This document shows positions 1 through 35,245 of a DNA stretch of 35,245 bases, piece after piece. Location of the stretch: the IMG/VR virus record IMGVR_UViG_3300012922_000011, positions 1 through 35,245 of that record. One strand, 5' to 3'. The notes below the pieces were generated by a model that saw only the letters and a program-made list of their open reading frames with translations, did not search any database and was not told where the DNA came from. Position 1 is the stretch's first letter. Each line of letters starts with the position of its first letter. The stretch is from a virus. The translations under genes were made by a program, and so were the position numbers.

Positions 1-1
1 C

Positions 2-1783
2 CTCGTCGAGGCATGGCTCAACGAAGCGCAGGCGCGCGCGTGTGGCGCGGACGAAGCGAGCGTCATCGAGCGGTTGCTCGCGGAGCCGCCGCAGATGGTC
101 GAGGTGAGCGTCGGCGTGTTCGTCACGCTCATCGCTGCGCCGGGCACGTGGAACGGCCAGAAGTACGTCGGGCGCTGGTCGGCGATCGTCCCCGACCACT
201 TGGCCATGCTCCCGCCGGGCGTCCCCGGTGCGTGTTCGGTCGCGGCGGGCTGTGGTGCGCCGCGCACCGCGCGCGCCGTGCGGCATCTGGCGAGCCCGAC
301 CGCCGCGCAGATCGAGACATGGCGGGGCCACCTCGCGGGCCTCGACAGCGCGGACCTGACGGCGGCCGCGGGCGGCGACCACCCGTTCACCTACTGCATG
401 GAGGTCGTCGTTCCCGCGATGGAGGACGCCGGGCACGGTCCGGATGATCCGGAGGCGTTCTGCGGCTGGTGGAAAAGCGAACACGCGGCGCGTGCTGCGC
501 AGAAGGAGTCGCGGATGAAACCGAAATTCAAGCTCACCGACGTGATCCGGCGGATGGTCGGGAAAGGGAGCGGCGGCGGGCTCCCGATCACGCGCCTGGA
601 CTACCGCCTCGCCCAGGAGAGCCTCAGCGATCAGGACCTCCGCGAGCGGCTCGACGCGGCGCTCCGCGCGACCGTGCCGGGCTATCTCTGGATCGAGGTC
701 GTGTTCCCCGACGAGACGTCGGTGATCTACTCGGCGGCTCCCGGCGAACTCCTCACGCTCAATCAACAGTTTTTCACGGTTGCGGGCGACGGCGTCGTCT
801 CGTTGAACGGCAACGCGATCGAAGTCGAACAGATCGTCCGCTACGAACCGGTGACTGCGGCCGCCGCGCCCGCGGCGACGCCGCCCGCGGCTCCGGCGTC
901 GCCGACAGCCGCACCCGCGACAGCGGCCGCAGTCCCGGCTCCGACGCACGCCGCCCCGTGCGCGTGTCACGAATGCCGGACGCGCGCGGCTGCGGCCGCG
1001 CCCGCGTCCTCGTCCACCCCGCCCGCCGCCGCGGGCACGGTGAGCGGTGGGGCTCCGGCACCCCCCGCGCCGTCGTCCACGCCGACCGCTGCCGCAGGAG
1101 AACACGCGATGAAAGAGCGCACGAAGAAGCTGATCGACGAGTCGGCCGGAAAGTTCACCGCCGCCGACGCCGTCTGGCTCGACGCCGTGCCGGACGACCG
1201 CATCGAGCTGCTCGCCGACAAGGGCCGTCCGGCGGGCAGTCCGACCCCCCCGAGCACCGGGACGCCGAGCACGCCGCCCGCGGGCACGCCGTCGACCCCG
1301 CCCGCGACGTCGACGCCGCCGTCGACCTCGACCCCGCCCGCGACGAGCGAGACGACCGCGCCGCCCGCGGCCGCCGCCGCACCCGCCGCCGCCGAGGCGA
1401 CGCCGATCGCCGCCAAGGCGAAGTCGAAAACCGAGTGGCTGGCGGAAGCGCCGCCAGAAGTGCGCGCGATGGTCGCGCGGCACGACGCCGACGACGCCGC
1501 GCGCAAGACGGCGCTGCTCGCGACGCTGAAGGGCAAAACCGGTGGCGCGTACACCGACCCCGAACTGGACGCGATGCCCGTTCAGGACCTCGCCCGGATC
1601 GCCAAGCTCGTCGACGCCAAGGCGGCGGCCGAGATCGCGGCGACCGATTACTCGGGTGCCGTCGTCGCGCGCGCGGCCACGGGCACGGGCACCGAGGAGG
1701 CGATCCCGCCGACGCCGGATCTGCACGAGCGCGTCCGCGCCGCGGCGGGCAAGCCCGCGAAGGCGGCGGCCCCGGCGGCGTAA
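2..1783 (+). CDS. Prohead protease fused to scaffold-like region (5' partial)
   Basis: The reading frame is open from the left edge, so the N-terminus lies outside the window; 593 codons are visible. The first ~170 residues contain the blocks ETPGTWNG-like APGTWNGQKYVG, then VPDHLAMLPPGVPGACS, GCGAPR, and later FTYCMEVVVPAM and DDPEAFCGWW. I recognise this pattern from DUF2213-type phage head-maturation proteases. Next comes a segment with VPGYLWIEVVFPDETSVIY and IVRYEPV, found beside such proteases in other phages. Two Ala/Pro/Thr-rich linkers flank a helical segment (TKKLIDESAGKFTAADAVWL) resembling scaffold C-termini. The position directly before the decoration-like and capsid genes fits a protease-scaffold polyprotein that is cleaved during capsid assembly. 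Protease family assignment is by remembered motif, so it is moderate; the catalytic residues were not identified. Confidence 0.7.
   Translation, partial: LVEAWLNEAQARACGADEASVIERLLAEPPQMVEVSVGVFVTLIAAPGTWNGQKYVGRWSAIVPDHLAMLPPGVPGACSVAAGCGAPRTARAVRHLASPTAAQIETWRGHLAGLDSADLTAAAGGDHPFTYCMEVVVPAMEDAGHGPDDPEAFCGWWKSEHAARAAQKESRMKPKFKLTDVIRRMVGKGSGGGLPITRLDYRLAQESLSDQDLRERLDAALRATVPGYLWIEVVFPDETSVIYSAAPGELLTLNQQFFTVAGDGVVSLNGNAIEVEQIVRYEPVTAAAAPAATPPAAPASPTAAPATAAAVPAPTHAAPCACHECRTRAAAAAPASSSTPPAAAGTVSGGAPAPPAPSSTPTAAAGEHAMKERTKKLIDESAGKFTAADAVWLDAVPDDRIELLADKGRPAGSPTPPSTGTPSTPPAGTPSTPPATSTPPSTSTPPATSETTAPPAAAAAPAAAEATPIAAKAKSKTEWLAEAPPEVRAMVARHDADDAARKTALLATLKGKTGGAYTDPELDAMPVQDLARIAKLVDAKAAAEIAATDYSGAVVARAATGTGTEEAIPPTPDLHERVRAAAGKPAKAAAPAA
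503..517 (+). promoter_or_regulatory. Internal SD and in-frame ATG within protease gene
   Basis: AAGGAG at 503-508 lies six bases before an in-frame ATG at 515 (MKPKFKLTDV...). Initiation here would give a 422-residue product lacking the protease-like part. The site falls at the junction between the protease-like and downstream regions, where a nested scaffold start would be expected. Confidence 0.45.
1096..1111 (+). promoter_or_regulatory. Second internal SD and ATG (nested scaffold start)
   Basis: AGGAG at 1096-1100 lies eight bases before an in-frame ATG at 1109 (MKERTKKLIDE...). The product would be 224 residues and contain only the scaffold-like C-terminal part. Nested scaffold genes sharing the 3' end of the protease gene are known, for example lambda C/Nu3; use of this start is inferred. 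Confidence 0.5.
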
Positions 1784-1837
1784 CAGCAGACGCGCGGGCC
1801 CGGCGCGACCGGGCGTGCTGCGCAGAGAGGAGTTCCG

Positions 1838-2269
1838 ATGACTGCACTTCCCCGCAATGTGATCACGCTCATGGGCCAGCCGAACCAGAACGAGCAAGGT
1901 AACGCAGGCGAGGCCGGGATCATCCCCGGCATGGCCGTGCAAGGCTCGCTCACGATCATGAGGCACGCGACGGCGGGCGGCGACGGGCCGCGGCTGTTCG
2001 CGCTCGAACGACAAGAGATGGGCCAGGGCATCAACGTGGCCTATTCCTCGGGCGACCGCGTCAAGGTCGGCTCGTTCTCGAAAGGCGATCGCGTCTACGC
2101 GTTCATCCCCGCGACCGCCAACATTCCGATCGACGGGCTGCTCACCAGCAACGGCGACGGCACGATGAAAACCAAGGGCGCGACCGATGCCGCGTGGGGC
2201 AAGGCGCTCGAAGCCGTCAACAACGCCGCGGGCGGGACCGCCGTGCGGATTCGCATGGAGGTCATGTAA
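1838..2269 (+). CDS. Capsid decoration-like protein
   Basis: A 143-residue protein preceded by AGAGAGGAG. It has no signal peptide or membrane segment. The sequence is rich in Gly, Val and Ala, with predicted beta segments such as GINVAYSSGDRVKVGSFSKG and DRVYAFIPATANI, and ends VRIRMEVM. A small beta-rich protein between protease/scaffold and major capsid gene is the usual place for a head decoration or stabilisation protein. The assignment is from position, size and composition, not from a firm family match. It is 80 bases from the capsid gene. Confidence 0.55.
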   Translation: MTALPRNVITLMGQPNQNEQGNAGEAGIIPGMAVQGSLTIMRHATAGGDGPRLFALERQEMGQGINVAYSSGDRVKVGSFSKGDRVYAFIPATANIPIDGLLTSNGDGTMKTKGATDAAWGKALEAVNNAAGGTAVRIRMEVM

Positions 2270-2296
2270 ACACACACGCGTCCGAGTGAGGTGACG

Positions 2297-2308
2297 ACTG
2301 TAGTAGAA
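2297..2308 (-). repeat. TTCTACTACAGT motif, left of capsid gene (inverted arm)
   Basis: On the minus strand this reads TTCTACTACAGT, identical to plus-strand 3375-3386 on the other side of the capsid gene, so the two copies form an inverted pair enclosing the gene. The motif lies in the 80-base gap before the capsid start. A related plus-strand motif overlaps the promoters at 19496 and 35071. No convincing -35 element accompanies this copy. Confidence 0.6.
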
Positions 2309-2349
2309 CGGGCGCGGCTCTCCCCCGCGATCCACGAGAGGAGAGAATC

Positions 2350-3366
2350 ATGAACAACGCACCCGCGTCCGTCTCCGACGGCCGCACGTTTTTCCACGGT
2401 AGCGCCGGGGTGTGGGCCGGACAGCAAATCCGTCTGGCCATGCGGCAGGGCCGCAAGATCACGCCCGCGGTCCTGCGCACCAACACCACCCTGCTCCGCG
2501 ACGAGTGGATCTTTTACGACGATCAAGTCGTCTCCGCCGCGCAAGTCCCGCTCCGCGGCGTCGCCGATCTCATCACGCGCGGCTTGGTGCGAACGATCCC
2601 GAACGGCATGGCGAAAACGCTGATCTCGTTCGAGACGGCGGGCGACATGACGCCCGCGATCGTGTCGATGGACGGCGTGACCCGCAGCGAACTCGACCGG
2701 GCCGAGTTCGGAGCGGGCTCGATGCCCCTCCCGATCACGCACAAAGACTTCAACGTCGACCTCCGCACGTTGCTCGCGTCGCGCGAGCGCGGCGAGCCGC
2801 TCGACACGATGCAGTCGCGCATCGCGGGCACCAAGTGCGGCCAGATGACGGAGTACATGCTGTTCAACGGCGGGCCGCAATTCCTCAACCTGCCGATCTA
2901 CGGCTATCTCACACACCCGAACCGCAACCTCGCGTCCTACGGCACCGGCGGCAATTGGGCCCAGGTCGCGAAGACGGGCGATCAGATCCTCGCCGATGCG
3001 CTCACGCTCCAGGCGGCGCTCGTCGCCGACGGCAAAGAGGGCCCGTACGCCCTGTACTACTCGACCGACTCGGGCAAGGGCATGTCGGCCGACTACAAGG
3101 CGACGTCGAGCGACACGGTGACGACCCGCCTGCTCAAGATCCCCGGCCTCCAAAGCATCCAGTCGGCGGCCCAGCTCCCGGCCGCGACCGTCGTCATGGT
3201 GCAGCTCACCGTCGACGTCGTCGAGTTGATCCGCGGCGAAGCCCTGACCACGGTGGAGTGGGAGATCGTCGGGCCCTTCCTCTCTGGATTCAAGGCGTTC
3301 CAGATTGAGGTCCCGCTCGTCAGGAGCGACACCGACGGCAAGTCGGGCATCGCCGTCATGCAATAG
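2350..3366 (+). CDS. Major capsid protein (HK97-fold, encapsulin-like group)
   Basis: A 338-residue protein with a strong SD (GAGAGGAGAGAATC before ATG). The middle contains the pattern of phage capsid proteins related to the encapsulin-like/linocin group: MPLPITHKDFNVDLRTL around residues 125-140, then SRERGEPLDTMQSR and a helix ending in TEYMLFNGG. The C-terminal third (VEWEIVGPFLSGFKAFQIEV) fits the last strands of such proteins. Length is normal for this group. It follows protease/scaffold and decoration-like genes and precedes connector genes, the standard head module order. It is flanked by an inverted pair of TTCTACTACAGT motifs, which is unusual. Confidence 0.8.
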   Translation: MNNAPASVSDGRTFFHGSAGVWAGQQIRLAMRQGRKITPAVLRTNTTLLRDEWIFYDDQVVSAAQVPLRGVADLITRGLVRTIPNGMAKTLISFETAGDMTPAIVSMDGVTRSELDRAEFGAGSMPLPITHKDFNVDLRTLLASRERGEPLDTMQSRIAGTKCGQMTEYMLFNGGPQFLNLPIYGYLTHPNRNLASYGTGGNWAQVAKTGDQILADALTLQAALVADGKEGPYALYYSTDSGKGMSADYKATSSDTVTTRLLKIPGLQSIQSAAQLPAATVVMVQLTVDVVELIRGEALTTVEWEIVGPFLSGFKAFQIEVPLVRSDTDGKSGIAVMQ

Positions 3367-3371
3367 GCGGT

Positions 3372-3389
3372 CCATTCTACTACAGTAGT
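3372..3389 (+). repeat. CCATTCTACTACA/GTAGT motif, right of capsid gene
   Basis: CCATTCTACTACA at 3372-3384 is identical to 35085-35097, which overlaps a promoter. Positions 3379-3389 form the odd palindrome ACTAC-A-GTAGT. TACAGT could serve as a -10 element, but nothing at 16-18 bases upstream looks like a -35. An operator or other protein-binding site is therefore more likely than a stand-alone promoter. Confidence 0.55.
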
Positions 3390-3422
3390 CGAGGCCGCGA
3401 GGCCCGAGAGGAGTGACACCCG

Positions 3423-3668
3423 ATGACGACGCCGAACAAACCGCCCGACACGACGAGCCAGTCCGGGCCCGGTGCTGCGACACCGGCCGCCGCGCCCGCG
3501 CTCACCGCCCCCGGCACGCCGCCGCCGCCGCCGGAGCCGACCAAGCCGTACCGCTTCAAGGCGGGCACGCGGTGGACGGGCCCGGTCAATCCCGACGGCA
3601 CCGTCAACCTCACCGAGGCGCAAGCGAAAGCCTGGAAGGACCGGATCGAGCCCGAGAAAAAGGACTGA
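3423..3668 (+). CDS. Small Pro-rich head-region protein
   Basis: An 81-residue protein with a clear SD (GAGAGGAG). The first ~40 residues are a low-complexity Ala/Pro/Thr stretch. The C-terminal half (KPYRFKAGTRWTGPVNPDG, then LTEAQAKAWKDRIEP) looks like a compact domain. It lies between the capsid gene and the first connector gene and ends four bases before the next start. I do not recognise a family; a minor head or connector-associated role is only suggested by position. Confidence 0.6.
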   Translation: MTTPNKPPDTTSQSGPGAATPAAAPALTAPGTPPPPPEPTKPYRFKAGTRWTGPVNPDGTVNLTEAQAKAWKDRIEPEKKD

Positions 3669-3671
3669 TCG

Positions 3672-4265
3672 GTGGCGGTCACCCTCAACGCGACGCCGGG
3701 CGATCCGGACGCGAATTCGTACGAGACGGTCGAGGAGTTCAAAGACTTTCTCGGCACGAAGGCGCACACGGCCAACGTCCCGACCGACGATGCGCAACTG
3801 GCGGCGCTCCTCATCCAGGGCACGCGCGTGATCGAGAACGCGCTCGCAGGCCCGGCGGATGTGGAGCGCGCGCGCGCGCTCGGCTACGCCGTCGTGTACG
3901 GGTGGACCGGCACCTCGACGACCGACGAACAGGCGCTCGCGTGGCCGATGCGCGACATGCTCGACGCACGCGGCCGCGCGATCCCTGACGACGTCGTGCC
4001 GCAGGGCGTGAAAGACGCGCTCAGCGAGACGGCGTACACGCTGATCGGCACCGACCTCGACGCGAACACGAGCGCGACCACGCCGCTCAAGTCGCTCACC
4101 GCGGGGCCGGTGCGGATCGAGTACGGGACGAAGACGGAGAGCGCCGCGGGCGCGACGCTCCCGCCGACGCCGATCCCCGACGCGGCCCTCCGCGCGCTGG
4201 TGCCGAGTTGGTACCTGACGGTCGTCCCGACGGGCGCAACCACGATCGATTTCGAGGTGTTCTGA
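3672..4265 (+). CDS. Head-tail connector protein (DnaT-like family)
   Basis: A 197-residue protein starting with GTG three bases after the previous stop. The N-terminal pattern DANSYETVEEFKDFL, the helix AALLIQGTRVIENAL, then QALAWPMRDMLDARGRAIPDD, VPQGVKDALSETAY and C-terminal RALVPSWYL match the family annotated as putative DnaT-like ssDNA-binding proteins in phages. In that setting the family acts as a head-completion or neck connector protein rather than a DNA-replication factor. The location right after the capsid gene supports the connector role. The stop overlaps the next ATG (TGATG). Confidence 0.75.
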   Translation: MAVTLNATPGDPDANSYETVEEFKDFLGTKAHTANVPTDDAQLAALLIQGTRVIENALAGPADVERARALGYAVVYGWTGTSTTDEQALAWPMRDMLDARGRAIPDDVVPQGVKDALSETAYTLIGTDLDANTSATTPLKSLTAGPVRIEYGTKTESAAGATLPPTPIPDAALRALVPSWYLTVVPTGATTIDFEVF

Positions 4266-4477
4266 TGCCGGGCTCACGCGCGGAAATTTGGGCGCTGTTC
4301 GCCGCGCACGCGCTCGGCTCGACCGATCCCGGCGACGAGTTCGACGACGCACAGATCGCGCGCGCCGAGGACGGGGCCAACAAGATGCTGGCGCGGTTCG
4401 ACCGGCGGTTCAAGCCGACCGACGGCGGCGTCTGGACCGAGGCGCGCACGGGCAACGGCGAGGAGACGCGCCCGTGA
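4265..4477 (+). CDS. Small head-tail region protein
   Basis: A 70-residue protein. I place the start at the ATG overlapping the upstream stop. It is helical, with FAAHALGSTDPGDEFDD, then ANKMLARFDRRFKP. Family unknown. It is translationally coupled on both sides (TGATG upstream, GTGA downstream) within the connector cluster, so a minor virion or assembly role is likely but unproven. Confidence 0.6.
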   Translation: MPGSRAEIWALFAAHALGSTDPGDEFDDAQIARAEDGANKMLARFDRRFKPTDGGVWTEARTGNGEETRP

Positions 4478-4842
4478 GCCTCATCGACGACCTGCGCAAC
4501 GGTATCGCGCAAGCCCACCAGATCACCCTCGCGGGCGGGCTCCAGGCCCCCGTGACGTGGAAGCGGTGCACGAGCGCGAGCGGGAGCGGCGTCAAAACCT
4601 TCGCCCCGCCGCTCGTCATCCCGACGCTGGTGATCGTGAAAGACAAACCGATCCGGACGTTCTCCGGTGAGGTCGTCACCTCGCGGACGCAATTGCTCAT
4701 CCTCGACCCGGCGATCCGGGTCGGCCCCGAGGACGAGTTCACGCTCGGCGATGGGACCATCCCGCCGATCCTCCTCCTCGACGGAGCCATCCTCGATCCG
4801 GGCACGAACGCCCCGGTCCTCACCCAGGTGTATTTCGGGTAA
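4474..4842 (+). CDS. Head-closure / head-tail joining protein
   Basis: A 122-residue protein beginning with a GTG that overlaps the upstream stop (GTGA). It is beta-rich: PVTWKRCTSASGSGVKTF, then TLVIVKDKPIRTFSGE, QLLILDPAIRVGPEDEFTL and PILLLDGAILDPG. Size, fold pattern and position between the connector and the HK97 gp10-like protein are those of phage stopper/head-closure proteins. The assignment rests mainly on synteny. Confidence 0.6.
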   Translation: MSLIDDLRNGIAQAHQITLAGGLQAPVTWKRCTSASGSGVKTFAPPLVIPTLVIVKDKPIRTFSGEVVTSRTQLLILDPAIRVGPEDEFTLGDGTIPPILLLDGAILDPGTNAPVLTQVYFG

Positions 4843-5318
4843 TGGCGGCCTTTGATCCCTCCACCGTCTTTCGCGGGCTCATGAACGTCAAGGGGGCCCT
4901 TCAGGATCTCGGCGCGCTGGCGGTGAGCGCGAAAGACGAATTCGCGCTCGCGCAGATGCAGGAAACGATCGTCGAGGCGAAAGAGTGCCGACGCGTCACG
5001 CCGGTCGACACCGGCAAGCTGCGCGCGTCGGTCCGCGCCAAGGGCCCCGAACGCCACGACCGCATCGTCCGGACCTACGTCGTCGCGGGCGAACAAGGGA
5101 GCGGCGCGGAGGACTACGCGCTCATCGTCCACGAGGACCCGGACGCGTTTCATCCGGTCGGCGCGTGGAAGTACATCGAGAACCCGCTCAAAGAGAGCGC
5201 GCCGCATATGGGGGCGCGCATCGCGAAACGCGTCGATCTCAATCGCGCGAAAAAGGGCGGCACTCCGAAACCGGACAGCAGCGGCGAGGGCGCGGCCAGC
5301 GAAGGAGGCGGCGACTGA
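4842..5318 (+). CDS. HK97 gp10-like tail completion protein
   Basis: A 158-residue protein whose ATG overlaps the preceding stop (TAATG). The block RVTPVDTGKLRASVRA near residue 50, then YALIVHEDPDAFHPVGAWKY and IENPLKESA, is the hallmark of the HK97 gp10 / minor-tail family. These proteins join the neck to the tail. The C-terminal ~25 residues (GGTPKPDSSGEGAASEGGGD) are a low-complexity tail. The stop overlaps the next ATG. Confidence 0.85.
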   Translation: MAAFDPSTVFRGLMNVKGALQDLGALAVSAKDEFALAQMQETIVEAKECRRVTPVDTGKLRASVRAKGPERHDRIVRTYVVAGEQGSGAEDYALIVHEDPDAFHPVGAWKYIENPLKESAPHMGARIAKRVDLNRAKKGGTPKPDSSGEGAASEGGGD

Positions 5319-5740
5319 TGGTGCTGCCCGATCTCGTGTGGCTGTTCGAGCAGGCGGCGCTCGCCACCTACGGGACCGATCTGTTCATCGGCAGCAAGGC
5401 GGTCCTCCCCAAAACCTACCCCGGTCCAATCTGCACGCTCGTCGAGACGGGCGGGCTCAACCCGGCTGGCACGCACAACCGGACCGACGTGCCCGCCTAC
5501 GTGCGGCCGTCGGTGCAGGTCATGTGGCGCGGGCGCATCTACGACGACGCGCGCGCCAAGTCCCAGGCGTCGTACGAGCTGATCTATCCGGTGCGGAACC
5601 GGTTCGTCAATGGCACGTGGTGGGTCTCCGTGCTCATGAAACAGGAGCCTTTCGACCTCGGCCCCGACGACGTCGGTCGGCCGCGCATTGTGTTCAACGT
5701 CGACATTTTCAAGCGGCTCTCCCCCGCGACGAGTGTGTAA
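5318..5740 (+). CDS. Tail terminator-like protein
   Basis: A 140-residue protein starting at the ATG overlapping the preceding TGA. The segments FIGSKAVLPKTYPGPICTLVET, PAYVRPSVQVMWRG and the closing GRPRIVFNVDIFKRLSP resemble the phage minor capsid/tail terminator family that caps the tail tube below the neck. The position between the gp10-like protein and the tail tube protein fits well. Confidence 0.7.
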   Translation: MVLPDLVWLFEQAALATYGTDLFIGSKAVLPKTYPGPICTLVETGGLNPAGTHNRTDVPAYVRPSVQVMWRGRIYDDARAKSQASYELIYPVRNRFVNGTWWVSVLMKQEPFDLGPDDVGRPRIVFNVDIFKRLSPATSV

Positions 5741-5749
5741 GGAGGCCCG

Positions 5750-6391
5750 ATGTCGAATGCCGTTACGTCTACAGGGATTCTGGTGCAGCGGGCGGACTAC
5801 GCCGCACCGGTCGCGATCGTCTCCTCGTCGGTCGCGTCGCCGACGCTCATCACCACGAGCACGCCGCACGGCCGCACGAGCGGCAATACGGTGACGATCA
5901 CCGGTCACGTCGGGTCGACGCCCGCGATCGACGGCCCGCGCGTCGTCACTGTCGTCAGTCCGACGACGTTCACGATCCCCGTCAACGTCACCGTCGCTGG
6001 CACGGGCGGGACGGTCGATCCGATCAGTGACGCCAGCTTTACCGACGTCGCGGAGATCACTGAGGTCGATCCGGGCGGGATGACCCGCAACAAGATCGAG
6101 ACGAGCACGCACAACGAGGGCACCGAGTCGCACGTCCTCGGCATCCTGCGCCAGTCCGATCCGACGCTCAAGATCAACTACGTCGCGGCGGACGCGACGC
6201 ACATCGAAGTCCTCGAAGACATCACCACGAACCGCAAGGCGTACTGGCGGGTCAAGTACCCGTCGGGGAAAAAGCGCACCGGGCCGGGGTACGTGCAGAC
6301 GTTCAAGTTCGACGCCGCGCCGGTCGACGGCAAGCAAGGGGCCTCGCTCGCGATCACGTGGGCGGGTCCGGTCGTCGAGATCGCCGCGTGA
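5750..6391 (+). CDS. Major tail tube protein with inserted FCCH-like domain
   Basis: A 213-residue protein with a perfect SD (AAGGAGG). The C-terminal two thirds are a typical siphovirus tail tube: ITEVDPGGMTRNKIETSTH, ESHVLGILRQSDPTLKINY, and GYVQTFKFDAAPVDGKQG. Between residues ~25 and ~85 lies a beta-rich insert with ITTSTPHGRTSGNTVTITG and TTFTIPVNVTVAGTGG. This matches the repeat pattern of FCCH-like domains that occur as decorations in phage tail proteins. The insert probably projects from the tail tube surface. Confidence 0.75.
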   Translation: MSNAVTSTGILVQRADYAAPVAIVSSSVASPTLITTSTPHGRTSGNTVTITGHVGSTPAIDGPRVVTVVSPTTFTIPVNVTVAGTGGTVDPISDASFTDVAEITEVDPGGMTRNKIETSTHNEGTESHVLGILRQSDPTLKINYVAADATHIEVLEDITTNRKAYWRVKYPSGKKRTGPGYVQTFKFDAAPVDGKQGASLAITWAGPVVEIAA

Positions 6392-6410
6392 CGTCGCGGA
6401 GGAGGTTCGT

Positions 6411-6857
6411 ATGGGGTACCTGACACGGGAGCGGATCCTCGGGACGGCCGATCTCCTCTGGGAGGACGTCGAGATCCCGGAGTGGCCCGACGAGGACGGC
6501 TCGCCGGGGATCGTGCGCATGTGGGAGATGGACGCGGGCGAGTCGATCGAGTTCAGCAAACGCACGGCAGGCGACGGCGCGCTCGATGCGATCTACATCG
6601 TCATCGTCATGTGCGCGCGGCCGGGGACCACGGTCGTCGAGGGCGAGCCGGTGACGCGGCCGGACGAGCGGCTGTTCACCATGGAGGACCTCGACGGGCT
6701 CCGGCGGAAAAACATGCGCGTGCTGATGAAACTTCAGTTCGCCGCGCTGCGCGTCAACAAGATGCTCCCCGGCCGGGTGCTCGAACTAAAAAAAACCTTG
6801 CTCGGGGAAGCGGCCGACGATTCGCCCATCGTCTTGCCCTCCACCTTGGCGAGGTAG
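6411..6857 (+). CDS. Tail assembly chaperone, short product (G-like)
   Basis: A 148-residue protein with SD GGAGGAGG. It sits between the tail tube and tape measure genes, the conserved place of siphovirus tail assembly chaperones. It is acidic at the N-terminus (LLWEDVEIPEWPDEDG), followed by ISFSKR-like ESIEFSKRTAGDG and a helix AIYIVIVMCARPG. Near its end the reading frame crosses CTA_AAA_AAA_ACC, a classical -1 slippery site in the correct phase. Slippage there yields a 255-residue product. Confidence 0.85.
   Translation: MGYLTRERILGTADLLWEDVEIPEWPDEDGSPGIVRMWEMDAGESIEFSKRTAGDGALDAIYIVIVMCARPGTTVVEGEPVTRPDERLFTMEDLDGLRRKNMRVLMKLQFAALRVNKMLPGRVLELKKTLLGEAADDSPIVLPSTLAR
6788..6794 (+). other. 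A_AAA_AAA -1 programmed frameshift heptamer
   Basis: In the frame of the upstream gene the codons are CTA AAA AAA ACC, so the last A of CTA plus two AAA codons form the X_XXY_YYZ heptamer in the correct phase. After a -1 slip, reading resumes with AAC CTT GCT in the frame that stays open to 7177. Frameshifting between the tail chaperone genes is conserved in siphoviruses (lambda G/GT). Confidence 0.85.
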
Positions 6858-7177
6858 ACGTCGACGGGATGCTCGCGCGGATCAGCGCCGACAAGCTCCT
6901 CGAATGGCAGGTCTTCGAGCAGCTTGAACCGTTCGGCGAGGACCGCGCGGATCTCCGGTCGGCGCAAATCGTCCAGGCGCTCTATCACATCGCGACGGCG
7001 CGCGTGCGCCCGGATCCGGGGCCGCTCGAACGCTTCCGGATCCTCGTCGGGGACTGGCGGCCGAGCGAGACGGTGCAAGCCACCGTCACGGCCGAGAAGC
7101 AAACCGTCAAGCAACAGGAGCGCATGCTCGACGCGTGGATCGCTGGGAGCAACGCCCGGCACGCGCGCACCGCATAA
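6794..7177 (+). CDS. Tail assembly chaperone, frameshift extension (T-like)
   Basis: These 127 codons in the -1 frame are joined to the first 128 residues of the upstream gene by slippage. The region contains GMLARISADKLLEWQVFEQL, EPFGEDRADLRSAQI and ALYHIATAR, the pattern of the DUF4035-like C-terminal half of tail chaperones (LEPxGExRxD). Separate initiation at an ATG at 6869 is possible but its GAGG is 15 bases away. The fusion protein is thought to bind the tape measure protein during tail assembly. Confidence 0.8.
   Translation, partial: NLARGSGRRFAHRLALHLGEVDVDGMLARISADKLLEWQVFEQLEPFGEDRADLRSAQIVQALYHIATARVRPDPGPLERFRILVGDWRPSETVQATVTAEKQTVKQQERMLDAWIAGSNARHARTA
6816..6833 (+). other. 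Hairpin downstream of the frameshift site
   Basis: GACGAT-tcgccc-ATCGTC forms a six-base-pair stem with a six-base loop, starting 21 bases after the heptamer. It may act as a pause element, although the spacing is longer than the usual 5-9 bases. Extension of the stem with the GC-rich flanks was not modelled. Confidence 0.35.
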
Positions 7178-7186
7178 CACACACCG

Positions 7187-9496
7187 ATGTCCGTTCAGAT
7201 TGAATCCATTTCCGGATTGATCGAACTCCGCGACGAGTTCACCAGCCAGATCAATCTCGCTTCGCTCGCGACCAAAGCATTCGGCGACGACTCCTCGATC
7301 GCGTTCAAGGGCGTGGGCATCGCCGCCGGGCTCGCCGCCGCGGCGATCGCCGGAATCACGGCCGCGATTGTCGCGCTCGGCTCGCGCGGCGCGGACGTGA
7401 ACGACGTCAACGCGACGCTGGAAGATTTCGCGGGCGGCGCGCAACAGGCGACCGACACGATCGCCAAAATGCGCGAGGGGGTCCTCGGCACCGTCGGCGA
7501 TTTCGAGCTGACACAGAAGGCGGCGCAGACCCTCAGCGCGGGCGTCAAGCTCACCGCCGATCAGTTCGGGTCGCTCTCCCGCGCCGCCTTCGTCCTCCAG
7601 AATCAGGGGTTCGGCGACACCAAGACCATGCTCGACGCGCTCAACGACGCGTTGGTCACCGGCCAGACCCGCGGGATTAAACGGCTCGGGATCCTCGTCG
7701 ATACGGGCGCGGCCGAAATGAAGTACGCCGCCACGCTCGGCATCGAGGAAAAAAATCTCACCGAGGCGAGCAAGGCGGAAGCGCACCGCCTCGCGATCAT
7801 GGAGGCGGTCGAGAAAAAGGTCGCCGCGGCGGGCGCGCAACAGCGCGATTTCGGGGAGGAGTTCGAGCACGCGCAAGCCGCGATCGGGAACTGGCTCGAC
7901 GAACTCGGGAGCGCGATCGCCGCGTCCCCCGCGCTCACCGCCGGGATCGATGCGTTCCAGCGCGCGTTCAGCGAGGCGTTCGGCGGCGACAGCGAGGCCG
8001 CGATCACGACGATCATGGAGTACGTCAAATCGTTCGCGATCCTCCTGACGAACGTCGGCCTCGGCGCGATCGAAATGGCGCGCGTGATTCACACCGCCTG
8101 GGCGGCGGTCGAGACGGTCGTCGCCGGGGCACTCATGGTGATCATGGGCGACCTGGAGGCGCTGTTCACCGGGATCGAAAAACTCGCGTCGGTCGGCGAG
8201 TCGCTCCAGATTCTCCCCGAGGGGAGCACCGATCAAGTCCATCAGCTCACCGGCGCGTTCGGCCAACTGCGCGAGAGCTGGGCGGGCACGATGGCGGAGT
8301 CGGCGAAAGGGCTCGTCGGCACCTCGGAGTTCGACAAGACGCTCGACAAGCTCGGGGGCACGCTCTATCTGACGCGCGACGCGCTCGAAGCGAATGCCGC
8401 GTCGACGCAGAAGGTCGCCGAGACGGACGATTTCGCGGAGGCCAACGCCAAGAAACTCGCGCGCGCGACCGACGAACTCAAAGCGATCCAGGCGGCGCGC
8501 GCGAAGGAGGAGGAGGCGCTCTGGAAGATCGAGGAGAAAAGCCTCAAAGAGACCGAGGCGCTGTGGCGCGCGCATGCGACCGCGGTGATCGAGGCGAGCG
8601 GGACGTCGTTCGACGCCCAGAAGTCGAAGATCAACGACTGGTTTGACGACGAGGTCGCGAAGCTCGACGACAGCGATCGCAATTGGCAACAGCACTACGA
8701 CGCGCTCAAGCAAGTCGCGACGGATCGCCTCAAGACGGTCGGGTCCGAGTGGGACAAGCTCCGCGATCAGTCGCTCGAATCGCTGCGCCAGCAAGCCAAC
8801 GCCGCGCGCGACGACTACAACCACATGCTCACCTCGGGGCTCCACTTCACGCGCGAGGTGCTGGAGGACCAGCGCAAAAAGTACGAGGACCTCGACATGG
8901 CGGCGCGCGGGTTCGGCGACGCGGCCAAGGCCGCGCACGACAAGGCCGCCGCGGCCGCCCAGAAACAAAAGGACGAAGTCGAGAAGCTCGCCGCCGCGGA
9001 AAAGAAAGCCTGGGAGGAGGCCGAGGCGCGGCGACAGGCGGGCGGGTCGATGGACGTCACCTCGCAGAATTTCCAGCAGGCGGTGCAGCAGTTGGTGTCC
9101 ACCTCGGGCGGCGGCCACGCGACGATGTACCACGACCCGTACCAGATGGCGAGTCAGGGGTACTCGTTCGCGGAGATCGCCGCCTACGCCATGAACCCCG
9201 GCCCGCTGCCGCCCCCCAAGGGCCCCCCGATTCCTGGGTTCGGGTCCGCCTCGCAGGGACCATCGAGCGGCTACGGCGGGTCGTCGTCGCCTCCCCCGAA
9301 TGCGGCGGCATCGAGCGGCGGCGGCCCCTCCACCAGCTACCCGACGGTCGCCGGTGCGGGCGGCGGCGGCACCGCGGGCGGCGTCGTCGTCCACAACAGC
9401 ATCTACGTCAACGACACGCTCGACAACGCCGCGCGCAAGGTCGGCACCGAGATCATGCGCACCCTCAAGCTCGGCGTGCAGTACGGACGCGCGTAG
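7187..9496 (+). CDS. Tail tape measure protein
   Basis: A 769-residue protein that sets tail length. The N-terminal third contains a hydrophobic Ala/Gly/Ile segment at residues ~44-68 and the recognisable block ATLEDFAGGAQQATDTIAKM. Further hydrophobic helices lie near residues ~280-330 (VKSFAILLTNVGLGAIEMAR, then TVVAGALMVIMGDLEALF). Residues ~420-620 are long charged helices, likely coiled coil. The C-terminal ~130 residues are Gly/Pro/Ser-rich and end in NSIYVNDTLDNAARKVG. It follows the chaperone genes directly. The SD is weak (CACACACCG before ATG), which may mean coupling to the chaperone extension. Confidence 0.9.
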   Translation: MSVQIESISGLIELRDEFTSQINLASLATKAFGDDSSIAFKGVGIAAGLAAAAIAGITAAIVALGSRGADVNDVNATLEDFAGGAQQATDTIAKMREGVLGTVGDFELTQKAAQTLSAGVKLTADQFGSLSRAAFVLQNQGFGDTKTMLDALNDALVTGQTRGIKRLGILVDTGAAEMKYAATLGIEEKNLTEASKAEAHRLAIMEAVEKKVAAAGAQQRDFGEEFEHAQAAIGNWLDELGSAIAASPALTAGIDAFQRAFSEAFGGDSEAAITTIMEYVKSFAILLTNVGLGAIEMARVIHTAWAAVETVVAGALMVIMGDLEALFTGIEKLASVGESLQILPEGSTDQVHQLTGAFGQLRESWAGTMAESAKGLVGTSEFDKTLDKLGGTLYLTRDALEANAASTQKVAETDDFAEANAKKLARATDELKAIQAARAKEEEALWKIEEKSLKETEALWRAHATAVIEASGTSFDAQKSKINDWFDDEVAKLDDSDRNWQQHYDALKQVATDRLKTVGSEWDKLRDQSLESLRQQANAARDDYNHMLTSGLHFTREVLEDQRKKYEDLDMAARGFGDAAKAAHDKAAAAAQKQKDEVEKLAAAEKKAWEEAEARRQAGGSMDVTSQNFQQAVQQLVSTSGGGHATMYHDPYQMASQGYSFAEIAAYAMNPGPLPPPKGPPIPGFGSASQGPSSGYGGSSSPPPNAAASSGGGPSTSYPTVAGAGGGGTAGGVVVHNSIYVNDTLDNAARKVGTEIMRTLKLGVQYGRA

Positions 9497-12400
9497 ATGG
9501 CCCACACCCGCGTCATCGACGGATTCGAGGACGGCCTCGCGAACGGCTCGACGAGCGGCGTGGTCACGGCCGCGGCGCGCTCGGGCGTCTACGGGCTCGA
9601 CATCCAGACCGCCGTCGGCGTGGGCTCCTCGTACAAAACGCTCGCCTCGGCACTGGCGACCGTCGGCGGCGACGGCGTCCCGTTCGATTTCGCCGGGCGG
9701 CTCTTTTTCATCCTCGACGCCTATCCGTCGGCGAACGGCGCGGTGATCGCGTCGATCCGCGACACGGTCGTGCTCATCGGCCAGGGCCTCGACTACGTCC
9801 GCGTCGAGGTCGATACCGGCGGCCGCCTCCGCCTCGCTGCGCCGCGCATGTTCTGGGCCGCGGGGCAGGTCGGGAGCTACGGGGCCGCGCTCAGCCTCGG
9901 CGTCTGGTACGGCCTCGAACTCCGCGCCTATGGGTATGTCGGCGCGACGTACTCGGGCCGCCTCGCCGGGTACGCGCGCGTGTTCGACGCCGCGACGGGC
10001 GAGACCGTCTGGCAGGACGTGACGGTGTCGCAGCTCTCGACCGGGCAAGGCGGGTTCGTCCGCGCGGAGAACGCGTCGGTCGTCCGGTTCCGGCAGGGCG
10101 TCGGCGAGGCGGGCATCACCGGCGGCTGGACGACGGCGGCCACGCGCATCACCGGGCTCGCGGTGAACGTCACGACGTACTTCGACGGCTCGCTGCCGAC
10201 GACGCTCGGGTTCGGCACGTACTCGACGGTCATCGACGCCGCGTACATGGAGCACGCGGAGGCGAACAGCGTCTCGACGCTGATCTCGAATCATGTCGGG
10301 TACTACGAGGTCGGCACGCTCACGCCGTTCGGGATCGACGCGAGCGCGGCGCAGGAATGGACCGGCACCGCCGGATCGCCCGCGCTCGTCGCCGGGCAAC
10401 GCGAGCTGAACCCCACGCACAGCCGCCACGTGCGCTACGACGATCTGTACCTCGACTGCCGCACCGATACGGACGTCGACGGGACGGTCGCCTTTCCCCT
10501 GGAGACGCGCATCTATGGGTTCGTCCCGACGGCGCAAGGGGCGTCGAATGACTTCGCGCCCGCGGGCGCGTACGCCCGCCTGACCGAGATCCCGCCCGGC
10601 GCGGATCTCGCCGCGAATGAGATCTCCTCGGCGACGCTCAACGCGCAGACGACCTACGCGCATGCGCCGCTCGCCGACCCGGTCGGGACCGTCGCGCACG
10701 TCCGGGCGAAACTGAACGCCGTCTCGCCGGGGGCGCTGGCGACGCACGCGATCCTGCTCGACGGCGTCGCCTATGCGCGCGCGTTGGCGGGGGTCCTCTC
10801 GACGGTGTACGCCGACCCGGTGCTGGTGGATCCGATCGACGCGGCGACGTTTCTCGCGATGCCGTTCGGCGTGAAACAAGGCGCGGCCGGAGACGCGCTC
10901 CGCGTCAACGCGCTCCTCCTCGAAGCCCTGATGTTCCGGAACCCGCCGACCGTGACCGGGGTGTCCCCGAAGCGAGGCCCGATCGTCGGCGGGACCCGCG
11001 TCACGATCACGGGGACGAGCTTTTCGAGCGCGGGCACGCTCAGCGCGACGATCGCCGGGCTCCCGATGATCGACGTCGTCGTCGTCGACAACGGGCACAT
11101 CACGGCGACGACGCCGCCGCACGCGCTCGGGTGGACCGACATCGTCGTCGACATGGGCGCGCAAGGCGGCGCGGGCACGCTCGCGCACGCGTTCAAGTAC
11201 ATCGACACCTACATCCTCAACCTGCGGCGGCAGGCGTCGGACCTCTCCATCCACGATCAGCTCGGCGACGCGCCGACCGCGGCGACCTTCACGGTCGACA
11301 CGTTTGCGGACGTGCCGCAAGGCAAGCAGGAGGTGCTGATCTACATCAACGACGACACGCTGCTGCTGTTCGCGGGGATCATTCAGACCGTCACTGAGGA
11401 GTTCGAGGAGCAACACGACGCGCTCAAGTGGACGTGCGCGGCGATCGACTATCTCGATCGCCTCAACAAGCGGTACCCGTTCGGGCATTGGGACGCGACC
11501 TCGGTCTCGACGATCGTCGCGGCGCTGTTCGCCGCGTACGCGCCGACGTTCACGCTGACCGGGCTCCAGCCGGACCTCCCCGCCGTCACCGTGACGTACG
11601 ACGGGACGGTCCCGCTCGGGGGCGTGCTCACCAACCTCGTCACGCAGATGGGCGGCGGCGGCTGGTTCCTGGACGGCACCGATCTCTGGTTCTTTCAGGA
11701 CATCACGTTCTCGAATCCGCCCGACCCGCTCGACGCGGCGAACACGACGCTCCTCCGCGACCCGCCGCTCACGCACAACGAGGACTGGACGCAGATCCGC
11801 AACCGCATCCTCCTCACCGGCGCGGGCGGGAACGCGGTCGAGGACGTGCCGATCACGGCGACCCAGATCGCGATGGACACGGTCGCGGCATTCGCCGACC
11901 TGGGCGGCCTCGCCGTCGGCCGCGGGCAGGTGTTCTCGTACGCGGCGCGGCAAGTCGGCGGGGCCTCGCTCGTCGGGCCCGGCGTGGGCGCGGCCGCGCC
12001 GCGCGTCGTGCTCCGGATCGGAGTCGGGATCGAAACCGGCGAGCATGCCTGGGCGCTCACGTTCCTGACGACCGACGGCGAAACGATGGTCGGGGACAAG
12101 GCGGTCGCGCTCGTCGGCTGGACGCAGCCGCCGTCGATCGGGCCGACCAACGCGCAACGCGCGTACGGGACGAACCTCGGCATCGGCCGCTATCAGTACG
12201 CGATCGCGTACCAGACGCCGAACGGCGAGACGACGCTGAGCCCGTTGGCGATCTCCTACAACGGGTTCATCCCGCAGACCGGCGTCGACACGCTCGGCGG
12301 GATCGCGGGTCCCTCGGGCGGCGGCGGCGGCGGCGGCGGCGGGACCGACCTGATCTCCCAGATGGTCGCCGCCTACGGCGCGTCATCGAACTGGAACGCG

Positions 12401-14155
12401 CTCCGCCCGGCGACGGTCGACAGCGCGTCGACGCCGCTCCTGCATGACATGGCGGCGACCTACGGATCGCTAGCGACGGTGCCCCCGCCGAACTGGAACG
12501 CGCTCCGGCCGTTGTCGGGCGGCGGCGGCGCGTCGTCGGTGAGCGCGGACGGCACGTTCAAATGGGTACGGGACAGCCCGTACACGTGGAGCGGCAACAC
12601 GCCGGGCGGGATCGGCGGCGGGTTCTCGATCGTCGATAACCTGACCCCTGGCGATACGGTCTCGTTCGTCTACACGTACCACGACGGCGCGACCGTGCTG
12701 ATCGGCGCGGAGTCGAGCGCGTCCCAACCCGTCACGTTCGGGTTCGCTGCCGATTTCAGCGGCTCGTTTCAAGGGCTGTACTCGCCGGATCCGCGGACGG
12801 TTCTCGTGCATATCTGGGCGAGCCGGAACGGCGACGGCTACCGGCTGATGTACGGCAATTCGACGGTCAACCGGCTGCCCGGTCACTACGAGTACGAGTC
12901 GACGCAGTACAAGCCGCGCGGGTGGTTCCGATGGAGCGGCGGATCGAAAGCCCGACTCAACGTCCTCCTCTCGGATCAGCTCCCGTCGCAGCAGCAAGCC
13001 GTGACGATGTCGTTCCCGATCACGCTCTCGGGCGACGTGACGGCGATCAACCTCTATCGCAGCGCCGTCAATCAGACCGCGCCGCTCAAGCGCGTCGCCG
13101 CGCTCGCGCCGGGCACGGTCGTCTACACCGACACGCTCGCCGACGGGAGCCTCGGCGTCACCGCGCCGACGACGAACACGGCGGGCGGTGCGAACAAGGC
13201 GGAGGTCACGATCGCGCTCGGGCCGTCGCCAAAAACCACCGGTCGCGATCTCTGGCGCACCGTCGTCGACAGTCCCGACCTCCTCCTCGAACAAACGATC
13301 GCCGACAACACGACGACGCTGGTGATTGACACGACGCCGGACGCGTCGCTCACCGCGACGACGCCGCCGCTCGGCGACACCTCGGGGCTGCCGATCATCA
13401 CCGGGCAGGTCGCGGCGGGCTCGACGTCGATGCTCGTCTCGAACCCCAAGGCGTTCAATCTCACCGGTGGCGGGACCGTGCGGGTCGGCGACGTCACGAT
13501 CCGGTACGCGGGCCTCACCGGCAACCGGATCACCGGCATCCCCCCGACGGGGACCGGTTCGATCGCGACCGCGATCGCGTTCGGCACGCCGATGGTCGTC
13601 ACGCCGATGCTGCTTGGGGTCGCCGGGCTGCGCTATCCGTTCCAGATGAACTCGGGCGCGGCGGATGGGACGCGGATCTCGATCTTCCGCATCGTCGAGG
13701 ACCTCGACGCGCAAATCAACCTGGGGCTGCACGAACTCGACGACAACGACGACCCGACCGACGGCGTGCGCGAATTCCCGATCAGCGACGGCGCGCTCAT
13801 GAGCGACGCGCAGCTCCAGCAGCGCGGCGAGGCCGAACTCGCACTCTTTGCCCGGCCGATCATCAGCGTGAACTATTCGACGCGCGACACCAAAACGCGC
13901 GCGGGGAAAAGCGTCCACGGCGATCTCGAAGCGGACGTACCGGGGAGCGGCATTTTCGATCCCGACATTTTCGACCCGGTGATCTTCGACGTCGTCACCG
14001 GCGCGGGCGGGCTGTTCGGCGATTTCCTCATTCAGGACGTGACCATCGATCAGATCCACGTGGACGACTACACGCTCAGTCCGCGCTATCGCGTCTCGGC
14101 GTCGTCGGTCCGCTTCACGCTCGAAGATCTCCTGCGGCGCATTCCGCTCAGGTGA
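9497..14155 (+). CDS. Very large tail-tip/hub protein with IPT/TIG domain
   Basis: A 1552-residue protein whose ATG directly follows the tape measure stop. Residues 1-~215 look like a concanavalin/LamG-type beta sandwich (RVIDGFEDGLANGS, WYGLELRAYGYVG). Residues ~482-570 are an IPT/TIG domain (PPTVTGVSPKRGPIVGGTRV, ITGTSF, TPPHALGWTDIVV). From ~570 a hub/baseplate-like region follows (YILNLRRQASDLSIHD, LLFAGIIQTVTEEFEEQHD, CAAIDYLDRLNKRYPFGHW). Near residues 938-1015 there is a run of nine glycines and a duplicated NWNALRP motif. The rest is beta-rich, with FN3-like stretches. It is probably the tail-tip protein that joins the tube to the receptor-binding parts. Confidence 0.75.
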   Translation: MAHTRVIDGFEDGLANGSTSGVVTAAARSGVYGLDIQTAVGVGSSYKTLASALATVGGDGVPFDFAGRLFFILDAYPSANGAVIASIRDTVVLIGQGLDYVRVEVDTGGRLRLAAPRMFWAAGQVGSYGAALSLGVWYGLELRAYGYVGATYSGRLAGYARVFDAATGETVWQDVTVSQLSTGQGGFVRAENASVVRFRQGVGEAGITGGWTTAATRITGLAVNVTTYFDGSLPTTLGFGTYSTVIDAAYMEHAEANSVSTLISNHVGYYEVGTLTPFGIDASAAQEWTGTAGSPALVAGQRELNPTHSRHVRYDDLYLDCRTDTDVDGTVAFPLETRIYGFVPTAQGASNDFAPAGAYARLTEIPPGADLAANEISSATLNAQTTYAHAPLADPVGTVAHVRAKLNAVSPGALATHAILLDGVAYARALAGVLSTVYADPVLVDPIDAATFLAMPFGVKQGAAGDALRVNALLLEALMFRNPPTVTGVSPKRGPIVGGTRVTITGTSFSSAGTLSATIAGLPMIDVVVVDNGHITATTPPHALGWTDIVVDMGAQGGAGTLAHAFKYIDTYILNLRRQASDLSIHDQLGDAPTAATFTVDTFADVPQGKQEVLIYINDDTLLLFAGIIQTVTEEFEEQHDALKWTCAAIDYLDRLNKRYPFGHWDATSVSTIVAALFAAYAPTFTLTGLQPDLPAVTVTYDGTVPLGGVLTNLVTQMGGGGWFLDGTDLWFFQDITFSNPPDPLDAANTTLLRDPPLTHNEDWTQIRNRILLTGAGGNAVEDVPITATQIAMDTVAAFADLGGLAVGRGQVFSYAARQVGGASLVGPGVGAAAPRVVLRIGVGIETGEHAWALTFLTTDGETMVGDKAVALVGWTQPPSIGPTNAQRAYGTNLGIGRYQYAIAYQTPNGETTLSPLAISYNGFIPQTGVDTLGGIAGPSGGGGGGGGGTDLISQMVAAYGASSNWNALRPATVDSASTPLLHDMAATYGSLATVPPPNWNALRPLSGGGGASSVSADGTFKWVRDSPYTWSGNTPGGIGGGFSIVDNLTPGDTVSFVYTYHDGATVLIGAESSASQPVTFGFAADFSGSFQGLYSPDPRTVLVHIWASRNGDGYRLMYGNSTVNRLPGHYEYESTQYKPRGWFRWSGGSKARLNVLLSDQLPSQQQAVTMSFPITLSGDVTAINLYRSAVNQTAPLKRVAALAPGTVVYTDTLADGSLGVTAPTTNTAGGANKAEVTIALGPSPKTTGRDLWRTVVDSPDLLLEQTIADNTTTLVIDTTPDASLTATTPPLGDTSGLPIITGQVAAGSTSMLVSNPKAFNLTGGGTVRVGDVTIRYAGLTGNRITGIPPTGTGSIATAIAFGTPMVVTPMLLGVAGLRYPFQMNSGAADGTRISIFRIVEDLDAQINLGLHELDDNDDPTDGVREFPISDGALMSDAQLQQRGEAELALFARPIISVNYSTRDTKTRAGKSVHGDLEADVPGSGIFDPDIFDPVIFDVVTGAGGLFGDFLIQDVTIDQIHVDDYTLSPRYRVSASSVRFTLEDLLRRIPLR

Positions 14156-14159
14156 CGCT

Positions 14160-14759
14160 ATGCCGACTACGACCGGCACGATCAAACACCGCTTCCAGAC
14201 GTCGAAGCCGAACCGCGCGTCGGTCGATGTCTCGCGCAACGCCTGGGATGATTCGCTCGTCCTCGCGGGCGCGGCCGCCGACGGGCAAGTCGTCACGAGC
14301 GACAGCACGAAGGGCGACGGCTGGGGCTGGAGTACTCCGGCCGTCGTCCCGACGCAGGCGCTCAACACCACCGACACGCCGCAATTCAGCCGCCTCGGCG
14401 TCAACGTCGCGGCCGACGCGCACGCGCGCCTCAAGGTCAACGGCCAGATGGGCTCGCCCCTCTACGACGCGGGCAACAGCGGCGCGGCGAAAACGATCGA
14501 TTGGGACAACGGCAACGCGCAGTACCTCACGCTCACCGGAGCCGCCGTGCTGACGTTGAACAATCCGATCAGCGGCTTTCACTACGCGCTGTACATCAAC
14601 ACCGGCGCGGGCGGGTTCACGCCGACGTTCCCCGGTTCGCTCGTCTGGTTCGACGCGGTCCCGACGCCGCCGACGACCGCGGGCAAGCTCTACGCCGTGG
14701 TCATGGTCTACCTGGGCCCGGCCGCGTCCTACGCCGCCAACTTCACCAAGCAACCGTAA
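14160..14759 (+). CDS. Tail fiber-like protein
   Basis: A 199-residue protein starting four bases after the hub gene stop. The middle has LNTTDTPQFSRLGVNVAAD followed by LKVNGQMG, a linker style common in phage tail fibers. The C-terminal half (YLTLTGAAVLTLNNPISGFH, LYINTGAGGFTPTFPGS) is a beta-sandwich-like repeat seen in fiber tips. It contains no membrane segment. A structural fiber or adhesin role is inferred from composition and position. Confidence 0.6.
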   Translation: MPTTTGTIKHRFQTSKPNRASVDVSRNAWDDSLVLAGAAADGQVVTSDSTKGDGWGWSTPAVVPTQALNTTDTPQFSRLGVNVAADAHARLKVNGQMGSPLYDAGNSGAAKTIDWDNGNAQYLTLTGAAVLTLNNPISGFHYALYINTGAGGFTPTFPGSLVWFDAVPTPPTTAGKLYAVVMVYLGPAASYAANFTKQP

Positions 14760-14769
14760 GGAGCCTCCG

Positions 14770-15246
14770 ATGCCGACGATCCAGAAACCCAGCTATCCCG
14801 GCGCGTCGACGAGCGTCGTGACGACCGCGCTCGCGACGTTGGCCCACGATGCGACGGGCAAGGCGGGCTGGCAGTCCGCCGCGTTCGACAATCAAATCGA
14901 CCTCGCGCTCGGCGTGCTCATCACCGTCAAGGTGACGCTCGCCGCGGGCACGCCCACGGCGGACAAAACGGTCTACGTCTACACCTACGACTCGGAGGAC
15001 GGGACCACGTTCACCGACAACGCGACCGGGGCGCAGGGCCTCCTCACGCGGCGCGACCCGACGAATCTCAAGCTGCTCGGGACGATCGCGACGCCGGACG
15101 CGGGCGCGCTCACCTACACCCAGACGTTCACGTACGCGCCGCCGGTCATGCCGCGCAAGTGGGGCCTGTTCATCGCCAACGTCACCGGGTTCGCGTTCAC
15201 CGCCGCCGTCATCACCTACACGCCGGTCCAGGGCCAGTCGGTGTAG
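14770..15246 (+). CDS. Tail-associated beta-rich protein
   Basis: A 158-residue protein with a good SD (TAAGGAGCCTCCG). Sequence is Thr/Ala-rich and beta-rich, with DNQIDLALGVLITVKVTLAA, KTVYVYTYDSEDG and WGLFIANVTGFAFTAAVITY. It looks like a complete small domain, probably part of the fiber or tail-tip complex between its two neighbours. No named family recognised. Confidence 0.6.
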   Translation: MPTIQKPSYPGASTSVVTTALATLAHDATGKAGWQSAAFDNQIDLALGVLITVKVTLAAGTPTADKTVYVYTYDSEDGTTFTDNATGAQGLLTRRDPTNLKLLGTIATPDAGALTYTQTFTYAPPVMPRKWGLFIANVTGFAFTAAVITYTPVQGQSV

Positions 15247-15247
15247 C

Positions 15248-17716
15248 GTGGGCGTGTTCGTTGGATCGCGGTGGACCGTCAAACCGCCGCCGGGTGTCGA
15301 CCTCGATCGCACGCATCCGCTCTGCCCGGATCACTGCTGGCCCTTTCTCAGTCCCCAAGGCTCGCCGCAGTGTCTCGCGCGGCATCGCCCAGTCCCGCGG
15401 GTCGCCAGCGACATCTACACGGGGAGCAAGTCGTGGCGGCCCGGCGGGAAGTACGGGCTGTCGCTGCGGCACGCGGCGGTCACCGATCGCTCGTTGCTGG
15501 TGAACGCGGTGGCCGCCGACATCGACGCGGTCTTTCCCGCCAACGCGGGGACGCTCCTGATCGCGTTCCGGCCGACGTCGGTCGTCGGCAATTCCACGAT
15601 CGGGATCGACACCGGCGTCGCGAATCAAGCGGTCTATCTGCTGTTGCCCTGGACCGACAACTTGGTCTACGCCAACTACGGGACCGTACAACTCTCGGGG
15701 ACCACGACCGGCCTGACGTTCGGGGATGACATCTGGACGATGACGGCGGGGCCGCGCGGCGTCGAGCTGTGGCAGAACACGCGGCTCCACGCCTCGGTCG
15801 CCACCGTGCCGACGCGGTCGCTCGGGGCCAACGTGCCGCTCTACTACAACTCGTGGACGCAGAGCAAGAGTCCGCTCGGCGACACGGCGCTGATCATGAC
15901 GTGGCGGCGGCAACTCTCGGGCGCGGCCGTGCGCGATCTCGCCGTCAACCCGTGGCAGGTCTTCCAGCCGCGGACGTTCGTCGTCGTGCGCCCGCCCGCG
16001 ACGCCGCCGACCGCTGGTCTCTCGGCCGTGCCGCTCGTCGGGTCGCGGTGGACCGTCAAACCGCCGCCGGGTGTCGACCTCGATCGCACGCATCCGCTGT
16101 GCCCCGACCACGCGTGGCCGTTCCTGTCGCCGCAAGGGACGGCGCAGCCGTTGACGAAGGGCGCGCCGCTCCTCGCCCCCTCGACGCGCGGGGACATTTA
16201 CGCCGGGTCGTCGACGATCGTGCGCGGGCGCAAGTACGGGCTGTCGGTTCGACACGCGGGCACGAGCGACACGATGCGACTGACCGCGGACCTCGCGGCG
16301 GAAGTCGACAAGGTCGTCCCGAATTCCGGCGGGCATACGGTGCTGCTGGCGTACCGCAAGCTCGACACGACGCTGCGCAATTGTTCGGTGTTCGGCAACA
16401 ACACGTCCACCGGCAACGAGTGGTACGGCGTGCACGGGCTCCCGTGGCAAGACGGGTCGGTCGTCTGGCGGTTCGGTCAGCAAACCGAGGGCGTCGGACA
16501 GCTCTCGATCACGGCGGCGGCGTTGACGGCGTTGGGCGTGACGTTCGGCGACGACATCTGGGCGTTCACGAGCGGCCCGCGCGGGATGGAGATTTACTGG
16601 AACGGGCGGCTGCTGGCGAGCAACACCGGGAATTCGACGCGGACGTCCGCGGCGGCCAAGCCGCTCCTGTTCCCGTCGTTCGCGCCGATCAACTCCGATC
16701 TCGCCGACATCGGGCTGTTCATGACGTGGCGGCGGCAATTGCCCGAGGCCGCGGTGCGTGCCCTGTCGATCAACCCGTGGCAGGTCTTCCAGCCGACGGT
16801 GTCGGTCAATCTCCGTCAGGCGCTCCCCGCCGCGCCGGGGATTGGCCGATCGATCGTGCCGCTCGTCGCGGCGCGGTGGACCGTCAAACCGCCGCCGGGC
16901 ACCGACCTCGATCGCGCGCATCCGCTCTGCCCCGATCACGCGTGGCCGATCCTGTCGCCGCAAGGCACCGCGCAGGCGCTCGCGCGCCACGCCCCGATCA
17001 AGCGCCCGGCGACCGGCGGCGACATCTACGCGGGCTCGTCGTCGATCGTCGCGGGCGGCAAGTACGGGCTCGCGGTCCGGCACGCTGCGACGACGGATGT
17101 GATGCGCTGTACGACCGACGACGCGCTGGAGATCGACAAGATCGTCGGCAAGTCGGGCGGGTTCACGTTGCTGATCGCCCACCGCAAACGCGACCAAACG
17201 CTGCGGCAGGCGGCCGTGTGGGGCGACAACGGCACGCTCAACGACAGCGGGAACATCAACTTTTTCGCGCCGTTCAGCGACGGGGTCATCTACTTTCGGT
17301 ACGGCAACCCGAACACCGAGGGCGTCAACCAGCTCTCGCTCAACGGGACCGCGGCGGGCCTCGTCTACGGCGACGACCTCTGGTGCTGCACGACCGGTCC
17401 GCGCGGGATGGAGATCTGGAGAAACGGGATCCTCCTCGCGAGCAACACCGCCAACCCGACGCGCACGACGCAGACGTTCTCGACGGCGCGGCTCGCGTTC
17501 CCGGCGGCGACGCCCAACTGGTCGGATATGTCCGACGTGGCGTTCGTCATGACGTGGCGGCGACAGCTCGCCGCGGCCGCGGTCCGCGCGCTGTCGATCA
17601 ACCCCTGGCAGGTGTTTCAACCCGCGACCGTGCTCGTCACGCCGCTCATCGTCCCGGCGGCGGCCGTCATCGTCGTCCCGGTCGTCACGTTTCCCGCCCT
17701 GGTGCTTGCTCCCTAA
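15248..17716 (+). CDS. Triplicated LamG-like tail adhesin
   Basis: An 822-residue protein starting with GTG just after the previous TAG. It consists of three consecutive ~260-residue repeats beginning near residues 6, 265 and 541. Each opens with a W-T-V-K-P-P-P-G block and D-L-D-R-(T/A)-H-P-L-C-P-D-H, continues with DIY(T/A)GS, KYGL, RHA and GDD(I/L)W, and ends with MTWRRQL and NPWQVFQP. The WxxGPRG(M/V)E(I/L) and W(R/Q)N segments suggest a concanavalin/LamG-type sandwich. Residues ~796-822 form a Pro/Val-rich hydrophobic tail. Triplication suggests a multivalent carbohydrate-binding fiber. No SD is seen, so coupling is likely. Confidence 0.7.
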   Translation: MGVFVGSRWTVKPPPGVDLDRTHPLCPDHCWPFLSPQGSPQCLARHRPVPRVASDIYTGSKSWRPGGKYGLSLRHAAVTDRSLLVNAVAADIDAVFPANAGTLLIAFRPTSVVGNSTIGIDTGVANQAVYLLLPWTDNLVYANYGTVQLSGTTTGLTFGDDIWTMTAGPRGVELWQNTRLHASVATVPTRSLGANVPLYYNSWTQSKSPLGDTALIMTWRRQLSGAAVRDLAVNPWQVFQPRTFVVVRPPATPPTAGLSAVPLVGSRWTVKPPPGVDLDRTHPLCPDHAWPFLSPQGTAQPLTKGAPLLAPSTRGDIYAGSSTIVRGRKYGLSVRHAGTSDTMRLTADLAAEVDKVVPNSGGHTVLLAYRKLDTTLRNCSVFGNNTSTGNEWYGVHGLPWQDGSVVWRFGQQTEGVGQLSITAAALTALGVTFGDDIWAFTSGPRGMEIYWNGRLLASNTGNSTRTSAAAKPLLFPSFAPINSDLADIGLFMTWRRQLPEAAVRALSINPWQVFQPTVSVNLRQALPAAPGIGRSIVPLVAARWTVKPPPGTDLDRAHPLCPDHAWPILSPQGTAQALARHAPIKRPATGGDIYAGSSSIVAGGKYGLAVRHAATTDVMRCTTDDALEIDKIVGKSGGFTLLIAHRKRDQTLRQAAVWGDNGTLNDSGNINFFAPFSDGVIYFRYGNPNTEGVNQLSLNGTAAGLVYGDDLWCCTTGPRGMEIWRNGILLASNTANPTRTTQTFSTARLAFPAATPNWSDMSDVAFVMTWRRQLAAAAVRALSINPWQVFQPATVLVTPLIVPAAAVIVVPVVTFPALVLAP
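15268..17600 (+). repeat. Three tandem domain repeats in adhesin gene
   Basis: The block starting GTGGACCGTCAAACCGCCGC begins at 15271, 16048 and 16876, giving periods of 777 and 828 bases (259 and 276 codons). The first ~50 bases of copies 1 and 2 are nearly identical at DNA level, while the rest has diverged, consistent with old duplications plus conservation or conversion at the repeat start. Confidence 0.8.
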
Positions 17717-17735
17717 GCGTCTGAGAGGTGATCGA

Positions 17736-18251
17736 ATGTTTGCGCTCACGATCGAAAGCGGTCAAGGCTGGGCCCTCATCATCGCGGCGATCTTCCAGGG
17801 GCTCGGCCTGCTCTACGCCGCGCGCCAAGCGAAGCGCGGCGCGGTGCACAGCGCGGCGGCCGCAACCAGCTCCGCAGCCGCCGCGAAAAACTCCGACGAC
17901 GTGAAACAGCAAACCGCCGCCGCGGCGAGCACGCTCGTGAGCGAGGCGGCGAGCACGAACAAGCAGCTCGAACGGATCCACACGCAAGCGGAAAAGATCG
18001 GAGCCGATACCAACGGCAATCTCTCCGCGCTCCGGCAAGAGCTGACCGACTACAAGACGGCGCTCGCGACGCGCGACACCGAGATCAAGTCGATGCGCGA
18101 ACAGATTGCGACCTTGAGCGCGCTCGCGACCCCCGGCGGGAGCGCGCCGAACGTGATCGTCACGCAGTCGCCGCCCCGCCCAGGCCGCCGCAACGATCCG
18201 CAATCGCCGCCGCCGCCGCCGCCGCCCGAGGAGAAGGCGGAGAAGGCATGA
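17736..18251 (+). CDS. Membrane-anchored coiled-coil protein (lysis region)
   Basis: A 171-residue protein; I choose the ATG because GAGAGGTGAT lies just upstream, although an in-frame TTG exists 30 bases earlier. Residues ~10-28 (GWALIIAAIFQGLGLLYAAR) are a single transmembrane helix. It is followed by an Ala/Ser-rich helical region and a coiled coil (NKQLERIHTQAEKIGADTNG, LRQELTDYK). The C-terminus is a proline run (PPPPPPPEEKAEKA). It sits between tail and endolysin genes. A holin-like or spanin-like lysis role is plausible but no family is recognised; one TM helix plus coiled coil also fits a structural membrane protein. Confidence 0.55.
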   Translation: MFALTIESGQGWALIIAAIFQGLGLLYAARQAKRGAVHSAAAATSSAAAAKNSDDVKQQTAAAASTLVSEAASTNKQLERIHTQAEKIGADTNGNLSALRQELTDYKTALATRDTEIKSMREQIATLSALATPGGSAPNVIVTQSPPRPGRRNDPQSPPPPPPPEEKAEKA

Positions 18252-18264
18252 CGCGCCGACGCTG

Positions 18265-18519
18265 ATGCCGCTCTTTCAATGCACTGCGTGCGGGTGTGTC
18301 GAGAACACGGCGCTCTGCCGGTGGGCGGTGCGCCAGTTTCTCGACCGCGATCCCGCCCTCTGTTCGGCGTGTGACCCCGACGTCGGCCGCTGGCACGACT
18401 GCTTTCCGCGGCGGCCCGCGACGGGGATGATGCTCGGGGCCGACGGCTGGCTCTACGCCCCGGCCGACGTCGCCGCCGGGCGCGTCCCGCACACGACGAT
18501 CGTCCGCACCGTGGAGTAA
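18265..18519 (+). CDS. Small zinc-ribbon protein
   Basis: An 84-residue protein with two CxxC pairs: CTAC at residues 6-9 and CSAC near residue 33, followed by WHDCFPRRP. This arrangement suggests a zinc-binding knuckle. The C-terminal half (LGADGWLYAPADVAAGRV) is polar. It lies between the membrane protein and the endolysin. Function unknown; the cysteine pattern is common among small phage proteins. Confidence 0.6.
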   Translation: MPLFQCTACGCVENTALCRWAVRQFLDRDPALCSACDPDVGRWHDCFPRRPATGMMLGADGWLYAPADVAAGRVPHTTIVRTVE

Positions 18520-18523
18520 TCCG

Positions 18524-18748
18524 ATGACGTGCATCTATTGCATCGTGTCGATCGACGCCCGCGGGGTCCCGGTGCACGGCTGGCGCGGGGTCGTCACCGA
18601 TGCTCCGTTCCGCGAGGGCGTGTTAGCCGCAGCCGCGCGCGCGGGCCCCGCGGTGTTCACGTACGGCGGCACGCGCTACCGGATGCTCCACGGCGATCTC
18701 TACCGGCTCGACGCCAACGATCCCGACGACGCCATGCCCCGGACCTGA
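18524..18748 (+). CDS. Small hypothetical protein
   Basis: A 74-residue protein starting five bases after the previous stop. It begins MTCIYCIVSIDARGVPV, and the rest is mixed alpha/beta with FTYGGTRYRMLHGDLYRLD. One CxxC pair (CIYC) near the start is not paired with a second. It is packed between two small genes in the lysis region; function unknown. Confidence 0.5.
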   Translation: MTCIYCIVSIDARGVPVHGWRGVVTDAPFREGVLAAAARAGPAVFTYGGTRYRMLHGDLYRLDANDPDDAMPRT

Positions 18749-18749
18749 C

Positions 18750-18953
18750 ATGGCGAGCAACCCGGAGTACTTCGCCCAGGTGCGCGCCCGCGGGCTGTGC
18801 TGGATCTGCCGCCGCCCGATGCGCGACGACGATCCCCGGCTGGCGCACTACGAATGCGGTCGCGCGCAGGATCAAGGCCGGACGGTGGCCGACGTCCGCG
18901 CGCAGCCGCCCGCCCTCGGCCCGCTCCGGCCCTACGAGCCCCGACGCCGATGA
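18750..18953 (+). CDS. Small putative zinc-binding protein
   Basis: A 67-residue protein with CWICRRPM at residue 17 and later HYEC. The CxxC...HxxC pattern could bind zinc, as in truncated HNH-type or treble-clef proteins, but no catalytic His-Asn pattern is present. Its stop overlaps the endolysin start (ATGA), so the two are probably co-translated. Confidence 0.55.
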   Translation: MASNPEYFAQVRARGLCWICRRPMRDDDPRLAHYECGRAQDQGRTVADVRAQPPALGPLRPYEPRRR

Positions 18954-19429
18954 CGTTCGACGAGGCGTGCGATCGCGTGCTCGGTCACGAGGCGGGCTAC
19001 GTCAACGACCCGGCCGACCCCGGCGGCGAGACCAAGTGGGGGATCTCCAAGCGGAGCTATCCGCAAGTGAACATCGCGGCCCTCACCCGCGACGAGGCCA
19101 AGGCGATCTATCAGCGGGATTTCTGGACGCGCGTCCACGCCGACACGCTGCCCGGCAGCGTCGCGTACCAACTCTTTGATTTCGCCGTCAACAGCGGCAT
19201 CGAGACGGCGGTCCGCGCGGTCCAGCGCGCGCTCGACGTCGCCGACGATGGCCATTGGGGCCCGATCAGTCAGGCGGCCGCCGCGCGCACGAGCGAATCC
19301 GATCTCGTCCTCGGGCTCAATGCCGAGCGCCTCGATTTTATGACCCGCCTGCGCAACTGGCCGCACGCGGGCAAGGGCTGGGCGCGACGCATCGCCAGCA
19401 ACCTCCGCTACGGCGCGCGCGACACCTAG
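18950..19429 (+). CDS. Endolysin, GH108-type muramidase
   Basis: A 159-residue lysozyme-like protein; the ATG overlaps the previous stop. The N-terminus has the GH108 signature GHEAGYVNDPADPGGETKWG with the likely catalytic Glu14, then ITRDEAKAIY-like LTRDEAKAIYQRDFW. The C-terminal part (AYQLFDFAVNSGIETAVRAV, DGHWGPISQAAA) is the usual peptidoglycan-binding-3 domain. It cleaves peptidoglycan glycan strands at the end of infection. It has no signal peptide, so a holin-type protein should release it; the coiled-coil membrane protein upstream is the only candidate here. Confidence 0.9.
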   Translation: MTFDEACDRVLGHEAGYVNDPADPGGETKWGISKRSYPQVNIAALTRDEAKAIYQRDFWTRVHADTLPGSVAYQLFDFAVNSGIETAVRAVQRALDVADDGHWGPISQAAAARTSESDLVLGLNAERLDFMTRLRNWPHAGKGWARRIASNLRYGARDT

Positions 19430-19578
19430 CCGCTCCCGATCCACGTCTGCACAGTCTTTCGCCGCCACGGTGTGCACCCGTGTGCGTCCGCATATTTGAC
19501 AAAAGCTAGCCCACTATACTACAATGGTTCTCATGTGATGACGCAATACCGCGTCACACACTCCGAAAGGCTGACCCG
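19430..19578 (+). other. Intergenic region before early-type operon
   Basis: This 149-base gap holds a small hairpin (CACGG-tgtgcac-CCGTG near 19465-19485), which may help end transcription of the late operon but has no T-tract, and the promoter at 19496-19525. The region between promoter and the next gene contains a 5' AUG-UGA start-stop pair at 19533-19538 and then an SD-like GAAAGG before 19579. Confidence 0.5.
19496..19525 (+). promoter_or_regulatory. Sigma70-like promoter sharing a 19-mer with 35091-35109
   Basis: TTGACA (19496-19501), an 18-base spacer and TACAAT (19520-19525). The sequence TACTACAATGGTTCTCATG at 19517-19535 is identical to 35091-35109 at the other such promoter, so the conservation runs from the -10 through the transcription start to an ATG. 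It should drive 19579-20509. Confidence 0.75.
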
Positions 19579-19839
19579 ATGCGCCGCCCGACCTCGACCC
19601 GTAACACGAATCCCGGCGGCGCACTCGCGCGCAAGGTCGCGGCCGCGCGTATCGCCGCGGCGATCGCGGAGGCGCGGGCCGTCGTCGCAACGGGCGTGTG
19701 CCCGACGTGCGGCTGTGGGCTCCGCCGGAATCTCGCGCTCGCGGGCTGGTGGCAGTGCGGCGCGTACGGGGAGCCGTCGTTCCGCGCGCCCGAGTACCGC
19801 GAGTCGCCGCATTGTTTCTTTCAGACGTTCACCGAGTAG
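19579..19839 (+). CDS. Conserved phage zinc-ribbon protein
   Basis: An 86-residue protein with SD-like GAAAGG. The first ~40 residues are basic and Ala-rich. The second half has CPTCGCGLRRNLALAGWWQC followed by a later C (SPHCFFQTF). The C-x2-C...GWWQC...FR...C pattern is familiar from small uncharacterised phage proteins that probably bind zinc. It is the first gene behind the promoter at 19496. Function unknown. Confidence 0.7.
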   Translation: MRRPTSTRNTNPGGALARKVAAARIAAAIAEARAVVATGVCPTCGCGLRRNLALAGWWQCGAYGEPSFRAPEYRESPHCFFQTFTE

Positions 19840-19850
19840 GGGGATCGAGC

Positions 19851-20051
19851 ATGAGTGAGCTAACGATCGCTGAGTTGACCCCGAGTCAGGAGCAACGCGT
19901 GATCGACGCGCTCGATATGGGCGACGTGGAGGGCGCGATCGAGACGGTGTTCGAGCTGTTCCCGCGCGCCACGCGCGACGAGGCCGTCGACCTCGTCGAC
20001 GCGATCGAGATCAATCGACAGTTTCGCGCCAGAGGAGGCGCGTCCCAATGA
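19851..20051 (+). CDS. Small acidic helical protein
   Basis: A 66-residue protein; I choose the ATG preceded by GGGGGATCGAGC. It is acidic and helical (LTPSQEQRVIDALDMGDVEG, then IETVFELFPRA). The stop overlaps the next ATG (ATGA). Not recognised; the operon context suggests it acts with the neighbouring small proteins. Confidence 0.6.
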   Translation: MSELTIAELTPSQEQRVIDALDMGDVEGAIETVFELFPRATRDEAVDLVDAIEINRQFRARGGASQ

Positions 20052-20509
20052 GCGGCGTGACATTCAACACGGGCTGGGTTTACGACGACGGCGGCCGCAA
20101 GGCCGCGGGCTATACCGGCGACACCGGCGATTGTGTCTGCCGCGCGGTCGCGATCGCGACCGGGCTCCCCTATCAACAAGTCTACGACGCGATCAACGAG
20201 TCGGCCGAGATCGAGCGGCCCGGCGCGCGCCGCGGACGACAGCGCGGCCGCCGCAGCTCCGCGCGGACCGGCGTGTTCAAGCAGACGACCCGCAAATTTA
20301 TCGAGGCCCTCGGGTGGACGTGGACGCCGACCATGACGATCGGGTCTGGGTGCACCGTGCATCTCCGCGCCGACGAACTCCCGCCCGGCCGCCTGATCGT
20401 GAGCGTGTCGAAACACCTCACCGCGGTCGTCGACGGCGTCGTCCACGACACGCACGACCCGCGGCGCGACGGGACGCGGTGCGTCTACGGCTACTGGTCC
20501 CGGCCGTAA
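20048..20509 (+). CDS. Conserved protein with possible papain-like Cys/His/Asp triad
   Basis: A 153-residue protein of a family I have seen in plasmids and phages without an assigned function. Conserved blocks are WVYDDGGRKAAGYTGDTGDC (cysteine near residue 29), AIATGLPYQQVYDAIN, RTGVFKQTTRKFIEALGW, GCTVHLRADELPPGRLIVSV, KHLTAVVDG and HDTHDP...CVYGYW. The order Cys (after GD), His (SKHLTAV) and Asp (THDP) is that of papain-like or C39-like peptidases, so a peptidase or amidase fold is a fair guess. No secretion signal is present. It ends the small rightward operon. Confidence 0.6.
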   Translation: MSGVTFNTGWVYDDGGRKAAGYTGDTGDCVCRAVAIATGLPYQQVYDAINESAEIERPGARRGRQRGRRSSARTGVFKQTTRKFIEALGWTWTPTMTIGSGCTVHLRADELPPGRLIVSVSKHLTAVVDGVVHDTHDPRRDGTRCVYGYWSRP

Positions 20510-20516
20510 CGGCGCG

Positions 20517-20939
20517 TCATGCGACCGGCAGTTCGAGATACCAATGCGGCGCGCGCGCGGCCGGGGACACCCCGAGAAACGCGGGCTCGCTCCGACTCTC
20601 CGCCAACGCCTGCCACCGCGCGATCGCCAGCGCCTTGAACCACTCGTCACTGGCGGCGCGCGCGGCGGCGACCGGCGTGCCCGGCTCGACCGAGGCCGAC
20701 AGATGCAGATGGAGCCGCCCGTTGAGCGTGCGCTCCCGCGAGACGATCAGGCGGAGCCCGTCCTCGAAGTCGAACACGTGCACCGGGTCGATCCGGCGCA
20801 GCTCTCCGGCGAGCGCCGAGGGCAATCCCTCCTGATGGTCGAAGATGTCGACGATCGCGGCTGGATAGCGACGCCGTTGCACCGCGAGCGCGCGCGGCCG
20901 CCACGCGGGCCGCTCCGCGTGCGTGTGCCACGGGCTCAT
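20517..20939 (-). CDS. Hypothetical protein, end of leftward operon
   Basis: A 140-residue protein. The middle has DPVHVFDFEDGLRLIVSRER and LHLHLSASV, and the end is FLGVSPAARAPHWYLELPV. The ISREK-like/LHLSAS pairing recurs in small phage proteins of unknown function. It converges with the rightward gene ending at 20509, seven bases away. No motif indicates a specific activity. Confidence 0.55.
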   Translation of the reverse strand: MSPWHTHAERPAWRPRALAVQRRRYPAAIVDIFDHQEGLPSALAGELRRIDPVHVFDFEDGLRLIVSRERTLNGRLHLHLSASVEPGTPVAAARAASDEWFKALAIARWQALAESRSEPAFLGVSPAARAPHWYLELPVA

Positions 20940-21217
20940 GCGCGCGCGGACCGCCCTTTCTCTTTGCGCCGGGCCGCCCAGTACTTCGTCATGCGGGCGG
21001 AGACGGCTTTGCGGGCGGCGCGCGACATACGCCGCCGCGTGCGCGTGTGCGCCGTCTGGACGATCGGTTCCACGGCGACGGCGTCCGCCTCGGGGGCGGG
21101 CGGCGACGCGTGGCCATTGCGGAGGATCGTGAGCGTGCCGCGGATATTCGCGGCCGCCTGTTCGTGGTACGCCAGCAACGTGTCGAGTTGAGAGAGCGTG
21201 GCGGTCGAGGTTTTCAT
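20936..21217 (-). CDS. Small basic phage protein
   Basis: A 93-residue protein; I start at the ATG at 21217 because AAAGGAG lies 12 bases upstream, while an in-frame ATG at 21250 would add 11 residues. The N-terminal half is helical (LSQLDTLLAYHEQAAANIRG). The C-terminal end is strongly basic (MSRAARKAVSARMTKYWAAR), a pattern that recurs in phage proteins with a possible nucleic-acid-binding role. Overlaps the downstream start by ATGA. Confidence 0.55.
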   Translation of the reverse strand: MKTSTATLSQLDTLLAYHEQAAANIRGTLTILRNGHASPPAPEADAVAVEPIVQTAHTRTRRRMSRAARKAVSARMTKYWAARRKEKGRSARA

Positions 21218-21236
21218 ACGGAAACTCGGCTCCTTT

Positions 21237-21458
21237 TCATGAACGGTCAAGCACGACTGTGGATCGGGTCATCAGATCTTCGTAGTGGTCGCCGACCCAG
21301 AGGATCGGCATCATGCCCGCGTAGCCGCCGAGGATCGCCTCGAACGTCACCGCGAGCGACTCATGGTTCCCCGAGGCGATGACGATCTCCGCGGTGACGG
21401 TGCGCCCGCCGAACGTCACGCGTACGATCTCGCCAGTCGTCCACGGCGGCGCGGTCAC
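21237..21458 (-). CDS. Small hypothetical protein coupled to upstream gene
   Basis: A 73-residue protein. The GTG start overlaps the upstream stop (GTGA). It is beta-rich: PPWTTGEIVRVTFGGRTVTA, then ESLAVTFEAILGG and ILWVGDHYEDLMT. Unknown function. Its GTG is not preceded by its own SD, so translation probably depends on the upstream gene. Confidence 0.55.
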   Translation of the reverse strand: MTAPPWTTGEIVRVTFGGRTVTAEIVIASGNHESLAVTFEAILGGYAGMMPILWVGDHYEDLMTRSTVVLDRS

Positions 21459-21868
21459 CGGGTCAGGCCGCGGATCCCGAACTCCCGGCGATACGGCGGG
21501 GTTTTCTTGTCCGGATTGCGCGGGTACTGGCGCGATCGTTTCGTCGCGCGCTTGTGCTTCGCGCGCATCGCGTGGACGCGCAGATTCGCCTCCCGTAACA
21601 GGAACGAGAACGGCTTGACCTTGACCCCCTGATCGAACAGCACGAGCGCCTTTTGCGCCTCCGGCGGCGTGAGGTAGATGTAGCGTTGCCGCGACTCGCG
21701 ATGGTTGAACCGGATCGACTGGACGTCGACGCTGATGTGCGTGGCCCACGGGAGCCGCCCCTGGATGGAATTCGCGATCATGCAGAGCCGCGAATCCTGT
21801 TGCACCGACTGTGCGATCACCTCCTCGGGGACGCTGATCTTGATATTCAAGGCTGGTTTCATCATCAA
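21455..21868 (-). CDS. Conserved phage hypothetical protein
   Basis: A 137-residue protein with SD GAGGAGGAG. Residues 8-80 show the pattern ISVPEEVIAQSVQQDSR, then CMIANSIQGRLP, VDVQSIRFNH and RYIYLTPPEAQKALV, which recurs in uncharacterised phage and prophage proteins. The C-terminal third is very basic (RAKHKRATKRSRQYPRNPDK), suggesting nucleic-acid contact. Function unknown. Confidence 0.65.
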   Translation of the reverse strand: MMMKPALNIKISVPEEVIAQSVQQDSRLCMIANSIQGRLPWATHISVDVQSIRFNHRESRQRYIYLTPPEAQKALVLFDQGVKVKPFSFLLREANLRVHAMRAKHKRATKRSRQYPRNPDKKTPPYRREFGIRGLTR

Positions 21869-22269
21869 TGCTCCTCCTCCTTCTGCGCATGCAGGTTCGC
21901 CGTGGCCGTGAGCCGCGGCGGGATCGTGCGGCCCGTCAGCCGCTCATAGATCGGCCAGAGCCACCACGCGACGACCCGGAACCAGACGCGGCGCGCGCGC
22001 GCCATCCGGCCGGGCCCGCCCTCGACCGTCCATCCGGTCGCGAGGGCCTCCCCGTGGATCTCGGTCTGCCCCGTCGCGATCGCCGCCTCGATCGCGTCGA
22101 ACATGGCCCTGGCGTCGATCGTCGCGGTCGCGGTCTCGCCGGGATAGATCACCGGCACGGTCGCGCCGTGATACACGCGCGGCACGCCCGCGGGCGGGCT
22201 CAGTCGCCAGCTCACGGCGGCGGCGACGACGAGCGCGACGACCGCGACGATCGCGATCACGAGGGCCAC
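21865..22269 (-). CDS. Small single-pass membrane protein
   Basis: A 134-residue protein starting at GTG 22269, with GAGGT five bases upstream; longer in-frame starts would add a non-hydrophobic Arg-rich stretch. Residues 1-22 (VALVIAIVAVVALVVAAAVS) form a strong transmembrane helix or uncleaved signal. The following part is soluble, with a second amphipathic/aromatic stretch RVVAWWLWPIYERL. Unknown function; it overlaps both neighbours. Confidence 0.6.
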   Translation of the reverse strand: MALVIAIVAVVALVVAAAVSWRLSPPAGVPRVYHGATVPVIYPGETATATIDARAMFDAIEAAIATGQTEIHGEALATGWTVEGGPGRMARARRVWFRVVAWWLWPIYERLTGRTIPPRLTATANLHAQKEEEH

Positions 22270-22625
22270 GGGTGTACCTCGGCGAGTGCCGCGCGCGCGA
22301 CCGTGGGCGCGAGTTGGGTCGCCGCGAGCTGGAGCAGGGCGCGCGGATCGAGGAGCCGCGTGCCGACGGCGTAGGCCCACGCCGCGGGCACGTCGCGCGC
22401 CGCGATCCCGACGTCATTACACGCCGTGTCGAGGAGCGTCAGCAGGCCCAGCGTCGGCGTCACGTCCCCCTCAATGACCCGGTGGAACTCCTCGATTGAT
22501 CCGGGCTTGGTGACGTAGTCCAGGACGAGCGATCGGAGGGCATGGAGTTGCGCCTCGGACAGGACGACGAGCCGGGTCGGGCCGGGCGCGAGATGGAACG
22601 CAGGGTCGATCACGGTCACAGTCAC
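22257..22625 (-). CDS. Hypothetical helical protein
   Basis: A 122-residue protein with a GTG start overlapping the upstream stop (GTGA). It is mostly helical: LSEAQLHALRSLVLDYV, then GLLTLLDTACNDVG and ALLQLAATQLAPTVARAA. It overlaps the next gene by 13 bases. No family recognised. Confidence 0.6.
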   Translation of the reverse strand: MTVTVIDPAFHLAPGPTRLVVLSEAQLHALRSLVLDYVTKPGSIEEFHRVIEGDVTPTLGLLTLLDTACNDVGIAARDVPAAWAYAVGTRLLDPRALLQLAATQLAPTVARAALAEVHPWPS

Positions 22626-23125
22626 TCCGATCCGGTCTGCCGCGTCACTTCGAGGAGCAGCTTGTTGAACCCGAGCAGGAACCCGAGATGCAGCTCCACG
22701 ATCGGTCGGGGCGTCCGGCCGCTGCGGCCCGCGTCGGCGTAGTAGCGCGCGAGCAGCGCCGACGCGCGCGGGCCGTCGGCGAGCATGGCCGCTTCGACCT
22801 CGCGGAGGTGCGCGTGATCGTCGGCGGTGAGCGTCGACCCGAAGTTCTGCCCGCCGCGGCCGCAGAGCGCCGCGAGGATCTCGCCGGTGCGCGAACCGAC
22901 GAACATCGGGTCGCGGCTCATACCTTCCAGATGGTGAAGCGCCTGGGCGAGCGCGTCGAGCGCCGAGGCGGACGGCGATCCGGTCGCGCCAGAGAGCGTG
23001 CCTTGGGGCATGTGGATCAGGAACTCGCCCCAGTACGATCCGGCGTCGTCGACCGTGATCGTGAGATGGACCTCGCGATCGGGTCCGAGTTCGAGCGCGA
23101 CGCCGGGATCACCCTCGGGCGTCAT
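22622..23125 (-). CDS. Hypothetical protein
   Basis: A 167-residue protein starting at ATG 23125, which overlaps the stop of the 52-codon gene upstream (CGATGA). The N-terminal part is beta-rich (VHLTITVDDAGSYWGEFLIH), the C-terminal part helical (DDHAHLREVEAAMLADG, RASALLARYYADAGR, HLGFLLGFNKLLLEV). Unknown function. A longer start would run into the upstream gene, so I prefer this one. Confidence 0.55.
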   Translation of the reverse strand: MTPEGDPGVALELGPDREVHLTITVDDAGSYWGEFLIHMPQGTLSGATGSPSASALDALAQALHHLEGMSRDPMFVGSRTGEILAALCGRGGQNFGSTLTADDHAHLREVEAAMLADGPRASALLARYYADAGRSGRTPRPIVELHLGFLLGFNKLLLEVTRQTGSE

Positions 23126-23280
23126 CGGAGCACCTGCTGCGGGAGGCCGCGCAGTGGTGCGGTGCCGTCCTCCTCCATCCACATACACGTCACCGACGAG
23201 CACCGCGCGCGGCCGCGCCAGAGCCAGCAGGGCCACCCGCACAGCGGGCACGTCCGCGCGGTGCGGTCCGGGTCAATCAC
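23122..23280 (-). CDS. 52-residue zinc-knuckle protein
   Basis: A short gene filling what would otherwise be a 150-base gap. Its GTG (23280) overlaps the upstream stop region and its TGA overlaps the next ATG. The protein has TCPLCGWPCWLW early, further cysteines at RCSSVTC, and ends APLRGLPQQVLR. The CxxCG...C...C pattern suggests one zinc site. The coupling on both sides and cysteine spacing argue that it is real despite its size. Confidence 0.6.
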   Translation of the reverse strand: MIDPDRTARTCPLCGWPCWLWRGRARCSSVTCMWMEEDGTAPLRGLPQQVLR

Positions 23281-23755
23281 GCGGGTCCGGCTCCACAATG
23301 CGCCTGCCGGGCACGAAGCGCGGCGCGCCGTCGCTGTGCGTCGTCACCTCGATCGGGTGGTACTCGTCGCTGTCGAGAAACGCGGCGCGGAGTTCGTCGG
23401 CCGTGAACACGCCGCGGTTAAAGAGGTGCCGCAGATCGACGTAGCGGTCCGGGGGAACGCCGAGCGCGGCAAGGCGGCGGGTCGGGACGCCGAACATGCG
23501 CTGCCGCGTCTGGGGGCCCTCGTCGGCGACGACGAGCACGTCGTTGACCTCGGGCCGGTAGACGACGGAGAGCACCCGCGGGCCCGCGGCGCGCAGGGTG
23601 TCGACGGCGCGGGCGAGCGCGGGCGTGATCTCGTCGCGGAGCGCGATCCGCCCGGTGACGGATCCCGCGGGGGCCGGGGGCTCGGATAACGGCGTGACGG
23701 CCGCAGACTTCGCCACGTCGGCATCGTCGCCGAACAGCCGCCGCGGGTCCGTCAT
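23273..23755 (-). CDS. Hypothetical protein, second gene of leftward operon
   Basis: A 160-residue protein starting at the ATG overlapping the upstream stop (ATGA). The middle has ALARAVDTLRAAGPRVLSVV and NDVLVVADEGPQTRQ. The second half has YVDLRHLFNRGVFTADELRA and ends PGRRIVEPDPRD. No family recognised. Mixed alpha/beta, soluble, lies directly after the ribbon-helix-helix regulator candidate. Confidence 0.55.
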   Translation of the reverse strand: MTDPRRLFGDDADVAKSAAVTPLSEPPAPAGSVTGRIALRDEITPALARAVDTLRAAGPRVLSVVYRPEVNDVLVVADEGPQTRQRMFGVPTRRLAALGVPPDRYVDLRHLFNRGVFTADELRAAFLDSDEYHPIEVTTHSDGAPRFVPGRRIVEPDPRD

Positions 23756-23931
23756 GAGGCGGCCTGCACCCGCTCCCGCGCGATCGCGTCGGCGACGAGC
23801 AGGCGGAGGTAGTCGGATTGTGTGCGGTGCGCGCGCTCGGCGAGCCCGCGGATCTCATCCCGGAGTTGGGTCGGCCCGCGAAACGAGATGATGACGCGGC
23901 GGGCGGGACGTTTGCGACGACGGATGGCCAT
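23752..23931 (-). CDS. Ribbon-helix-helix DNA-binding protein
   Basis: A 59-residue protein: a basic N-terminus (MAIRRRKRPARR), a beta strand VIISFRGP, then helices LRDEIRGLAERAHRTQSDYL and LLVADAIARERV. This is the length and layout of the Arc/MetJ/CopG ribbon-helix-helix fold, which binds operators as a dimer. As first gene of the leftward operon next to a divergent gene it may autoregulate. Longer in-frame starts extend into the divergent gene and are unlikely. Confidence 0.75.
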   Translation of the reverse strand: MAIRRRKRPARRVIISFRGPTQLRDEIRGLAERAHRTQSDYLRLLVADAIARERVQAAS

Positions 23932-24024
23932 GCGGCCGGTAGGTGTATCACAGGTGTGCAGGCGTGGACAACTGCTAGCACGTTTGCGGGGTTCGGCCCT
24001 AGACTGTCGCCCGGAGGTGTGTGT
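23932..24024. promoter_or_regulatory. Divergent intergenic region
   Basis: These 93 bases separate the leftward operon (ribbon-helix-helix gene) from the rightward run at 24025. They must hold both promoters, but I see no well-matched -35/-10 pair on either strand; the best leftward candidate is TTGTCC with a weak -10. GGTGTGCAGGC near 23952 echoes GTGTGCA motifs upstream of the promoters at 19496 and 35071. Confidence 0.4.
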
Positions 24025-24429
24025 ATGGAGGGGCTGAGTCTGGCGGACGCTGTTCCACGTGGAGTTTCCCGTGGAACACTGCGGCAGCGGAGTCGACGGC
24101 GGTATCGGCCGGGGGCGGTGCGCGTGTGCTCGGGATGCGGGGGACCGCGCGATCGCGGGCGCTATCGGTCGTACTGCCGCGAGTGTCACAACACGCATGC
24201 ACGGGCGACGCGGCCCCGGCACGGCGAGCTGAGCGCCGAGGCGCGCCAGCGCGCGAACTGCCGCTCGTACACGCATGTGCTGATCCGGCGCGGCAAGATC
24301 GTCAAGACGCCATGTCGCTGCGGCGCGACCGACGTGCAGGTCCGGCATCTCGACTACGCCGATCCCTACGCGGTCGCATTCGAGTGTAAAGTGTGCCGCG
24401 CCGACACGCGCGAGGCAGCCGCGGCATGA
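24025..24429 (+). CDS. Two-zinc-site protein, degenerate HNH-like
   Basis: A 134-residue protein with SD GGAGG seven bases before ATG. After a basic N-terminus come CSGCGGPRDRGRYRSYCREC (residues ~33-52) and, near the end, CRCGATDVQVRHLDYADPYA followed by CKVCRAD. The C-terminal part looks like the HNH-type C-x-C-G...H-x-D-Y-x-x-P...C-x-x-C frame, but the usual final H of the HNH motif is missing, so nuclease activity is doubtful. The 5' end of the gene contains a parS-like inverted repeat. Confidence 0.6.
   Translation: MEGLSLADAVPRGVSRGTLRQRSRRRYRPGAVRVCSGCGGPRDRGRYRSYCRECHNTHARATRPRHGELSAEARQRANCRSYTHVLIRRGKIVKTPCRCGATDVQVRHLDYADPYAVAFECKVCRADTREAAAA
24051..24078 (+). repeat. parS-like inverted repeat inside coding sequence
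   Basis: TGTTCCACG (24051-24059) and CGTGGAACA (24070-24078) are perfect inverted repeats of nine bases separated by ten. Each half resembles the ParB-binding consensus TGTTTCACGTGAAACA: the left side reads TGTTCCACGTGGA, matching the first 13 bases of a TGTTCCACGTGGAACA variant, and the right side closes with CGTGGAACA. Confidence 0.5.
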
Positions 24430-24686
24430 TCACCGACACCGACGACGAGACGACCGCGCCGACGATCCCGGCGGCGGTCGTCTCGGTCTTCCTGTTCCCG
24501 AACGGCGCGATCGCGTGCCTCGATGCCGACGGGCAACAGGTGTGCGCGTGGCAGCGCAACCTGTTCTGCGACTACCTCCGGCTGTTGCGCGCGGCCGGAG
24601 TCGTCACGGGCGCGACGCGGGTCGAGACGCTGGGGCTGGGGGCACGCGAGAACACGGTGGCGCGCTGGATTGGCGACGAGACATGA
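24426..24686 (+). CDS. Small hypothetical protein
   Basis: An 86-residue protein whose ATG overlaps the previous stop (ATGA). It has an acidic N-terminus (DTDDET), then AAVVSVFLFPNGAIACLDAD and CAWQRNLFCDYLRLLRAAGV. Function unknown. Coupled on both sides; a longer start inside the upstream gene is unlikely. Confidence 0.6.
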   Translation: MITDTDDETTAPTIPAAVVSVFLFPNGAIACLDADGQQVCAWQRNLFCDYLRLLRAAGVVTGATRVETLGLGARENTVARWIGDET

Positions 24687-25060
24687 TCGTCGCCGTCACG
24701 TCGGTCACGCTGTTCGAGGTCCCCGACGATCACCCCGACGCGATCGCGGCGCGGTTCCGCGCGGCGAACGAGGTCGCGATCGGGCAACCGATGACGACGA
24801 TCACGGGGCAGCGATACGTGCATCGCGGTGTTGATTCGCTCACCCTGGAAGTCCGGCGGCCGACGCCGCCGGTCGAGTTCTGTACGCACGAGTGGATCGA
24901 ATGGCGGGTCGAGCCGGACGCCAGCGATCTCCTCCACACGCACTACGTCACGACGTGCCCGCATTGCTGGGCGACGCGCGGCGGGGCGAAGACGCTGGCG
25001 CAGACGTTTCGCGAGCAGCTTCTCGGCGGGCACCCGCTCGGCAAGCAAAGGGACGGATAA
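24683..25060 (+). CDS. Hypothetical protein with CxxC pair
   Basis: A 125-residue protein; its ATG overlaps the upstream stop. The N-terminal half is alpha/beta (AVTSVTLFEVPDDHPDAIAA, then RYVHRGVDSLTLEVRR). The C-terminal half has FCTHEWIEWRV and TTCPHCWATRGGAKTLAQTF; C/H residues could form a zinc site. It ends directly before the membrane protein gene. Not recognised. Confidence 0.6.
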   Translation: MIVAVTSVTLFEVPDDHPDAIAARFRAANEVAIGQPMTTITGQRYVHRGVDSLTLEVRRPTPPVEFCTHEWIEWRVEPDASDLLHTHYVTTCPHCWATRGGAKTLAQTFREQLLGGHPLGKQRDG

Positions 25061-25402
25061 ATGATCATTCCACACCGGTTGCCGGTTCACCTCTACGTCG
25101 CGCGCTTTCTCCTGTTCACGGTCCTCGGGTGGAACGGGGGCGCGTTCGCGTCCGAGGTCTACCTCGGCCACTATCTGCGCGCGACGATCCCGCTCGCGAT
25201 CGTCGTCGGCGCGGCGATCCTGATCGTCTATTGGAGCTTTCTCGATCGGTGGGTCCGCGCGCAGATCGCGATCGTCGAGGAGGGCGCGCGCATCGCGGGC
25301 GATACCGCGGCGTCGCTCAAGAGCAGCGTCAACTTCGACGAACTCACGGTCACCGTCGAGCGCCGTGACACGCCGAAACGGCGCGCGCGCACGGTGAACT
25401 GA
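25061..25402 (+). CDS. Two-helix membrane protein
   Basis: A 113-residue protein starting immediately after the previous stop. Two hydrophobic segments, ARFLLFTVLGWNGGAFAS (~residues 14-31) and IPLAIVVGAAILIVYWSF (~42-60), indicate a membrane hairpin, followed by a soluble charged tail (VEEGARIAGDTAASLKSS, then RRDTPKRRARTV). The next gene also encodes a membrane peptide. Unknown function; distance from the endolysin argues against, but does not exclude, a lysis role. Confidence 0.6.
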   Translation: MIIPHRLPVHLYVARFLLFTVLGWNGGAFASEVYLGHYLRATIPLAIVVGAAILIVYWSFLDRWVRAQIAIVEEGARIAGDTAASLKSSVNFDELTVTVERRDTPKRRARTVN

Positions 25403-25403
25403 C

Positions 25404-25520
25404 ATGCACACGGCAAAGCGGGTCGTCGTGGTCGTGACGGCGGTGATCTTGTTCCCGATCGCGCTCCTCGGTTTGTTACTGGTGGAGGTGACGCGGATGT
25501 GGGATCGGTGGCTGCGCTGA
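25404..25520 (+). CDS. 38-residue single-pass membrane peptide
   Basis: Starts one base after the preceding stop and ends overlapping the next ATG (TGATG). After MHTAKR comes one transmembrane stretch (VVVVVTAVILFPIALLGLLL) and a short aromatic/basic tail (MWDRWLR). Tight packing with both neighbours supports a real gene. Small membrane peptides of this kind occur in phage accessory regions; function unknown. Confidence 0.55.
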   Translation: MHTAKRVVVVVTAVILFPIALLGLLLVEVTRMWDRWLR

Positions 25521-25777
25521 TGCCGCGCGACGAGGGGACGCGTATCGATCACTACGTCATGCACCCCGGCGTCGGCGTCCCCGTCGACATCGGGTGGGGC
25601 TGGGCGGTGCTCAACGCGGACCAGACGGTGACGCGCACGTGCAAAGGCTGCAAGGTGTCGGTGACGACCGGGCTGACCGTGTCGGCGTCGGGCAGCTCGG
25701 CGCGGGTGGCGACGGCGGAGGTTCATCATCGGCCCGATTGTCCGATCGTGTTCGGGAACGATCCGGTGACGAGTTGA
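25520..25777 (+). CDS. Small hypothetical protein
   Basis: An 85-residue protein whose ATG overlaps the upstream stop. The middle has TVTRTCKGCKVSVTTGLTV, and the end HHRPDCPIVFGNDPVT; the C-x-x-C and H-x-x-x-C positions could bind a metal. The stop overlaps a TTG start of the next gene (TTGA). Confidence 0.55.
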   Translation: MPRDEGTRIDHYVMHPGVGVPVDIGWGWAVLNADQTVTRTCKGCKVSVTTGLTVSASGSSARVATAEVHHRPDCPIVFGNDPVTS

Positions 25778-25959
25778 CGATCCGGGTTCAGTGTCCGTCG
25801 TGTCTCGATTACCGCGAGGCGTCCACGCCGGAGCGATCGCGCGATGGCGCGTGGCATTTCGTCTGCGCGTGCGGCTATCGCTGGGCAGGCTTCCGCGACG
25901 GGGGTCCTATCGGCTACGGCGGCATCAATCCGGCGCGCGATCCCGCGCGAGGGGAATGA
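25774..25959 (+). CDS. Small zinc-ribbon protein with TTG start
   Basis: A 61-residue protein. The only start in this frame consistent with the upstream gene is the TTG overlapping its stop (TTGA). Residues 7-10 (CPSC) and ~33-36 (CACG) form a classical two-knuckle zinc ribbon, with WHFVC and YRWAG around the second knuckle. The C-terminal tail is Gly/Arg-rich. Function unknown. Confidence 0.55.
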   Translation: MTIRVQCPSCLDYREASTPERSRDGAWHFVCACGYRWAGFRDGGPIGYGGINPARDPARGE

Positions 25960-25980
25960 CGACGCGGCGAGGAGACCGGC

Positions 25981-26496
25981 ATGGCAACCGCAGCGACGCG
26001 TGAGATCCCCGACCTCCGCGCGGCCTCGCTCAAACCGGATCGGTTGACGCTCGTAAGCATGGCGACCCGGCCGGGCATCAACCGATTTTGGATGACGCTC
26101 GAATACGATCACTTTCCCCCGCGCACGCCGCTCAACGACGAATACGATCTCACGATGCTCGCGTGGCCCGACTCTGGCATCCTCTGGACGATCGTGATCA
26201 TCCCGCTGGCGTATCGGCGCGTCGCCGCCGAGGTCGCCGCAGCCGCCGGGATGCGCCTCGCTAACGGCGTACCGACGCTGATGTCGCACCCGGCGAACCG
26301 TCACGTCGTCGCGCTCGGCGCGGTGCGCGTGCCTCCGCCGGACGCCTTTGACCGCTTCCCGCTCGATCACGATCGCGTGTTCACGATGGAGAACGACATG
26401 AACAGCCCCGTCTATCTGGCGGGCGGCGACGCGTTCATCCGCGCCGAAGAACTCCGCTGGATCGAGGCGTTCCGTAAGGCGCGCGGCCTCACATAG
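25981..26496 (+). CDS. Hypothetical protein ending the rightward run
   Basis: A 171-residue soluble protein with SD GGCGAGGAG. Segments include RFWMTLEYDHFPPRTPLND, DSGILWTIVIIPLAYRRVAA and VFTMENDMNSPVYLAG; the end is helical (RAEELRWIEAFRKARG). Its 3' end overlaps the leftward replication gene by eight bases, so the operons converge here. No family recognised. Confidence 0.6.
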   Translation: MATAATREIPDLRAASLKPDRLTLVSMATRPGINRFWMTLEYDHFPPRTPLNDEYDLTMLAWPDSGILWTIVIIPLAYRRVAAEVAAAAGMRLANGVPTLMSHPANRHVVALGAVRVPPPDAFDRFPLDHDRVFTMENDMNSPVYLAGGDAFIRAEELRWIEAFRKARGLT

Positions 26497-27604
26497 TCAC
26501 CACCGGCAACGCGAAGTACCCCCGGACGGCGCGCGTGAGCCCGGCGGCCTCGGCGGACCGATACGCCCCCTCCGGCATCGCCCACCGGAACGCCTGGAGT
26601 TCGGCGTCGACCTCGGCGCGCAGGGTCGCGATCGGGGCGGCGGCGTGCGCCGTGGCGACGAGCGCGGCATCGAGCGCGGCGAGTTGGTCCCGGACGTCGG
26701 CGTCACTGCGCAGTCGGGTGAGGTCGTCGGCCAGGGCGTGCAAATGCGCGCAGAGGGGCGGCGGGAGGGCGGGGCGCGCCGGGTCGAGTCGGGCGACGAC
26801 GGCGGCGCGCAGACGGGTGAGGTGGCCGGGGAGCGGATCCGGCCGAGTGGGGACCGCCACCGGCGGCGGCGGCGGTTGCTGGCGGGCGACGAGGATCCCG
26901 GCATTGGCGGCGAACAGCGCGAACGGGTGCCCGCGGTCGGCGTAGTACCCGTGGCTCTCCACATAGGCGGCGACGGCGGCGCACAACCGGTCGAGCGGCA
27001 GGAACCCGACGAGGTCGGCCGCTTTCGCGCGATCGCGGGCGGTGACGTCGGCGGGCGTGTGATAGCGGGCGCTCCACGCGGTGCGGTAACAGTCGAGCAG
27101 CGCGGTGCTCTCACTCTGGATCGGATCTTGTACATCTACAGAGCGCCCGGAATGTGCACCCTTCGCTAGCCCGAAGTGCACCCTTTCCGTATGCGAAAGT
27201 GCATCCTTCTGTGCACCCTTTCCGGGCACCACCTCCCCTCCTGAAAGTGCACCCTTTCGCGCGGTCGTCGCCGTGCGGAACCCGGCGGCGGCGACAGCGG
27301 TCGGGCTGAGCCCGGCCAGCGCGGCGGGGACGAGGCGGTACACACGGGCATGTCCGCGGCCTCTGGCGGGAGCCGCGACCACGAGCACCCCGAAGCGTTC
27401 GAGGACGCGGAGCTGATACTGGACGATCCGGACCCCGAGGCGGCGGCCGCCGGGGTACGTGTGCGCCACGAGCGCGGCGACGGTCGGCGGATGATGGAAC
27501 GTCCCGTCGTCGTCCGCCCAGGCCGCGAGCGCGCCGAGTACGCCGCGCTGGAGCGCGTGCGGGATCGTCCGCGCCCACACCGATCGCACAAGCGCGGCGC
27601 TCAT
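26489..27604 (-). CDS. Replication initiator / replisome organiser-like protein
   Basis: A 371-residue protein starting at ATG 27604 with GAGG five bases upstream. Residues ~1-100 look like a winged helix-turn-helix of the type in phage replication proteins (LVRSVWARTIPHALQRGVLG, HHPPTVAALVAHTYPGGRRL, LRVLERFGVLVV). Residues ~160-250 have LLDCYRTAWSARYHTPADV and ESHGYYADRGHPFALFAANA, as in lambda O-like or primosomal phage proteins. The last 100 residues are helical. Between these domains (residues ~115-150) the DNA carries five direct repeats and encodes four K-(G/D)-A copies. The start is coupled to a 22-codon upstream ORF (ATGA). Confidence 0.7.
   Translation of the reverse strand: MSAALVRSVWARTIPHALQRGVLGALAAWADDDGTFHHPPTVAALVAHTYPGGRRLGVRIVQYQLRVLERFGVLVVAAPARGRGHARVYRLVPAALAGLSPTAVAAAGFRTATTARKGALSGGEVVPGKGAQKDALSHTERVHFGLAKGAHSGRSVDVQDPIQSESTALLDCYRTAWSARYHTPADVTARDRAKAADLVGFLPLDRLCAAVAAYVESHGYYADRGHPFALFAANAGILVARQQPPPPPVAVPTRPDPLPGHLTRLRAAVVARLDPARPALPPPLCAHLHALADDLTRLRSDADVRDQLAALDAALVATAHAAAPIATLRAEVDAELQAFRWAMPEGAYRSAEAAGLTRAVRGYFALPVVTM
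27154..27259 (-). repeat. Five iteron-like repeats: candidate replication origin
   Basis: Plus-strand copies of GTGCACCCTTTC start at 27154 (ends CTTCG), 27176, 27199 (GTGCATCCTTCT), 27211 and 27247; three are essentially exact. Start-to-start distances are 22, 23, 12 and 36 bases, close to multiples of 11-12. Four copies share one reading phase of the host gene and one (27176) is in another phase, so the DNA sequence, not the peptide, is what repeats. A relatively AT-rich stretch lies next to them at ~27105-27143. The layout is that of the lambda origin inside gene O. Confidence 0.7.
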
Positions 27605-27669
27605 CGCCGCCTCGTCGAGGTCTGAGAATTCGCCGCGAAAGTGGAGAATTGTGCGCCCTCGTACCGCAT
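27601..27669 (-). CDS. 22-codon leader ORF coupled to the replication gene
   Basis: ATG at 27669 follows TTTTTTTAGGAG with nine bases spacing, the best SD in the vicinity. The ORF encodes MRYEGAQFSTF... and ends TSTRRR. Its TGA overlaps the replication gene ATG (ATGA), so ribosomes terminating here could re-initiate. It may be a leader peptide that sets the translation level of the initiator. Confidence 0.45.
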   Translation of the reverse strand: MRYEGAQFSTFAANSQTSTRRR

Positions 27670-27714
27670 AAGAATCCGCTCCTAAAAAAAGCGGTGCGGC
27701 CGGGCTGAATCGGC

Positions 27715-27744
27715 TTGCATTCACAGGCGAAGGCTCTGTACACT
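27715..27744 (+). promoter_or_regulatory. Possible rightward promoter in replication leader
   Basis: TTGCAT (27715-27720), an 18-base spacer and TACACT (27739-27744). It would transcribe away from the replication gene, antisense to the leader of the leftward transcript, with no gene downstream on this strand. If real it could make a regulatory antisense RNA. Confidence 0.35.
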
Positions 27745-27896
27745 TTCGCCCGGCCCGCACTGCGGGATCCTCCCGAACGCACAGCCGCCGTTCTGTCGGC
27801 AACGCTGATCGCGTCGGGTCAAGCACGGGTCGCTGGGAAAAACCGGGAAAAGTTTCGCGCAGCGACGCCGTCGAAAAATCCGCACCGAATGTCCTC

Positions 27897-27935
27897 TCCG
27901 GGTCCGCGTGAGTTTGGCGCTCACGCGAACCCGGA
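27897..27935 (-). other. 16-bp hairpin in the replication leader
   Basis: TCCGGGTCCGCGTGAG (27897-27912) and CTCACGCGAACCCGGA (27920-27935) flank a seven-base loop; 15 of 16 positions pair and the remaining one is a G-U wobble only in leftward RNA. That asymmetry suggests it functions in the leftward transcript upstream of the replication gene. There is no T-tract directly after it. Confidence 0.6.
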
Positions 27936-28001
27936 TCAGACGCTCACCTCATCACACCCTCCGAAAAAAAAGGCGAACGAGCCTGTTCGTGCCGCACTTT
28001 A

Positions 28002-28023
28002 CGACAGATCTATAGCACTGTCG
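28002..28023 (-). promoter_or_regulatory. Leftward extended -10 promoter inside an inverted repeat
   Basis: On the minus strand TGC-TATAGA (28017 to 28009) is an extended -10 element with no strong -35. It lies exactly between the arms CGACAG (28002-28007) and CTGTCG (28018-28023), an operator-like arrangement where a bound repressor would block the -10. It would transcribe the replication leader and gene. Confidence 0.5.
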
Positions 28024-28086
28024 AGGGGAACTCATCGAGCCCAGACGTTTTCATGCCACGCACCGCTCCCTTGTGGCCGCGGGCAC

Positions 28087-28115
28087 GCGCGTCGCTAGAC
28101 GTTGTAGCGTCGCGC
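28087..28115. terminator. Hairpin after the PAS-like gene
   Basis: GCGCGTCGCTA (28087-28097) and TAGCGTCGCGC (28105-28115) pair at 10 of 11 positions around a seven-base loop. It lies 33 bases beyond the stop of the leftward repressor-region operon and may end or attenuate its transcription. Lack of a T-tract makes terminator function uncertain. Confidence 0.35.
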
Positions 28116-28147
28116 TCCGGACTGCGGAGAATTAGGGGGGAGAGGGA

Positions 28148-28783
28148 TTAGACCGGCGTGAACGTCGCGAGATAGCCGTCGAGCGTGTTGCGTCGGAGGT
28201 TGATCCGCGGCGACGCGTGATGGATCACGTTGAATGTGCGCCCGCGCGCGGTGCGACACGCGCCGTACACCTCGATCGGCCGCCGCGTCTGCGCGGTGAA
28301 CATCCATTGCTCGATGATGCGCACGAGCACCGCGTGGTCGAAAAATTGCTCCCACCGATCGCCGAGCAGGTCGGGAGCGTGGCACTCGAATAGCGCCTGG
28401 AGCTGCGGGCTCGCGACGACGACGTCCATGCGATCGTTGAGGAGACACCACGGCGGGACATAGTGCTTGACGTCGGCGATCGGGCGCGACCCCGGCGCGC
28501 GCGCGCGCACACTGTCGTCCCCGACGGCGCGCGTGAACGAGGAGGACGCCACCGCGGCGATCACCTCAAGCTGGTTTTCGAGCCCCCGCAGCAGAATGGA
28601 GACGGCCGTCCGCGTAGCCGGGGTCCGCAGGAGATGCAACGTGCGCCTGGACAAGCGGGTCCAATGCGCGGACCAACTCGCGAACTCGCTCGCCGAGATG
28701 CTCGAAGCCGCCGGAGATCGTGATGCTGAATCCAGCGAGGGCTCCGACGAGCGCCTCGTTGTCGGAAAGGTGAGCACGGCCAT
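28148..28783 (-). CDS. PAS-like protein overlapping the repressor gene
   Basis: From ATG 28783 (GGGAGG five bases upstream) this gives 211 residues, overlapping the upstream repressor gene by 218 bases in another frame. Only the part from about residue 50 looks like a natural protein: RTAVSILLRGLENQLEVIAA, then VKHYVPPWCLLNDRMDVVVA, FECHAPDLLGDRWEQFFDH, and a final RTFNVIHHASPR...GYLATFTPV, which resembles the strands and helices of a PAS/ligand-binding sensor domain. A GTG at 28564, two bases after the repressor stop, is an alternative start (138 residues). Alternatively both ORFs are one HTH-PAS regulator broken by a +1 frameshift. Confidence 0.55.
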   Translation of the reverse strand: MAVLTFPTTRRSSEPSLDSASRSPAASSISASEFASWSAHWTRLSRRTLHLLRTPATRTAVSILLRGLENQLEVIAAVASSSFTRAVGDDSVRARAPGSRPIADVKHYVPPWCLLNDRMDVVVASPQLQALFECHAPDLLGDRWEQFFDHAVLVRIIEQWMFTAQTRRPIEVYGACRTARGRTFNVIHHASPRINLRRNTLDGYLATFTPV

Positions 28784-29045
28784 CTACGCCTCCCGCCTCG
28801 CGAGTGCCATCCACCACTTCGAGGGCCCCGAAAAAATCCCGCAGACTCGTGAACCCGAACCCCTTGGCGACGGCGGTGATCTGCACGAGGCCGACATTGG
28901 GGACGCGATTGTTCTCGATCCGGGCGAGGTAATTCGCGAAGTGGCGGAGCTGCTCTTTGTCGCTGTTCCACCCGATCGCCGCGCGCGCGATGTCTCGGCG
29001 TGAACGATCGCCGCGGAGTTTGCGCACCGAATCTCCGAATGCCAT
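28566..29045 (-). CDS. Cro/CI-type (XRE) repressor
   Basis: A 159-residue protein. Residues 1-75 hold an XRE helix-turn-helix: FGDSVRKLRGDRSRRDIARA, a short insert (WNSDKEQLRHF), then ANYLARIENNRVPNVGLVQI and AVAKGFGFTSLRDFF. The region from ~80 to ~130 is helical (EALVGALAGF, HLGERVRELVRALDPLV). The last ~30 residues look unnatural and coincide with the overlap with the PAS-like ORF. It is the first leftward gene of the switch region, with a start codon so close to the -10 that its mRNA is probably leaderless, like lambda cI from PRM. It suggests a temperate life style. Confidence 0.7.
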   Translation of the reverse strand: MAFGDSVRKLRGDRSRRDIARAAIGWNSDKEQLRHFANYLARIENNRVPNVGLVQITAVAKGFGFTSLRDFFGALEVVDGTREAGGVDGRAHLSDNEALVGALAGFSITISGGFEHLGERVRELVRALDPLVQAHVASPADPGYADGRLHSAAGARKPA

Positions 29046-29053
29046 AGCGGCCG

Positions 29054-29083
29054 ATTATGCGCTGGCGGGTCACGCCAATGCAA
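29054..29083 (-). promoter_or_regulatory. Leftward repressor promoter
   Basis: On the minus strand TTGCAT (29083-29078), an 18-base spacer and CATAAT (29059-29054). Only eight bases separate the -10 from the repressor ATG at 29045, so the transcript should start at or within a few bases of the start codon. Confidence 0.65.
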
Positions 29084-29108
29084 CGATGTAAATCACCGCG
29101 CGCGTGTC

Positions 29109-29136
29109 TCGATACGGCGCACGATTATGCTACATT
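29109..29136 (+). promoter_or_regulatory. Rightward early promoter 1 (extended -10)
   Basis: TCGATA (29109-29114), a 16-base spacer and the extended -10 TGC-TACATT (29128-29136). The preceding ATTATGC is shared with the promoter at 34738 and with the leftward repressor promoter on its opposite strand. Confidence 0.55.
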
Positions 29137-29141
29137 GGGGC

Positions 29142-29170
29142 TTGCGGAGAGCGCACAATTCGCCTACACT
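29142..29170 (+). promoter_or_regulatory. Rightward early promoter 2
   Basis: TTGCGG (29142-29147), an ideal 17-base spacer and TACACT (29165-29170). It would give a ~160-base leader before the ATPase gene. Together with the overlapping upstream promoter it makes the start of the early operon. Confidence 0.5.
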
Positions 29171-29337
29171 GCGTTCACCGGGACCGCACCGGGAGACACC
29201 CCGACGCGGCCCCTCACCGACCCGGCGCACGAGTGGAGGCTCGCGCGTCAAAGCGGCTGGTCGGCAGTCTATCAAACGCCCCCCGCGATCCCGGCCGGGA
29301 TCGGCGGTCCTCCGGGCACCGTCAGGGAGTGACCGCC

Positions 29338-30534
29338 ATGGGATTGCTACAAGAGGCCATCATCGAGCAAGCCGCCGCGAAGATCGGGATCTTCGGCCCG
29401 CAGGGATCGGGCAAATCGCTCACCGCGTTCCTGATCCTCGTCGGGCTCTCGAAAGTGTTCCACAACAACGCCCCGATCGCGATGATGGACACCGAGAACG
29501 GCAGCGACTACCTCGTCGAGATCGCGAAAGCCGAGGGCGTGCCGTTCAAACGGTTCAAGAGTCGCGCGTTCAAAGACATGCGCACCGGGCTCACCGAGGC
29601 CGAGGAGGCCGGGTGCTGCGGCTATCTGGTCGACAGCTACACGCACCCGTGGACCGAGGTCAACGAGGCGCTTCGCAAAAAAAAGGGCGTCAAGAAACTT
29701 CAGATGCACCACCTCGACGAACTGAAAACCGTCTGGCGCACGTGGACGGACATGATGCTGAACAGCAACCTGCACGTGATCGTCTCGGGGCGACTCGGCT
29801 ACGTGTGGGACAAAGAGGAGGACGAGGAGGGGATGAAAACCGAACTCGTGAAGCTCGGGACCAAAATGAAATCCGAGAACGAGGCCGGGTACGAACCGTC
29901 GCTCCTCGTCGAACTCGAAGGGATCCAGGACGACGGCGCGCGCCGTCACAAGTCGCGGACCAAGCGCGGCACGATCTCGCACCATGCCTACGTGCTCAAG
30001 GATCGCTGGCGCGATCTGAACGGCCGTACGTTCACGTGGCGCGACCTCAACGACTACGAGGCGGGCGACTACGAGAAAGTGTTCAAGGTGTTCCGTCCGC
30101 ACTTCGATCACCTCGTCATCGGACAGAACGTGCAGCAGCGCGGCATCAACACCACGCGCACGAGCGAGAGCCTGTTCGTCGGCGGCGACACGCCGTACGG
30201 GGAGCGCATGCGCCGCGTGACGATCGCGCTCGAAGAAATCCAGGGGCTCCTCGTCGACCTCTGGCCGAGCCAGGACGCCGTCGCCAAGGATCTCAAGCGC
30301 ACGATCATCCGGACCGTGTTCGGGACGCGGAGCTGGACGAAAGTCTCGAATATGTCGATCGAGACGCTCGACGACGGGCTCGCGTCGCTCCGCCGGTTCG
30401 AGGCGGGCGTGACGCAAGGCGGCCAGCAGGCGGCGCTCACCGACCCGACGGTCGCCGCGTCGTACGTCGAGATGTGTGCGGCGCAGGTCGCCGCGCAGAA
30501 GGCCGAGGCTGAGAACACGATCGGAGTGCTATGA
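29338..30534 (+). CDS. P-loop ATPase, AAA_24/Sak4-like
   Basis: A 398-residue protein; ATG with AGGGAG eight bases upstream. Walker A is FGPQGSGKS near residue 18. A Walker-B-like strand GYLVDSY follows at ~95-101, and the block VIVSGRLGYVWDKEEDEEG is typical of the phage AAA_24 P-loop family, which includes Sak4-type RecA-like recombination proteins. The C-terminal ~200 residues are helical and less conserved. As first gene of the early operon it may promote DNA annealing or assist replication; family placement is fair, exact role uncertain. No SSB or exonuclease is recognisable nearby. Confidence 0.7.
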   Translation: MGLLQEAIIEQAAAKIGIFGPQGSGKSLTAFLILVGLSKVFHNNAPIAMMDTENGSDYLVEIAKAEGVPFKRFKSRAFKDMRTGLTEAEEAGCCGYLVDSYTHPWTEVNEALRKKKGVKKLQMHHLDELKTVWRTWTDMMLNSNLHVIVSGRLGYVWDKEEDEEGMKTELVKLGTKMKSENEAGYEPSLLVELEGIQDDGARRHKSRTKRGTISHHAYVLKDRWRDLNGRTFTWRDLNDYEAGDYEKVFKVFRPHFDHLVIGQNVQQRGINTTRTSESLFVGGDTPYGERMRRVTIALEEIQGLLVDLWPSQDAVAKDLKRTIIRTVFGTRSWTKVSNMSIETLDDGLASLRRFEAGVTQGGQQAALTDPTVAASYVEMCAAQVAAQKAEAENTIGVL

Positions 30535-30758
30535 GACTCTCGCCGGGGTCCTGCTACGTCACCGCGCGCGATCATGCGCAACATTGGGGGGGCCGCCGCG
30601 TGGCGGCTCCCCTGCCGCTCGCCCCGCCGAGCCCCTACGCCGGGCCCGATCGCCGCGTCGCGCGGGCCGACCGGCGCGGCGGCGACCGCCGCAGCGAGGC
30701 CGCCCGCGGCCGCCGCTACCGGCTGACCGACCGGCGCAAGGCCCCGCGGCCCGCGTGA
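30531..30758 (+). CDS. Small Arg-rich protein
   Basis: A 75-residue protein whose ATG overlaps the ATPase stop (ATGA). The last ~40 residues contain repeats of the type GPDRR, ADRRGGDRRSE, LTDRRKAP, giving a highly basic and likely disordered tail. The N-terminus has CYVTARDHAQHW. It may bind nucleic acid or simply reflect GC-rich composition; unknown. Confidence 0.5.
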   Translation: MRLSPGSCYVTARDHAQHWGGRRVAAPLPLAPPSPYAGPDRRVARADRRGGDRRSEAARGRRYRLTDRRKAPRPA

Positions 30759-30761
30759 CGC

Positions 30762-30953
30762 ATGGCGCGGCGGCGTCGGCCCGTCCGTCTCCCGCCACGC
30801 TGGCTCGACACGCTCCGCCCCGGCCGGTACTGCCCCTGCTGCAACCGCGTCACCCCCCTTGAGCAGACCCGTGACGATCCGTGCCTCATCCTGACGTGTG
30901 GCGCGTGTGGGTTCGTGCATGCCGTGCGCGATACCCCCGAGTCGACCGACTGA
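30762..30953 (+). CDS. Small zinc-ribbon protein
   Basis: A 63-residue protein beginning MARRRRPVRLPP. CPCC at ~24-27 and CGAC at ~46-49 form a two-knuckle zinc ribbon (RYCPCCNRVTPL and LTCGACGFVHAV). Basic N-terminus could contact DNA or RNA. It begins three bases after the previous stop. Confidence 0.6.
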   Translation: MARRRRPVRLPPRWLDTLRPGRYCPCCNRVTPLEQTRDDPCLILTCGACGFVHAVRDTPESTD

Positions 30954-30967
30954 TCTGGTGGATCACC

Positions 30968-31219
30968 ATGACGCGGTGCCGCCTCGCCACCGGGCACACG
31001 CCCGAACTGCGCAGCGACGCCCGGCGGCTGTGGCTCCGGTGCACCTCGTGCGGCGCAGTAACGGCCGGGTGGACGCTCGACCCGCCGCCGCTCGCGTGCC
31101 GTCCGCGCGTCGTCCGGTTCCGCGCCCGCCTCCGCCAAAAACAAGGGCTGGCGATTCTGCGCTATTTCGAGCACAATCGTCCGCGCACTGACCGCTCCCC
31201 CTGGCCGCCTCCGTCTTGA
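30968..31219 (+). CDS. Conserved small phage protein with one CxxC
   Basis: An 83-residue protein; I start at ATG 30968, the first start after the previous gene. The blocks CRLATGHTPELRSDARRLWL and RCTSCGAVTAGWTLDPPPL recur in small phage proteins and suggest a zinc-binding turn (C-x-x-C with an upstream C/H). The C-terminal part is basic. Function unknown. Confidence 0.55.
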   Translation: MTRCRLATGHTPELRSDARRLWLRCTSCGAVTAGWTLDPPPLACRPRVVRFRARLRQKQGLAILRYFEHNRPRTDRSPWPPPS

Positions 31220-31229
31220 GGGACACGCC

Positions 31230-31649
31230 ATGACCGACCGCCCGTTCGTGCAGACGCTCTGCGACCTCCGCCGCGGCACACTCACCGATCAATTGCAAGG
31301 GCACCTCACGCGCGTCGTCGCCGCAGTGCGGGAGACCGGCTGTAAGGGCTCGCTCACGCTCACGCTCACGATCAAGCCCGCGAAAGGCGACAGCGCGGCG
31401 GTGCTGATCGACGACGACGTCAAGTGCAAGATCCCGACGCATCCGCACGAGCCGTCGATCATGTTCGTGACCGAGGAGAACGAACTCACGCGCCGCGATC
31501 CGCGCCAGCCGAAACTCGATCTCGATGGGCCCACGCCGGGGCCGCGCCCGGTGGACTTTCGATCGCGCGCCGCGGGCGAGGACCCGGTCGCAAGCGACGA
31601 GGAGGTCGTCGCGGCGACCACCGGCGAGAGCGACAAGAAACTGCACTGA
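31230..31649 (+). CDS. Conserved phage early protein
   Basis: A 139-residue protein. The pattern FVQTLCDLRRGTLTDQLQGH, VVAAVRETGCKGSLTLTLTI, DDDVKCKIPTHP, MFVTEENELTRRDPRQPKL is that of a widespread but uncharacterised phage family that usually lies near recombination genes. The C-terminal third is acidic and disordered. Function unknown; its persistence next to DUF2303 and P-loop genes suggests a DNA-metabolism role. Confidence 0.7.
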   Translation: MTDRPFVQTLCDLRRGTLTDQLQGHLTRVVAAVRETGCKGSLTLTLTIKPAKGDSAAVLIDDDVKCKIPTHPHEPSIMFVTEENELTRRDPRQPKLDLDGPTPGPRPVDFRSRAAGEDPVASDEEVVAATTGESDKKLH

Positions 31650-31655
31650 CGCGCC

Positions 31656-31895
31656 ATGACGAAACAAGAACTCCTCGACGATCCGAACTCGTGCCTCAAT
31701 CGCTCGACCGACGACGAGCCGGTGTTCCTGCTCTGCGGCCGCGATGTCCTCGCGCCCGACCTCGTCGACGAGTGGGCGTACCGCGCGTCGTGCCGCGGCG
31801 TGCGCCAAGCCAAAACGACCGACGCGTCGGTCGACGCCGCGGCGATGCGCAAGTGGCAGACTGATCATCCGGATCGGGTGAAGGTCCCGGACTGA
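31656..31895 (+). CDS. Conserved small hypothetical protein
   Basis: A 79-residue protein starting seven bases after the previous stop. Segments are NSCLNRSTDDEPVFLLCGRD, then VLAPDLVDEWAYRA and DAAAMRKWQTDHPDRVKVP. It resembles small phage proteins found with the preceding family. The stop overlaps the next start (TGATGG). Function unknown. Confidence 0.6.
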   Translation: MTKQELLDDPNSCLNRSTDDEPVFLLCGRDVLAPDLVDEWAYRASCRGVRQAKTTDASVDAAAMRKWQTDHPDRVKVPD

Positions 31896-32152
31896 TGGCG
31901 ACGCAACCCGCGCGCGATAAAGCCATCGCGCTCCTGGCGAGTCTGCTCTCTGATCGCGACGCGGGCACCGCGCGCCCCGAACCCGCGGCGGACGCGGCCG
32001 CGCTCGTCGATGCTCTCGTCGAGGCGGTGCAGGAATCGGTCGTCGTGAGCACGCGCGCCGCGCGCCGCATGCCGGTCCCCGCCGAGCGCCCGACCATGCT
32101 CGACGTCGTCGGGACGACCGGCGGCAAGGCCACCATCGAAACCCGCCGGTGA
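31895..32152 (+). CDS. Small Ala-rich helical protein
   Basis: An 85-residue protein whose ATG overlaps the upstream stop. Helices RDKAIALLASLLSDRDAG and ALVDALVEAVQESVVV are followed by a basic and then flexible tail. Not recognised. Confidence 0.55.
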   Translation: MATQPARDKAIALLASLLSDRDAGTARPEPAADAAALVDALVEAVQESVVVSTRAARRMPVPAERPTMLDVVGTTGGKATIETRR

Positions 32153-32156
32153 GCGC

Positions 32157-32285
32157 ATGCCCGCGGCCGATCTCAACCTCCGTGTATTCCTGATCCTGAC
32201 CGCGTACGCGCCGCGCTGGGTGGCGCGCTGTCTCCCCCGCCGGTGGCGGCACACGCAGCTCCGCAAATTTCTCCGCCTCCCCTGA
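32157..32285 (+). CDS. 42-residue basic peptide
   Basis: Begins four bases after the preceding stop and ends 14 bases before the next gene. It contains a short hydrophobic segment (LRVFLILTAYAPRWV) and a basic tail (PRRWRHTQLRKFLRLP). There is no clear SD, so translation may be coupled. It is a plausible but unproven gene filling an otherwise empty 147-base gap. Confidence 0.4.
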   Translation: MPAADLNLRVFLILTAYAPRWVARCLPRRWRHTQLRKFLRLP

Positions 32286-32299
32286 GAGGAGCACACTCG

Positions 32300-33616
32300 A
32301 TGCCCGACCTCGACAAGATCCGCACGTGGGCCCAGGCGATCGTCGACGAATGCGCCGAGTACGCGCACGGCCCGACGACGCAGGCGATCCGCGTCACGGC
32401 GGGCGCGCGGCTCGATCCGATCCTCGCCGACGCGCCCGACGGCGCGATCCTCGTGCTCGAACCGGGCGAGTACGAGGGCCCGCTCACCCTGTCACGGCCC
32501 GTCGTCCTCACGTCGTCGGTCGCCGACCTCGGGACGGCGCGCGCGGTCCCGCGCGAGGGGCAGGCGACGATCCGGAGCGCCGGGCAAACGATCACGACGA
32601 CCGGGGTCGGCGCGCACGCGGTCGGGCTCACGCTCCGCTCCGACAATCCCGACAACACCATCTGGTACGACGCGGGCATCGGCAGCATCCTCGACCGCTG
32701 TGTCCTGCTCGGCAACCACGCCACCGGCCAGCATCACGGGTTCGCGGCGAACGGGAAACAAGCGAGCCTGATCAAGACCACGGTCGACGACTGCTATCGG
32801 CCGGGGCAGGACGCGCAGGCGGTGATCGCGTGGGACGGGACCGACGGGCTCCTCATCGACGACTGCTATCTCGGCGGCGGCGCGCAGTCGTTCATGTCGG
32901 GCGGCGCGGATGCCGCGAACGCCGATCGCATCCCGAAAAACATCGTCATCCGCAACTCGACGCTCTCGAAGAATCCCGACTGGCGGCGGCTCTACGGCGC
33001 GCAGTTCAAGTGCGCGCTCGAAGTCAAGTGCGGGATCGACCTGACGTTCGAGGACGTGATCCTGGAGGGTAGCGGCACCGATGGATCCTCGACCGGCTAC
33101 GTCGCGCTGTTCACGCCGCGGAACCAAAGCGGCGGGGCGGAGTTCTCGACGATCCGGCGCGTCCGTCTGAGCCGGTGTCTGGCGCGCTACGGCGGCGGCG
33201 GCATTTCGATGCTCGGCACCGACGACGAGAAGGATCGCAAGACCGGCGCGCGCCACATCAGCGGCCCGCTGGCCGAGGTGACGATCGAGCAGCTCTATCT
33301 CGGCCCGCTCGATCCAGTCGCCTACGGCGGCGGTCAAGGGCGCGCGTTCCTGTTCAACAACAACCCGCAAGCAGTGACGATCCAGCACGTGACGATCGAA
33401 GGCAAAAACCTGAACGCGATCGGCTACTTCATGAAAACGCCGCCCGCCGGGCTCGTGCTCCGCAACATCAACATGACCAAGGCGGCCGCGAAATACGACT
33501 GGAAGATCGACGGCGGTGGCCAGGGCAGCGCCGGGTTGAGAGCGTATGCGCCGACGGCGGTCGTCGAGGTGACGCCGACTGATCCGGGCGCGACCGACTA
33601 TCCGCACGCGGCGTGA
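32300..33616 (+). CDS. Right-handed beta-helix (pectate-lyase-fold) protein
   Basis: A 438-residue protein with SD AGAGGAG. After a helical N-terminus (residues 1-~35) come many short turns typical of parallel beta-helices: ILVLEPGEYEGPLTLSRPVV, LIDDCYLGG, NIVIRNSTLSK, DLTFEDVILEGSG, TIRRVRLSRC, VTIQHVTIEGKN, LVLRNINMTKA. No signal peptide. Such folds are used in phage tailspikes and polysaccharide-degrading enzymes, but this gene lies in the early operon, far from the tail genes. It could be a depolymerase, a spike made from a different promoter, or an intracellular protein. Catalytic residues are not assigned. Confidence 0.65.
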   Translation: MPDLDKIRTWAQAIVDECAEYAHGPTTQAIRVTAGARLDPILADAPDGAILVLEPGEYEGPLTLSRPVVLTSSVADLGTARAVPREGQATIRSAGQTITTTGVGAHAVGLTLRSDNPDNTIWYDAGIGSILDRCVLLGNHATGQHHGFAANGKQASLIKTTVDDCYRPGQDAQAVIAWDGTDGLLIDDCYLGGGAQSFMSGGADAANADRIPKNIVIRNSTLSKNPDWRRLYGAQFKCALEVKCGIDLTFEDVILEGSGTDGSSTGYVALFTPRNQSGGAEFSTIRRVRLSRCLARYGGGGISMLGTDDEKDRKTGARHISGPLAEVTIEQLYLGPLDPVAYGGGQGRAFLFNNNPQAVTIQHVTIEGKNLNAIGYFMKTPPAGLVLRNINMTKAAAKYDWKIDGGGQGSAGLRAYAPTAVVEVTPTDPGATDYPHAA

Positions 33617-33619
33617 GCG

Positions 33620-33808
33620 ATGAACCCCGACCCCGAGGTCCTCGCGCAGATCCGCCGCGACCGGCACGAGCGCGGGCGCACCCTCGGCGAGTTGCATGAC
33701 GTCTACGGGGCCGCGGCGGTCGTCGCGGCGCTCGGCGTGCACTATGTGGCGGCGGCGCTCGGCGTTACTCCCGACGTTCCAGCGCCCGACCACGACGACG
33801 ACGATTGA
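33620..33808 (+). CDS. Small hypothetical protein
   Basis: A 62-residue protein starting three bases after the previous stop. It has a charged helix VLAQIRRDRHERGRTLGELH, then AAAVVAALGVHYVAAALG and an acidic end (DHDDDD). Unknown function. Confidence 0.5.
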   Translation: MNPDPEVLAQIRRDRHERGRTLGELHDVYGAAAVVAALGVHYVAAALGVTPDVPAPDHDDDD

Positions 33809-33818
33809 GAGGTGACGG

Positions 33819-34697
33819 ATGGACGGCTACGAGAATATCCAGGCGGCGATCGATGCGGGCGAGAAACTCGGCGAACTAAAACACGGCGGCGACGTCCACC
33901 GCGTGAGCGAGCGCGAGATGCCGTTTCTCCTGCTGCCCGCGGACCTCAACGTGATCGGGCTCGAAGACACGTTGCTGCGCCCGCTCCGCGCCCGCGCCGA
34001 CGTCCTCGTGCACGATGCCGACAGCTTTGTCCGCTACGTCATGCGCTACAAAGACGACGCGACCGTCGTGTTCTCGGACCTGGAAAAACTGACGTGGTAC
34101 GCCCTCGTCGATTACCACGAGGCCAACGGCGGCGAACGGCTCGCGGGCTGGGCGCAGCACCGCCTCAAGTACACCTGTCGGTCCACGCCCGAGTGGCGCG
34201 CGTGGCACGGGAGCAACGGGAAACAGCACGCGAAAGGGCAGCTCGAATTCGCGGAGTTCCTGGAAGATCACATCCCCGACATGGTGCAGCCCGACGGGGC
34301 GACGCTCCTCGAAGTCGTGACCGGGCTCGAAGCGAAAAAGGACGTCAACTTTCGATCGAGCGTGCGGACCGACAGCGGCGAGCAACAACTCGTCTACGAG
34401 GAGACGATCAACACCACGGCGAAAAAAGGGACGATGCTGATCCCGACCTCGATCACGCTGCAACTGCGGCCGTTCGAGGGCACCGGGCCACGCCGGATCG
34501 ACGCGCGGCTCCGGCACCGGATCGGCGACAACGGCCGCCTCTCCCTCTGGTTCGACCTCATTCGGTGGGAGGCCCTCTTGGAGGAGGCGTTCGGGGAGAT
34601 CCGCGCCCAGATCACCGCCGGTCTACCGGGCGTGCCGCAGTTCGCGGGCGGCGTGCCGACCATGCCAGACCTCTCCAAACGGCCGGATCGCAAGTAA
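33819..34697 (+). CDS. DUF2303 / YfdQ-like protein
   Basis: A 292-residue protein with SD GAGAGGTGAC. The pattern RPRARADVLVHDADSFVRYV (as LRARADVLVHDADSFVRYVM), FSDLEKLTWYALVDYH, WAQHRLKYTCRSTPEWRAWH, QLEFAEFLEDHIPDMVQPDG and FRSSVRTDSGEQQLVYEE is characteristic of the DUF2303 (YfdQ) family found in phages and prophages. Length is normal. The function is unknown; association with recombination and P-loop genes is common. It ends the early operon before the ATTATGCTATAAA promoter. Confidence 0.85.
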   Translation: MDGYENIQAAIDAGEKLGELKHGGDVHRVSEREMPFLLLPADLNVIGLEDTLLRPLRARADVLVHDADSFVRYVMRYKDDATVVFSDLEKLTWYALVDYHEANGGERLAGWAQHRLKYTCRSTPEWRAWHGSNGKQHAKGQLEFAEFLEDHIPDMVQPDGATLLEVVTGLEAKKDVNFRSSVRTDSGEQQLVYEETINTTAKKGTMLIPTSITLQLRPFEGTGPRRIDARLRHRIGDNGRLSLWFDLIRWEALLEEAFGEIRAQITAGLPGVPQFAGGVPTMPDLSKRPDRK

Positions 34698-34737
34698 GCC
34701 CGACGACCATTCCTGGCGGGCGGAGGGGCGAGAATTA

Positions 34738-34746
34738 TGCTATAAA
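34738..34746 (+). promoter_or_regulatory. Extended -10 promoter before 34769
   Basis: TGC-TATAAA (34738-34746) with no good -35; the upstream ATTATGC is the same as in the rightward early promoter at 29125-29130. It would give a ~15-base leader for the next gene, which has no clear SD. Confidence 0.45.
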
Positions 34747-34768
34747 GGGCTTAGCCTCCTCCGCCGCC

Positions 34769-35002
34769 ATGACCGTGATCCTCCTCGACGAACAGCTCGG
34801 GATCGTCGTCCGCGCCGCCCGGTGCGACAGCGCGCACGACCGCGTCACGCTGGCGACGACCCGGCTCCAGATCGGCGCGCTCGCGCTCGACTGCTGCACC
34901 CCGTGCGCCGAGAACCTCACCCGGATCGCCGCCCGCTACGGCGTCCCGGCGACGGCGACCGAGGTCGATCCGCACCCGCTCACCCTCACCGCCGTCGACT
35001 AA
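34769..35002 (+). CDS. Small hypothetical protein
   Basis: A 77-residue protein. ATG 34769 is the first start after the extended -10 at 34738. The middle has LDCCTPCAENLTRIAARYG and the start TVILLDEQLGIVVRAARC. The CCTPC cluster could bind metal, but spacing is atypical. No SD. Unknown function. Confidence 0.5.
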   Translation: MTVILLDEQLGIVVRAARCDSAHDRVTLATTRLQIGALALDCCTPCAENLTRIAARYGVPATATEVDPHPLTLTAVD

Positions 35003-35106
35003 CCTGCCCTGCGCCAGGGTGTGCAGACGTGCGCACCCGCCGATTGTGTGTCGGCGTGTGCACCGGCAGCTTGACGGCGTGGAACCATTCTACTACAATG
35101 GTTCTC
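35003..35106 (+). other. Intergenic region before 35107
   Basis: These 104 bases contain two GTGTGCA motifs (~35020 and ~35057) similar to those upstream of the promoter at 19496, followed by the promoter and the GAACCATT/AATGGTTC inverted repeat. Confidence 0.5.
35071..35104 (+). promoter_or_regulatory. Promoter overlapped by an operator-like palindrome
   Basis: TTGACG (35071-35076), a 17-base spacer and TACAAT (35094-35099). GAACCATT (35082-35089) and AATGGTTC (35097-35104) form a perfect eight-base inverted repeat around CTACTAC, covering the spacer, the -10 and the likely start. Transcription would begin at about 35106, right at the ATG. Confidence 0.7.
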
Positions 35107-35211
35107 ATGATGAACACGGGCATGACCTCCGACAACTTCGAGACACTCCTCGTCCTCGCCGAACTCGAACTCCTCCAGGCGGGCCTCTCGCTCGCCGTCG
35201 AGGTGCTGTGA
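35107..35211 (+). CDS. 34-residue peptide, probably leaderless
   Basis: Begins with ATG ATG at 35107/35110 and ends overlapping the next ATG (TGATG). The peptide is MMNTGMTSDNFETLL followed by a leucine/alanine-rich helix (AELELLQAGLSLAVEVL). There is no SD and the expected transcription start is at the first ATG, so it is probably translated from a leaderless mRNA. Confidence 0.5.
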   Translation: MMNTGMTSDNFETLLVLAELELLQAGLSLAVEVL

Positions 35212-35245
35212 TGACGAAAACCCGCGAACTCGAACTCCTCGATCA
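35211..35245 (+). CDS. Start of a gene cut by the window edge
   Basis: The ATG overlaps the preceding stop (TGATG). Only MTKTRELELLD is visible. Nothing can be said about its function; its coupling to the leaderless peptide suggests the same promoter. Confidence 0.45.
   Translation, partial: MTKTRELELLD

Follow-up and report, generated by a model that had tools for sequence, protein, structure and literature searches.

An iteron array in the linker codons of a phage replication-initiator gene and its probable role as a replication origin

The window (the whole stretch of DNA analysed, a virus record of 35,245 bases) carries recognizable tailed-phage genes, among them a head protein at 2350–3366 and a protein at 3672–4265 that PHROG matches to head–tail adaptor Ad1 and Pfam to DnaT_2. 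The position of the latter among head genes favours an adaptor over a replication gene, and for this reason it should not be counted as one. A replication-initiator (rep) gene of 371 codons lies on the minus strand at 26489–27604, its product having N-terminal homology to HTH_36 and PHROG 'replication initiation' proteins. We preferred the ATG at 27604 to a GTG at 27826 as its start, although the open frame reaches the GTG, because homologues begin at the ATG. An AAA_24 protein (29104–30534; phrog_1366, unknown function) adjoins the rep region on the strand opposite to the rep gene, and the viral contigs searched contained no relatives of this neighbour. GC skew has no clean switch across the window and tracks gene orientation.

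The rep product begins with a predicted winged helix-turn-helix (wHTH; residues 1–97, extending to about 100; 27314–27604, minus strand), modelled by AlphaFold2 with pLDDT of 80–94 in blocks. A fold search of the PDB matches model residues 3–100 to wHTH proteins at Z 7–10 (Fur, MarR and LexA-type folds), in agreement with the winged-HTH N terminus proposed in a first-pass annotation of this DNA. These matches are generic, and generic wHTH proteins were all that the fold search of solved structures returned; searching the same structures by sequence gave one irrelevant match (E 0.64). Alignment and model secondary structure place a helix at residues 58–70 (27395–27433, minus strand), which contains R59 and Q62, invariant in alignment with relatives, and the nearly invariant Y63. 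Its position would make it the recognition helix, with a likely role in DNA recognition. A linker predicted to be disordered follows (residues 116–155; 27140–27259, minus strand; pLDDT mostly below 50, segments 118–137 and 141–155), and then a helical C-terminal part (residues 165–371 by model secondary structure; 26492–27112, minus strand), which has no family match and presumably serves in helicase or loader recruitment.

Pfam yielded no match for the window protein, the HTH_36 cut-off not being reached, and PHROG gave sub-threshold matches only (E 0.083 and 0.35), both to replication-initiation families; the lambda O-like C-terminal motifs that had been suggested are not sustained by matches at this level. 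Residues 1–115 are homologous to an iteron-bearing family of phage proteins (best match 36% identity over 115 residues, E 1e-14; about 210 sequences), and full-length comparison likewise relates the protein to iteron-bearing initiators. Among phage replication initiators the gene product counts as a divergent relative.

The linker codons contain an entire array of five sites, starting at 27154, 27176, 27199, 27211 and 27247. Three are exact copies of GTGCACCCTTTC and two are degenerate, with 2 mismatches to this 12-mer at 27154 and 3 at 27199 (GTGCATCCTTCT); the five repeat copies of the first-pass annotation therefore stand as sites, only three of them exact, and its spacings of 22, 23, 12 and 36 are recovered from the site starts. 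The coding-strand unit is AAAGGGTGCAC, present on the minus strand as iteron 1 (27247–27257) and iteron 2 (27211–27221), both in codon phase 2 (KGA), and as iteron 4 (27176–27186) in codon phase 1 (RVH). Iteron 3 (27199–27209, minus strand, phase 2, KDA) is a degenerate GAAGGATGCAC with 2 mismatches to AAAGGGTGCAC, and iteron 5 (27154–27164, minus strand, phase 2, KGA) is GAAGGGTGCAC, with 1 mismatch. Four copies share one phase, from which the copy at 27176 departs, as had been noted. The linker thus has four GGGTGCA and one GGATGCA in the sense of the gene, and the common core of the five sites is GTGCA[CT]CCT, or AGG[AG]TGCAC on the coding strand. TTTC-type dyad flanks occur at only two copies (27247 and 27199). 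An AT-rich patch (27100–27249, 40–44% AT, no strand assigned) covers and adjoins the array and is a candidate unwinding region; AT content over the array is 40–46%, against some 20–28% in most of the remaining gene. No repeated unwinding motif accompanies this enrichment in the window gene.

That these are chance repeats is scarcely credible: a loose pattern tolerating two mismatches is expected 1.66 times by chance in the window, but the strict GTGCA[CT]CCT has just five occurrences in the window, both strands considered, and a span of 102 bp holds them all. The array might instead be a repeated peptide (KGA/KGAH) or the drift of a low-complexity linker, without selection on DNA, and four of the five copies do lie in one frame of a linker predicted to be disordered. 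The codons used make this reading extremely improbable. Alanine is encoded by GCA at all four alanines of the sites and at 0 of the other 73 in the gene, and glycine by GGT at 3 of 3 within sites and 0 of 24 elsewhere; by hand calculation, four GCA codons placed among 77 alanines would all land on the four within sites by chance once in 1.35 million. Synonymous-codon shuffles of the gene (n = 2,000), which keep the encoded protein unchanged, gave a maximum of one AGGRTGCAC against the five observed. Together with the use of more than one frame in 54 of 58 relatives, described below, these results bear out the suggestion that selection acts on the DNA.

The iteron-bearing family of phage proteins first surfaced through a blind motif search. 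A motif scan for the array pattern found at least 119 loci against 43 for a reversed control, with mixed-phase arrays in long frames at 56 of the 119 among the array-pattern matches listed and at 8 of the 43 control loci. Such a scan is only suggestive on its own; the real test comes from a set selected by peptide. Because the window protein is without close relatives in the phages, viral contigs or plasmids searched, a test of repeat persistence has to rely on more distant ones. Homologues were fetched by two N-terminal peptide patterns, which are independent of linker and repeats and so avoid circularity, giving 58 non-redundant genes.

Each of the 58 has GGGTGCA three or more times within the gene, and the motif is rare outside it (0 to 2 per 5-kb locus, counting both strands). 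In 54 of them the copies are spread over two or more codon phases. The first-pass annotation had proposed aligning homologues to see whether the repeats are kept as the encoded residues change; they are, and the 58 relatives present the opposite of the pattern that it had named as contrary evidence, amino acids kept with repeats lost. Its remark that the repeat was unlike any familiar iteron is overturned, since the sequence matches the iteron of a widespread initiator family. Across 263 GGGTGCA sites in the relatives, 87 steps measure 22 bp and 62 measure 21 bp, and AAA flanks are found at 94–98% of sites, though they were absent from the query. In Pseudomonas phages JBD68 and vB_Pae_U2, GGGGTGCAA recurs at 22-bp intervals, which rotates the frame through codon phases 0, 1, 2 and 0. 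The peptides KGA, KGC and RVQ/RVH are accordingly three frame readings of one DNA word. Of 9 relatives tested, 8 match Pfam HTH_36 above its cut-off; the relatives belong to PHROG 678, 1032, 270 and 391 ('replication initiation' or 'replication initiation O-like'), and in vB_Pae_U2 the genes next after the relative's gene carry the annotations DnaC-like helicase loader and DnaB-like helicase.

The relatives have further features around the array. In 57 of the 58 genes, TGCACC in inverted orientation is found no more than 16 nt from the first or last iteron; past the last iteron, AT content is higher by about 0.15. A second array, of AACC[AG]TCA, follows the iterons in 51 of 58 (for example L171, L182, L215 and L228), 20–100 nt past the last one and usually in 2–4 copies placed 11 or 10 bp apart; its density is 23 per kb against 0.05 per kb elsewhere. 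Among its copies every codon phase is represented, and none of the 45 genes with at least two of them keeps to a single phase; the recurrent 'EPS..KEPS' peptides of the relatives arise because this array encodes them. Iterons, a terminal inverted site and an AT-rich, helically phased array would together be the parts of an origin that includes an unwinding element.

The core clade of these relatives (L171–L287, including Bordetella phage vB_BbrS_PHB09 and Pseudomonas phage JBD68) comprises initiators of proteobacterial phages assigned to HTH_36 and PHROG 678-1032-270-391. It has in common with the window gene a wHTH, the R..QY helix, a disordered linker, GGGTGCA direct repeats, mixed phases and an AT-rich site. 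The core unit is AAAGGGTGCA[A/G], mostly in 21–22 bp steps, whereas the window has C after GGGTGCA and steps of 22, 23, 12 and 36; the window gene is without the inverted TGCACC at the array end and without the AACC[AG]TCA array, both of which the core clade has. The window protein also falls below the Pfam HTH_36 cut-off, unlike most relatives tested, and its C terminus differs from theirs. We therefore regard the window gene as a divergent relative and not as a member of the core AAAGGGTGCA/HTH_36 clade, and its homology and array suggest that it uses the same mechanism as the relatives. The base after GGGTGCA is A or G in the TRQS..VQYQL clade and C in the window and in L068, L073 and L090; a residue-to-base code for this position was considered and dropped, there being too few independent cases.

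An origin inside an initiator gene is an established layout. Lambda ori lies inside gene O, with 19-bp near-perfect inverted-repeat iterons that bind O dimers and with an AT-rich tract (PMC7466680, PMC5043065), and SPP1 oriL lies inside gene 38, with direct repeats and a DNA unwinding element (PMC6316719). The lambda and Stx-phage origins and the window all have mid-gene iterons between a DNA-binding N terminus and the C terminus, an AT-rich neighbour and four to six copies. The lambda iteron is, however, a 19-bp inverted repeat, and the window unit a 10–11 bp direct repeat of other sequence (AAAGGGTGCAC); we do not class the window array as lambda O iterons proper. The likeness to lambda ori drawn in the first-pass annotation accordingly concerns layout and not established protein homology. 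SPP1 gene 38 resembles our reading of the window, with an origin-binding protein that binds direct repeats in its own gene and an AT-rich unwinding element, for which the window has a candidate. SPP1 also has a second origin, oriR, and a helicase loader and DnaB-type helicase, whereas neither a DnaB nor a helicase-loader gene was recognized among the window proteins.

We propose, with a probability of roughly 0.82, that the array comprises iterons for the protein of its own gene and forms the core of the phage replication origin, in the style of lambda and SPP1. This reading follows from the relatedness of the protein to initiators, and from relatives with loader and helicase neighbours and an AT-rich array; the intragenic origin put forward as a candidate by the first-pass annotation is in this way supported by homology to initiators and by conservation at the DNA level. 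The wHTH, through R59, Q62 and Y63 of the putative recognition helix, would bind AAAGGGTGCAC; several protomers would wrap the DNA, the adjoining AT-rich stretch would melt, and the C-terminal domain would recruit a host or phage helicase and loader. Initiator and origin would travel together, because the site lies inside the gene of its own reader.

The same protein could bind the array as an autoregulatory operator or copy-control (handcuffing) site while replication starts elsewhere. Self-regulation is common among initiators, and the array lies near the start of its own gene, upstream of which are other AT-rich stretches (27600–27750 and 27950–28050). We nonetheless consider this unlikely: the array is about 350 bp inside the gene, away from the promoter, and in the relatives the array borders on an AT-rich tract containing another, helically phased array, which is origin-like. 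A packaging or partition site is very unlikely. Small-terminase genes do have AAAR[GT]GTGCACMCAAA-like arrays directly after the HTH, and for this reason an array in that position is not by itself proof of an origin; what it would mark is a binding site encoded by the binding protein's own gene, which need not be an origin. Against packaging, the window gene is akin to replication initiators rather than small terminases, whose motif is different, with A-rich flanks and GTGCACMC; against partition, no parA- or parB-like gene was recognized among the proteins searched. An origin core bound by its own initiator remains our preferred reading of the array.

The small-terminase arrays (L392–L470 and L322–L391; for example L398, L401 and L461) are centred on GTGCAC and run in 20–23 bp steps with mixed codon phases, encoding the peptides KGAHK, KRVHTK and SVHTK. 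Small-terminase genes picked by an HTH peptide have at least one GGGTGCA after the HTH in 30 of 38 non-redundant cases, at 8.8 per kb there against 0.018 elsewhere. Identity of this motif with the initiator iteron was rejected, as an unbiased set gives AAAR[GT]GTGCACMCAAA with other flanks. These arrays are candidate packaging-site (pac/cos) repeats, and the parallel layout, built on another motif, hints at a strategy general among phages, with the target of a DNA-binding protein written into the codons of that protein's own linker.

In the literature searched, work on intragenic phage origins covers lambda and Stx phages, SPP1 and mycobacterial RepA phages, with the GGGTGCA-type iteron not among them. 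We found no description of this iteron with the AACC[AG]TCA array in the literature searched, in which subscription journals were thinly covered, and this is not proof of novelty. Our tentative proposal, at a little under even odds, is that AAAGGGTGCA iterons (21–22 bp) and a phased AACC[AG]TCA unwinding array, set in the linker after the DNA-binding domain and conserved at the DNA level, constitute a portable origin signature in very many phages. If the origin reading is right, sequence alone would reveal the origins of a large set of cultured and uncultured tailed phages, in detail as fine as the single iteron and, for the core clade, the unwinding tract as well. One DNA segment would then be under two codes, with the KGA/KGC/RVQ and EPS..KEPS peptides as by-products of DNA sites, and the reading of an iteron by a wHTH would gain a tractable system (R..QY against AAAGGGTGCA, where the following base varies naturally).

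HTH_36 genes taken from 200 genomes mostly lack GGGTGCA outside the R..QY clade and often have other linker repeats. Those of L293, L298, L305, L306 and L310, from other genomes, encode different linker peptide repeats (for example ESPAPGG, SPEIGT and VGTKRS) and are perhaps other iteron families. The reversed-control loci L163, L144 and L153 have regular mixed-phase spacing in long frames (22,22; 32,32; 29,29) and are possibly unrelated iterons. A contig titled Bacillus subtilis SK7B5 (L286) carries a rep gene of Stenotrophomonas/Burkholderiales-phage type, a possible contamination. In L351 and L363, AAGGGTGCAC forms an alternating 33/42-nt tandem array within a long frame, in a single phase in L351, and looks like an ordinary tandem repeat.
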